Positions 1-40,782 of a stretch of DNA of 40,782 bases are shown one piece after another (within the stretch, counting starts at the first letter, position 1; every line of letters begins with the position of its first letter). The DNA lies in contig JAMCVZ010000011.1 in the NCBI GenBank assembly GCA_023476565.1, forward strand, positions 1 through 40,782, given 5' to 3'. The stretch comes from Nitrospirota bacterium (lineage in GTDB: Bacteria > Nitrospirota > Thermodesulfovibrionia > Thermodesulfovibrionales > Dissulfurispiraceae). Under the pieces are notes generated by a model, which saw nothing but the letters and a program-made list of their open reading frames with translations, was not told where the DNA came from and did not search any database. The position numbers and the translations under genes were made by a program.

Positions 1-1
1 G

Positions 2-424
2 TTATGTGATTTAGATGACAGAGGAAATGTTATAGAAGAGTACTGCTTTTATGAAATGATCTCCAAAGAAACCGCTCGCCCCCAATTCGGTGCTCCCATT
101 TTCGGTGCTTTTTCTCTCCCGCCTACACACGCCCCTGTGCGAGGGGCGGCACAGCTTCTATGGCCGGACAAAGAATATGAGCTGTTTCAATCCACGCCCC
201 TGTGCGAGGGGCGGATGGGTATCGAATCTACGAGCAGGGCCAGGCTGTTTCAATCCACGCCCCTGTGCGAGGGGCGTCTCGTTACCCTCCCGACTGATCC
301 ACAAGTGTGGTTTCAATCCACGCCCCTGTGCGAGGGGCGTGTAGGGTTGGACGCGATAACTCATTTTTGGTGTGTTTCAATCCACGCCCCTGTGCGAGGG
401 GCGAGTTTACATCTAACTCACTGA
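2..424 (+). pseudogene. Open frame entering from the left edge and running into the CRISPR array
   Basis: The frame is open from base 2 and stops at 422-424. The first part, up to about base 80, reads like a genuine acidic protein (it includes LDDRGNVIEEYCFYEM). From about base 110 the frame only translates CRISPR repeats (THAPVRGA, STPLCEGR), which cannot be real protein. The likely reading is the 3' part of a gene whose original end was lost at the leader-distal end of the array, or chance extension of a gene ending nearby. I do not recognise the family. A 9-bp word, TTCGGTGCT, occurs twice at 86-94 and 101-109. Confidence 0.25.
119..403 (-). CRISPR. Type I-C-like CRISPR array, five repeats and four spacers
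   Basis: Four identical 30-bp repeats start at 184, 247, 310 and 374. A fifth at 119-148 matches only in its last 20 bases. Spacers are 33-35 bp (149-183, 214-246, 277-309, 340-373). On the plus strand the repeat begins GTTTCAATCCACGCCCC and ends GCGAGGGGCG. Read on the minus strand it ends in GTGGATTGAAAC and has a GC stem (CGCCCC/GGGGCG), as in type I-C. Minus-strand transcription places the leader between cas2 and the array. The degenerate repeat then lies at the far end, where terminal repeats usually decay. The array is small, suggesting low acquisition or past contraction. Confidence 0.95.
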
Positions 425-588
425 AAATAAAATGCTAATTTGTAGTTTTTCGCGAACCATTCGATAAACGATGTGAAAAGCACAGAGTTGTCAAAGAGCA
501 TTGCAAGTTTCTTATTGATCTATATTACATTTCAAGAATCGCGAACCACACAGGAAAAACATGTACGCAGGAGGTTCGCTTCCCTGAT
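404..588 (-). promoter_or_regulatory. CRISPR leader
   Basis: This AT-rich, non-coding 185 bp lies between the cas2 stop and the first intact repeat, the expected place for the leader and the pre-crRNA promoter. It holds a 10-bp direct repeat TCGCGAACCA at 450-459 and 539-548. It also has an inverted copy of GCGAACC as GGTTCGC at 573-579, so 541-547 and 573-579 could form a 7-bp stem. I could not settle on a -35/-10 pair. Confidence 0.6.
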
Positions 589-879
589 TCAGACAATCAA
601 CGGCCCCTCCTGATCTATCTGCGCCTTGGCCCCGACGTGTTCGACACGGTGATGCCATTTGGACCCAAGATAGTAGAATCTCAGGCTGTCTTTTTCCGGG
701 TTAATCTCCGAAATCAGTCTGTCCTTCAACTTGGCCCATTGCGCAGGATCGACAATACACTCAAACACCGAAAACTGAACCCTCTGTCCGAAGTCCTGGC
801 AGGCGCGCGCCACCCTTCTCAGGCGTCGCTGCCCGCCGTCATCGGATGTTGCAACATCATAACTCACAATTACGAACAT
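589..879 (-). CDS. cas2: CRISPR-associated endonuclease Cas2
   Basis: Cas2 bridges two Cas1 dimers in the spacer-integration complex. The protein is 96 aa, the usual size. It starts MFVIVSYDVA, the ferredoxin-like first strand with the conserved Asp at position 8, and contains FSVFECIVD and the RFYYLG strand typical of type I-C Cas2. It begins 9 bp after the cas1 stop, so the two are co-translated. It is the last cas gene and is followed directly by the leader. Function as an adaptation subunit is inferred from the family. Nothing looks damaged. Confidence 0.93.
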   Translation of the reverse strand: MFVIVSYDVATSDDGGQRRLRRVARACQDFGQRVQFSVFECIVDPAQWAKLKDRLISEINPEKDSLRFYYLGSKWHHRVEHVGAKAQIDQEGPLIV

Positions 880-888
880 GTTTTGCCC

Positions 889-1920
889 TCACTTCCAGAT
901 AAATGGAGGATAGTTATCAATGTCTCCGCGCAGGTAACGGGCCATTAACAACGCCTGCACATACGGGAGCAGGCCGATTTCAATCTTCTCCTTGATGAAC
1001 GAATGCTCTATTGCCTCCTGCTTGCGCTTCTGATAAGCAACGAGAACGGTCTTCCGCGTGTCGTCGTCCATCCATACCGCCCCGGATTCTTTTTTGTTGA
1101 AGCCCTTGCCCTGCACCTGGCAGAGGTTTATCAATGAGAGGCCCATGCGATCTGCAAAAAACGGCCTGAACTCTTCCATGATATCGAGCGCAAGACTGTA
1201 ACGGCCCGGACGGTCTCTGTGCAAAAAGCCGACTGCCGGGTCGAGCCCGACAGACTCAAGTGCTGAGCGCACATCATGCATCAGGAGCGTATACAGGAAC
1301 GAGAGCAGGCAATTGACGTTATCCAGCGGGGGCCTGCGGTTGCGCTCATTGAAGGTAAAAACATCTTTTTGCGATGTCACCAGATGATCGAACACCCCGA
1401 AATAGGTATTCGCGGATTCTCCCTCTATTCCGCGCACAACATCAAGGGGTGATGCCGTCTGCAATCTTCTTAACGAGCTTGTAAGCGTCTGCGAAGCTGC
1501 GGTAACCGCGTTCGCGTCGATCCTTTCCGAATGGTCCCTCAATGCCCGCTGAAGCACTGTCCGGCAATTTGCGACCTTTCCGGTCACCACTGCACGCGCA
1601 ATCAAGGCCGAAGTTTCCGGATTGTCAGCCCGGCGATACTGCTCGCGCCGGAGAAGAACATTGCCCGATACAGGCCCCTGCACTTTCGCAAGAAAGCGTC
1701 CGTTTTCCGTGAGAAAGCTGATTGCCACACTATTCTCCGCGCAAAAGCCCATCAGATAGGGACTGCACGATACCTGCCCGAAACAGACGATCCCGCCGAG
1801 GGTGTGCACAGGCACACGCAGGACTATTTCACCGTCAACCTTGACAGCTACCGTCTCGCCTTCCTTGGCAAGATATGCTCCCTGAGTTGTGACAAAAAGA
1901 GTGTTGAGAAGTTTTTTCAT
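889..1920 (-). CDS. cas1: CRISPR-associated integrase Cas1 (I-C type)
   Basis: Cas1 is the metal-dependent integrase that inserts spacers at the leader end. The 343-aa length is normal for Cas1c. The catalytic Glu sits in GIEGESANTYF (E166), the His in VGFLHRDRPGRYSLALD (H234), and the acidic pair in DIMEEFRP (D246 and E249/E250). The start MKKLLNTLFVTT matches the usual Cas1c N-terminus. The start codon overlaps the cas4 stop by 4 bp, showing translational coupling. With cas4 and cas2 it forms the canonical I-C adaptation block and appears intact. Confidence 0.95.
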   Translation of the reverse strand: MKKLLNTLFVTTQGAYLAKEGETVAVKVDGEIVLRVPVHTLGGIVCFGQVSCSPYLMGFCAENSVAISFLTENGRFLAKVQGPVSGNVLLRREQYRRADNPETSALIARAVVTGKVANCRTVLQRALRDHSERIDANAVTAASQTLTSSLRRLQTASPLDVVRGIEGESANTYFGVFDHLVTSQKDVFTFNERNRRPPLDNVNCLLSFLYTLLMHDVRSALESVGLDPAVGFLHRDRPGRYSLALDIMEEFRPFFADRMGLSLINLCQVQGKGFNKKESGAVWMDDDTRKTVLVAYQKRKQEAIEHSFIKEKIEIGLLPYVQALLMARYLRGDIDNYPPFIWK

Positions 1921-2555
1921 TTTGCCTCTATTGCGGATAATAAATATTTACTTACCGATCTTGCCTTACCGCAGGTCTTTGGCATACAAACCTCAAGCAA
2001 TGAGCAGCGCTCGCATTTCTTAGAGTATTCGGCCTTAGGAGTAATTCCCGATTTAATAAGCTCATGCACTTTCTTAGCTGTGTCCTCTGTCTCCTGCCGC
2101 AATGCCGTGTCAAAAATAACATCTTCCCTGCGCCGCGTCTGCCCATAAAAAAGAGCGCCTTCTTTAATCTCAACATTAAGCATCTCCTCAAGACATATAG
2201 CCTGAGCGCAAAGCTGCACCCTGTCGCAATCATCCGATTTCGGCTTGCCGCGCTTATACTCAACCGGAAAAGGCAGCCATATCCCATCATCCTGCCGATG
2301 GAACTCCACTACATCAGCTTTGCCGATAAGCCCAAGCCTGAATGAGCGCAAGGGTACGCTATAATCAATACGGACATTCCCACGCGATTCGTGCTTATTG
2401 CTATCAGCCTTATCGTGCATAAGCCTGCCTTCGGCAGTAAAGAGATTCTCGTTCCAGATCTGCTCAATGTGAATCAGAGCGCACTGGCGGGGGCAGTAGG
2501 CATAATGCTGCAATGCAGACAGCATTATAAAATCATCTGTAGACTCAATCGTCAT
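1917..2555 (-). CDS. cas4: CRISPR-associated exonuclease Cas4
   Basis: Cas4 is a RecB-like nuclease with an iron-sulfur cluster that trims prespacers and selects for the PAM. I chose the ATG at 2555 (212 aa) because the protein then starts MTIESTDDFIMLSALQHYAYCPRQC, as family members do. An AGAGG motif lies upstream. The longer frame upstream only overlaps the bro gene. Visible motifs are Cys21 in YCPRQC, an Asp in GLIGKADVVEF, the E-x-K pair in PVEYKRGK, Gln in RVQLCAQA, and a C-terminal Cys cluster CERCSLLEVC. It overlaps the upstream bro gene by 11 bp. Confidence 0.93.
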   Translation of the reverse strand: MTIESTDDFIMLSALQHYAYCPRQCALIHIEQIWNENLFTAEGRLMHDKADSNKHESRGNVRIDYSVPLRSFRLGLIGKADVVEFHRQDDGIWLPFPVEYKRGKPKSDDCDRVQLCAQAICLEEMLNVEIKEGALFYGQTRRREDVIFDTALRQETEDTAKKVHELIKSGITPKAEYSKKCERCSLLEVCMPKTCGKARSVSKYLLSAIEAK

Positions 2556-3378
2556 TTTTTTCCAACCTCTTCCTGCTTTCTGGTTCATGCAGATAATTCT
2601 CTGAGGAAACAACTTTTTTGCCTGTCTTTTTCTCGAGGTCTTTCCGCGCCTTGCCCGCAACCTCGCCACCTTTGCGCGCCGAATGCTTGCTCTCATGAAA
2701 TCCCTCTGCATCATCAACCCGCGTTATCTCAGTTGTCGCTGCCTCGCCGAGCATTGAGAAAATAAGTTCAAGGTCGGTCATGTGGTCTCTTAAATTCTCT
2801 CGTTTTAATCCCTTTAAACTCTTATGCTGACTTGGGGTTATACCAAATGCGGCCTTTGCTATCTCGGCAGTAAGAATTTCGTATTCGCGTTTTTCCCTCA
2901 CATCCCGTTTTTTCCATTCATCCGTAAGCTCCTCACGGATGGCTATGCCGCGCATTCTTTTCTCAATCCAGTCGTCGGAGTATCCTTTTGCCTTATACAA
3001 TGCCCTTGTCCTCTTTGTGGCGAGTTCCGGGTCTTCTATTTCCTGAACTCTTTCATAGCCTACTCTTGCAAGCCAGCGCTTGAAAGGCTCGGCCTTTGGG
3101 GATGGAATGGACTGGATGACACGAAAGATGCCTTCCGTATTCGCGCAATTGACCTGTTGTTTGCCCCCTTCCGTATCAAGCCAAAGGGGGGTGACAATTT
3201 GTCCCCACCCTTTGGCTAACTCATTGTCGCGGTTACGCATTTTCTTAATATAATCTGTTGCGTTCACCGTATCAGTCAGAGCTACAACAACATCAGCCAC
3301 TGAAAACCACCACTCGTTCTTATGCAGCGTCCGCCTTATCTTTCTGCCTTTAAAAACCGCTAAATGTGCTTCGGTCAT
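2545..3378 (-). CDS. Bro-N domain protein (phage antirepressor-like) embedded in the cas operon
   Basis: The protein has 277 aa. Residues about 5-110 fit the Bro-N DNA-binding domain of baculovirus BRO and phage antirepressors: WWFSVADVVVALTD, then ANTEGIFRVIQSIPS and AEPFKRWLARVGYERV. The middle contains IAIREELTDEWKKRDV and a FGITPSQHKSLKG segment found in chromosomal DinD/antirepressor-like members. The C-terminus is very basic (KAGKARKDLEKKTGKK-like). It starts 31 bp after the cas3 stop with a GAGG site and overlaps cas4 by 11 bp, so it is transcribed with the cas genes. A role as a regulator or DNA-damage-linked factor is inference; Bro-N is not a standard Cas component. Confidence 0.8.
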   Translation of the reverse strand: MTEAHLAVFKGRKIRRTLHKNEWWFSVADVVVALTDTVNATDYIKKMRNRDNELAKGWGQIVTPLWLDTEGGKQQVNCANTEGIFRVIQSIPSPKAEPFKRWLARVGYERVQEIEDPELATKRTRALYKAKGYSDDWIEKRMRGIAIREELTDEWKKRDVREKREYEILTAEIAKAAFGITPSQHKSLKGLKRENLRDHMTDLELIFSMLGEAATTEITRVDDAEGFHESKHSARKGGEVAGKARKDLEKKTGKKVVSSENYLHEPESRKRLEKNDD

Positions 3379-3409
3379 AATGTATCCTCGTCAATCATTT
3401 TTGTCATTC

Positions 3410-5635
3410 TTACACCATTGCAAATCCGTCAGCATCCATTTCAAGCACTGGGAGTATAGCCTGCATATACCCTAAAAATTTACCATCATAATCACCGCGC
3501 CACTCATAAATCTCTTCATGGGCATTGATAGGGCTACAGAAACTACTGAATTGTCTTGTGTTAATCTTAAAGAAACGAATCTGTACGCTGTTGCGAATCA
3601 ACTCTACCGGATCAACCTTCTTATATCCCTTCAAGGCTTCAATAATTTCAGGTACTATAACGACCAGTCTTGTATCAGTATCAATAACCTTACACAATTT
3701 TGCAACTTCCGGATAATCGTTGGTTTGTTCATGCTTAGTGATTTCAAGAGACTTCTTCTCGAAATCACCGAAATCGCTCATCAGTTCACGTCTCATTGCT
3801 TCCGAAACTATTTCTGTTGGATTTTTCGTCTCGAAATACAGTTCCTCAAAAAGTGTTTTTAAAACATTCCTCGATGTTACTAACTGTGGATTATTTTTCA
3901 TGAGAGGATTATTAACACGAAAGTCGAATACCTCTGCTCGTATATTATTGCCGTGTCTGTTAACGCGCCCACCGATCTGAATCAAACTCGCCGCACTACA
4001 ACTCTCCCGGAATGCCGTGGCGAAAGAAAAATCCATGCCTGCCTCGACGCAGCTTGTCGCTACAAGTGTCCAATCTGTGTCATCTTTCTTTTGTAGTCTC
4101 ATTTTAATGTCTTCAACGAGAGCGTTTCTGTTATTAGGGGTTAATGCAGTCGATAAATGCATTACCTGATTTTTAGATTTCCACATTCTCCACGCTAAAA
4201 CTGCCGCAGATTGTACCGTATTTAAGATAACCAGCCTTGGACCTTTTTTTGACTGAATAAACTTTATCAGGCCAGTAACATCAAACTCTTTTTCTATCGT
4301 GGAATATGCTACCCGTTCTTTCTCCTGCTTATTTACCTGCGTCCTTTGTTTAGTGCTCAAAAGATTCGGTACATTCTCAGCCGGACTTGCAATATTCCCA
4401 TTCTGCCAAAACTGAGGAAGCGAACCCGATGCAAATACGAAATGGCAACGCCATGTGGCAGTCAAATCTTTTATCCAGCGCCATGCCCAAGGCCACAACC
4501 ATGTAGGTATCGCAGCATGTGCTTCGTCTAAGAATATCGCTGACCCCGGTAATTCATGTAGCTTACGCAATTGAGCCGGATGATTCGCGCCCAATGTCTC
4601 AAAAAACTGAACTGCCGTTGTCACGATAATAGGCGCTGTCCACAGAGAAGCATGCTGCCGTAAGTCATAGCTTGAAAAATCAGCCTGATGGTGATGTTCG
4701 GCAACAACCTTCTCAGGATTCTCACCAGGAAGGACAAGCGCGTTACGATAAGTATCAACTGACTGCTTGATGATATTTGTGTAAGGCAATACCACGAAGA
4801 TGTGGCGTAGCTCTTTATCAATAGCCGCACGTAAAAGATGCGCCATTACCGCTGTTGTCTTACCAGTCCCAACTGGACTGTCGCATGAGTATAAGATGGG
4901 CTGTGTATCTGCATCTCGGCAGGATTCATAAGTTTTATGCCTTTGTTTTTTGCGCGCTTTTGAAGCGTCAGGTTTGTTTTGCAAGTCTTGAACATAGTCA
5001 GTTAATTTTTCAAGCCGCTCTTTCCATTGCTGGGTTACAGATTGCTTTTCGGTTTCACCGCCATAATGTACGGCAGTGTCTCCGTAATCACCATCCACCA
5101 GACATGAGAACGCCAATCGTCTTGTCAGTCCAGTCCATCCCGACTTAACAGTTTCGTTTGACGATTTATCAATCTTACCGTACCATGCTTCATGATCAGC
5201 GAGATAATTCTCAAGCTTTTGATCAATTTCGTTACAAATCTTCTCATCACGTAAAAACAGGGTCCCCCTTCCAGCTTCCTGTGGCACAGAGCACAAACCA
5301 ATGTGATGCCCGTATACAAAAAAAGCAGCCTCATATTCTTTGCCTCTGGATAAACAAGTCGTGCCTGCATCAACATGATTCAAAGACAGATGCTTCTTAC
5401 CGCCTTTTTTCAAGACTGTCTGATTAGCCTTATCAAGCTTACCCAAATCATGAAGTAAAGCCGCTCGTTTTACCGCTTCTTGCAAAACTCGGGTATCCCC
5501 TGAGAAATACCTAATCATACCTGAAACATTTTCAGTTGCTCGTTTCATCACTCCAGATATATGTTTTACATATGTCTGCGGAGGGATACCCTGCTCCGGT
5601 TTTGCGCTATGTGCCAATGGCTCTTCGCTATTCAT
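3410..5635 (-). CDS. cas3: CRISPR-associated nuclease-helicase Cas3 (HD + SF2)
   Basis: Cas3 degrades the non-target strand after Cascade binds DNA. The 741-aa protein has an N-terminal HD nuclease (LLHDLGKLD at 61-68, HVDAG at 87-91, HH at 110-111). It then has an SF2 helicase: Walker A SPVGTGKT (253-260), DEAH box FLDEAHAAIP (370-373), motif III as SGS instead of SAT (403-405), motif V TSCVEAGMDF and motif VI QIGGRVNRHG. Its start overlaps the cas7 stop by 8 bp. The position after cas7 is unusual: in I-C loci cas3 normally precedes cas5. Its HD start differs from the remnant at 9162-9359, so this is probably a replacement cas3. Confidence 0.93.
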   Translation of the reverse strand: MNSEEPLAHSAKPEQGIPPQTYVKHISGVMKRATENVSGMIRYFSGDTRVLQEAVKRAALLHDLGKLDKANQTVLKKGGKKHLSLNHVDAGTTCLSRGKEYEAAFFVYGHHIGLCSVPQEAGRGTLFLRDEKICNEIDQKLENYLADHEAWYGKIDKSSNETVKSGWTGLTRRLAFSCLVDGDYGDTAVHYGGETEKQSVTQQWKERLEKLTDYVQDLQNKPDASKARKKQRHKTYESCRDADTQPILYSCDSPVGTGKTTAVMAHLLRAAIDKELRHIFVVLPYTNIIKQSVDTYRNALVLPGENPEKVVAEHHHQADFSSYDLRQHASLWTAPIIVTTAVQFFETLGANHPAQLRKLHELPGSAIFLDEAHAAIPTWLWPWAWRWIKDLTATWRCHFVFASGSLPQFWQNGNIASPAENVPNLLSTKQRTQVNKQEKERVAYSTIEKEFDVTGLIKFIQSKKGPRLVILNTVQSAAVLAWRMWKSKNQVMHLSTALTPNNRNALVEDIKMRLQKKDDTDWTLVATSCVEAGMDFSFATAFRESCSAASLIQIGGRVNRHGNNIRAEVFDFRVNNPLMKNNPQLVTSRNVLKTLFEELYFETKNPTEIVSEAMRRELMSDFGDFEKKSLEITKHEQTNDYPEVAKLCKVIDTDTRLVVIVPEIIEALKGYKKVDPVELIRNSVQIRFFKINTRQFSSFCSPINAHEEIYEWRGDYDGKFLGYMQAILPVLEMDADGFAMV

Positions 5636-6503
5636 TCATTAAATCCCTGAAGTCATTCAATTTCTCTTGCAATTCCATAGGTAGTTCTTTAGGCACATCA
5701 TAATCATCCCAAGATATTGACGGTTTCTCAGAGTCCTGACCTTTTTTCCGCGTAGGGGTTAACGCATCAATCAAAGCAAAATCTGAGCATGATCCCAAAG
5801 CAGATTTATGTTCCATACACCATGCATGACGTATTTCAACCATGTTCCGAATCATTGAAGCAGTTCCACGATATGCACGCGGAACTGCTTTAAGCAATAC
5901 CGAGACATCCTCTTTAGTACACTGCGTCTTATGGGCTACCGCTGCATTTACAAAAAATGGCATACAATAAACTCCATGCTCAACAATTCTGTACGCCAAC
6001 GGTGCCATACCTCTATCCTTCCCTTCTTCAACCCCCGACTTGTTAGTAAAGGTCTTTCTTGATATACAAACAGGGCTTATCGAAACACCAAGTCCAAATT
6101 GAACAACACCAGTCCTTATAGATGTTGATTTTCCTTCTTCAAGAAAGGTGTTACCGAATACCCTGCCGTCCCAATATTTCTTGATGAATTCAGTTCCATC
6201 TCCCTCAAGTTCTTTCTCAATCTGTTTCCGGTCACGGCCTCGACGTTCAAGAATATGAAATCTACCACTATCTTTTACAGCAGCCATCTCGGCGATTTCT
6301 TTCCATGCCTGACCATCTTTATCGTCAATCAAATCTCTCAATTTTCGTTTAAAAGAAACCGGTGAAATCTCGCCGCGTCCGTCCTGTCTTTGACGTGGAT
6401 CGCTTTCTCTATCAGGATCACCATTGGGGTTAGAACTGCGCACTTCGATGATCAACAACCCTGTTGCCCTCTTGTCTACCAAATTCTCATCCTTTTCTGA
6501 CAT
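5628..6503 (-). CDS. cas7: Cascade backbone subunit Cas7 (Csd2 family, divergent)
   Basis: Cas7 forms the helical backbone along the crRNA. The 291-aa protein opens with the RAMP strand GLLIIEVRSSNPNGDPDRES. This carries the NPNGDP signature of Csd2/Csh2 proteins, followed by ISPVSFKRKLRDL. A central segment, FGNTFLEEGKSTSIRTGVVQFGLGVSISPVCISRK, corresponds to the 'G.V.F..G.SI.PV' region. RGMAPLAYRIVEHGVYCMPFFVNA aligns with the later family core. A strong AGGAGG site precedes the ATG. The sequence departs considerably from typical I-C Cas7, matching the divergence of the neighbouring Cas8 and Cas5. Confidence 0.9.
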   Translation of the reverse strand: MSEKDENLVDKRATGLLIIEVRSSNPNGDPDRESDPRQRQDGRGEISPVSFKRKLRDLIDDKDGQAWKEIAEMAAVKDSGRFHILERRGRDRKQIEKELEGDGTEFIKKYWDGRVFGNTFLEEGKSTSIRTGVVQFGLGVSISPVCISRKTFTNKSGVEEGKDRGMAPLAYRIVEHGVYCMPFFVNAAVAHKTQCTKEDVSVLLKAVPRAYRGTASMIRNMVEIRHAWCMEHKSALGSCSDFALIDALTPTRKKGQDSEKPSISWDDYDVPKELPMELQEKLNDFRDLMNE

Positions 6504-6526
6504 GATAAACCTCCTTTTGATTTTTA

Positions 6527-6913
6527 TTAGTCTTCACTCTTAACATGTGCCAAATATCCCAACAATATTTGAGCCTTTACAGCATCATCGGCGTACGTTG
6601 GAATGGTAGCATTTCCCATAGCTGCTGAAACCTGTCCCATTTGGCCCAAGACCCATTTTGCCAATCTGACTTGTTTAGTGACACTCTCATCAGTCCCATC
6701 ATCTTGAGCACTGGTAGCCCACGCCTGATAGATTGGCAATCTCTCACTCAGCAAAGATAGCCCTTTCAAAGGATTATCCAGTGCTGTGCGCATTATGGCA
6801 TTACCGATCAACTGTGGCGGCACATCTTTTTTTCGAACTTTCCAGCAATACGCATAATGCAGTTTGTCTGCAAGTGCAAGCATCCTGCCAACATTAAATG
6901 CCGCGTTCTTCAT
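6527..6913 (-). CDS. cas11c: Cas11c small subunit from an internal start within cas8c
   Basis: Type I-C systems are known to make a separate small subunit, Cas11, from an internal start in cas8c. Here Met550 of Cas8c is preceded by AAAAAAGGAGGACTAT, a near-perfect Shine-Dalgarno (SD) site with 5-nt spacing in mid-gene. The product would be 128 aa, starting MKNAAFNVGRMLALADKLHY, in the size range of Cas11c. It shares the cas8c frame and stop. The strength of the internal site is seen directly; function is from the family. Confidence 0.8.
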   Translation of the reverse strand: MKNAAFNVGRMLALADKLHYAYCWKVRKKDVPPQLIGNAIMRTALDNPLKGLSLLSERLPIYQAWATSAQDDGTDESVTKQVRLAKWVLGQMGQVSAAMGNATIPTYADDAVKAQILLGYLAHVKSED

Positions 6914-8560
6914 ATAGTCCTCCTTTTTTATGCCGAGTTTATATAACGCAATCGCTAAAATTGCTATGCCGTGTAGTACTGTTTTACGGGCATCTGACGA
7001 ATACTCTTTTATGGCATCCGCATGATCCGCACTTCCATACCCGACGAACAACTCGCCAAGACGCTGTAAAGTGAGACTCAAGAAATTATTCGCTGTCTGT
7101 TTCGCAATGAAAGCATCTCCAAGATACAAATCATATACATGGCGCAAATAAAGCCCGGGGGCATCACGCTTATCAAGTCCGTTCTTAATCCACTGGTTCT
7201 GCAAGCACTTCATGACATCAACTGGCGAAGGACACGAAGGTTCAACCTGCAGAGCCTTTTCACCCTTTTTCCCCGGAAGCCACAAAGAAAATATAGGTAG
7301 ATTCTTAGCCGCTGTTCTCCATTCTTCTACACTATGAATAATATTTTTAATACTGTAGGCAGTGCTTAGCACTACTTGAGCACGTCCCTCGTCAACCTTG
7401 CTAATAACTATCACATTGACTTGAGAATTATCGTTTAAGCCCGGTACTCCGCGCAGCGCATTACAAACAGTTTTTGTTTTGTTTTCATAAGCAGATTCCG
7501 CTGTAATATTTTCCTCCACATCCGGTGCTGCAAAAATACTTGCAAGCGCAATTTCATTTTCAGGTTTTTCTTCCAAATATGTGATGAGCAAATCCTGCTT
7601 GCGTTTCACATTAGGCACTCCTTGCCATGTCTTACATTTGCGATCTTCGGCAACGCACCACTGAAGTGCGCCATCCATAGCCTCAACCTCACTTGAACTT
7701 ACTGGAAATATCGAAGAAGATATTTTTTTATATCGGTAATGACATGGCGCGTCATCATTCATCGAAAACAAATATGACTGTCCAGCCGGACCAAGTTTTC
7801 GTTTCGGAAATGGGTCAACTTTCAATCCTGATCCACCATATGCAGAAATACCTTTGACTTGATTATCCACACTCGCTCTTGGCAAATATTTGCTTACTAA
7901 CACGCCCATTTCAGGACTTGCAACCCTGCATTGGTATTTAGCCCAATCGCTAACATCAAAGAACAACGGTGCATCGCATACTATTTCTTGATCCCGCTCT
8001 TTTAGATCGCCGATAAGAATTGTTTTTGCCAAATCAATTGTCTGTTCCTGCATATTCTGCAAGATCAATTCAGACAACCTCATAACAAACTCAATTGAAG
8101 AATCTCTGTCATGTGGCATTCTACACGTAAGATCAACAAGAACTTGCATTTTGTCATCTTTGCCATTAATTTCAGCAATTCGTTCTCGCGTCCATGAGGC
8201 AAGACTAATATCCTGCTCATTAAATTCATATTGACGTTCTTCTATCAATGATTTTCTTTTCTCTTCATATTTTTTCTTGCCTTTAACGTCTTGGAATACC
8301 GAGCTATCAATGGCCACCTTCCATATAGGTTTTTTTAATTTTACAAATGGAAAGCTGTTGTGATTTCCTTTACGTAATGTCCATAATTTTTTCATTTGTT
8401 CCGCAGTTATATATTCTATGACCTCTGGCAATCCAGCGCTGTTAATACACACAATAAAGCCTTCGCTTTTGCCAGGTGATTCTACATATTGATGTGGCTC
8501 GCTAACCTGAATTCCGCATTTTTGCAAGTTACGCGATAGTTGATATAGTTCATTTAGCAT
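6527..8560 (-). CDS. cas8c: Cascade large subunit Cas8c (Csd1 family, divergent)
   Basis: Cas8c recognises the PAM and starts R-loop formation. The 677-aa protein lies between cas5 and cas7, and its start overlaps the cas5 stop by 11 bp. The N-terminus (MLNELYQLSRNLQKCGIQV) and an ILLGYLAHVKSED end are typical of Csd1-like proteins. PFPKRKLGPAGQSYLFSMNDDAPCHYRY (about 250) contains the region that in Csd1 proteins reads like 'SLNFSAF-C..Y'. The last 128 residues (NVGRMLALADKLHYAYCW onward) are helical and match the small-subunit region. They can be translated separately (see 6527-6913). Assignment rests on context and motifs; the central part is poorly conserved. Confidence 0.87.
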   Translation of the reverse strand: MLNELYQLSRNLQKCGIQVSEPHQYVESPGKSEGFIVCINSAGLPEVIEYITAEQMKKLWTLRKGNHNSFPFVKLKKPIWKVAIDSSVFQDVKGKKKYEEKRKSLIEERQYEFNEQDISLASWTRERIAEINGKDDKMQVLVDLTCRMPHDRDSSIEFVMRLSELILQNMQEQTIDLAKTILIGDLKERDQEIVCDAPLFFDVSDWAKYQCRVASPEMGVLVSKYLPRASVDNQVKGISAYGGSGLKVDPFPKRKLGPAGQSYLFSMNDDAPCHYRYKKISSSIFPVSSSEVEAMDGALQWCVAEDRKCKTWQGVPNVKRKQDLLITYLEEKPENEIALASIFAAPDVEENITAESAYENKTKTVCNALRGVPGLNDNSQVNVIVISKVDEGRAQVVLSTAYSIKNIIHSVEEWRTAAKNLPIFSLWLPGKKGEKALQVEPSCPSPVDVMKCLQNQWIKNGLDKRDAPGLYLRHVYDLYLGDAFIAKQTANNFLSLTLQRLGELFVGYGSADHADAIKEYSSDARKTVLHGIAILAIALYKLGIKKEDYMKNAAFNVGRMLALADKLHYAYCWKVRKKDVPPQLIGNAIMRTALDNPLKGLSLLSERLPIYQAWATSAQDDGTDESVTKQVRLAKWVLGQMGQVSAAMGNATIPTYADDAVKAQILLGYLAHVKSED
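6919..6926 (-). promoter_or_regulatory. Internal Shine-Dalgarno for cas11c
   Basis: AAAGGAGG on the minus strand, ending 5 nt before the ATG at 6913. It lies inside an open reading frame, which is why it is listed: it decides that an internal start exists. It encodes the Lys-Lys-Glu-Asp stretch of Cas8c in frame. Confidence 0.75.
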
Positions 8561-9161
8561 AAATCAGCTCTCCTTCCTTGATTGCCGCATCAACAGTAAA
8601 ACTTGGAGCTATCTGACCATCCGATATCTTGTCGAAAACGCTGTGAAGCATAGAAGGAATTGTAATGTTGATGTCTGCCTGTTTTTTTGTGCCCTCCCGA
8701 AGCTCTCCCACATAAAATGGCACAAACTCTTTCCATCCCAAACATGGCATGTAATAAAACCTTCCTCGTTTTAAACGCCTGTAAAAAACATCCTGCAATG
8801 CATGCAAGTGATTATTACCTTGCGGTGCTTGGGTAATTTCTTCAACGACACCATAAATTCGATAACACACATCTATCAATATCGTCGCTGGAATCTGATA
8901 AGAGCTACCTTTGGCCATTTGATTGCCTTTCCGTAGCGGTCCACCATAGTTAGTCGTATATTTGTGATACTTAATAGGAGCGCATATCTCGACTTTAGTC
9001 GGGCGAATACATACACTTGTCCAACGTACAATTGCCTCAAACATACCTTTGGTAGCAGAAAAAGTCGGCGCTGGATACGACACCTGCGCTGCTCCCGAAT
9101 CTGGGCGGGTAAACATAGCAGCATACCCCGCAATTTCAAATTTTACTTCGTAAGGTTCCAT
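8550..9161 (-). CDS. cas5c: Cas5c/Cas5d, candidate crRNA-processing subunit with altered active site
   Basis: In type I-C, Cas5 replaces Cas6 and cuts pre-crRNA. The 203-aa protein has the family pattern: KFEIAGYAAMFTRPDSG, SYPAPTFSATKGMFEAI, then RRLKRGRFYYMPCLGWKEF. An AAAGGAGG site precedes the ATG, which directly follows the TAA of the cas3 remnant (TAAATG). In the Bacillus halodurans enzyme the catalytic residues are Tyr46, Lys116 and His117. By my eye-alignment from memory, the Tyr position (SIYWKP) is Val here (AIVRWT). The Lys-His pair is not in register; the nearest match is NNHLHAL. No Cas6 gene is visible in the window, so how the crRNA is cut is unclear. Confidence 0.87.
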   Translation of the reverse strand: MEPYEVKFEIAGYAAMFTRPDSGAAQVSYPAPTFSATKGMFEAIVRWTSVCIRPTKVEICAPIKYHKYTTNYGGPLRKGNQMAKGSSYQIPATILIDVCYRIYGVVEEITQAPQGNNHLHALQDVFYRRLKRGRFYYMPCLGWKEFVPFYVGELREGTKKQADINITIPSMLHSVFDKISDGQIAPSFTVDAAIKEGELIYAK

Positions 9162-9359
9162 TTATATACCTCCTTTCATAAAGCGTAGTTTCAATATAGA
9201 ATATTTCCCCAAGTCATGCCACAACCCGGCAAGATAATCCCATTCCCCGCATCCGAATTCAGCGGCAAAATCCGCAACCTTTTCCGCAGTGCCAATCAGA
9301 TGATCGTAGAGGTCGTGCTCTCTGCCGTCCTCAGCGATATGTGCAATCGGCTTGCTCAT
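9162..9359 (-). pseudogene. Remnant of a canonical type I-C cas3 (HD domain start only)
   Basis: The 65-codon frame begins with IAHIAEDGREHDLYDHL and runs to the first HD motif (LAGLWHDLGKYS). This is the usual N-terminus of type I-C Cas3. It then continues for 11 unrelated residues (ILKLRFMKGGI) that are really the cas5 upstream region with its ribosome site. The rest of the HD domain and the whole helicase are absent. It occupies the normal cas3 position, first in the operon before cas5. A deletion fusing cas3 codon ~54 to the cas5 leader explains it. A residual function as a short peptide is possible but unsupported. Confidence 0.8.
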
Positions 9360-9505
9360 TTCCCTTTATCCCCCTGCCCTGATAAATCCTGTTCATCTTA
9401 CCTTCCTCCTCTTGTAAAAGACGGGGAAAAATTTCAAATAGTTCGTTTGTTTCAATTCTACCACCTTTCACGCGCACCTACTCATACTGCTAAAACACGC
9501 TTTTC

Positions 9506-9532
9506 GAGATGTTGCAAAATTTGCAACATCTC
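9506..9532. promoter_or_regulatory. Perfect 27-bp palindrome upstream of the cas operon
   Basis: Arms GAGATGTTGCAAA and TTTGCAACATCTC are perfectly complementary around one central base. It lies about 150 bp before the first cas operon codon. No T-run follows on either strand, so it looks like a protein binding site rather than a terminator. The gap 9360-9719 otherwise holds the dyads at 9544-9609 and a possible short ORF. I could not identify a convincing cas -35/-10. Confidence 0.6.
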
Positions 9533-9543
9533 CTACCGTATCA

Positions 9544-9609
9544 GTTGTTAAGGATTCCTTAATAACTCACCGGAAACCCTTCCGACCAACTATTAAGTAA
9601 TCCTTACAA
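9544..9609. promoter_or_regulatory. Two related dyads, probable operator pair upstream of cas
   Basis: Site A (9544-9566) is a 23-bp dyad with core TTAAGGA-T-TCCTTAA and 11-bp arms carrying one mismatch. Site B (9589-9609), read on the minus strand, is TTGTAAGGATTACTTAATAG, nearly the same sequence in the opposite orientation. The sites are about 45 bp apart. Such paired sites suggest cooperative binding by a dimeric regulator. The adjacent ORF6N protein or the Bro-N protein are candidates by position only. Confidence 0.5.
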
Positions 9610-9663
9610 GTTGCCCCCTTTTTTAGAACCGGCATGGTCAGTCTTTTTCACTCCGCAAGCCAT
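9604..9663 (-). CDS. Possible 19-aa short ORF, perhaps a truncated small protein
   Basis: The ATG at 9663 follows GGAGG by 7 nt. The peptide begins MACGVKKTDHAGSKKGGNL and stops. The KTDHAGSKKGG segment reminds me of a widespread small bacterial protein with a 'DH.GAKNGGG.WG' core; that resemblance is from memory. If correct, the downstream part was lost at an A6G5 run (9616-9626). It lies downstream of the ORF6N gene and overlaps operator site B. Confidence 0.25.
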   Translation of the reverse strand: MACGVKKTDHAGSKKGGNL

Positions 9664-9719
9664 CGGCAAACCTCCATTTACTTCTTCCCCAAATCCTATT
9701 CACAAACCACCTCCAGCAA

Positions 9720-10250
9720 TCAGCCTTCCTTATCTCTATTGAATCCAATCTTTCTTTTGTTCGTATCCGGCGGAGGAGCCATCAACTGCCTGATAGCATT
9801 GAAGATTGCTTTAATCTCTCCGTCGTGTCTTTCAATCTTGTTTTCAAGCTGCGCCAGCTTGTGGGCAAGCTCCTTATGCGTCAGGAACATTTCGCGAAGC
9901 CTCGTAAAGGTTCTCATTATCTGGATATTGACTTCAACCGCTCTCTCGCTGCTAAGAACACTCGACAACATGGCGACGCCGTTTTCCGTAAAGGCATACG
10001 GCTTTTTTCTCAGTCCCATTCTCTCCTTATTGGATATCACAATTTGTGATTTCCAATTTTCCATCTCTTCCCCTGTCAACTGAAACATGAAATCCTCAGG
10101 GAACCGGTTGATATTCCTTCTCACTGCCTGATTCAACGTCCTTGTTTCAACACCGTAGAGGATCGCCAAGTCCCTATCCAGCATAACTTTTTTGCCTCTG
10201 ATCAAGAGAATCTTCCCTTCAATAACTCCCGTTGGAACAATTTCGCTCAT
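9720..10250 (-). CDS. ORF6N domain DNA-binding protein
   Basis: The 176-aa protein has an ORF6N domain at about 5-95: GVIEGKILLIRGKKVMLDRDLAILYGVETRTLNQAVRRN, then RFPEDFMFQLT and ENGVAMLSSVLSSERAVEVNIQIMRTF. A coiled segment follows (ELAHKLAQLENKIERHDGEIKAI). ORF6N belongs to the KilA-N/Bro group of viral and phage regulators. I chose the ATG at 10250, which has GGAGG 5 nt upstream, over a TTG four codons earlier. It is transcribed toward the cas operon from its own promoter (10327-10355). Its target is unknown, but dyads lie in the next gap. Confidence 0.85.
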   Translation of the reverse strand: MSEIVPTGVIEGKILLIRGKKVMLDRDLAILYGVETRTLNQAVRRNINRFPEDFMFQLTGEEMENWKSQIVISNKERMGLRKKPYAFTENGVAMLSSVLSSERAVEVNIQIMRTFTRLREMFLTHKELAHKLAQLENKIERHDGEIKAIFNAIRQLMAPPPDTNKRKIGFNRDKEG

Positions 10251-10326
10251 TACTCCCTCCAAGTCTCCACCACCATCCGGCCTTATGCCGAATACGGGTT
10301 TTCGAGTGATGGTTCAGCGGTTATGA

Positions 10327-10355
10327 ACTATAACGAAACAACTATGATTTGTCAA
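10327..10355 (-). promoter_or_regulatory. Sigma-70 promoter for the ORF6N gene
   Basis: On the minus strand TTGACA (10355-10350) is separated by 17 bp from TATAGT (10332-10327). A small inverted repeat, GTTCA-N7-TGAAC (10312-10328), overlaps the -10 and start region and could be an operator. The ORF6N ATG lies about 75 bp downstream. The rest of the gap to mutL (10356-10430) shows nothing clear. Confidence 0.7.
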
Positions 10356-10430
10356 TAATGGAAGGATTTTGTAAAAAAATAATTTCAAGAAAAATTACTC
10401 GGGTTGAGCATTTCCAAAAGTTATATTGCT

Positions 10431-12209
10431 TTACTTCTTGAACATCTTCCTGAGATCGCCCAGCGATATCACGATCCTCGTCGGCCTCCCGTGGGGGCAG
10501 GTGTTCGGATTGTCCGCAGCATCGAGAGATTTCATCAATGCCGCAAGCCGCGCTCCGTCAGGAACTTCCTTTCCCCTGATAGAGCTGTGGCACGCAAGCC
10601 GCGCGGCGATCAGCCTTTTCCGGGAGTCAAGCGGCTCCAGGTCTTTTCCCGAATCAGCAGCACCCGCGCTCCCCGCATCCTTATTAAGCAATGCAGAGGC
10701 CACATCGCTCATCAGGGAACCCAAATCGGCGTCCCTGAGGGCTTCCGGCAGGCTCCTCACAATAATAGCGCCGTGGCCGAAATCCTCTGCTTCCAGCCCG
10801 AACTCTCCCAGCACCTGCAGGTTATCGAGAATGACCCTGTAATCTCCGGTCTGCAGCTTCACCTGCTGCGGGAAGAGGAGCGGACAGGAGCGGATATCCA
10901 TGCGTCTTAAAAATCTCTCATAGTTGATTCTTTCGTGGGCGGCATGATAATCCATGATTATGATGCCGCCCCTCCCCGGGATTGCTACAAGAGTGTCCCC
11001 CAGATAAAGAAAAGGGGTGCTCCCGCTATAGAGCGTATCAACGTGTTCCGAGACCATCTGGAGGGCCTTGTGGGCGGCGCCATCGCCATAAGCTTCATAC
11101 GCATTCGTAACCACTGGCTGTGAACCGGTGGACACGGTCCGGCTGTTGTCAGCAGGGACACGGTTTTCTTCGATCGGTGGATGGGGAGCGGGAATTGCTG
11201 ATTGGCTCATGAGGGCTGTTCGTGCAGCTTTATGCACAAAAGTGAACACACTGCCCTTGTCCTCGAATCTTACCTCCCTTTTTGCCGGATGGACATTGAA
11301 GTCGACCTTTGCAGGGTCCATTTCCAGAAGAATGAAAAACAGGGGATGCTTATCTCTGGGGATCCGGTCCTCATAGGCCTTGTATACGGCATAAGTAACC
11401 GACTGGTCTTTAACCGGCCTCCTGTTTATAAAAACAAACTGACCGGCCTTGTTATTCCTCACCTGTGCGGTTTTGCTTAAAAAAGCCTTGATGCTCATCC
11501 TGCTGTCCTGCACTTCGGTCTCCATCAGCCCGTCAACAAATTCCTTGCCGTAAATCTGCAGCAGCCTTTCCTTGTGCGAGGATGCGGAGGGGAGATTCAA
11601 AGCCTCGGCCCCATCCATCCTCAGGGTAAATCCTATAGAGAAATGGGATATGGCCTCTCGCGTTATTGTATCGATGATATGATAATTCTCCGTGGTATCC
11701 GATTTGAGAAATTTGCGCCGTGCAGGGGTATTGTAAAAGAGGTCCTTCACTTCAATAGCAGTGCCGGAAGCAGGGCACTCGAGTATCTCTTTGATATCGC
11801 CTCCTGCTATTTCGATGCAGGTGCCGATAGATGATTGATGATCGTACCCTGGAATCCCTGCTTGGGGGGCCGTCGCCAGTTTCATCTTCGAGACCGCTGC
11901 TATAGAGGAAAGGGCCTCGCCGCGGAACCCCATGGTACTGATGCAGAACAGGTCCTGCTCTTCCCTGATCTTGCTGGTGGCATATCTTTCGAAGGCGAGC
12001 AGCGCGTCTTCTCTCTCCATGCCCGAGCCGTTGTCAGAGACCTTGATGAGCCGTTTGCCGGCATGTGCCGTATCCACTGCAATGCGCGTGCTCCCCGCAT
12101 CAATGGAGTTCTCTATCAGTTCTTTTATCACAGATGCAGGCCTTTCGACCACTTCACCTGCGGCGATCTTGTTGCGGAGGGAGACCGGAAGCACACGTAT
12201 GATAGACAT
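10431..12209 (-). CDS. mutL: DNA mismatch repair protein MutL
   Basis: MutL links mismatch recognition by MutS to strand incision. The 592-aa protein has the GHKL ATPase N-terminus: NKIAAGEVVERPASVIKEL, then DNGSGM, ATSKI and GFRGEAL. The C-terminal endonuclease domain carries DYHAAHERINYE (about 418-429), the form of the DQHA(X)2E(X)4E metal motif with Tyr for Gln. It also has ACHSSIRGKE and a C-terminal CPHGRPT (about 572). This indicates a nicking MutL as in bacteria without MutH. The start MSIIRVLPVSLRNKIA is the family norm. No mutS is in the window, and the gene stands alone. Confidence 0.97.
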   Translation of the reverse strand: MSIIRVLPVSLRNKIAAGEVVERPASVIKELIENSIDAGSTRIAVDTAHAGKRLIKVSDNGSGMEREDALLAFERYATSKIREEQDLFCISTMGFRGEALSSIAAVSKMKLATAPQAGIPGYDHQSSIGTCIEIAGGDIKEILECPASGTAIEVKDLFYNTPARRKFLKSDTTENYHIIDTITREAISHFSIGFTLRMDGAEALNLPSASSHKERLLQIYGKEFVDGLMETEVQDSRMSIKAFLSKTAQVRNNKAGQFVFINRRPVKDQSVTYAVYKAYEDRIPRDKHPLFFILLEMDPAKVDFNVHPAKREVRFEDKGSVFTFVHKAARTALMSQSAIPAPHPPIEENRVPADNSRTVSTGSQPVVTNAYEAYGDGAAHKALQMVSEHVDTLYSGSTPFLYLGDTLVAIPGRGGIIIMDYHAAHERINYERFLRRMDIRSCPLLFPQQVKLQTGDYRVILDNLQVLGEFGLEAEDFGHGAIIVRSLPEALRDADLGSLMSDVASALLNKDAGSAGAADSGKDLEPLDSRKRLIAARLACHSSIRGKEVPDGARLAALMKSLDAADNPNTCPHGRPTRIVISLGDLRKMFKK

Positions 12210-12339
12210 GAATTATTTTACCACAGCGGCAGTTACAGGGGTTCAAATAACGTGAAATGGCCGTCCCTGCTTGCTCAGCATACCGCCGAACGCGCAAATA
12301 AGAAAGGTCTTCGGCATTGAAAGGTACGATGGGTGGTGT

Positions 12340-12370
12340 GGTAAGGGACGGTTAATTACCGTCCCTTACC
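12340..12370. terminator. Perfect hairpin at the 3' end of the antitoxin gene
   Basis: Arms GGTAAGGGACGGT and ACCGTCCCTTACC (13 bp) with loop TAATT. It overlaps the last codons and stop of the antitoxin gene. No T-run follows on the minus strand, so termination is uncertain; it could protect the 3' end of the mRNA. Confidence 0.45.
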
Positions 12371-12582
12371 CGATTAAGCGGTCTTTTTTGCTTTTTAATA
12401 ATTTCCGTTAATGACCTCAATGCCTGATTTACAGAATCGTGGTCCGGGAAAAATTTGGCAACATCCGGATCGATAATCACAACATTTGTGCCTTCACTGT
12501 ACTTCTTTGCGTATTTTCCCCGAATACCTTTGCTGAAATCATATTCTTCAAGCATGTCCGGATCTTTTTGCATTTTCTTCAT
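12352..12582 (-). CDS. Antitoxin partner of BrnT
   Basis: The 76-aa protein starts MKKMQKDPDMLEEYDFSKG and continues with GKYAKKYSEGTNVVIIDPDVAKFFPD, then a helical end (SVNQALRSLTEII). It is the common small partner that follows BrnT-type toxins and probably folds as a ribbon-helix-helix regulator binding its own promoter. I chose the ATG at 12582 because AAAGGA precedes it. Its start overlaps the toxin's last codons by 35 bp, so toxin and antitoxin are translated together, toxin first. It is not the classical BrnA sequence. Confidence 0.75.
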   Translation of the reverse strand: MKKMQKDPDMLEEYDFSKGIRGKYAKKYSEGTNVVIIDPDVAKFFPDHDSVNQALRSLTEIIKKQKRPLNRVRDGN

Positions 12583-12844
12583 ATTGTTTCCTTTCATTTT
12601 TTGTCGCTTTTCTTGCGCTTATTATCCTGATTTTGTCTCCTCTTGCCGTATGAGCAACTACCAGAAGGCGATTTTCAAAGGAGTTTCCAATTAAAATAAA
12701 TCTGTCTTCCTCATCGGAATGCAGCGGGTCATAAACCGTTAATGATAGAGTATCTTTGAAAGCTGTGCTTGCCTCATTAAAGGATACACCATGAATTTTT
12801 ATATTCTTTTTTGCCTTACTCGGATTCCATTCAAATAAAAGCAT
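12548..12844 (-). CDS. brnT: BrnT family toxin (DUF497)
   Basis: The BrnT family is a RelE-like fold ribonuclease that inhibits translation. The 98-aa protein starts FEWNPSKAKKNIKIHGVSFNEA, the typical opening in which lysines and histidine follow W-x-P-x-K. It continues with DEEDRFILIGNSFENRLLVVAHT and RIISARKATKNERKQYEE, the conserved C-terminal block. It leads a two-gene operon with the antitoxin at 12352-12582. Catalytic activity is inferred from the family. There are no neighbouring mobile-element signatures. Confidence 0.9.
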   Translation of the reverse strand: MLLFEWNPSKAKKNIKIHGVSFNEASTAFKDTLSLTVYDPLHSDEEDRFILIGNSFENRLLVVAHTARGDKIRIISARKATKNERKQYEENAKRSGHA

Positions 12845-13068
12845 ATTTCACCATCATAAGGTATTATAGCAGGAATGAATCGCTGCCGACACATGATTCC
12901 GACTGAGTCATAGTTTTGGCACACACGCTCTACCCGCTTACGCTCGTCGGGAGTCCATTGGTCAAAATGTTTCTTAGCTAGTTCACCCATCCACGGACGG
13001 CACGGCAGGTGTCGGACTGAAGCATGTCGTATACAGCTTAAGCCTTCAGCGCAGGTTCTTTCTGTCAA
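12799..13068 (-). pseudogene. Possible gene fragment upstream of brnT
   Basis: An 89-codon frame overlaps the brnT start. The middle part, HFDQWTPDERKRVERVCQNYDSVGIM, looks like real protein. It is similar in style to a helical segment of DUF4760-type proteins, a resemblance from memory only. The ends look like random translation. It is best read as a decayed fragment. The rest of 13069-13150 has an 8-bp inverted repeat (TCTCCGCA at 13085-13092, TGCGGAGA at 13120-13127) and nothing else I can name. Confidence 0.3.
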
Positions 13069-13150
13069 TACGCAGTTTCAGAGATCTCCGCAACCACATG
13101 CAGAACATACGCAGTATCCTGCGGAGAAAAAACGTAAAACGGGCAAAACA

Positions 13151-13171
13151 GGGGAGACATATGGTCTCCCC
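13151..13171 (-). terminator. Rho-independent terminator of the Spy-like gene
   Basis: The stem GGGGAGAC/GTCTCCCC with a 5-nt loop lies 21 bp after the stop of the minus-strand gene at 13193. On that strand it is followed by TGTTTTG. Confidence 0.7.
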
Positions 13172-13192
13172 GGCTGCTTTTCCTGGTCCCGG

Positions 13193-13738
13193 TTAGCGAT
13201 GCTTGTGCTCCGCCCCTCCCTTTTCTTTCATAGTACCCATCTCACCATGCATACGGCATTCACCGTGCCTCCCGTGTCTTTTCATTGAGAGAAAGCTCAT
13301 CATTTCAGAAAACTTCTTCCTCTGCTCGGGGTTAAGGTTGGACTTTACCTCCTCCATCGCCTTAATGCGCATCATCTTCATTTCCGTTCTCTGATTCTCA
13401 ATCTTTTTCACTGCAGCCTCGGCAGCAGCTAAATCCACAGGATCCTTCGAGAGGATCTCCTGCAGTTCAATTTTTGCCACCTTAATATCCGCTGCCTTTT
13501 TAATCATAGTCTTCTTTGTCTGGAGATGGATCGCCCGAACAGCTTCCTTTTGTTTTTCATCAAGTCCAAGTTTCTTGAACATTGACATAGGTGAATATGA
13601 TCCTGCGCACCCACAGCCCTTGTCATGCTTGGACATGCCCCCATGCATACCGCCGCTCTCCTTTGCTGCCGCATCCGAATTCACGGCAAGCCCCATCACG
13701 AAAAGGACTGCAAATAATACCATGGCCAACTTTTTCAT
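13193..13738 (-). CDS. Spy/CpxP-like periplasmic metal-responsive protein
   Basis: The 181-aa protein has a signal peptide (MKKLAMVLFAVLFVMGLAV, cleavage near SDAAA). Next comes a His/Met/Cys-rich stretch (MHGGMSKHDKGCGCAG) and a helical domain: LGLDEKQKEAVRAIHLQTKK, KIELQEILSKDPVDLAAAE, NQRTEMKMMRIKAMEEVKSNLNPEQRKKF. Two LTxxQ-like repeats are recognisable as GLDEKQ and LNPEQR. The C-terminus is again His/Met-rich. Family members act as periplasmic chaperones or metal-stress sensors. The ATG at 13738 follows AAGGAGA. No envelope-stress regulator is nearby. Confidence 0.82.
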   Translation of the reverse strand: MKKLAMVLFAVLFVMGLAVNSDAAAKESGGMHGGMSKHDKGCGCAGSYSPMSMFKKLGLDEKQKEAVRAIHLQTKKTMIKKAADIKVAKIELQEILSKDPVDLAAAEAAVKKIENQRTEMKMMRIKAMEEVKSNLNPEQRKKFSEMMSFLSMKRHGRHGECRMHGEMGTMKEKGGAEHKHR

Positions 13739-13763
13739 ACTTTTCTCCTTTTTTGGTCTCCTG

Positions 13764-13979
13764 TCAACCGACAGTTTCATCTCTTCCATCATGTAAAGCC
13801 GGCACAAAAGAACGGAAGTTGCCGCCTCCCCTAAAACTGAAACGCTCCGCGAGAGCCGCCTTTTCTTCCATGCGGTATGCCTCCACCAGCCTGCCTTTCC
13901 CCGCTTTTTTCCTCACGCATCCCTCTATACTTTTCCATTTGCTCTTCGTCCACCTTTTCAAATCAAGATTAAGAAGCAT
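13764..13979 (-). CDS. Hypothetical 71-aa protein upstream of the Spy-like gene
   Basis: The frame starts at an ATG 4 nt after GGAG and stops 26 bp before the Spy-like start, so an operon is possible. The product is basic (KRWTKSKWKSIEGCVRKK, YRMEEKAALAERFSFRGGG). I do not recognise it, and chance coding is a real alternative. Confidence 0.28.
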   Translation of the reverse strand: MLLNLDLKRWTKSKWKSIEGCVRKKAGKGRLVEAYRMEEKAALAERFSFRGGGNFRSFVPALHDGRDETVG

Positions 13980-14212
13980 AGGACTCCATTATTAAGTCGC
14001 ATATTCCCGTCGGAAAGTTACAATGCCTTAAAAGCGTCGAATGCCGTTTAAATCTCAAGAGAAAACAGATACGCCAGTGGATGGGCAGATCAACAAACTC
14101 GAAGGCCCCACAAAGCTCTTCAGGGAAATCAATCCCCGGTAGTACGCTTCCTCGCCCACCCGGAAGTGACGGTGATCGAACCGGTGCACGGGTAGAAGCA
14201 ATCCGGAAAACC
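13980..14212. other. Gap without a supported gene
   Basis: No reading frame here resembles a protein, and no tRNA cloverleaf could be drawn, although a GGTTCGATC motif on the minus strand near 14175 looks like a T-loop. It lies between divergent transcription units. Confidence 0.4.
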
Positions 14213-14242
14213 TTGTGACTTTTTCGCACATCCTGTTATAAT
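14213..14242 (+). promoter_or_regulatory. Sigma-70 promoter giving a leaderless or near-leaderless vorB mRNA
   Basis: TTGTGA (14213-14218), an 18-bp spacer and TATAAT (14237-14242) sit only 7 bp before the ATG at 14250. Transcription would start at or within a base or two of the start codon. No Shine-Dalgarno precedes that ATG. Confidence 0.65.
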
Positions 14243-14249
14243 TTCGCTC

Positions 14250-15305
14250 ATGGAAAGAACTCTGATGAAAGGCAATGAGGCCATCGCTGAAGCTGCCATC
14301 CGGGCCGAGTGCAGGTTCTATGCAGGCTATCCGATAACCCCCCAGAACGAGATCCCCGAGTATATGTCGCGGCGCATGCCGGAAGCCGGCGGCGCCTTTA
14401 TCCAGGCGGAGAGCGAGATAGCCGCGGTTAATATGGTATTCGGGGCATCAGCCTGCGGAACACGGGCAATGACCTCCTCGAGCAGCCCGGGTATAAGTCT
14501 GAAGCAGGAGGGCATATCGTTCCTTGCCGGAGCCGAACTCCCCGCAGTCATTGTAAATATGCAGAGGGGGGGACCCGGTCTCGGCAATATCTCGGCAAGC
14601 CAGGCCGATTATTTCCAGGCAGTCAAAGGCGGCGGCCATGGAGATTACAAGCAGCTTGTTTATGCGCCCTATAATGTACAGGAACTCTGGGATTTAACCA
14701 TGCTTGCCTTTGACAAGGCCGATGAATACAGGACCCCTGTTATGATCCTCGGCGACGCGATACTCGGACAGATGGTTGAACCCTGTATCCCGAAACCCTA
14801 TATCAAGCCTGATCTGCCTGAAAAGACGTGGGCGCTTACCGGCTGCAAGGGGAGACAGCCCAATGTCATAAAATCCCTGTTTATGGGTGAAGGCGAGCTG
14901 GAGCAAAGGAACCACAAGCTCCAGGCAAAATATCAGACGATGAGGGACAGGGAAGTAAAGTTCCAGGTGTATGACATAGACGATGCGGAATTGATTGTGA
15001 TCGCCTTCGGCATTGCCGCACGTATCGCCATATCCGCCGTTAGAAGAATGAGGAGCGAGGGGCGCAGGATCGGCCTTTTCAGGCCCGTCACCTTGTTCCC
15101 TTTCCCTGAAAAAGCTATAGGCGGGCTGGCCGGCAGCGGCAGACGTTTTATTACCGTGGAATTGAATGCAGGTCAGATGGTGGAGGATGTAAAACTGGCG
15201 GTTAACGGAAAATCAGAGGTACTCTTCTACGGCAGGCCGGGCGGCGCGGTAATCACACCTGAAGAGCTCTACGAGAAGCTTACCCTTCATTCATCTGCTC
15301 TTTGA
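14250..15305 (+). CDS. vorB: 2-oxoacid:ferredoxin oxidoreductase alpha subunit, VorB-like
   Basis: This subunit of 2-ketoisovalerate/2-oxoglutarate:ferredoxin oxidoreductases converts 2-oxoacids and CoA to acyl-CoA with reduced ferredoxin. The 351 aa match the usual VorB length. It starts MERTLMKGNEAIAEAAIRAEC, then FYAGYPITPQNEIPEY, QAESEIAAVNMVFGAS, MTSSSSPGISLKQEG and NMQRGGPGLG, all typical of the pyrimidine-domain subunit. An internal ATG at 14265 (MKGNEA) is an alternative start with GGAAAG upstream. The thiamine (beta), gamma and ferredoxin subunits that normally adjoin it are absent. It is alone on the plus strand, and its end overlaps nrnA. Confidence 0.9.
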   Translation: MERTLMKGNEAIAEAAIRAECRFYAGYPITPQNEIPEYMSRRMPEAGGAFIQAESEIAAVNMVFGASACGTRAMTSSSSPGISLKQEGISFLAGAELPAVIVNMQRGGPGLGNISASQADYFQAVKGGGHGDYKQLVYAPYNVQELWDLTMLAFDKADEYRTPVMILGDAILGQMVEPCIPKPYIKPDLPEKTWALTGCKGRQPNVIKSLFMGEGELEQRNHKLQAKYQTMRDREVKFQVYDIDDAELIVIAFGIAARIAISAVRRMRSEGRRIGLFRPVTLFPFPEKAIGGLAGSGRRFITVELNAGQMVEDVKLAVNGKSEVLFYGRPGGAVITPEELYEKLTLHSSAL

Positions 15306-16266
15306 CTTGCCTGATAAGCCCGGCCCTGGCTGTCTCGATATCCGCCTTTATGTTGCAGCCCGCGGCGTTTTTGTGCCCCCCGCCTCCGAAAGACTCTGCA
15401 ATACGGGCGACATTTATAGCGCCTCTCGACCTGAGGCTTGCCTTATAATCATTTTCACTGACTTCCCGCAAGAGGATTGCGACCCTTATCTTTTTCATAA
15501 CCTGCGGGAATGAGACAAAGCTTTCGGTATCGTCGGGAGAGGTGGATGTCTCCTCAAACATTCTTTTCGTGATTGTTGTGATTGCAATGCCGTCTTCGAT
15601 CCGGATCGTGTTGAGCAATTTTATGAAAAGTTTGAAGCGGCCCTCCGACCATGATTCATTCAATTCCCGGTGAATTAGATGGGGCGGGGCACCCGCTTCG
15701 GTCAGGGCAGCGGCAACAACGAGCACTTCAGGCGATGTATTTTCGAACCGGAAGTTTCCTGTATCGACAATCAATGCGGTGTAGAGGTTTATCGCCATCT
15801 CTTTTGTTACCGCTATCCCGAGCGCCTTTATGAGGTAATAGATCATCATGCCGGTAGCTGCAATATCAGGCGCCACCCATTTGAAGTCACCGAACTCTTT
15901 TTCGGTCTCATGATGGTCTATTACCGCCGAGGCTTGAAAGGTGAGATAGGCAAGCACGGACCTCTCCATCCCGGTACGTTTGATCTCATTGCAATCCACA
16001 AGTATAAGGTTTCTGAATTCCTGTATCGCTATGCCGGAAGATACCGCCGTATCAAAGGTGCAGAACCTCTCGTAACCCGGCAGGAACAGATAGTGCTCCG
16101 GAACCGAATCCCTGCATAAGAGAAGGGTTCTTTTGCCCAGCTTTTCGAGGGCCATAGAAAGCGCAAGAGCGGAGCCCAGAGCATCGCCGTCAGGACTCAG
16201 GTGGGCAGCGATTATAAAACTATCTTCCCTCTTGAGGAAATCGAGCAGATGTGCCGGCGGGATCAA
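15280..16266 (-). CDS. nrnA: Bifunctional oligoribonuclease/PAP phosphatase NrnA (DHH-DHHA1)
   Basis: NrnA degrades nano-RNAs and dephosphorylates 3'-phosphoadenosine 5'-phosphate. The 328-aa protein has the metal motifs AAHLSPDGDALGSA (H22, D26, D28), LVDCNE (D91) and DHHE (117-120). A C-terminal DHHA1 domain has SFGGGGHKNAAGC. It overlaps rbfA by 4 bp (translational coupling), the normal infB-rbfA-nrnA order. Its 3' end overlaps the convergent vorB gene by 26 bp. truB, which often follows, is not here. Confidence 0.93.
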   Translation of the reverse strand: MIPPAHLLDFLKREDSFIIAAHLSPDGDALGSALALSMALEKLGKRTLLLCRDSVPEHYLFLPGYERFCTFDTAVSSGIAIQEFRNLILVDCNEIKRTGMERSVLAYLTFQASAVIDHHETEKEFGDFKWVAPDIAATGMMIYYLIKALGIAVTKEMAINLYTALIVDTGNFRFENTSPEVLVVAAALTEAGAPPHLIHRELNESWSEGRFKLFIKLLNTIRIEDGIAITTITKRMFEETSTSPDDTESFVSFPQVMKKIRVAILLREVSENDYKASLRSRGAINVARIAESFGGGGHKNAAGCNIKADIETARAGLIRQVKEQMNEG

Positions 16267-16622
16267 TCTTCCGAAGACTCCTTTTTCTTTATTTCTCTCA
16301 GCAATCTGTCGATCCTGTCGCCGTGCTCTATGGATTTATCAATCCTGAACTCGATAGCCGGAATGAATTTCACTCTCACCCGCTTCGATATCTCGCTGCG
16401 AACGAGACCTTTTGCAGAATTCAAAATCTCGAGCGTCGTATCCTTATCTTCCTCGTTCAGCACGCTGATGAAGATCTTTGCTATTTTCAGGTCTTCAGAC
16501 AGCTCGACATCGGTTACCGTAACAAACCCGATACGGGGGTCTTTTACTCTCCTCATGATGATATCGGCTATCTCTTCTCTCAGCAGGATGCTTAATCTCT
16601 GTGATCGCTTGTATGGGTGCAT
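16263..16622 (-). CDS. rbfA: Ribosome-binding factor A
   Basis: RbfA is a 30S maturation factor that binds near helix 1 and helix 45 of 16S rRNA and aids cold adaptation. The 119-aa protein has the KH-like pattern: YKRSQRLSILLREEIADII, RVKDPRIGFVTVTDVELSEDL, AKIFISVLNEEDK and FIPAIEFRIDKSIEHGDRIDRLL. It is followed by nrnA with a 4-bp overlap and preceded by infB. The gap to infB (103 bp) holds a GTGTCAGT word hairpin. Confidence 0.95.
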   Translation of the reverse strand: MHPYKRSQRLSILLREEIADIIMRRVKDPRIGFVTVTDVELSEDLKIAKIFISVLNEEDKDTTLEILNSAKGLVRSEISKRVRVKFIPAIEFRIDKSIEHGDRIDRLLREIKKKESSED

Positions 16623-16624
16623 AG

Positions 16625-16703
16625 GTCAGTGTCAGTAAAACAGTGTCAGTGTTTAGTGTCAGTGTCGGTTAAAGGAATTTTTTCATTCCTCTTACTGACA
16701 CTA
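16625..16703. repeat. Word hairpin, GTGTCAGT family
   Basis: The left half repeats GTCAGT/GTGTCAGT at least four times. Then comes an inner stem AGGAAT-TTTTTC-ATTCCT (16673-16690), and the right half begins ACTGACACTAT, the complement of the word. It fills the gap after the infB stop, before rbfA. The same word recurs at 21425-21485. Confidence 0.75.
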
Positions 16704-16725
16704 TCCACCGACGCCGGCACTCCTT

Positions 16726-19137
16726 TTATAGTTTTGCGGCTATTTTCTCGATAATATAGTTTTCGAGTATATCGCCGATTTTGAGGTCGTTAAAGTTTTC
16801 TATGGTAATACCGCATTCGTATCCGGTCTGCGCTTCCTTGATATCATCCTTGAATCTCTTCAACGAGGCCAGCTTCCCCTCGTAGACGACGATATTGTCC
16901 CTGATTACCCTGATGCCTTCGCTTGTGCGGCTCATCATCCCGTCAAGCACATAACAGCCGGCGATAGTGCCGAGCCTCGAGACATGGAAAAGCTGCCTCA
17001 CTTCGGCCCTGCCCAGGATCTTCTCCTTGAGGGTCGGTTCAAGAAGTCCTTCCAGCGCCTTCTTCACGTCCTCGATGGCATCATAGATTATGTTGTACAG
17101 CCTTATATCCACACCCTCTTTCTCCGCAATCTGCGATGCCTTGAGCTCGGGACGGACATTAAAGCCTATGATAATGGCATTTGACGCGGCCGCAAGCATC
17201 ACATCGGATTCGTTGATTCCGCCGACCGACGCATGGATGACCCTTACTTTCACTTCGGTATGGATTATCCCCTCAAGCGCCTGCTTTATGGCCTCAACAG
17301 AACCCTGGACATCGCCTTTGATAACAATGTTCAGTTCCTTTATCTGGCCCTCCTTTATTCTCGCGTACAACTCATCGAGGGTCAACTTTTTGTGCCTGGC
17401 TATTTCCGCAAGCCGCTGCTTCTGAAGCCGTGCCAGGGCTATCTGCCGCGCCTTCCGCTCGTCCTCGACACTGGTAAAGACATCACCCGCTGTGGGCACC
17501 TCGGAAAAGCCGATGACCTCGACCGGGGTTGACGGGCCCGCCGTGAATATCTTCTTGCCGGTATCGTCAATCAGCGCCCTTACCCTTCCGGACGCTGCAC
17601 CCGCGACAAAGGCATCTCCTATTTTCAATGTGCCCGATTGAATCAGCACCGTAGCTACGGGTCCCCTGCCCTTGTCCAGTTTTGCTTCGATGATCGTCCC
17701 CCGTGCAGGCTTGTGGGGATTGGCCTTCAGTTCCATCATCTCCGCCTGAAGCAGCACCATCTCGAGGAGGTGCTCGATACCGATTCTCTTTTTCGCAGAA
17801 ACCTCCACGAAAATATTCTGGCCGCCCCACTCTTCGGATACCACCCCGCGCTCCGCCAGTTCGTTCCTTACTCTCGACGCATTCGCTTCGGGCTTGTCTA
17901 TCTTGTTTATGGCCACCAATATGGGAACGTTTGCAGCCTTGGAATGGTCGATTGCCTCCACGGTCTGGGGCATTACGCCGTCATCCGCCGCAACCACGAG
18001 CACGACGATATCCGTAACTTTAGCGCCCCTCGCCCTTAACGCCGTAAATGCCTCATGGCCCGGGGTATCAAGAAACGTTATATCCTTGCCCTGGAGTGAT
18101 ACTTTATAAGCTCCGATGTGCTGTGTAATACCGCCCGCCTCCGTCTCGGTGACCTTCGTCTCCCTTATCGCGTCCAGCAAAGAGGTCTTGCCGTGGTCGA
18201 CGTGCCCCATGATCGTAACAACCGGCGGCCTCGGAATAAGGTCCACGGTCTCTTCCACAGCCTCTTCTATGACATCGATATTTTCAGCGGTAACTGATTC
18301 GGCCTTTACTCCGAAACTATCGGCGACCAGGATAGCCGCGTCCATATCGATGGGCTGGTTGAGAGTCGCCATATAGCCCATTTCCATAAGCTTTTTTATG
18401 ACGTCGGACACCTTCGTTCCTATAAGCTCCGCAAAGACCTTTACCGTTGTCCCTTCTTCCAGCTTTATCGACTTCTTTCGCGGGGCCGTAATCTGGGACT
18501 GGGCCGGCTGCTGTTCAAATTTTCTGAACCTGTCCTTGCCGGGCCTCTTGCCGCCTTTCTGATCGACCCATTTTTTGGGCTCTATCCTCTTGATCGCCTG
18601 GAATGCCTTCTGCATCGCCGGCTTGACCTTGATCTTCTCTACCTTTTCAACCTCTATCTCTTTTTTGAACCTGTCGGGCACTTTGATTTCTTCATCATCT
18701 TCGGCAACAGGGGCGGCGGGCAGGGTGGTTTCCAACTGCTCGACATCCTCAACGGGGATACTACTTGCTTCCGCCTCACCGGTTTTCATTTCAACGGGCT
18801 TCTCAGCCCTGTCCTTCCTGGCGGGCCCGACAATCTTACCGGACTTCTCCTCTTTTGCCTCTACCCTCTTTTCAGGTTTCCGCTCCGGTTTTTCCGCTGC
18901 CTTTTCAGGCAATTTTTTGGGCGCGGCCTGCTCCGGGGCTTTCTTCGCAGCCGCCGGCGCCTTCTGCTGCTTGAATGCAGCTTTAACCTTCTCCGCTTCA
19001 TCAGCGCCGAGCTTTAAATTTGTCGTCCCCTTCTTGTACTCGATGTGTCTCATCTTTCCAAGCTCTTTGACGACTTCAGTAGCTTTTACGCCCAGTTCCT
19101 TTGCCAGCTCAGTGCTTTTTATTTCAGTATTGGACAT
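16726..19137 (-). CDS. infB: Translation initiation factor IF-2
   Basis: IF-2 is the GTPase that brings initiator tRNA to the ribosome and promotes subunit joining. The 803-aa protein has an IF2N domain at the N-terminus ([20 protein letters not shown]). A long Lys/Ala/Pro/Glu-rich linker (about 55-215) and a second IF2N ([20 protein letters not shown]) follow. Its G domain has [12 protein letters not shown] (about 310), DTPGHEAF and NKIDKP, with domains II-IV beyond it and a typical [20 protein letters not shown] end. nusA, which usually precedes it, is missing here; infB instead begins a unit, divergent from rpmB. Confidence 0.98.
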
Positions 19138-19174
19138 CTATATTTCAACCTCCGATCTTTTCTTCAAGTGAAAA

Positions 19175-19286
19175 ACAAGAGATGAGAAATGGGAAATTAA
19201 GAAATAAACAACACGGGACAACGGTTTTCGCCTTCTCAGTATCTTGTCTCTTATCTCTCATTTCTTAATTTTCTATTTCTCATTTT
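19175..19286. repeat. Word hairpin, CATTTCTC family
   Basis: Left arm (19175-19206) is rich in GAGAAATG and AATTAAG. The right arm (19240-19286) contains TCTCATTTCTTAATTTT followed by TATTTCTCATT, which pairs with the left arm at about 23 of 26 positions. It lies between divergent infB and rpmB, near their promoters. The same word is used at 29097-29165. Confidence 0.75.
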
Positions 19287-19296
19287 TAGTTTATAC

Positions 19297-19325
19297 TTGT
19301 AACATTACTCCTGAAATGTTATCAT
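19297..19325 (+). promoter_or_regulatory. Candidate sigma-70 promoter for rpmB
   Basis: TTGTAA (19297-19302), 17 bp, TATCAT (19320-19325), about 40 bp before the rpmB ATG. A purine-rich AAAGGGGGTG ribosome site lies between promoter and start. The match is moderate. Confidence 0.45.
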
Positions 19326-19364
19326 AAAAGACTTTTTAATGCAATCAAAGGGGGTGCGTATAAT

Positions 19365-19553
19365 ATGGCCAGTTGTACTATTTGCGGAAAAAAGAGGGCT
19401 GTCGGGAATAACGTAAGCCATGCAAATAATAAAACAAAACGCGTTTTAATGCCGAATATCCAGAGGATCAAAATCGTTACAGACGGCGGCACCAAAAGAA
19501 CACATGTATGCACAAGATGTATCAGGTCCAAGAAAGTAGTTAAAGCCGTCTAA
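19365..19553 (+). CDS. rpmB: 50S ribosomal protein L28
   Basis: The 62-aa protein starts [19 protein letters not shown], continues [15 protein letters not shown] and ends [17 protein letters not shown]. Both Cys pairs (CTIC and CTRC) are present, so this is the zinc-binding form. It is one of the few plus-strand genes and leads a small unit with the DUF721 gene. The gap after it is filled by an AACGAGT word hairpin. Confidence 0.96.
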
Positions 19554-19560
19554 AAACCGT

Positions 19561-19640
19561 AACGAGTAATTTTATTCAGTAACGAGTTTTCGGAATTATT
19601 GTCTTTCAACTCGTTACTTGTAACTTGTTACCGCCTTTAA
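19561..19640. repeat. Word hairpin, AACGAGT family
   Basis: The core stem is perfect over 11 bp: AGTAACGAGTT (19578-19588) with AACTCGTTACT (19608-19618). Flanking extra copies are AACGAGTAA on the left and CTTGTAACTTGTTACC on the right. The loop contains GGAATTATTGTCTTTC. The loop and words closely match the element at 38708-38792, nearly 20 kb away. Confidence 0.85.
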
Positions 19641-19664
19641 GGTTGCTTGTTACTTTCCGTTCAT

Positions 19665-20102
19665 ATGGAAAATGCCGGTTCAATACTCTCAGCCCTCCTT
19701 AAAAGCCTCGGCATAGAAGAAAGGGTCAGGCTTGAGTCCATTCAAAGAGAATGGCCCACCCTCTTCACCGGGCCGCTTGCGCTCCATACTTATCCGGTGG
19801 ACATTAAAGACGGAGAACTGATCGTCAATGTCGATTCCCCTGCCTGGCTGCAACAGTTGAAGTTCTTTAAAAAGGACATGATAAAGAAACTCCATGAATA
19901 CCGCATCAGGGAGATCAAATTCAAACACGGCAGGATTTATAATCCCCGGAAAGGCCCCGCGAAAAATCCCGTAACCGCCCATAGAACCGGGGAGCTTAAA
20001 GAAACCGACATCGCCTGGATAAACGATACCATAGCCGGCATTCAGGATCCCGAATTAAAAGAAAGCATCAGGAAAGCGATGGAAAAAGCCTTAAGACAGT
20101 AG
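19665..20102 (+). CDS. DUF721 (DciA-like) protein
   Basis: The DUF721 family includes DciA, which helps load the replicative helicase in bacteria lacking DnaC. The 145-aa protein has the family core: SILSALLKSLGIEERVRLESIQREWPTL (helical), then GELIVNVDSPAWLQQLKFFKKDMIKKL, where the W-x-x-Q-L motif is diagnostic, and IREIKFKHGRI. A basic linker and a C-terminal helix follow. The start is uncertain: ATG at 19665 fits alignment, but no Shine-Dalgarno is seen, and a TTG at 19647 is an alternative. A replication role is family inference. Confidence 0.8.
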   Translation: MENAGSILSALLKSLGIEERVRLESIQREWPTLFTGPLALHTYPVDIKDGELIVNVDSPAWLQQLKFFKKDMIKKLHEYRIREIKFKHGRIYNPRKGPAKNPVTAHRTGELKETDIAWINDTIAGIQDPELKESIRKAMEKALRQ

Positions 20103-20159
20103 GGGCGATCCCTATGTGGTCGCCCAAAGACCGGGCAGGCACACAGGCCTGCCCCTACT
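20098..20159. repeat. GC-rich nested inverted repeat, probable bidirectional terminator
   Basis: Outer arms AGTAGGGGC (20098-20106) and GCCCCTACT (20151-20159) enclose two smaller hairpins: GGGCGA/TCGCCC and GGGCAGGC/GCCTGCCC. It spans the DUF721 stop codon and the 68-bp gap before the clpX end. This style (GTAGGGGC...GCCCCTAC) is seen as a dispersed repeat in many bacterial genomes. It would block read-through from both sides. Confidence 0.7.
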
Positions 20160-20170
20160 CGTCACTGCCG

Positions 20171-21409
20171 TTATGCGGATTCAGCCTGCTCATATACAAG
20201 GAGCGGCCTCTCTCCCTTGGTAATGGCCTCCTCGTTGATCATACATTCGGTTACGCCGCTCCGGGAGGGTATTTCGTACATGATCTCAAGCATAACGTCT
20301 TCCAGGATGGCCCTTAAGCCGCGTGCGCCGGTCTTTCTTTCTATGGCCCTTTTGGCTATCGCAGCCAATGCCCCTTCCGTAAATTTCAGGCGGACATTAT
20401 CCAGCGCAAGCAGTTTCTGATACTGCTTCACAAGGGCGTTCTTCGGCTGGGTCAAAATCGTTATAAGGGCCGCCTCATCCAGTTCCTCGAGAGTCGCCAC
20501 AACCGGAAGCCTTCCCACGAATTCGGGGATTAACCCGTACTTCAGAAGGTCCTCGGGCTCGACAAGACCCAATATGTTTTTTCTCTTTTTGTCCCTGGCG
20601 CCGGCAACTTCGGAACCGAAGCCTATGCTCTTTTTGCCTGTCCTGCGTTCAATTATCGTATCAAGCCCGACAAATGCCCCGCCGCACATGAAAAGGATAT
20701 TGGTGGTATCAAGCTGTATATACTCCTGCTGCGGGTGCTTTCTCCCGCCCTGAGGCGGTATATTTGCCACCGTGCCTTCTATGATTTTCAGAAGGGCCTG
20801 CTGGACGCCCTCACCCGATACATCCCTGGTTATCGACGGGCTGTCGGATTTCCTGCTTATTTTGTCGATCTCGTCAATATATATGATTCCCCTCTGCGCC
20901 TTTTCCACATCGTAGTCCGCCGCCTGAAGCAGTTTGAGCAGCACGTTCTCAACGTCCTCTCCCACGTAGCCGGCTTCGGTAAGGGTCGTTGCATCGGCCA
21001 GGGTGAACGGCACATCGAGGTACTTGGCAAGAATCTGGGCAAGGAGCGTCTTGCCCGTACCTGTCGGCCCTATCATGAGTATGTTGCTCTTCTGCAGCTC
21101 CACATCGGACTTGGAGCCCCTGAATATCCTTTTGTAGTGGTTATGGACGGCAACGGACAGAATTTTCTTTGCCCGCTCCTGGCCTACAACATAATCATCA
21201 AGGAAGCTATGAATATCGGCGGGGATCGGCAGCTTCCTGGAGAAGTCCCTGTCTGCTACGTGCAGTTCTTCATCTATAATTTCATTACAGAGCCCGACAC
21301 ATTCATCGCATATATACACCATCGGGCCTGCGATCAGCTTTTTGACCTCGTCCTGTCCTTTACCGCAAAAGGAGCATTTGAGAGAGTTATCGTTCATTTT
21401 CCTTGCCAT
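20171..21409 (-). CDS. clpX: ClpXP protease ATP-binding subunit ClpX
   Basis: ClpX is the AAA+ unfoldase that feeds substrates to ClpP. The 412-aa protein begins with the zinc-binding C4 domain ([13 protein letters not shown]...[10 protein letters not shown]). It has Walker A GPTGTGKT, Walker [11 protein letters not shown], the GYVGEDVE pore-1 loop region, and sensor-like [12 protein letters not shown]-type sequence ([10 protein letters not shown]). The end [12 protein letters not shown] is complete. It follows clpP and tig in a classic operon order tig-clpP-clpX. Confidence 0.98.
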
Positions 21410-21424
21410 CTAAACCTCCAAATC

Positions 21425-21485
21425 AGTTTCAGTATCAGTAATCGGTGCCAGTAAGGAATCTCGCAACCGACACTGTCAACTGCCG
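21425..21485. repeat. Word hairpin, GTGTCAGT family, degenerate
   Basis: The gap after clpP has CAGT words on the left (TTTCAGTATCAGTAATCGG), AAGGAATCTCG in the middle and complements (ACCGACACTGTC, CTAATCACTG) on the right. Pairing is imperfect. The words match those of 16625-16703. Confidence 0.55.
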
Positions 21486-21489
21486 CTAA

Positions 21490-22095
21490 TCACTGTTTTT
21501 TCACCTTGGCCTCTTTTACCGTGGATATCACATCATCAACGATACCGTATGCCTTTGCTTCCTCTCCCGACATGAAGTAATCCCTTTCAGTATCAGTATG
21601 AATTTTCTCGTAGGACTGCCCTGTGTGGTGCGCGAGAATTCTGTTGAGCGACTCCTTCATCCGCAGTATCTCCCTGGCATGTATCTCCACGTCCGTAGCC
21701 TGCCCGTAAAAGCCGGCTGTCGGCTGATGTATCATTATGCGCGAATTGGGCAGCGCAAGCCGCTTGCCCTTGGTCCCGGCGCTTAAAAGCAGGGCGCCCA
21801 TGCTTGCTGCCTGGCCGATGCAATAGGTCGCTATGTCCGGCTTGACGTACTGCATGGTATCGTACATCGCAAGGCCCGCGGATACGACGCCTCCGGGCGA
21901 ATTGATGTAGATATGGATATCCTTCTCAGGGTCCTCTGTCTGCAGGAAAAGCAGTTGCGCTATTACGACGTTCGCCACGTTGTCATCTATGGCCGTGCCG
22001 ATAAAGATGATCCTGTCCTTCAGGAGCCTTGAATAAATATCGTAGGCCCTTTCGGTTCTTCCCGTCTGCTCTATTACAATCGGAACAATGCTCAT
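21490..22095 (-). CDS. clpP: ATP-dependent Clp protease proteolytic subunit
   Basis: ClpP is the serine protease chamber partnering ClpX. The 201-aa protein shows the catalytic triad: Ser98 (GQAASMGA), His123 (MIHQP) and Asp172 (ERDYFM). [16 protein letters not shown] provides the oxyanion region. The start [25 protein letters not shown] gives a normal short propeptide. It sits 21 bp after tig. Confidence 0.98.
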
Positions 22096-22116
22096 AATTT
22101 AGTCTCCTTGCTTGCT

Positions 22117-23376
22117 CTACTTTTCTATTTTCGCTTTACCGAGCAAAAAGTTTAACACTTTTTTCTCAAAGACAGTACGTTTCAGCCCCTCAAGCGAGCC
22201 GTCTTTCGCTACATAATATTTTATAACATTTTCGGGAGAGATATAAAATCTCCGGGCGATGGCGAGGACCTCTTCCTTGACATCCTCTTCCTTAACGGTG
22301 ATTCCCTCTTTCTCGCCGATCAATTCCAGCAAAATGGACGCCTTTACGCTCTTTTCCGCATGAGGCCTCAATTCCGCAAGCAGTTCCTCATCCGGACGGT
22401 TATCCTTGCCCGATGACTTTATCTCGTCGATTATCCCTTTGATCTCCGCGTCAAGCAGGCTTTCGGGAGCATCGAATGAGTGGGATTCGAGGAGTTTATC
22501 GAGTATTTCCTTCTGTTTGGCCCTGTCCGCCTCCCTGTTTTTCACTGTGATGATATTCTCCCTGACCCTGTCCCGCAATTGCCCTGCATTCTCAAGTCCC
22601 AGATCCTTTGCGAATTCATCGTCGACTGCAGCAACGTTGCGCCTCTTGATATCCTTAATTTTAATTTCGAATTTCGGTTTTTTCCCGGCGAAGGGCGACT
22701 GCAGATCCTCGGGGAAAGCCGCCTCCAGCTCGAATTCCTCATCCTTTCTCTTTCCTGTAAGCCCGTCAAAAAACTCCTGCGGGTAAGGTCCGCTGCCCAC
22801 TTTAAGGACTACATCCTTTGCAGTGGAATCCCAGTGCGGATTATCCGCGGTCCCGGCACTCTTGACCGTGTAGTCGACAGTCACGAGATCGCCGGTATTG
22901 ATGCCGTCATCCACGGCCTCATAGGCGGCCTTTTCTTCTGCAAGATTTTTCAGAACGGAATCCACCTCAGCATCAATCACTTCTATGGGGATATCCTTAA
23001 CAGGGATGTCCTCATAGTTGAGATTTTCAACCTTTGGCCTGACATCCACCATGATGGTCATGGAGAGGGGAATGTTGCGCTGAAAATCAAAAGACTCTTC
23101 CACAACAGGTCCGGAAACCGGTTTTATATCGGCCTCCCTGACCGCAGCCATATAGAATTCAGGAACCATCCTCTCTAAAACATCAGCCTCTACATTCCTG
23201 CCGAACTTCTTTTCTATCATGGTCATCGGCGCCTTGCCGGGTCTGAACCCGGGAAGCTTTGACTTCCTCTGAACATCCAGAAGGCCCTTTTTTATCTCAG
23301 CCTCTATGGTCTCGGCAGGTATCTCTATTTTCAGCCGTTTCTTTGTCGATGATATGTCCTCAAGTGCCTTTAACAA
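22117..23376 (-). CDS. tig: Trigger factor
   Basis: Trigger factor is the ribosome-associated chaperone and peptidyl-prolyl isomerase. The 419-aa protein has the ribosome-binding loop signature GFRPGKAPMTMIEKKFG (about 43-59), and an FKBP-like domain (GDLVTVDYTV...) near 150-240. The C-terminal helical arm ends in VLNFLLGKAKIEK. It is first in the tig-clpP-clpX operon, with a good promoter at 23417-23446. Confidence 0.97.
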   Translation of the reverse strand: MLKALEDISSTKKRLKIEIPAETIEAEIKKGLLDVQRKSKLPGFRPGKAPMTMIEKKFGRNVEADVLERMVPEFYMAAVREADIKPVSGPVVEESFDFQRNIPLSMTIMVDVRPKVENLNYEDIPVKDIPIEVIDAEVDSVLKNLAEEKAAYEAVDDGINTGDLVTVDYTVKSAGTADNPHWDSTAKDVVLKVGSGPYPQEFFDGLTGKRKDEEFELEAAFPEDLQSPFAGKKPKFEIKIKDIKRRNVAAVDDEFAKDLGLENAGQLRDRVRENIITVKNREADRAKQKEILDKLLESHSFDAPESLLDAEIKGIIDEIKSSGKDNRPDEELLAELRPHAEKSVKASILLELIGEKEGITVKEEDVKEEVLAIARRFYISPENVIKYYVAKDGSLEGLKRTVFEKKVLNFLLGKAKIEK

Positions 23377-23416
23377 TTTCCCCTCCGTACGCTTAATGCT
23401 TGATTTACAATCAATT

Positions 23417-23446
23417 AGTTTACACTTAACAGCGCTGCTTTGTCAA
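23417..23446 (-). promoter_or_regulatory. Sigma-70 promoter for tig-clpP-clpX
   Basis: On the minus strand TTGACA (23446-23441), 18-bp spacer, TAAACT (23422-23417). The trigger factor ATG is about 40 bp downstream, with GGAGGGG between. The remaining gap to 23645 has a CCCCC/GGGGG inverted pair near 23457-23485 but no gene or named site. Confidence 0.65.
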
Positions 23447-23645
23447 TTTCCGGGAGCCCCCAACTGCTTGTAGAAACGGGGGATTCCAGAGGTTTTCTGC
23501 CGGGGAATTACATTTTTGCTGATTGAAAATAATTCCTCTGTGAATAAATCGGCGCCGTTATCAGACAGAAATACGTTTCCTGTTACTGTAAGTATAGTAT
23601 CAGATTAAGGCAGTTGTAAAACAGGGGTACGTGGCAATTAAGCGC

Positions 23646-24377
23646 CTATCCGTAATTTAATTTTAACAGGACCAGAAAGGCTATGCCTTTAAGCACCTCT
23701 ATCCAGCCCGCAGCCCTTAATTTGATGTTATAGAGAGTAAGAGAGAAAATAATATTGTCGACCAGGGGGAAAAGCACGACAGCAGGTACTTTTATGGCAT
23801 AATAGATTGCGAAGGCAAAAAAAACATAGAGCACCATTGATATCCTCTCAAGAGCCCTCTTCCTGAGATATACTTTTACTTTGAACACCCCCGCCGTAAA
23901 GAAGACCGCTGCCGCTATGTACAGCCGGGAATCTACTTCGCCTGATACGGCACAATGAGCAATAAGGGCCGAAAGCGTGAGCGTCGCAAAACCGGCGATT
24001 TCAGTAGTAATGGCATGTTCGCCTGCGGACTTCAGCAGGAGGATATACACGACCGGGACAGGTACATAGGGCAGCAGCCTCAGAACAGTATTGCCAAAAA
24101 CTGCAAGCAGCAGCAACGACGCCAGGAATACCTGCACCATAAAAATCCCCGCTCCCTTTGAATCTGCGCGGCGTAACCACCATGTAAAAGCCTGCTTCGA
24201 ATTTACGAACAGCGAGAGGGCAATAAGCGCCAGCATGCTTTTCAAGCCGCCCCATTCCCAAGACGTCTTAGCAGCCGGGAAACCGGCCAGAAAGCCGGTA
24301 AGAAACGAGATGACCAGGACTCCCCAGGAGCCGTATTCCTTGAGTATGTATTTGCTTATCTCTGTCCTCACACTCAA
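23646..24377 (-). CDS. YwiC-like integral membrane protein
   Basis: The 243-aa protein has about seven or eight hydrophobic segments. Its N-terminal EYGSWGVLVISFLTGFLAG fits the YwiC-like family (typical start 'P.EHG.W..L..P...G'). Basic loops (WWLRRADSKG, VYLRKRALERIS) suggest membrane orientation. Function of the family is unknown. It ends 9 bp after the SemiSWEET gene in the direction of transcription, so both share a message. Confidence 0.6.
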   Translation of the reverse strand: MSVRTEISKYILKEYGSWGVLVISFLTGFLAGFPAAKTSWEWGGLKSMLALIALSLFVNSKQAFTWWLRRADSKGAGIFMVQVFLASLLLLAVFGNTVLRLLPYVPVPVVYILLLKSAGEHAITTEIAGFATLTLSALIAHCAVSGEVDSRLYIAAAVFFTAGVFKVKVYLRKRALERISMVLYVFFAFAIYYAIKVPAVVLFPLVDNIIFSLTLYNIKLRAAGWIEVLKGIAFLVLLKLNYG

Positions 24378-24386
24378 TTGATACCC

Positions 24387-24647
24387 TTATTTATACCTTA
24401 TTTTAAAATACAGAATTACCACGACGAGGACAAACGATATGCTGTTCGCCAGTATCACCGGCAAATCCTGGATTAAAAGCCCGTAAACCATCCAGAGGAA
24501 TATCCCTGTCCCCAGGATAAGGAACATCCAGAGAGAGATGTCTTTCGTCTCTTTCATTCTCCACGATTTGATCACCTGCGGAATAAACGACGTGGTTGTC
24601 AATGCGGCTGCCAGAAGTCCGATGAGCGTAACGCTGTTGATTGACAT
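24387..24647 (-). CDS. SemiSWEET sugar transporter
   Basis: The 86-aa protein has three transmembrane helices with the PQ-loop/MtN3 pattern: LIGLLAAALTTTSFIPQVIKSWRMKETKDIS, then LWMFLILGTGIFLWMVYGLLIQD and NSISFVLVVVILYFKIRYK. The conserved FIPQ in helix 1 and W-x-x-YG in helix 2 are seen. Family members form dimers that move sugars passively. Substrate is unknown here. It is the first gene of a pair with the YwiC-like gene. Confidence 0.9.
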   Translation of the reverse strand: MSINSVTLIGLLAAALTTTSFIPQVIKSWRMKETKDISLWMFLILGTGIFLWMVYGLLIQDLPVILANSISFVLVVVILYFKIRYK

Positions 24648-24745
24648 TATCTTTATTGCAAGAGCCCCCTCTCAGTTTGTCGAGCTTTCATTATATTCTA
24701 TACCGTTTTGACGGGATTAGGGAACAAACTGTTTTCTGAATAAAC

Positions 24746-24780
24746 AAAGAGGATGGAGGGAACTTCCCTCCATCCTCTTT
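24746..24780 (-). terminator. Strong rho-independent terminator of the membrane-paralog operon
   Basis: Arms of 16 bp (AAAGAGGATGGAGGGA and its complement) with a 3-nt centre. On the minus strand T-rich CTTTGTTTATT follows. It lies 23 bp beyond the stop of the gene at 24804. Confidence 0.85.
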
Positions 24781-24803
24781 TGTCTGTACGTCTGTCTATT
24801 CTT

Positions 24804-25139
24804 TTACTTTGCCTTTACGGCAGTCCCTGCGGTCTCTTTAGCTTCTACAGGAGCAGTAGCAGCCTCAACGATATAGCCGAATACTGTCCCGACTATCGAG
24901 CCTACTACAATGCTCACCGATGCTATGCAGACTATCCCGAGCATGATTCCGGCTGCCACTATCATCCTCACTATAACAGTAGGCTCTACAGGCCCGCCCA
25001 TGAGGTGCCTGATTACTACCAAGGAACCGTAACTGCCGAAGTAAAAGCCGGGGATAAGGCCGAAAATCAGGAATGCTATTCCGCCTAATGTCGCTCCTAT
25101 CTTTGTTCCCATCCTTACCATCTCTTTTCTTGCTTTCAT
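24804..25139 (-). CDS. Small membrane protein, paralog A
   Basis: The 111-aa protein has two or three hydrophobic helices with many Gly residues (GATLGGIAFLIFGLIPGFYFG, IMLGIVCIASVSIVVGSIVGT) and an Ala/Lys/Thr-rich tail. It aligns along its length with the gene at 25206-25532: same start MK.R.EM..., the same GL.PG..FG segment, the same R.IV...M.LGI. I do not recognise a named family. AAAGGAGG precedes the ATG. It is the second gene in the operon. Confidence 0.75.
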   Translation of the reverse strand: MKARKEMVRMGTKIGATLGGIAFLIFGLIPGFYFGSYGSLVVIRHLMGGPVEPTVIVRMIVAAGIMLGIVCIASVSIVVGSIVGTVFGYIVEAATAPVEAKETAGTAVKAK

Positions 25140-25205
25140 CTCTCCAGCCTCCTTTAGTCGTCAGTCCTGGTTTTTATTTTTATCCGGCAATAAGCCGGAA
25201 CTGTC

Positions 25206-25532
25206 TTACCTGCTCTTTACTGTTGTGTCTATTCCTACTGTCCGGCTATACCTTACGGCGTCTACAACATACCCTGCCAGCCATCCCAGCAAGGATGCGC
25301 CGACCACAAATATCACTCCCGAAACAATGATCCCCAGCACCATTGACGCCCCGACGATAAGCCTCGGCAATAATGATACGTTTAACGGCAATCCGAATAT
25401 ACTGCCGGCAATGTTCAGCCCTATTACGCCACCTATGAATGAGCCCGGAAGCAATCCGATTATTGCAAACATCACAAGCCCTGCACCTGCCCCGAGGTAT
25501 AATCCCCTTTTTGCCATCTCTCTTGTTTTCAT
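25206..25532 (-). CDS. Small membrane protein, paralog B
   Basis: The 108-aa protein has the same layout as its neighbour: MKTREMAKRGLYLGAGAG, then IIGLLPGSFIGGVIGLNIAG, RLIVGASMVLGIIVSGVIF and LLGWLAGYVVDAVRYS. The two are clear tandem duplicates. GGAGG stands in front of the ATG. A sigma-54-like promoter and enhancer-type dyads lie upstream, so the pair may be induced by a specific signal. Function is unknown. Confidence 0.75.
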   Translation of the reverse strand: MKTREMAKRGLYLGAGAGLVMFAIIGLLPGSFIGGVIGLNIAGSIFGLPLNVSLLPRLIVGASMVLGIIVSGVIFVVGASLLGWLAGYVVDAVRYSRTVGIDTTVKSR

Positions 25533-25570
25533 TTTCTTCCACCTCCTCTTTCCCTTCTTGCTTTAATAAG

Positions 25571-25589
25571 ATGCACCTTTCATGCCAGC
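25571..25589 (-). promoter_or_regulatory. Sigma-54-type (-24/-12) promoter candidate
   Basis: The minus strand reads CTGGCATGAAAGGTGCAT. GG and GC are exactly 10 nt apart, and the site matches most of the TGGCACG-N4-TTGCA consensus. Transcription would start near 25561, about 30 bp before the ATG at 25532. No good sigma-70 pair was seen there. Confidence 0.5.
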
Positions 25590-25630
25590 GCTCAGTTCGT
25601 TGATTCCACAGATTTTTTATAGGAGTTATT

Positions 25631-25676
25631 TTTTGCGGAAATGCAAAAGCTGAAATCATTTTTGCAAGCCTGCAAA
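25631..25676. promoter_or_regulatory. Two TTTGC-N6-GCAAA dyads, candidate enhancer sites
   Basis: The dyads are at 25631-25648 (TTTTGCGGAAATGCAAAA) and 25661-25676 (TTTGCAAGCCTGCAAA), centres 29 bp apart. They lie about 80 and 108 bp upstream of the predicted sigma-54 start. This matches where bacterial enhancer-binding proteins dock. The rest of 25677-25780 shows nothing named. Confidence 0.5.
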
Positions 25677-25780
25677 GGATGGCGGCTTATCAGGGGGATG
25701 GATAAAAGGGGAAGCCCTATTTTCCCGGGCGCCTGCTACGGTTAATTTCGACTGCCCTCTTTAAAAACAACCCGGCATAA

Positions 25781-25810
25781 AAAAGGGATTTGCCTGTGCA
25801 AATCCCTTTT
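25781..25810 (-). terminator. Terminator of the ribosomal operon
   Basis: Perfect 13-bp arms AAAAGGGATTTGC/GCAAATCCCTTTT with loop CTGT. On the minus strand a T-run (TTTTTTAT) follows. It is the first strong terminator after rplQ and the short membrane ORF. Confidence 0.85.
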
Positions 25811-25849
25811 CAAAACCTCTATAGCCTGATGCTCTTACTTACACTTTTT

Positions 25850-25866
25850 GGAGTTCTCCGAACCCC
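25850..25866 (-). promoter_or_regulatory. Hairpin with bacterial SECIS-like geometry
   Basis: On the minus strand a 7-bp stem GGGGTTC/GAACTCC (one G-U pair) encloses a GGA loop. The loop lies 23 nt after the UGA at 25885-25883. Bacterial SECIS elements usually have a small apical loop with an early G, at about this distance from the UGA. An alternative pairing ACCCC/GGGGT partly overlaps. Function is inference only. Confidence 0.4.
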
Positions 25867-25882
25867 TTTGAGTAGGGGTCGC

Positions 25883-25972
25883 TCAGGTGCGGACACCGAG
25901 CTTCGGGAATACGATAAACTGCAAGACCACCCAAACTATGATTATGAGCCCGCCGAAAAGTATGTCGTTCAC
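25883..25972 (-). CDS. Translationally coupled one-helix membrane ORF after rplQ; candidate small selenoprotein
   Basis: The GTG start at 25972 overlaps the rplQ stop by GTGA, with GAGG 10 nt upstream. The 29-residue product starts VNDILFGGLIIIVW, is a single membrane helix and then reads FPKLGVRT before UGA. The frame stays open past the UGA for 15 codons (ATPTQRGSENSKKCK) to a TAA at 25837-25835. A hairpin (25850-25866) follows the UGA. If UGA encodes selenocysteine, the protein would be 45 aa. I have a vague memory of small membrane proteins with a 'PKLGV.T-U/C' end, but cannot confirm it. UGA as a plain stop is equally possible. Confidence 0.6.
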   Translation of the reverse strand: MNDILFGGLIIIVWVVLQFIVFPKLGVRT

Positions 25973-26367
25973 TCTTTCTTGCCCTCTTTCCCGGCGCCGG
26001 CCATTATGCCCTCATAGTCGACAAATTCTATAATGGCCATCGGGGCGCGGTCATTGACTCTCTGGCGGGTCTGAACTATCCTGAGATATCCGCCGTTCTT
26101 GCTTGCGAACCTCGGCGCTATTTCCGAGAAGAGCCTGGATACAACGGTCCTGTTCGGTATATAGGACATTACCATTCTCTTTGAATGGAGATCCCCCTGC
26201 TTTCCGAATGTCACCAGTTTTTCCGCTATCCCTTTGATGGCTTTTGCCCTTGCCAAGGTGGTTTCTATCCTCTGATGCTCAAAAAGGGATGACACAAGGC
26301 CGCGCAACAATGCCTTCCTCTGGTTTGCAGTCCTGCCGAAATGTCTTCCCGCTACTTTATGTCGCAT
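25969..26367 (-). CDS. rplQ: 50S ribosomal protein L17
   Basis: The 132-aa protein starts MRHKVAGRHFGRTANQRKALLRGL, the L17 hallmark. It includes RIETTLARAKAIKGIAEKLVTFGKQGD and ends NDRAPMAIIEFVDY plus a short charged tail. It follows rpoA, as in most bacteria, and closes the alpha part of the operon. Its stop overlaps the next short ORF by 4 bp, which couples their translation. Confidence 0.98.
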   Translation of the reverse strand: MRHKVAGRHFGRTANQRKALLRGLVSSLFEHQRIETTLARAKAIKGIAEKLVTFGKQGDLHSKRMVMSYIPNRTVVSRLFSEIAPRFASKNGGYLRIVQTRQRVNDRAPMAIIEFVDYEGIMAGAGKEGKKE

Positions 26368-26390
26368 TTCTAATCATCCTCCTCTGTATT

Positions 26391-27389
26391 TTAGAGCACT
26401 GCCTTAAGTTCGTTCATATCTATTTTCATGCCGAAACCCAATCCCATTGAGGTAAGTATGTCCTTTATCTCGTTCAGGGATTTGCGGCCGAAGTTCTTCG
26501 TTTTGAGCATCTCATGCTCCGACCTCTGCACGAGGTCTGCAATGGTCTTTATATTCGCATTCTTCAGGCAATTATACGCCCTGACGGACAATTCCAGCTC
26601 ATCTATGCTCTTCAGCAGGTTTTCATTCAGCGTCGGACTGGCCGAAATCGTACCGGCAGAGCGGGGCGCCTCTTCAGAAATCCCCTGTTCCTCTACGAAT
26701 ATAAACAAATCGAGATGATCCATGATGATGGATGCGGCATCGCTTACCGCTTTCTCGGGTGTTATGCCGCCGTCCGTCCAGATCTCCATCACGAGCCTGT
26801 CATAGTCTGTCGATCTGCCGACCCTCGCCTTCTCAACCCAGAAATTAACCTTTTTTACAGGGCTGAAGACGGAGTCTACTGCGATCACATCGACAGGCAG
26901 CCCTTCTTCTTTGTTCTCCTCGGCTGCTATGTAACCCTTTCCCCTCTGCACATACATTTCCATCTCGAAGGTAGAGCCGCTGTCAACAGAGGCGATGTAA
27001 TGGTCTTTGTTAAGCACCTCGACACCGGGATCAGCCTCTACGTCGGCTCCCGTTACAACCTTCGGCCCTTTTACTTTTACGGTGGCCGTCTTCTTGCTGT
27101 CACTGTGCAGTTTAAATCTCAGCTTCTTTACGTTCAGTACGATATCGACAACATCTTCCTTTACGGCCTTTATATCTGAAAATTCGTGTAAGACACCCGG
27201 TATTTTTATCCCGGTAACTGCAGCGCCCTCGATGGAAGAGAGTAAAACCCTGCGTAAGGAATTGCCGATGGTCACACCGAAACCGCGCTCAAGCGGCTCC
27301 ACTACCAGCTTACCGTAAGAATCCGTAAGGGTCTCTTCATCAAAATTCATTTTCTTGGGCAACTGAAAGCCCCTTTTGACAAGATCCAT
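26391..27389 (-). CDS. rpoA: DNA-directed RNA polymerase alpha subunit
   Basis: Alpha is the scaffold for RNA polymerase assembly. The 332-aa protein has the N-terminal domain (EPLERGFGVTIGNSLRRVLLSSIEGAAVTGIKI, with the dimer and beta contact region). After a linker, the C-terminal helix-hairpin domain (SIDELELSVRAYNCLKNANIKTIADLV..., LNEIKDILTSMGLGFGMKI) contacts UP elements and activators. It lies between rpsD and rplQ. The 93-bp gap to rpsD shows no word hairpin that I could pair. Confidence 0.98.
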   Translation of the reverse strand: MDLVKRGFQLPKKMNFDEETLTDSYGKLVVEPLERGFGVTIGNSLRRVLLSSIEGAAVTGIKIPGVLHEFSDIKAVKEDVVDIVLNVKKLRFKLHSDSKKTATVKVKGPKVVTGADVEADPGVEVLNKDHYIASVDSGSTFEMEMYVQRGKGYIAAEENKEEGLPVDVIAVDSVFSPVKKVNFWVEKARVGRSTDYDRLVMEIWTDGGITPEKAVSDAASIIMDHLDLFIFVEEQGISEEAPRSAGTISASPTLNENLLKSIDELELSVRAYNCLKNANIKTIADLVQRSEHEMLKTKNFGRKSLNEIKDILTSMGLGFGMKIDMNELKAVL

Positions 27390-27482
27390 GTTAAGGCCTC
27401 CTATGCCTTTCTGTATTTTTATTACTCTTTAGGAAGGTCCCCATAAATTTCTCCCTGAAAATTTCAAGGGCTCCCCCATCAA

Positions 27483-28109
27483 TTACTTGGAATAAAGCTC
27501 AACGATAAGCTGTTCCTGAACCGGCAACTGCATCTCATCCCTGGATGGGACCCGTACAAACTTGCCCTTAAGGCTCTTGGCATCGACTTCAACCCATACG
27601 GGGAATCCCCTGTGCCCGGCTATCGACAAGCTCTCGGTTATTGCCTGCAGCTCCCTGCTCGACTCCCTTACTTCGACTACATCGCCGTCCCTGAGCAGGA
27701 ATGACGGGATATCCACTCTTTTGCCGTTTACCAGGAAATGCCCGTGCTTTACAATCTGCCGGGCTTCCCTTCTATTTACTGCAAAGCCCATTCTAAAGGC
27801 CGCATTGTCCAATCTTCTTTCCAGCAACTGCAGAAGGACTTCGCCGGTTACACCTTTCATCCTTGACGCCTTATGGAAGTACAGCCTGAACTGATCCTCC
27901 ATTATCCAGTACATTCTCCTTACTTTCTGCTTCTCCCTCAACTGCATCCCGTAATCGGAGAGTTTTCCCCTGCTCTGCCCGTGCTGGCCGGGAGGATACT
28001 TTCTCCTCTCTACTCCGCACTTTTCAGTGTAGCACCTGGCGCCTTTGAGAAAGAGCTTCTCTCCTTCCCTTCTGCACAATCTGCATGACGGACCCGTATA
28101 CCTTGCCAT
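27483..28109 (-). CDS. rpsD: 30S ribosomal protein S4, zinc-binding form
   Basis: S4 nucleates 30S assembly and can repress the alpha operon. The ATG at 28109 (208 aa) gives the standard [23 protein letters not shown] start; its ribosome site AGGAGG is made of the last rpsK codons. Cys pairs CRLC and CYTEKC form a zinc site. The S4 RNA-binding domain is at [32 protein letters not shown]. Confidence 0.97.
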
Positions 28110-28110
28110 T

Positions 28111-28497
28111 TTATACTCTCCTCCTTTTCGGCGGCCTGCACCCATTGTGAGGTACCGGAGTAACGTCCTTTATCAGCGTTATTTCCAGTCCTGCCGACTG
28201 AAGGGCACGGATCGCCGTCTCTCTGCCGGCTCCGGGGCCTTTGACATATACATCGACCTGTTTCAGCCCCATTTCCATGGCCTTCTTGGCCGCTGTTTCA
28301 GATGCCATCTGTGCAGCAAAAGGGGTGCCTTTTCTCGATCCCTTGAACCCGAGACTGCCCGCGCTCGACCATGTTATTACTCCGCCGTTGGGGTCGGTTA
28401 TGGTAACGATTGTATTATTGAACGTGGTCTGGATATGAGCCGTACCACTGAGTATATTTCTCTTTACCTTTTTGCCGCTTCTTTTTTTCTGAGCCAT
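28111..28497 (-). CDS. rpsK: 30S ribosomal protein S11
   Basis: The 128-aa protein begins with a basic stretch ([14 protein letters not shown]). It then reads [46 protein letters not shown], the S11 core, and ends [18 protein letters not shown]. It lines the platform of the 30S subunit near the E site. Its last codons carry the ribosome site for rpsD, 1 bp apart. Confidence 0.98.
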
Positions 28498-28515
28498 TAC
28501 GTATACTCCTCCTTA

Positions 28516-28881
28516 TTACTTTTTCTTGAGCACAAGTTTCCTCGGACCTTTGCGGGTCCGTGCATTTGTCCTTGTCCTCTGTCCCCGTGCAGGCAAATGG
28601 GCAAGATGTCTGGTCCCTCTATAGCTTCCGATATCGGTGAGCCTCTTGACGTTCAATGAGATTTCACGCCTGAGGTCACCCTCGACCTTGTAGTCTTTCT
28701 CTATGCGGCTCCGGATCTTAACGATGTCTTCATCCTTAAGGTCTTTGACGCGTATATTCGGATTTACCTTGATCTCTTCCAGTATTTTGCTTGATAACGA
28801 TCTTCCGATTCCGAATATGCGGGTAAGTCCTATCTCCACACGCTCGTTTTTCGGCAGGTCAACACCGGCTATTCTTGCCAT
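28516..28881 (-). CDS. rpsM: 30S ribosomal protein S13
   Basis: The 121-aa protein starts [26 protein letters not shown], has the helix-two-turn-helix and [22 protein letters not shown]-like core, and ends in the basic [11 protein letters not shown] tail that reaches the P-site tRNA. It is 18 bp before rpsK and follows rpmJ. Confidence 0.98.
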
Positions 28882-28908
28882 ATATCCTCCTAAAGAAAAT
28901 CCTAATTT

Positions 28909-28935
28909 CTAAATCCTAAACAGTTTAGAATTTAG
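28909..28935. repeat. Short word hairpin after rpmJ
   Basis: Arms CTAAATCCTAAA (28909-28920) and TTTAGAATTTAG (28924-28935) pair at 11 of 12 positions plus one G-U; the loop is CAG. Another AATTTCTAAAT-like word precedes it. It lies between the rpmJ stop and the rpsM start. Confidence 0.65.
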
Positions 28936-28961
28936 AGCTTAATATTTCGAACTTGTCGTAT

Positions 28962-29075
28962 TTATCCCTGCCTCTGCTTGTGTCTCGGGTTCTCGCAGAG
29001 GACTTTTATGACGCCTTTTCTTTTTACAATTTTACATTTTGAACATATCTGTTTAACAGAAGGCCTTACCTTCAT
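28962..29075 (-). CDS. rpmJ: 50S ribosomal protein L36
   Basis: The 37-aa protein ([20 protein letters not shown], then [13 protein letters not shown]) has the C-x2-C...C-x4-H zinc ribbon of the zinc-binding L36. A TTGGAGG site stands 9 nt before the ATG. It lies between infA and rpsM, its usual place. Confidence 0.97.
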
Positions 29076-29096
29076 ATACAATCCTCCAATAAAAAC

Positions 29097-29160
29097 AAAT
29101 TAGAAATGAGAAGCTAAAGTATGAGGGGTCTTGTTCCCTATTTCTCATTTCCCATTTCTT
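29097..29160. repeat. Word hairpin, CATTTCTC family
   Basis: Left arm AAATTAGAAATGAGAA (29097-29112) pairs with TTCTCATTTCCCATTT (29142-29157); CATTTC words continue up to the infA stop codon. The loop contains GAGGGGTCTTGTTCCC. The word matches the element between infB and rpmB. Confidence 0.75.
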
Positions 29161-29165
29161 ATTTC

Positions 29166-29384
29166 TCATTTAAATCTATATGTTATGCGACCTTTGGTAA
29201 GGTCATACGGGGAAAGCTCAACGGTGACCTTATCCCCGGGCAATATCTTTATAAAATGCATCCTCATCTTGCCTGAAACATAGGCGAGTATTACCTGCCC
29301 ATTCTCAAGCTCGACCCGGAACATTGCATTCGGCAAGGCTTCCAGTATTGTCCCTTGAACTTCAATGTTTTCTTCTTTTGCCAT
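29166..29384 (-). CDS. infA: Translation initiation factor IF-1
   Basis: The 72-aa OB-fold protein starts [29 protein letters not shown] and ends [11 protein letters not shown], standard for IF-1. It blocks the A site during initiation. It sits between map and rpmJ, as in many non-enteric bacteria. Confidence 0.98.
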
Positions 29385-29411
29385 GCTTAAGCTTAAAATT
29401 ATACCTTTTTT

Positions 29412-30161
29412 TCAGATTTTAGTCAAGATTTTAGGTCCGTCCGTTGTAAGAGCGATCGTATGCTCAAAATGGGCCGATAAACTGCCGTCAGCCGTAATTG
29501 CAGTCCATCCATCGTCCAGTATTTCCACACCGGGGGTTCCTGCGTTGACCATCGGCTCTATTGCCAGGGTCATGCCGTCCTTGAGCCTTTGTCCCTGCCC
29601 GGGCCTTCCGAAATTGGGCACCTGTGGGTCCTCATGCAGCGAGCGTCCGATGCCGTGTCCCACGAAGGCCCGGACAACGGAGAAACCGTTGGCCTCAACA
29701 TGTCCCTGGACAGCGGCCGATATGTCCGAAACCCTGTTTCCAACAACCGCGCTTGCTATTCCGATGTAAAGGGCCTCTTCCGTCACTTTCATCAGCTTCA
29801 GCGCTTCGGCGCCGACATCCCCGATAGGAACCGTTATTGCCCCGTCTCCGTAAAACCCGTCCAACACCACTCCCAGGTCTATACTGATAATATCACCGTT
29901 TTTCAGTTTTACAGACCGCGAGGGGATCCCATGCACGACCTGGTTGTTTACCGACGTGCATATGCTCGACGGATACCCTCTGTATCCCTTGAATGCCGGG
30001 ATCGCATTCCTCTGCCTGATATGCTTTTCAGTGTATGTTTCGATATCGGCGGTTGTTATTCCGGCCTTAAGAAAAGATTTAAGACTCTCCAGAATTTCCG
30101 CTACAATGCGGCAAGCCGCTTCGATCTTTTTAATTTCTGCTTGAGATTTAATAATTACCAC
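29412..30161 (-). CDS. map: Methionine aminopeptidase type I
   Basis: MetAP removes the N-terminal Met from nascent proteins. Metal ligands are visible: D and D in DLGVVLDGFYGDGA, His in GHGIGRSLHE, Glu in AIEPMV and Glu in AHFEHT. I chose the GTG at 30161 (249 aa), giving VVIIKSQAEIKKIEAACRIVAEIL as in relatives. The in-frame ATG at 30197 would add a hydrophobic 12-residue stretch that is just translation of a word hairpin. No clear Shine-Dalgarno is seen at either start. Confidence 0.93.
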   Translation of the reverse strand: MVIIKSQAEIKKIEAACRIVAEILESLKSFLKAGITTADIETYTEKHIRQRNAIPAFKGYRGYPSSICTSVNNQVVHGIPSRSVKLKNGDIISIDLGVVLDGFYGDGAITVPIGDVGAEALKLMKVTEEALYIGIASAVVGNRVSDISAAVQGHVEANGFSVVRAFVGHGIGRSLHEDPQVPNFGRPGQGQRLKDGMTLAIEPMVNAGTPGVEILDDGWTAITADGSLSAHFEHTIALTTDGPKILTKI

Positions 30162-30171
30162 GAAAAACAAT

Positions 30172-30240
30172 ATAAAAATGAAAAGAACAAAGTGCAAAAT
30201 TAAGGAATTCTATAATTTTTATTTTTACTTTTTGCATTTT
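30172..30240. repeat. Word hairpin, TGCAAAATTAAG family
   Basis: Left side AAAATGAAAAGAACAAAG then TGCAAAATTAAGGAATTC, right side AATTTTTATTTTTACTTTTTG with GCATTTTG. Pairing is about 70 percent with the loop at GGAATTC. It fills the gap after secY, upstream of map. The same word occurs at 32595-32640. Confidence 0.65.
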
Positions 30241-30250
30241 GATTTAATTC

Positions 30251-31558
30251 TCAGTCTCTTCTGCCCCTCAGTTTCCCCCTCTTGAGGAAACCTTCATATG
30301 ACCTTGTGACTAAGTGAGACTCTATCTGGGAAACAGTATCAAGGGCGACGCCGACAGCTATCAGGAGCGAGGTTCCGCCGAAGTAAAAGGGGACATTAAA
30401 TCTCTTGATCAGGAGCTCGGGCAGGATACAGACGATCGCCAGATATACGGCGCCTACAAAAGTAAGTCTTGTCAGGACCCTGTAAATATACTCGGATGTC
30501 TTTGCACCGGGTCTTATGCCCGGAATAAAACCGCCGTGCTTCTGGAGGTTTTCCGAGATATCGACCGGGTTGAATATAACCGCTGTATAGAAGTAGCTGA
30601 AGAAGAAGATCAAACCCACATACAGGAGCGTGTAGAGCACGGTTCCGGGAGACAGTTGTTTCGCTATGGCCTGAACCCAGGGGACGGCGATAAAGCCCGC
30701 CACCGTAGCCGGGAACATGATTATGGATGAAGCGAATATGGGCGGGATGACACCCGCGGTGTTTACTTTCAACGGCAAATGGGTGCTCTGTCCTCCGAAC
30801 ACCTTTCTCCCGACAACCCTTTTTGCATATTGTACGGGGATTTTCCGCTGCCCTCTCTCTATGAAGATGATGCCCCCGATCACCGCCACCATCATCGCGA
30901 GGAGGAGTATAACAAAGAATATGGAAAGCTCACCCGCCTTCACAAGGCTCACGGTGCTGAGCACCGCATTGGGAAAGCGCGCGACTATGCCTGCAAAAAT
31001 TATCAATGAAATACCGTTTCCGATACCGCGCTCCGTTATCTGCTCGCCGAGCCACATAAGAAACGCGGTTCCCGAGGTAAGGGTGATCATGGTAAGCAGC
31101 CTGAAAGACCAGCCGGGGTTCTGGATAAACTGGCCTCCCTGCATTCCTTCCAGTCCGACAGCTATACCGAATGATTGAACAGCGCCGATTACAACAGTTG
31201 CATACCGCGTGTATTTGACTATCTTTTTCCTGCCTGCCTCGCCTTCCTTTGCTATTTTGCCCAGGGCGGGGATAACAACAGTGAGGAGCTGGAATATAAT
31301 GGACGCGCTGATATAGGGCATTATGCCCAGCGCAAAAATGGTCACCCTCGACAAGGCCCCGCCTGAAAACATATCGAAGAAGCCCATCATAGCGCCGCCT
31401 TTTTCAGTAAGGAATTTGCTCAGCGCCTCGCTGTTGATTCCCGGGGTCGGCACATGAGCGCCTATCCTGTAGACGGCAAGAAGGCCCAAGGTAAAAAGAA
31501 CCCTGTTCTTGAGCTCAGGGATTTTAAATATATTCTGGATGCTTGTTAATACGCTCAA
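30251..31558 (-). CDS. secY: Protein translocase subunit SecY
   Basis: SecY is the pore of the Sec translocon. The 435-aa protein has ten predicted helices and starts SIQNIFKIPELKNRVLFTLGLLAVYRIGAHVPTPGI, the standard opening with the plug region after it. Conserved parts include ITERGIGNGISLIIFAGI and FNPVDISENLQKHGGFIPGIRPG. It begins 2 bp after the rplO stop. No adk follows; map is next. Confidence 0.98.
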   Translation of the reverse strand: MSVLTSIQNIFKIPELKNRVLFTLGLLAVYRIGAHVPTPGINSEALSKFLTEKGGAMMGFFDMFSGGALSRVTIFALGIMPYISASIIFQLLTVVIPALGKIAKEGEAGRKKIVKYTRYATVVIGAVQSFGIAVGLEGMQGGQFIQNPGWSFRLLTMITLTSGTAFLMWLGEQITERGIGNGISLIIFAGIVARFPNAVLSTVSLVKAGELSIFFVILLLAMMVAVIGGIIFIERGQRKIPVQYAKRVVGRKVFGGQSTHLPLKVNTAGVIPPIFASSIIMFPATVAGFIAVPWVQAIAKQLSPGTVLYTLLYVGLIFFFSYFYTAVIFNPVDISENLQKHGGFIPGIRPGAKTSEYIYRVLTRLTFVGAVYLAIVCILPELLIKRFNVPFYFGGTSLLIAVGVALDTVSQIESHLVTRSYEGFLKRGKLRGRRD

Positions 31559-31560
31559 GG

Positions 31561-32004
31561 TTAAAGCACCTCTGACTTACCGCCTGCAGCGTTTATCTTT
31601 GATAGTGCAGAGGCGCTGAAAGCATGGGCCTTGATCGTCAGGGGCTTGCTTATATCCCCTGTGCCGAGCACCTTCAGGCCATCTTTCATGTCTTTTATCA
31701 TCTTCCTTTCCAGCAGGACTTCAGGTGTAATGACGTCGATACCGGCCAGTTTTGTAATATCCGCCAGATTGATTATTGCGTATTCCTTTTTAAAGGGACT
31801 GTTTTTGAAACCTCTTTTGGGAAGCCTTCTCTGGAGCGTTGTCTGCCCGCCTTCAAAGCCCGGTCCCTTTGTGCCGCCTGAGCGCGCTTTCTGTCCCTTA
31901 TGACCTTTCGTGGATGTTTTTCCGTGTCCGGATCCCATACCACGTCCGATCCTTTTGGCTTTATGCCTGCTGCCCTTTGCCGGGGCCAAATCATGTATTT
32001 TCAT
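31561..32004 (-). CDS. rplO: 50S ribosomal protein L15
   Basis: The 147-aa protein starts MKIHDLAPAKGSRHKAKRIGRG, then GSGHGKTSTKGHKGQKARSG, the glycine- and lysine-rich extension that runs into the 50S core. It is 4 bp after rpsE. The L30 gene (rpmD), commonly between these two, is absent. Confidence 0.98.
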   Translation of the reverse strand: MKIHDLAPAKGSRHKAKRIGRGMGSGHGKTSTKGHKGQKARSGGTKGPGFEGGQTTLQRRLPKRGFKNSPFKKEYAIINLADITKLAGIDVITPEVLLERKMIKDMKDGLKVLGTGDISKPLTIKAHAFSASALSKINAAGGKSEVL

Positions 32005-32008
32005 AGCC

Positions 32009-32560
32009 TTAGCTTTTAACCTCCTGTTCGCTCTCTTCTTCTGCTGCTACTACTACTACAGGCTCTCCCTCTGCCTTGCCCCTCAATTTTAAAACAACAT
32101 CAGGGTCTTTTAAACTGCCGAGCCCGTCCAGTGTCGCCTTAACGGTATTAAACGGGTTATGACTGCCGAGAGATTTGGCAACAATGTCCCGGATGCCGGC
32201 TACTTCCAGAACAGCACGCACCGCACCGCCTGCAATCAATCCCGTACCCTTGGGGGCCGGGTTCATAATCACCGAGTTCGATCCATACCGGCCGGTAATT
32301 CTATGGGTTATAGTCCCCTCTTTCATGGCAAATCTCATCAATCTCTTTTTTGCCTGCTCTACTGCCTTCCTGATCGCCTCGGGGACTTCAGAAGCCTTTC
32401 CTTTACCGACACCGACAATGCCGTCCCCGCTGCCGACAACAACAAGAGCACTGAAAGAAAACCTTCTGCCGCCTTTTACGACCTTGGCAACCCTATTTAT
32501 ATATACGACTTTATCCTTTAAATTCAGTCCTTCAAAGTCGATTCTTTCAGTCTTCACCAT
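32009..32560 (-). CDS. rpsE: 30S ribosomal protein S5
   Basis: The 183-aa protein has the S5 double-stranded RNA-binding part ([32 protein letters not shown]-type sequence), and the C-terminal part ([30 protein letters not shown]). Its tail is acidic ([13 protein letters not shown]). It helps decoding fidelity. Confidence 0.98.
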
Positions 32561-32579
32561 GCCTCCTGTTACGTAAATT

Positions 32580-32640
32580 TAAAATTTAAACTTTAAAATG
32601 CAAAATTAAGAATTCGACAATTTTGACTTTGCATTTTGAT
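32580..32640. repeat. Word hairpin, TGCAAAATTAAG family
   Basis: Perfect 10-bp arms AAAATGCAAA (32595-32604) and TTTGCATTTT (32628-32637), with an inner AATTAAG-AATTC-GACAATT region. AAATTTAAAATTTAAAC precedes it. The element ends 2 bp before the rplR stop codon. Confidence 0.8.
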
Positions 32641-32642
32641 TC

Positions 32643-33008
32643 TTAAAATTCGAGGCCGCCTTCCCGTGCGCCTTCGGCAAGGGCCTTTACGCGGCCGTGG
32701 TATTTGTACCCCCCACGGTCAAAAACAATCTGTTTCACTCCGGCCCGGGCTGCCTTTGAGGCCAGCACTTGCCCGATCTTCTTGGCCATTGCAACATTGC
32801 CCTTATGCCCGCCCTCGCCCTTTAGATCCTTATCAAGCGTTGATGCGGAGACGATAGTCCGGCCTTTTGCATCATCAATGATCTGAGCATATATGTGATT
32901 GAGGCTCTTATAAACGCAGAGTCTCGGTCTTCCGGCGCTTCCGGATACTTTCTTTCTGAGTCTTACGTGTCTTCTTTTTCTTGCCTGTTCCTTTGCTATC
33001 ACCGACAT
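32643..33008 (-). CDS. rplR: 50S ribosomal protein L18
   Basis: The 121-aa protein starts [38 protein letters not shown] and ends [27 protein letters not shown], the standard L18. It binds 5S rRNA with L5. It starts 6 bp after rplF. Confidence 0.98.
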
Positions 33009-33014
33009 CCTCCG

Positions 33015-33557
33015 TTATTTTTTGCCCGTCTTCCCGGCCTTGAGCTTGATCCTTTGGCCGGCATACCGGATGCCCTTGCCTTTATAGGCATCAGGAGCCC
33101 TCAATTCTCTGATATTGGCCGCAACCTGCCCCAGAAGCTGCTTATCGATGCAGTTCAGGGTGATCGTCGTCTGTTTCTCATCGATCTTCGCCGTGACTCC
33201 TGCGGGGAGTTCAAACTCTATCGGGTGAGAGTACCCGAGAGTGAAGTTGATCTTGTTGCCCTTTACCTGCGCCCTGTAGCCGACGCCGGTTATCTCCAGG
33301 ACTTTAGTATACCCCTGGGAAACCCCGCTTACCATATTTGATATCAGGCTCCGGGCGAGCCCGTGGAGCGCCCTGTCAACCTTTGAATCGGAGCCCCTTT
33401 CAACAAAAATCTTGTCATCGGAGATCGAAACCTTTATCCCTTCCGGGAAAGTGTAGCTGAGCTCGCCTTTCGGCCCTTTCACTTCGATAACGCTCTGCTT
33501 CACTTCAGCCTTTACTCCCTGCGGTTTTTCTATAGGTTTTTTGCCTACTCGTGACAT
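33015..33557 (-). CDS. rplF: 50S ribosomal protein L6
   Basis: The 180-aa protein starts MSRVGKKPIEKPQGVKAEV, with the duplicated alpha-beta fold and conserved LELTGVGYRAQ-like segment (LEITGVGYRAQVKG), and ends PDAYKGKGIRYAGQRIKLKAGKTGKK. It lies near the factor-binding site. Confidence 0.98.
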   Translation of the reverse strand: MSRVGKKPIEKPQGVKAEVKQSVIEVKGPKGELSYTFPEGIKVSISDDKIFVERGSDSKVDRALHGLARSLISNMVSGVSQGYTKVLEITGVGYRAQVKGNKINFTLGYSHPIEFELPAGVTAKIDEKQTTITLNCIDKQLLGQVAANIRELRAPDAYKGKGIRYAGQRIKLKAGKTGKK

Positions 33558-33571
33558 CTTTGTCTCCTCGA

Positions 33572-33640
33572 TGAAAATTTAAAAATCAAAATGTAAAATT
33601 GTGGAGTTCCTTAATTTTAATCTTTGCTCTTTTATTTTTA
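33572..33640. repeat. AT-rich word hairpin between rpsH and rplF
   Basis: Left AAATTTAAAAATCAAAATG and TAAAATT, loop GTGGAGTTCCTT, right AATTTTAATCTTTGC then TTTTATTTTTAC. The inner AAAATT/AATTTT stem (33595-33600, 33613-33618) is perfect and the rest is loose. It is related to the TGCAAAATTAAG family. Confidence 0.55.
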
Positions 33641-33644
33641 CTTT

Positions 33645-34040
33645 CTACCAGATATGGCACAGGACTTCTCCGCCGACACCGTCACGGCGGGCTTCCTTGT
33701 CACTGTATACTCCCTTTGATGTAGTAATTATCGAGATTCCCACTCCGGCCATGACCTTCGGGATCTCATCTTTTCCGACATAAACCCTCCTGCCCGGCTT
33801 GCTGATTCTTTTAAGACCCGTGATAATCGGTTTATTGTCAGGTGTATATTTAAGGGTGACTCTCAGGACACCCTGTTTTTTATCCTTTATAATCTTATAG
33901 GACTTTATGAAGCCCTCTTCCTTCAGGATCTTCGCTATCTCGACCTTCATCCTGGAGGCCGGGATATCCACCTTCTCGGTTTTCGTGAGGAGTGTATTCC
34001 TCATTCTGGTCAACATATCTGCAATCGGATCAGTTAACAT
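33645..34040 (-). CDS. rpsH: 30S ribosomal protein S8
   Basis: The 131-aa protein starts [32 protein letters not shown]. It ends [33 protein letters not shown], with the S8 signature STSKG-type turn (TTSKG). It binds 16S helix 21 and is the autogenous spc-operon repressor in E. coli; no target site was identified here. Confidence 0.98.
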
Positions 34041-34049
34041 TCCACACCT

Positions 34050-34235
34050 CTACCAGCTCGATTTTGTCACTCCGGGAATATGTCCCCGAAGAGCGAGTGA
34101 CCTGAAACAAATCCTGCACAGTCCGAATTTCCTCATATAGCTCCTCGGTCTGCCGCACGCCTTACATCTATGGTAAGCCCTTACCTTGAATTTAGGCTCC
34201 CTATTGGCCTTCTCAATCAAACATGTCTTTGCCAC
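34050..34235 (-). CDS. rpsN: 30S ribosomal protein S14, zinc-binding type
   Basis: The 61-aa short S14 has two Cys pairs (CKACG and CRICF) that bind zinc. The GTG at 34235, 6 nt after GGAGG, is the right start and gives (V/M)[27 protein letters not shown] one codon earlier is less likely. It follows rplE. Confidence 0.97.
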
Positions 34236-34247
34236 CAAAGTCCTCCT

Positions 34248-34790
34248 TTATTTCCTGAACGGCATTCCCATATGCCTCAGCAGTGCCTTGCATTCCGCAT
34301 CCGTCCCCGCGGAAGTGCACATAGTGATATCCAGACCGTGCACCATTTCCACCTTGTCATAATCTATCTCAGGGAATATATATTGTTCCTTCAAGCCGAA
34401 GGAATAATTACCCCTTCCATCAAAGGACTTTGCTGATAGCCCCCTGAAATCCCTTATCCTGGGCAGGGCCAGGCTTATAAGCCTGTCCATGAACTCATAC
34501 ATCCTCTCGCCCCTGAGCGTAACCTTGCACCCCAAAGGAACGTCCTGTTTGAGCTTAAAGCCCGCAATGGCCTTTTTTGATTTTGTGATAAGCGGCTTCT
34601 GTCCCGTAATGGTTGCAAGTTCCTTTTCCGCGGCGTCAAGGAGCTTTATGTTCTGTGTGGCTTCCCCGAGAGTAACATGGACGATGATCTTCTCAAGTTT
34701 CGGGACCTGCATGATATTCCTATATGAAAACTCCTTCATGATTGCAGGCACAGCCTCTTTCGTATATTTCTCTTTCAGTCTCGGCGCCAT
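34248..34790 (-). CDS. rplE: 50S ribosomal protein L5
   Basis: The 180-aa protein has [68 protein letters not shown] and the [17 protein letters not shown] region. It contacts 5S rRNA and P-site tRNA. It begins 1 bp after the rplX stop. Confidence 0.98.
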
Positions 34791-34791
34791 G

Positions 34792-35109
34792 TTAATCTAT
34801 GACCTCCTTGCACTTCTTGCACGTCCTGAGCTTCCGGCCGTCATCAAGCACCGCGTTGCCTATCCTTGTGGGCTTATTGCATTTCGGGCATTGCAGCATA
34901 ACGTTTGAGATGTGCACCGGCGCCTCTTTCTCTATTATTCCGCCCTGTGTATACTTCTTATTGGGTTTCGTGTGTTTTTTCACTATATTTATACCCTCAA
35001 TGACGATTCTTTCCTTCGCGGGGTTAACAGACAGTATTCTTCCTTTTTTGCCCTTGTTTTTCCCGGTCATTACGACGGCCGTATCGCCTTTTTTTATCCT
35101 TAAACCCAC
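34792..35109 (-). CDS. rplX: 50S ribosomal protein L24, with C-terminal zinc ribbon
   Basis: The 105-aa protein starts [25 protein letters not shown], the KOW motif of L24. The C-terminus keeps four cysteines ([13 protein letters not shown] and [10 protein letters not shown]), which enteric L24 proteins lack. It starts peptide-exit-side assembly of the 50S subunit. Confidence 0.97.
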
Positions 35110-35126
35110 CTTATCCTCCTCTTTTT

Positions 35127-35210
35127 CGTTATAGCGCTGAACGTAAAGGGTTATAGCGTAAAAAAAAGAAAATTCCTTTTAACGCCATAACGCGATAAAC
35201 GCTGTAACGC
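35127..35210. repeat. Word hairpin, GTTATAGCG family
   Basis: The left half has CGTTATAGCGCTGAACG and GGGTTATAGCGT; the right half has AACGCCATAACGCG and AAACGCTGTAACGC, their complements with few mismatches. The loop is A/T-rich with AAAATTCC. It fills the rplX-rplN gap and ends 1 bp before the rplN stop. Confidence 0.8.
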
Positions 35211-35211
35211 A

Positions 35212-35580
35212 TTACAATACCTCCGGGGCAAGAGATACGATCTTCATGAATTCTTTCCATCTCAATTCCCTTGCAACCGGTCCGAATATTCTTGTCCCAA
35301 TCGGCTCCATCTGGTTATTCAAAAGAACAACTGCGTTCTGATCAAATCTTATATAAGAACCGTCGGGCCTTTTGGTCTCTTTTTTAGTCCTGACTACGAC
35401 GGCCTTGGAAACAGCGCCTTTCTTTATATTTCCTTCAGGAATAGCTTCCTTAACGCTCACTATGATAATGTCGCCAAGCCGCGCATATCTCCTGTTGGAG
35501 CCTCCAATTACCCTGATACACTGTACCTTTTTGGCTCCCGAGTTGTCCGCCACTTCAAGAATGCTCCTTGGCTGTATCAT
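35212..35580 (-). CDS. rplN: 50S ribosomal protein L14
   Basis: The 122-aa protein starts [27 protein letters not shown], has [27 protein letters not shown], and ends [18 protein letters not shown]. It forms an inter-subunit bridge and is the site of RsfS action. It lies 2 bp after rpsQ. Confidence 0.98.
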
Positions 35581-35582
35581 GT

Positions 35583-35831
35583 CTATCTGCCCCCGCCTTC
35601 CACGATCTTAATTACCTGCCATCTCTTGTCCCTGCTCAACGGTCTGCTCTCGATTATCTGAACCATGTCCCCGGCCTTGCACTTGTTTTCCTCATCATGG
35701 GCCTTGAACCTGGTTATCTTTTTGACCGTTTTCAAGTAGAGCGGATGCTGAAATGTCCTCGTTACAGCCACGACAACGGTCTTGTCCATCTTGTCACTGA
35801 TAACTTTACCTGTATATACCTTCTTAGGCAT
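35583..35831 (-). CDS. rpsQ: 30S ribosomal protein S17
   Basis: The 82-aa OB-fold protein starts [38 protein letters not shown]. It has the [20 protein letters not shown] end typical of S17. It binds 16S helices 7 and 11. Confidence 0.98.
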
Positions 35832-35842
35832 GTTGCCACCTC

Positions 35843-35925
35843 TTAAAATAAATTCAAAGTTAAAAAATTAAAATTAAAAATTGCGGGAATTCCTTATTTC
35901 TAATTTTTTATTTTTGACTTTTGCT
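35843..35925. repeat. AT-rich word hairpin reaching into rpmC
   Basis: Left AAAATAAATTCAAAG and TTAAAAAATTAAAATTAAAAA, loop TTGCGGGAATTCC, right TTATTTCTAATTTTTTATTT then TTGACTTTTGC. The right arm runs into the last rpmC codons, so part of the rpmC C-terminus (KSQK) is encoded by the element. Confidence 0.65.
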
Positions 35926-36105
35926 TTTTTCCGTAATTACCGTCAATATCCTTGCTATATCCTTGCGAACCGCGTGCACTCTCTTGTTATTCTGCAACTC
36001 ACCCTTTGAAAGCTGGAATTTAAGGTTGAACAGCTCTTTTCTCAAATCCATTTCCTTTTGCTTCAATTCATCTGTTGATAATACCCTGACTTCGGAGGAT
36101 CTCAT
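35908..36105 (-). CDS. rpmC: 50S ribosomal protein L29
   Basis: The 65-aa two-helix protein starts [39 protein letters not shown] and has the conserved [16 protein letters not shown]. It lies at the peptide exit. It overlaps rplP by 4 bp. Confidence 0.97.
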
Positions 36106-36521
36106 AGTGCGGTCTCCTCCCTTTTCACAAACTTCGTGGCGATGGGAAGCTTCCGTGAAGCCAGCTTGAACGCTTCCTTCGCTATCTCCTCGCTGACACC
36201 CGAGACTTCGTAAAGTATTCTTCCGGGCCTGACGACAGCCACCCAGTATTCAGGATTGCCCTTACCCTTGCCCATTCTTGTTTCAGCGGGTTTCTTGGTA
36301 ATAGGCTTATCGGGGAATATCCGTATCCAGACTTTGCAGCCCTTCTTGGCAGCCCTTGTGATCGAAACCCTCGCTGCCTCTATCTGACGGCTCGTTATCC
36401 AGCCGGGCTCCAGGGCCTTGATTCCGAATTCGCCGAAACTGACGTCCGAGCCCCTGTAGGCCTTGCCGTTCATATTGCCTTTCATTGTCTTTCTGAATTT
36501 TATTTTCTTGGGTGCTAGCAT
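36102..36521 (-). CDS. rplP: 50S ribosomal protein L16
   Basis: The 139-aa protein starts [19 protein letters not shown], contains [60 protein letters not shown], and ends [16 protein letters not shown]. It helps position the A-site tRNA. The gene overlaps rpmC by 4 bp. Confidence 0.98.
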
Positions 36522-36533
36522 AACATTCTCCTC

Positions 36534-37178
36534 TTAAGCAAGTTCCGTCCTGTCCGAAAGTATATCACCGTGGTATAACCATACTTTAATACCGATAATG
36601 CCGTACGTTGTCTTTGCCTCGGTAAAGCCGTAATCCACGTCGGCCCTGAACGTGCTGAGCGGCACCCTGCCCTCCCTGTACCATTCGGACCTGGCTATTT
36701 CAGCCCCCGCCAACCTTCCGGAGCACTGGACCTTTATCCCGAGGGCGCCGAACCTCATGGCTGATGAAACCGCACGCTTGAGAGCCCTCCTGAACGCGAC
36801 TCTTTTTTCTATCTGTAAAGCGATATTTTCGGATACGAGCTGCGCGTCAACTTCCGGCTTCCTGATCTCTTTTATATCGATGGCAACCTGCTTGCCGGTA
36901 ATTACCTCAATCTCTTTCTTCAGCTTCTCGACCTCCGAGCCCTTCTTGCCGATTATGATTCCCGGCCTCGCAGTATAGATAATGACTTTCATCTTCTGGC
37001 CCGGCCTCTCTATCTCTATCTTGGATACGCCCGCATGGGACAGTTTCTTTTTGATCATTTTACGGACATTCACATCCTCAAGAAGCTGATCGGAATAGCC
37101 CTTTTTGAGAAACCACCTGGATTCCCACGTACGGATCACTCCAAGTCTATTACCAATGGGATTCGTCTTCTGACCCAA
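36534..37178 (-). CDS. rpsC: 30S ribosomal protein S3
   Basis: The 214-aa protein starts [22 protein letters not shown], has a KH domain with [17 protein letters not shown], and ends with the VWLYHGDIL segment. It lines the mRNA entry tunnel. It lies 55 bp after rplV in transcription, and that gap is an ATTTGAA tandem repeat. Confidence 0.98.
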
Positions 37179-37197
37179 TTAACACCCCCAGCCTAAG

Positions 37198-37229
37198 ATT
37201 TGAAATTTGAAATTTGAAATTTGAAATTT
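37198..37229. repeat. ATTTGAA tandem repeat, four and a half copies
   Basis: Four perfect copies of the 7-mer ATTTGAA run from 37198 to 37225, followed by a partial copy ATTT. It lies between the rplV stop and the rpsC start and has no inverted partner. It may be an early or reduced form of the word elements. Confidence 0.85.
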
Positions 37230-37234
37230 TCTCA

Positions 37235-37570
37235 TTACTCCTCCGCCAGGATAATGGTTATATGACAGCTTCTCTTCTTTATCACGTTCGCCCTGCCCAT
37301 GGCGCGCGGCTCCATGCGCTTCATATAGGGCCCGTTGTCGACCTGAACCGTCTTTACCTTCAACTTATCTATATCCACCTGGTTGCTCTTGTTCTCAGCG
37401 TTGGCCATGGCGGATTTTAAAAGCTTCTCAACGTGCCGTGCGCCCCTGTACGGCATAAACCTGAGCGATATCAATGCATCAGCGGCCCTCTTGCCCCTGA
37501 TAAGGTCAACAACCCTTCTCGCCTTTCTCGGAGTAATGCGTGCGTGTCTTAAAATTGCCTTTGATTCCAT
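37235..37570 (-). CDS. rplV: 50S ribosomal protein L22
   Basis: The ATG at 37570 (111 aa) gives the standard MESKAILRHARITPRKARRVVDLIRGK. An upstream in-frame extension only re-reads rpsS in another frame. The protein has the KLLKSAMANAENKS core and an extended loop (YMKRMEPRAMGRANVIKKRSCHITIIL) that enters the exit tunnel. It is 4 bp after rpsS. Confidence 0.97.
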   Translation of the reverse strand: MESKAILRHARITPRKARRVVDLIRGKRAADALISLRFMPYRGARHVEKLLKSAMANAENKSNQVDIDKLKVKTVQVDNGPYMKRMEPRAMGRANVIKKRSCHITIILAEE

Positions 37571-37574
37571 AACA

Positions 37575-37859
37575 TTAACCTTTCGCCGGGGCTGCTTTTT
37601 CGGAGCGTGAATGGCCCCTGAACGTCCTTGTCGGTGAAAACTCACCGAGCTTGTGCCCTACCATGTTCTCGGTGACGTATACAGGAATGAACTTTTTCCC
37701 GTTATGAACAGCAAAGGTAAAACCTATAAATTCCGGCACAATAGTGGATCGCCTCGACCATGTCTTGATCATTTTCTTGTCCCCGGTCTCGACCATGATC
37801 TGTACTTTTTTCAAGAGCTTCGGCTCCACAAACGGCCCTTTTTTTAAGGATCTTGGCAC
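37575..37859 (-). CDS. rpsS: 30S ribosomal protein S19
   Basis: The 94-aa protein starts [20 protein letters not shown], then [47 protein letters not shown], and ends [13 protein letters not shown]. It forms part of the 30S head with S13. Confidence 0.98.
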
Positions 37860-37871
37860 TGACTCCTCCTT

Positions 37872-38690
37872 TTACTTGCGTCTTTTTACGATATATTGGT
37901 CTGTTCTTTTATTACGTCTTGTCTTAACGCCTTCCGGTTTTCCCCACGGTGAGCATGGGGGCCTTCCTCCAGAGGACTTGCCCTCTCCTCCACCCAGCGG
38001 ATGGTCGATCGGGTTCATGGCAACTCCTCTCACATGGGGCCTTTTACCCAGATACCTTTTCCTCCCCGCCTTGCCGTACGATATATTTTCCCTTTCGGCA
38101 TTTCCGACCTGTCCTATTGTCGCCAGGCACGTGACCATAACAAGCCTGGCCTCTCCGGACGGCATCTTTATCTGTGCATACTTTCCTTCTTTTGCAACTA
38201 TTTGAGCGGCTGATCCCGCGCCCCTGACAAGTTTTGCTCCCTGACCCGGCATCAGCTCAATATTGTGGATCATGGTTCCAAGGGGTATCTCTTTTATGCT
38301 CAGCGCATTGCCGGGCTTTATTTCCGCTCCGGAGCCCGCCATCACGGCGTCTCCGACGTTCAATCCTGCAGGAGCAATTATATACCTGTGCTCACCGTCC
38401 CTGTACTTCAACAAGGCTATCCTGGAGGACCTGTTGGGGTCGTATTCAATGGTCTTCACGGTAGCGGGGACGCCGGTCTTATCACGCTTGAAATCGATGA
38501 TCCTGTATTGACGCTTGTTGCCGCCACCCTTCTGCCATGAGGTGACTTCACCCGTATTGTTCCTGCCGCCTGTTTTCTTCAAAGGGACAGTAAGGGACTT
38601 GTGCGGCTCGCTGGATGTTACTTCCCTGTAATCCGGCGCGCTCTGGAATCTCCGTCCCGGCGATGTTGGATTGAATTTTCTTATTCCCAT
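37872..38690 (-). CDS. rplB: 50S ribosomal protein L2
   Basis: The 272-aa protein starts [21 protein letters not shown] and has the [17 protein letters not shown] and [15 protein letters not shown] motifs. It carries the functionally important [24 protein letters not shown] loop near the peptidyl-transferase centre and a basic tail. It sits 12 bp before rpsS. Confidence 0.98.
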
Positions 38691-38707
38691 TGTCGTCTTC
38701 CTTTATT

Positions 38708-38792
38708 TAGTAACGAGTGACAAGTGACGAGTAACGAGTTTGCTGAATTATTATCTTTTGTCTCGTCACTTGTTACTGGCAACTTGCTACTG
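38708..38792. repeat. Word hairpin, AACGAGT family
   Basis: The left half is TAGTAACGAGTG then ACAAGTGACGAGTAACGAG. The right half CTCGTCACTTGTTACTGG pairs with it: 16-bp stem 38716-38731 with 38762-38777, one G-U. The loop is TTTGCTGAATTATTATC. Words and loop match 19561-19640. It fills the rplW-rplB gap and is 3 bp from the rplW stop. Confidence 0.85.
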
Positions 38793-38795
38793 TTT

Positions 38796-39086
38796 TTATA
38801 CGCCCTCAATAAAATCGAGCTTTTCACCCTTCTTTAAAGTTATTATCGCTTTCTTTTTATCAGATCTCCTGCCGATGGATTTCCCGAATCTCTTCAGCTT
38901 GCCCTTCACATTGACAGTGGCGACCTTCTCAACCCTGACCTTGAATATTTCTTCCATTGCCTTCTTTATTTCATGCTTGTTGGCGGCGGAATCCGTCTCA
39001 ACAAGTATCTTGCCTTCCCTCTCTTTGAGGTCCATGCCCTTCTCTGTGAAAAGAGGCTTCTTGATTATATCGTAAATAATTTTCAT
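38796..39086 (-). CDS. rplW: 50S ribosomal protein L23
   Basis: The 96-aa protein starts MKIIYDIIKKPLFTEKGMDL, has ETDSAANKHEIKKAMEEIFKVRVEKVATVNVKGKLKRFG, and ends KKGEKLDFIEGV. It is the docking site for trigger factor and SRP at the tunnel exit. It follows rplD by 2 bp. Confidence 0.98.
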   Translation of the reverse strand: MKIIYDIIKKPLFTEKGMDLKEREGKILVETDSAANKHEIKKAMEEIFKVRVEKVATVNVKGKLKRFGKSIGRRSDKKKAIITLKKGEKLDFIEGV

Positions 39087-39088
39087 AG

Positions 39089-39733
39089 TTATACCGCCTC
39101 CCCGCTTTCCTGCAGTTTTTTCAGAGCATCAGCAGTAAATACGATATTATTATAAGCTGTTACATAATATGCATTCAGGTCGCTTACCCTAACAACATCG
39201 ACCCCTGGAATATTTCTGACTGAAAGGGTTACGTTCGCATCGCTTTCAGCAAGTATCAGGAGCGCTGATTTTCCGGATAATCCCAGGTCATGCAACACCT
39301 GCATCATATCCCTGGTCCGCGGCTTCTCTATGGCAAGGGAATCGAGCAGGACAATCTCATTATCCGCCAGCTTCATGGTCAATGCCTTGTATAGAGCCAC
39401 TCTTTTCATGCTCTTCGGAAGATTGATGGAATAGTCCCTCGGCTGGGGTCCGAATATAATGCCGCCACCCCTCCATTGGGCGGACCTTATACTTCCCTGC
39501 CTGGCCCTTCCCGTATGCTTCTGCTTGTACGGCTTTCTGCCGCCGCCGCTCACCATGCCCTTTGTCTTTGTGGCATGGGTACCCTGCCTCTGGTTTGCAA
39601 GGAATGAGACTACATAGCTATGTACCGCCGCCTCGGATGCCCTGTTGGCGAATACTGTCTCCGAAAGGCTCACCGTACCCTTTGAATTGTTCTTTATATC
39701 TTTTATTTCGAGTGTCATGTTGCCTGGCTGCAT
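39089..39733 (-). CDS. rplD: 50S ribosomal protein L4
   Basis: The 214-aa protein has the L4 loop FLANQRQGTHATKTKGMVSGGGRKPYKQKHTGRARQGSIRSAQWRGGGIIFGP. The ATG at 39733 has GGAAGG upstream, within the last rplC codons. An ATG five codons later (MTLEIKDIKNN) aligns better with some relatives. In enteric bacteria L4 represses its own operon; no leader site is visible here. Confidence 0.96.
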   Translation of the reverse strand: MQPGNMTLEIKDIKNNSKGTVSLSETVFANRASEAAVHSYVVSFLANQRQGTHATKTKGMVSGGGRKPYKQKHTGRARQGSIRSAQWRGGGIIFGPQPRDYSINLPKSMKRVALYKALTMKLADNEIVLLDSLAIEKPRTRDMMQVLHDLGLSGKSALLILAESDANVTLSVRNIPGVDVVRVSDLNAYYVTAYNNIVFTADALKKLQESGEAV

Positions 39734-39734
39734 A

Positions 39735-40349
39735 CTATTTTTCCTTCCGAATCTCTATTATTGTATCTTTAGGCCCCGGAACAGCGCCCTTTATCAGTAT
39801 AAGATTCTGCTCAGGACGGACATCGATAATGGTCAGGTTGCTCACGGTGACCCTATCACATCCCATATGGCCTGCCATCCTCATGCCCCTCCATACCCTT
39901 GACGGGTACGAGCTTCCGCCTATGGACCCCGGCGCCCTGTTGAACATCGAGCCATGTGAGCCAGGGCCGCCTTTGAAATTATGCCTTTTCATAACTCCCT
40001 GAAAGCCTTTACCCTTTGATATGCCTGCTACCGATACAACATCGCCTTTACTGAAACTCCCGGCCTTTATGGTATCGCCGACTTTCAAGCCGTTCATGGG
40101 GAATTCCTTCAATATCTTAAACGCCGGGGTCCCGGCCTTTTTAAAGATACCCGCCATCGGCTTTGCAACGTTCTTTGCCTTTCTCATTTCGAGAAAGCCG
40201 ACCTTAACAGCCTCGTATCCATCCGTTTCCGGTGTCTTGACCTGAATAACATGGCACGGCCCCGCCTCGACAACCGTAACAGGCACAAGCTTTCCGTCTT
40301 CAGTAAAAAACTGGGTCATTCCGAGCTTTTTCCCTATAATACCCGTCAT
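39735..40349 (-). CDS. rplC: 50S ribosomal protein L3
   Basis: The 204-aa protein starts [32 protein letters not shown], the L3 opening. It has the [51 protein letters not shown] core. It is a primary binder that helps shape the peptidyl-transferase centre. It overlaps rpsJ by 4 bp. Confidence 0.98.
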
Positions 40350-40651
40350 AGCTTTATCTCCACATCTACCCCCGATGCAAGCTCCAGTTTCATCAATGCA
40401 TCCACCGTGTCAGGGGTCGGGTCGTATATATCTATCAATCTCTTGTGCGTCCTGATTTCGAATTGCTCGCGCGACTTTTTATCAACATGGGGCGACCTTA
40501 AGATAGTGTACTTGCTTATCTTCGTCGGCAGGGGTACCGGCCCCGCAATTCTCGCCCCCGTCCTCTGCGCGGTATCAACGATCTCCCGTACAGACTGGTC
40601 CAGCAACCTATGATCGTAAGCTTTCAGTTTTATTCTTATTTTTTGACTCAC
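40346..40651 (-). CDS. rpsJ: 30S ribosomal protein S10
   Basis: The 101-aa protein contains [42 protein letters not shown], then [43 protein letters not shown]. It is the first gene of the S10 block and follows tuf by 5 bp, the str-to-S10 junction. It doubles as NusE in antitermination. Confidence 0.98.
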
Positions 40652-40656
40652 CTTAC

Positions 40657-40782
40657 TTACTCCAGGATCTCTGTAACAACACCGGCGCCCACTGTACGGC
40701 CGCCCTCTCGTATGGCGAACCTCAGTTCCTTCTCCATCGCTATGGGTGCTATCAGTTCTACGGTTATGGTTATGTTGTCTCC
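40657..40782 (-). CDS. tuf: Elongation factor Tu, C-terminal end (cut by the window)
   Basis: Only the last 41 codons are present: [20 protein letters not shown] and then [20 protein letters not shown] before TAA. This is the standard EF-Tu domain III end. The gene continues beyond the right edge and is probably co-transcribed with rpsJ. Confidence 0.98.

Follow-up and report, generated by a model that had tools for sequence, protein, structure and literature searches.

A reading frame interrupted by UGA downstream of rplQ

The window analysed here, a stretch of 40,782 nucleotides of Nitrospirota DNA, contains a short open reading frame (ORF) directly behind rplQ that runs into a UGA and then continues in frame to a UAA. 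This raises the question of whether the UGA ends a small membrane peptide or is read as selenocysteine (Sec). The initial annotation had proposed a possible selenoprotein, and comparative genomics now supports that reading through an invariant UGA, a constrained tail behind it, a downstream hairpin, the Sec machinery and Cys-containing homologs. We consider it very probable (about 0.9) that the ORF encodes a single-pass membrane microprotein in which UGA is decoded as Sec and which most likely has a membrane-anchored selenol/thiol redox role.

The ORF occupies positions 25835..25972 of the minus strand and encodes 45 residues including Sec30, with a GTG start and a TAA stop. It reads (M)NDILFGGLIIIVWVVLQFIVFPKLGVRT-UGA(25885-25883)-ATPTQRGSENSKKCK-TAA(25837-25835), with the UGA as codon 30 and 15 codons between it and the TAA. 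Its GTG (25972-25970) shares bases with the TGA stop of rplQ (25971-25969), giving GTGA, and a GAGGG lies at 25986-25982, 9 nt 5' of the GTG. The rplQ gene itself (ribosomal protein L17; 25969..26367, minus strand) was identified by Pfam (PF01196, E 4.6e-35), as was rpoA (26391..27389, minus strand), which is located upstream of the ORF in the same operon. Downstream of the ORF is a probable intrinsic terminator (25779..25810, minus strand), an inverted repeat whose 13-bp stem is perfect (arms 25781-25793 and 25798-25810), with a 4-nt loop and T at its end; it was absent from the output of a separate terminator pattern scan. Thus, the start overlapping the rplQ stop with a ribosome site in front of it, the frame open for 15 codons past the UGA, and the terminator placed only after the second stop were all as the initial annotation had described them, and so was the hairpin with a GGA loop 23 nt beyond the UGA (GGGGTTC-GGA-GAACTCC, 25866-25850). 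Two further small ORFs without a Pfam match are found downstream on the same strand (25206-25532 and 24804-25139).

Distribution of the ORF

We searched for rplQ in 60 related genomes and read the DNA 3' of it in 30 of them. The same ORF followed rplQ in 22 of these 30 relatives, in 17 of the 22 with the one-base overlap with the rplQ stop that is seen in the window. All 22 ORFs have a (F/L)xxxG(V/I)xT-like motif before the UGA and similar tails after it, for example GVPT-U-AVPQKGSGNSKKCK. A profile built from the 22 sequences was then used to search the relatives and the phylum. It matched an ORF in 50 of the 60 relatives, 49 of the matches having a single in-frame TGA; the 50th, a short match, also proved to have UGA on reading. 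According to the coordinates, rplQ adjoins the ORF in 46 of the 50, while the remaining ORFs are placed after tpiA-secG (three relatives) or elsewhere (one). The tpiA-secG placement occurs in one sister family and is again 3' of a conserved housekeeping gene. Across the phylum, 106 of 396 genomes gave a profile match; two matches (G190 and G396) were rejected as unrelated proteins scoring below 19 bits. On this evidence the ORF belongs to a widespread family of predicted tiny bacterial selenoproteins.

Coding constraint across the inner UGA

The inner codon (25883..25885, minus strand) is UGA in 76 of 76 distinct homologs, and UAA or UAG was found there in none of them. At the end of the frame the stops vary (31 TAA, 27 TGA and 17 TAG), and 68 of the 76 have a Cys in the tail. 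From 129 pairs of related sequences, which are phylogenetically non-independent, we obtained a pN/pS of 0.31 before the UGA (head) and 0.53 after it (tail), with 0.39 in the part of the tail beyond the hairpin, versus 0.96 in the same frame past the second stop. These values imply that protein-type constraint crosses the UGA and ceases at the second stop.

A SECIS-like hairpin downstream of the UGA

In the bacterial SECIS (bSECIS) model, a loop of 3-9 nt has a G in its first two positions and lies 16-37 nt from the UGA, and bSECISearch adds a rule of SECIS minimum free energy (MFE) at or below -7.5 kcal/mol (PMC13188914). The hairpin of the window, GGGGUUC-GGA-GAACUCC (25850..25866, minus strand), fits the spacing and loop rules, with one extra codon before the hairpin. 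Of the 76 homologs, 73 have a stem of 4 bp or more whose loop carries G in its first two positions, nearly always at 16-23 nt; loops are GGG, GGA or C-GTG-T at the same spacing, and recurrent stems include GGAGCC/GGCTCC, AGGAGA/TCTCCT, GGAAGTC/GACTTCC and AAAGGGAA/TTCCCTTT.

The mean hairpin score was 13.0, versus 6.6 +/- 0.34 after synonymous-codon randomisation (500 trials, maximum 7.6). When the hairpins were anchored, pairs 2-6 were canonical in 279 of 290 cells, versus 177 +/- 7.5 when arms were shuffled among sequences. With the offset fixed at 20 nt, canonical pairing held for 76% of pairs 2-6 and all five formed in 50% of sequences, versus at most 10.5% at any other fixed offset. The hairpin therefore covaries and far exceeds its synonymous-codon controls.

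Thermodynamically, the predicted hairpins are weak, and their loops and spacing agree with the bSECIS rules. As perfect stems scored alone with bulges excluded, the free energy was -7.0 kcal/mol in the window and had a median of -5.2 kcal/mol in the 73 homologs, nine of which passed the -7.5 kcal/mol rule. A competing hairpin, ACCCCU/AGGGGU (25862..25879, minus strand), overlaps the SECIS-like stem in the window, and the MFE fold favours it (-8.8 kcal/mol) over the GGA hairpin. An Rfam search returned sub-threshold matches only.

Selenocysteine machinery

SelA and selB scored over the cut-off in 56 of the 60 relatives each, and tRNA-Sec was found in all ten relatives tested, one of the same genus among them (65-74 bits; anticodon TCA by ARAGORN). 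This same-genus genome (G001) has intact selA and selB together with tRNA-Sec. Another relative (G008) has neither the ORF nor selA or selB over the cut-off.

The window's own genome has an intact selA (614 bits). Within a run of ten C, a single additional base splits its selB gene into two frames (G000:C47:55036-56881); both halves are well conserved, and the same-genus copy is intact. A run of this kind is a classic place for assembly error. We did not find selC in the 96%-complete draft, either with the covariance model or by a DNA search with the same-genus selC. As tRNA-Ser(TGA) is close to selC in two relatives, the own contigs adjoining tRNA-Ser(TGA) were also searched for selC, which was not found there. 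Matches to RF01852 at 47 bits in this genome were assigned by ARAGORN to tRNA-Ser and rejected as tRNA-Sec. Copies of tRNA-Ser(TGA) stand at two contig ends (the end of C37 and the start of C70); they may be a single locus or have been duplicated by an integrated element. It is most likely that the frameshift in selB and the missing selC reflect an error and a gap in the draft assembly, and Sec decoding is likely to be current in the exact organism of the window.

Cysteine forms and gene neighbours

Homologs with Cys in place of Sec were identified in four deltaproteobacterial metagenome-assembled genomes (MAGs; LGIPT-C-MSGAC) and in one Verrucomicrobiota MAG (together L168-L172), as well as in L188 and L190. 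The scan of named genomes that sought Cys homologs used a pattern that demanded Cys and is uninformative on the Sec/Cys ratio. The selA gene is absent from the four deltaproteobacterial genomes and present in the Verrucomicrobiota one. Within a second phylum, that of one of the Cys-form MAGs, 26 UGA forms and three Cys forms were read; here the loop is often GGUC and the stems are G+C-rich, so that the predicted hairpin element is conserved across phyla though its sequence differs.

The Cys-form gene of the four deltaproteobacterial MAGs is located between a thioredoxin gene and a gene for a DsbD transmembrane (CcdA-like)/thioredoxin-domain protein, with Pfam matches as the basis in L168 and, for thioredoxin, also in L171. 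L168 has an extra small Cys-bearing ORF between the thioredoxin gene and that of the small Cys membrane protein. In the second phylum, a DUF302 gene lies 3' of one UGA form (L176) and a thioredoxin gene 5' of another (L180), and the Cys form L190 is fused to DUF302 (Pfam). L188 resembles this fusion by sequence, and the piece of it that was tested gave no Pfam match. The tail pattern seen in Sec forms is missing from L187, L188 and L190. An ECF sigma factor gene is found upstream of the UGA ORF in L178 (Pfam), genes that resemble one by eye occupy this place in L176 and L197, and a rhodanese gene is found 3' of the UGA ORF in L197.

The initial annotation had pointed to the sel genes and to homologs with UGA or Cys as the places to look, and to homologs ending here in UAA or UAG with no conserved downstream frame as evidence to the contrary. 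Both kinds of homolog exist, four of those with Cys being in genomes without selA; the inner codon is always UGA among the 76 and the tail frame is constrained. As to the machinery, selA, selB and tRNA-Sec are present in relatives, and the own draft has an intact selA and a frameshifted selB; selC was not found in it.

Alternative readings of the UGA

If the UGA were a true stop, the product would be a 29-residue one-helix peptide and the conserved sequence downstream would be an RNA element only. The constraint on the upstream peptide itself and the conserved hairpin behind it are both compatible with this, but 0 of 76 homologs have UAA or UAG, protein-type constraint goes on past the hairpin up to the second stop and is then lost, and Cys codons occur in place of UGA with the frame continuing; we thus regard a true stop as very improbable. 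Scarcely credible, too, is readthrough of the UGA without selenium, by a near-cognate tRNA or through reassignment of UGA in the lineage. UGA is not reassigned, because it terminates rplQ and many of these ORFs. Against selenium-free readthrough of any kind, UGA gives way to Cys, four times in genomes that have no selA; the hairpin agrees with the bSECIS model in loop and spacing; and every relative tested has tRNA-Sec, even if the own draft, with its frameshifted selB and no selC found, would suit such a reading.

The same state of the draft could also mean that the family consists of selenoproteins but that the species of the window no longer decodes Sec, or is in the course of losing this ability, and makes the truncated peptide only, for which the stronger competing hairpin and the extra codon before the SECIS-like one would also speak. 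This appears improbable to us given the intact selA, the conserved halves of selB with a single extra base in the 10-C run, a tail that keeps KKCK, and the intact selA, selB and tRNA-Sec of the same genus. A different kind of alternative accepts the selenoprotein and gives it a role in structure or regulation, linked to the ribosomal operon, instead of a redox one. Adjacency to rplQ in 46 of 50 matches among relatives argues for it, whereas the ORFs placed after tpiA-secG or elsewhere, the several examples outside the phylum next to thioredoxin, DsbD/CcdA or DUF302 genes, and the conservation of Sec/Cys, which implies chalcogen chemistry, argue against it; we consider such a role unlikely, while giving it some weight.

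Membrane topology and proposed function

For the preferred reading, a membrane-anchored selenoprotein, AlphaFold2 predicted one helix (residues 2-24; 25901..25969, minus strand), which is a single candidate transmembrane helix, with pLDDT 88 over residues 1-20 and a disordered tail. The N-terminus has a net charge of -0.9 and the C-terminus of +3.6, and this charge bias predicts, by the positive-inside rule, that the tail is cytoplasmic. The spacings from Sec to the tail Cys are U-x4-C, U-x7-C and U-x12/13-C, outside the UxxC/CxxU motif class. Because the spacing varies, a specific reaction is without the support of a fixed UxxC motif. The U...Cys tail and the gene neighbours point most readily to a membrane-tethered selenol/thiol redox role.

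We propose that termination-reinitiation at the rplQ stop may start translation, in which case the microprotein would be made together with the ribosomal/rpoA operon. SelB and Sec-tRNA would then decode the internal UGA at the short SECIS hairpin; from the UGA down to the loop the distance is 23 nt here and mostly 16-23 nt in relatives. In the product, an inner-membrane helix would lead into LGVxT-Sec and a short tail, flexible and basic, with a Cys near its end. Sec and the tail Cys would most likely alternate between the selenol/thiol and the selenenylsulfide state, and the protein, anchored in the membrane, may give electrons or sulfur/selenium to thioredoxin-type partners or accept them. 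On balance, we favour the broader view that these single-span membrane selenopeptides, most of which have 43-50 residues in the window's phylum, make up a widespread class that had not been listed before and is among the smallest selenoproteins known. With one Sec and one tail Cys on the cytoplasmic face of the inner membrane, they would act together with thioredoxin, CcdA/DsbD-type or DUF302 partners as a minimal redox relay, and in many species they are coupled to the ribosomal operon.

Relationship to known selenoproteins

Neither the Sec nor the Cys forms matched any model of Pfam or NCBIfam (June 2026) over its curated cut-off. These searches gave weak transmembrane-type matches only, of which the Pfam matches DMT_YdcZ and Arabinose_trans were set aside because they reflect no more than a general likeness among membrane proteins. 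The family resembles bacterial SECIS/SelB-decoded selenoproteins in its in-frame UGA, its G-bearing apical loop within 16-37 nt, its Cys homologs and the SelA/SelB/tRNA-Sec of its relatives (PMC13188914). In the 2026 inventory of 119 families, nothing fits by name or motif, the sole bases of comparison (PMC13188914); the family is set apart by its length of 44-45 residues, its lone membrane helix and its LGVxT-Sec motif. A 2022 review and deep-Sep likewise held no fitting family by name or motif, and literature searches, with preprints and most subscription papers outside their scope, returned no description of it. KCU-star, selenobacteriocin and SaoC, which the inventory names, are also Sec-containing bacterial families, presumably of small proteins, but their listed motifs are CU or SGUG instead of LGVxT-U, and NCBIfam, which has models for families of these types, gave no meaningful match. 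The Sec-to-Cys spacing of 4, 7 or 12-13 also sets the family apart from selenoproteins with UxxC or CxxU motifs.

The analysis adds a selenoprotein family without a model in the libraries tested. Its ORF, being short, is hidden next to rplQ, and common prediction thresholds may miss a SECIS as weak as this one. The finding suggests that a whole size class of membrane-anchored selenoproteins below 60 residues has been overlooked. Such proteins would also offer a minimal system for asking what selenium gains over sulfur at the membrane. Eukaryotic SELENOK and SELENOS share the membrane anchor and a Sec in a flexible C-terminal region, although we claim no homology, and one report includes the proposal that SelS forms a selenosulfide with a nearby Cys (PMC3628699). 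These eukaryotic proteins are larger (189 aa in SelS) and have their SECIS in the 3'UTR.
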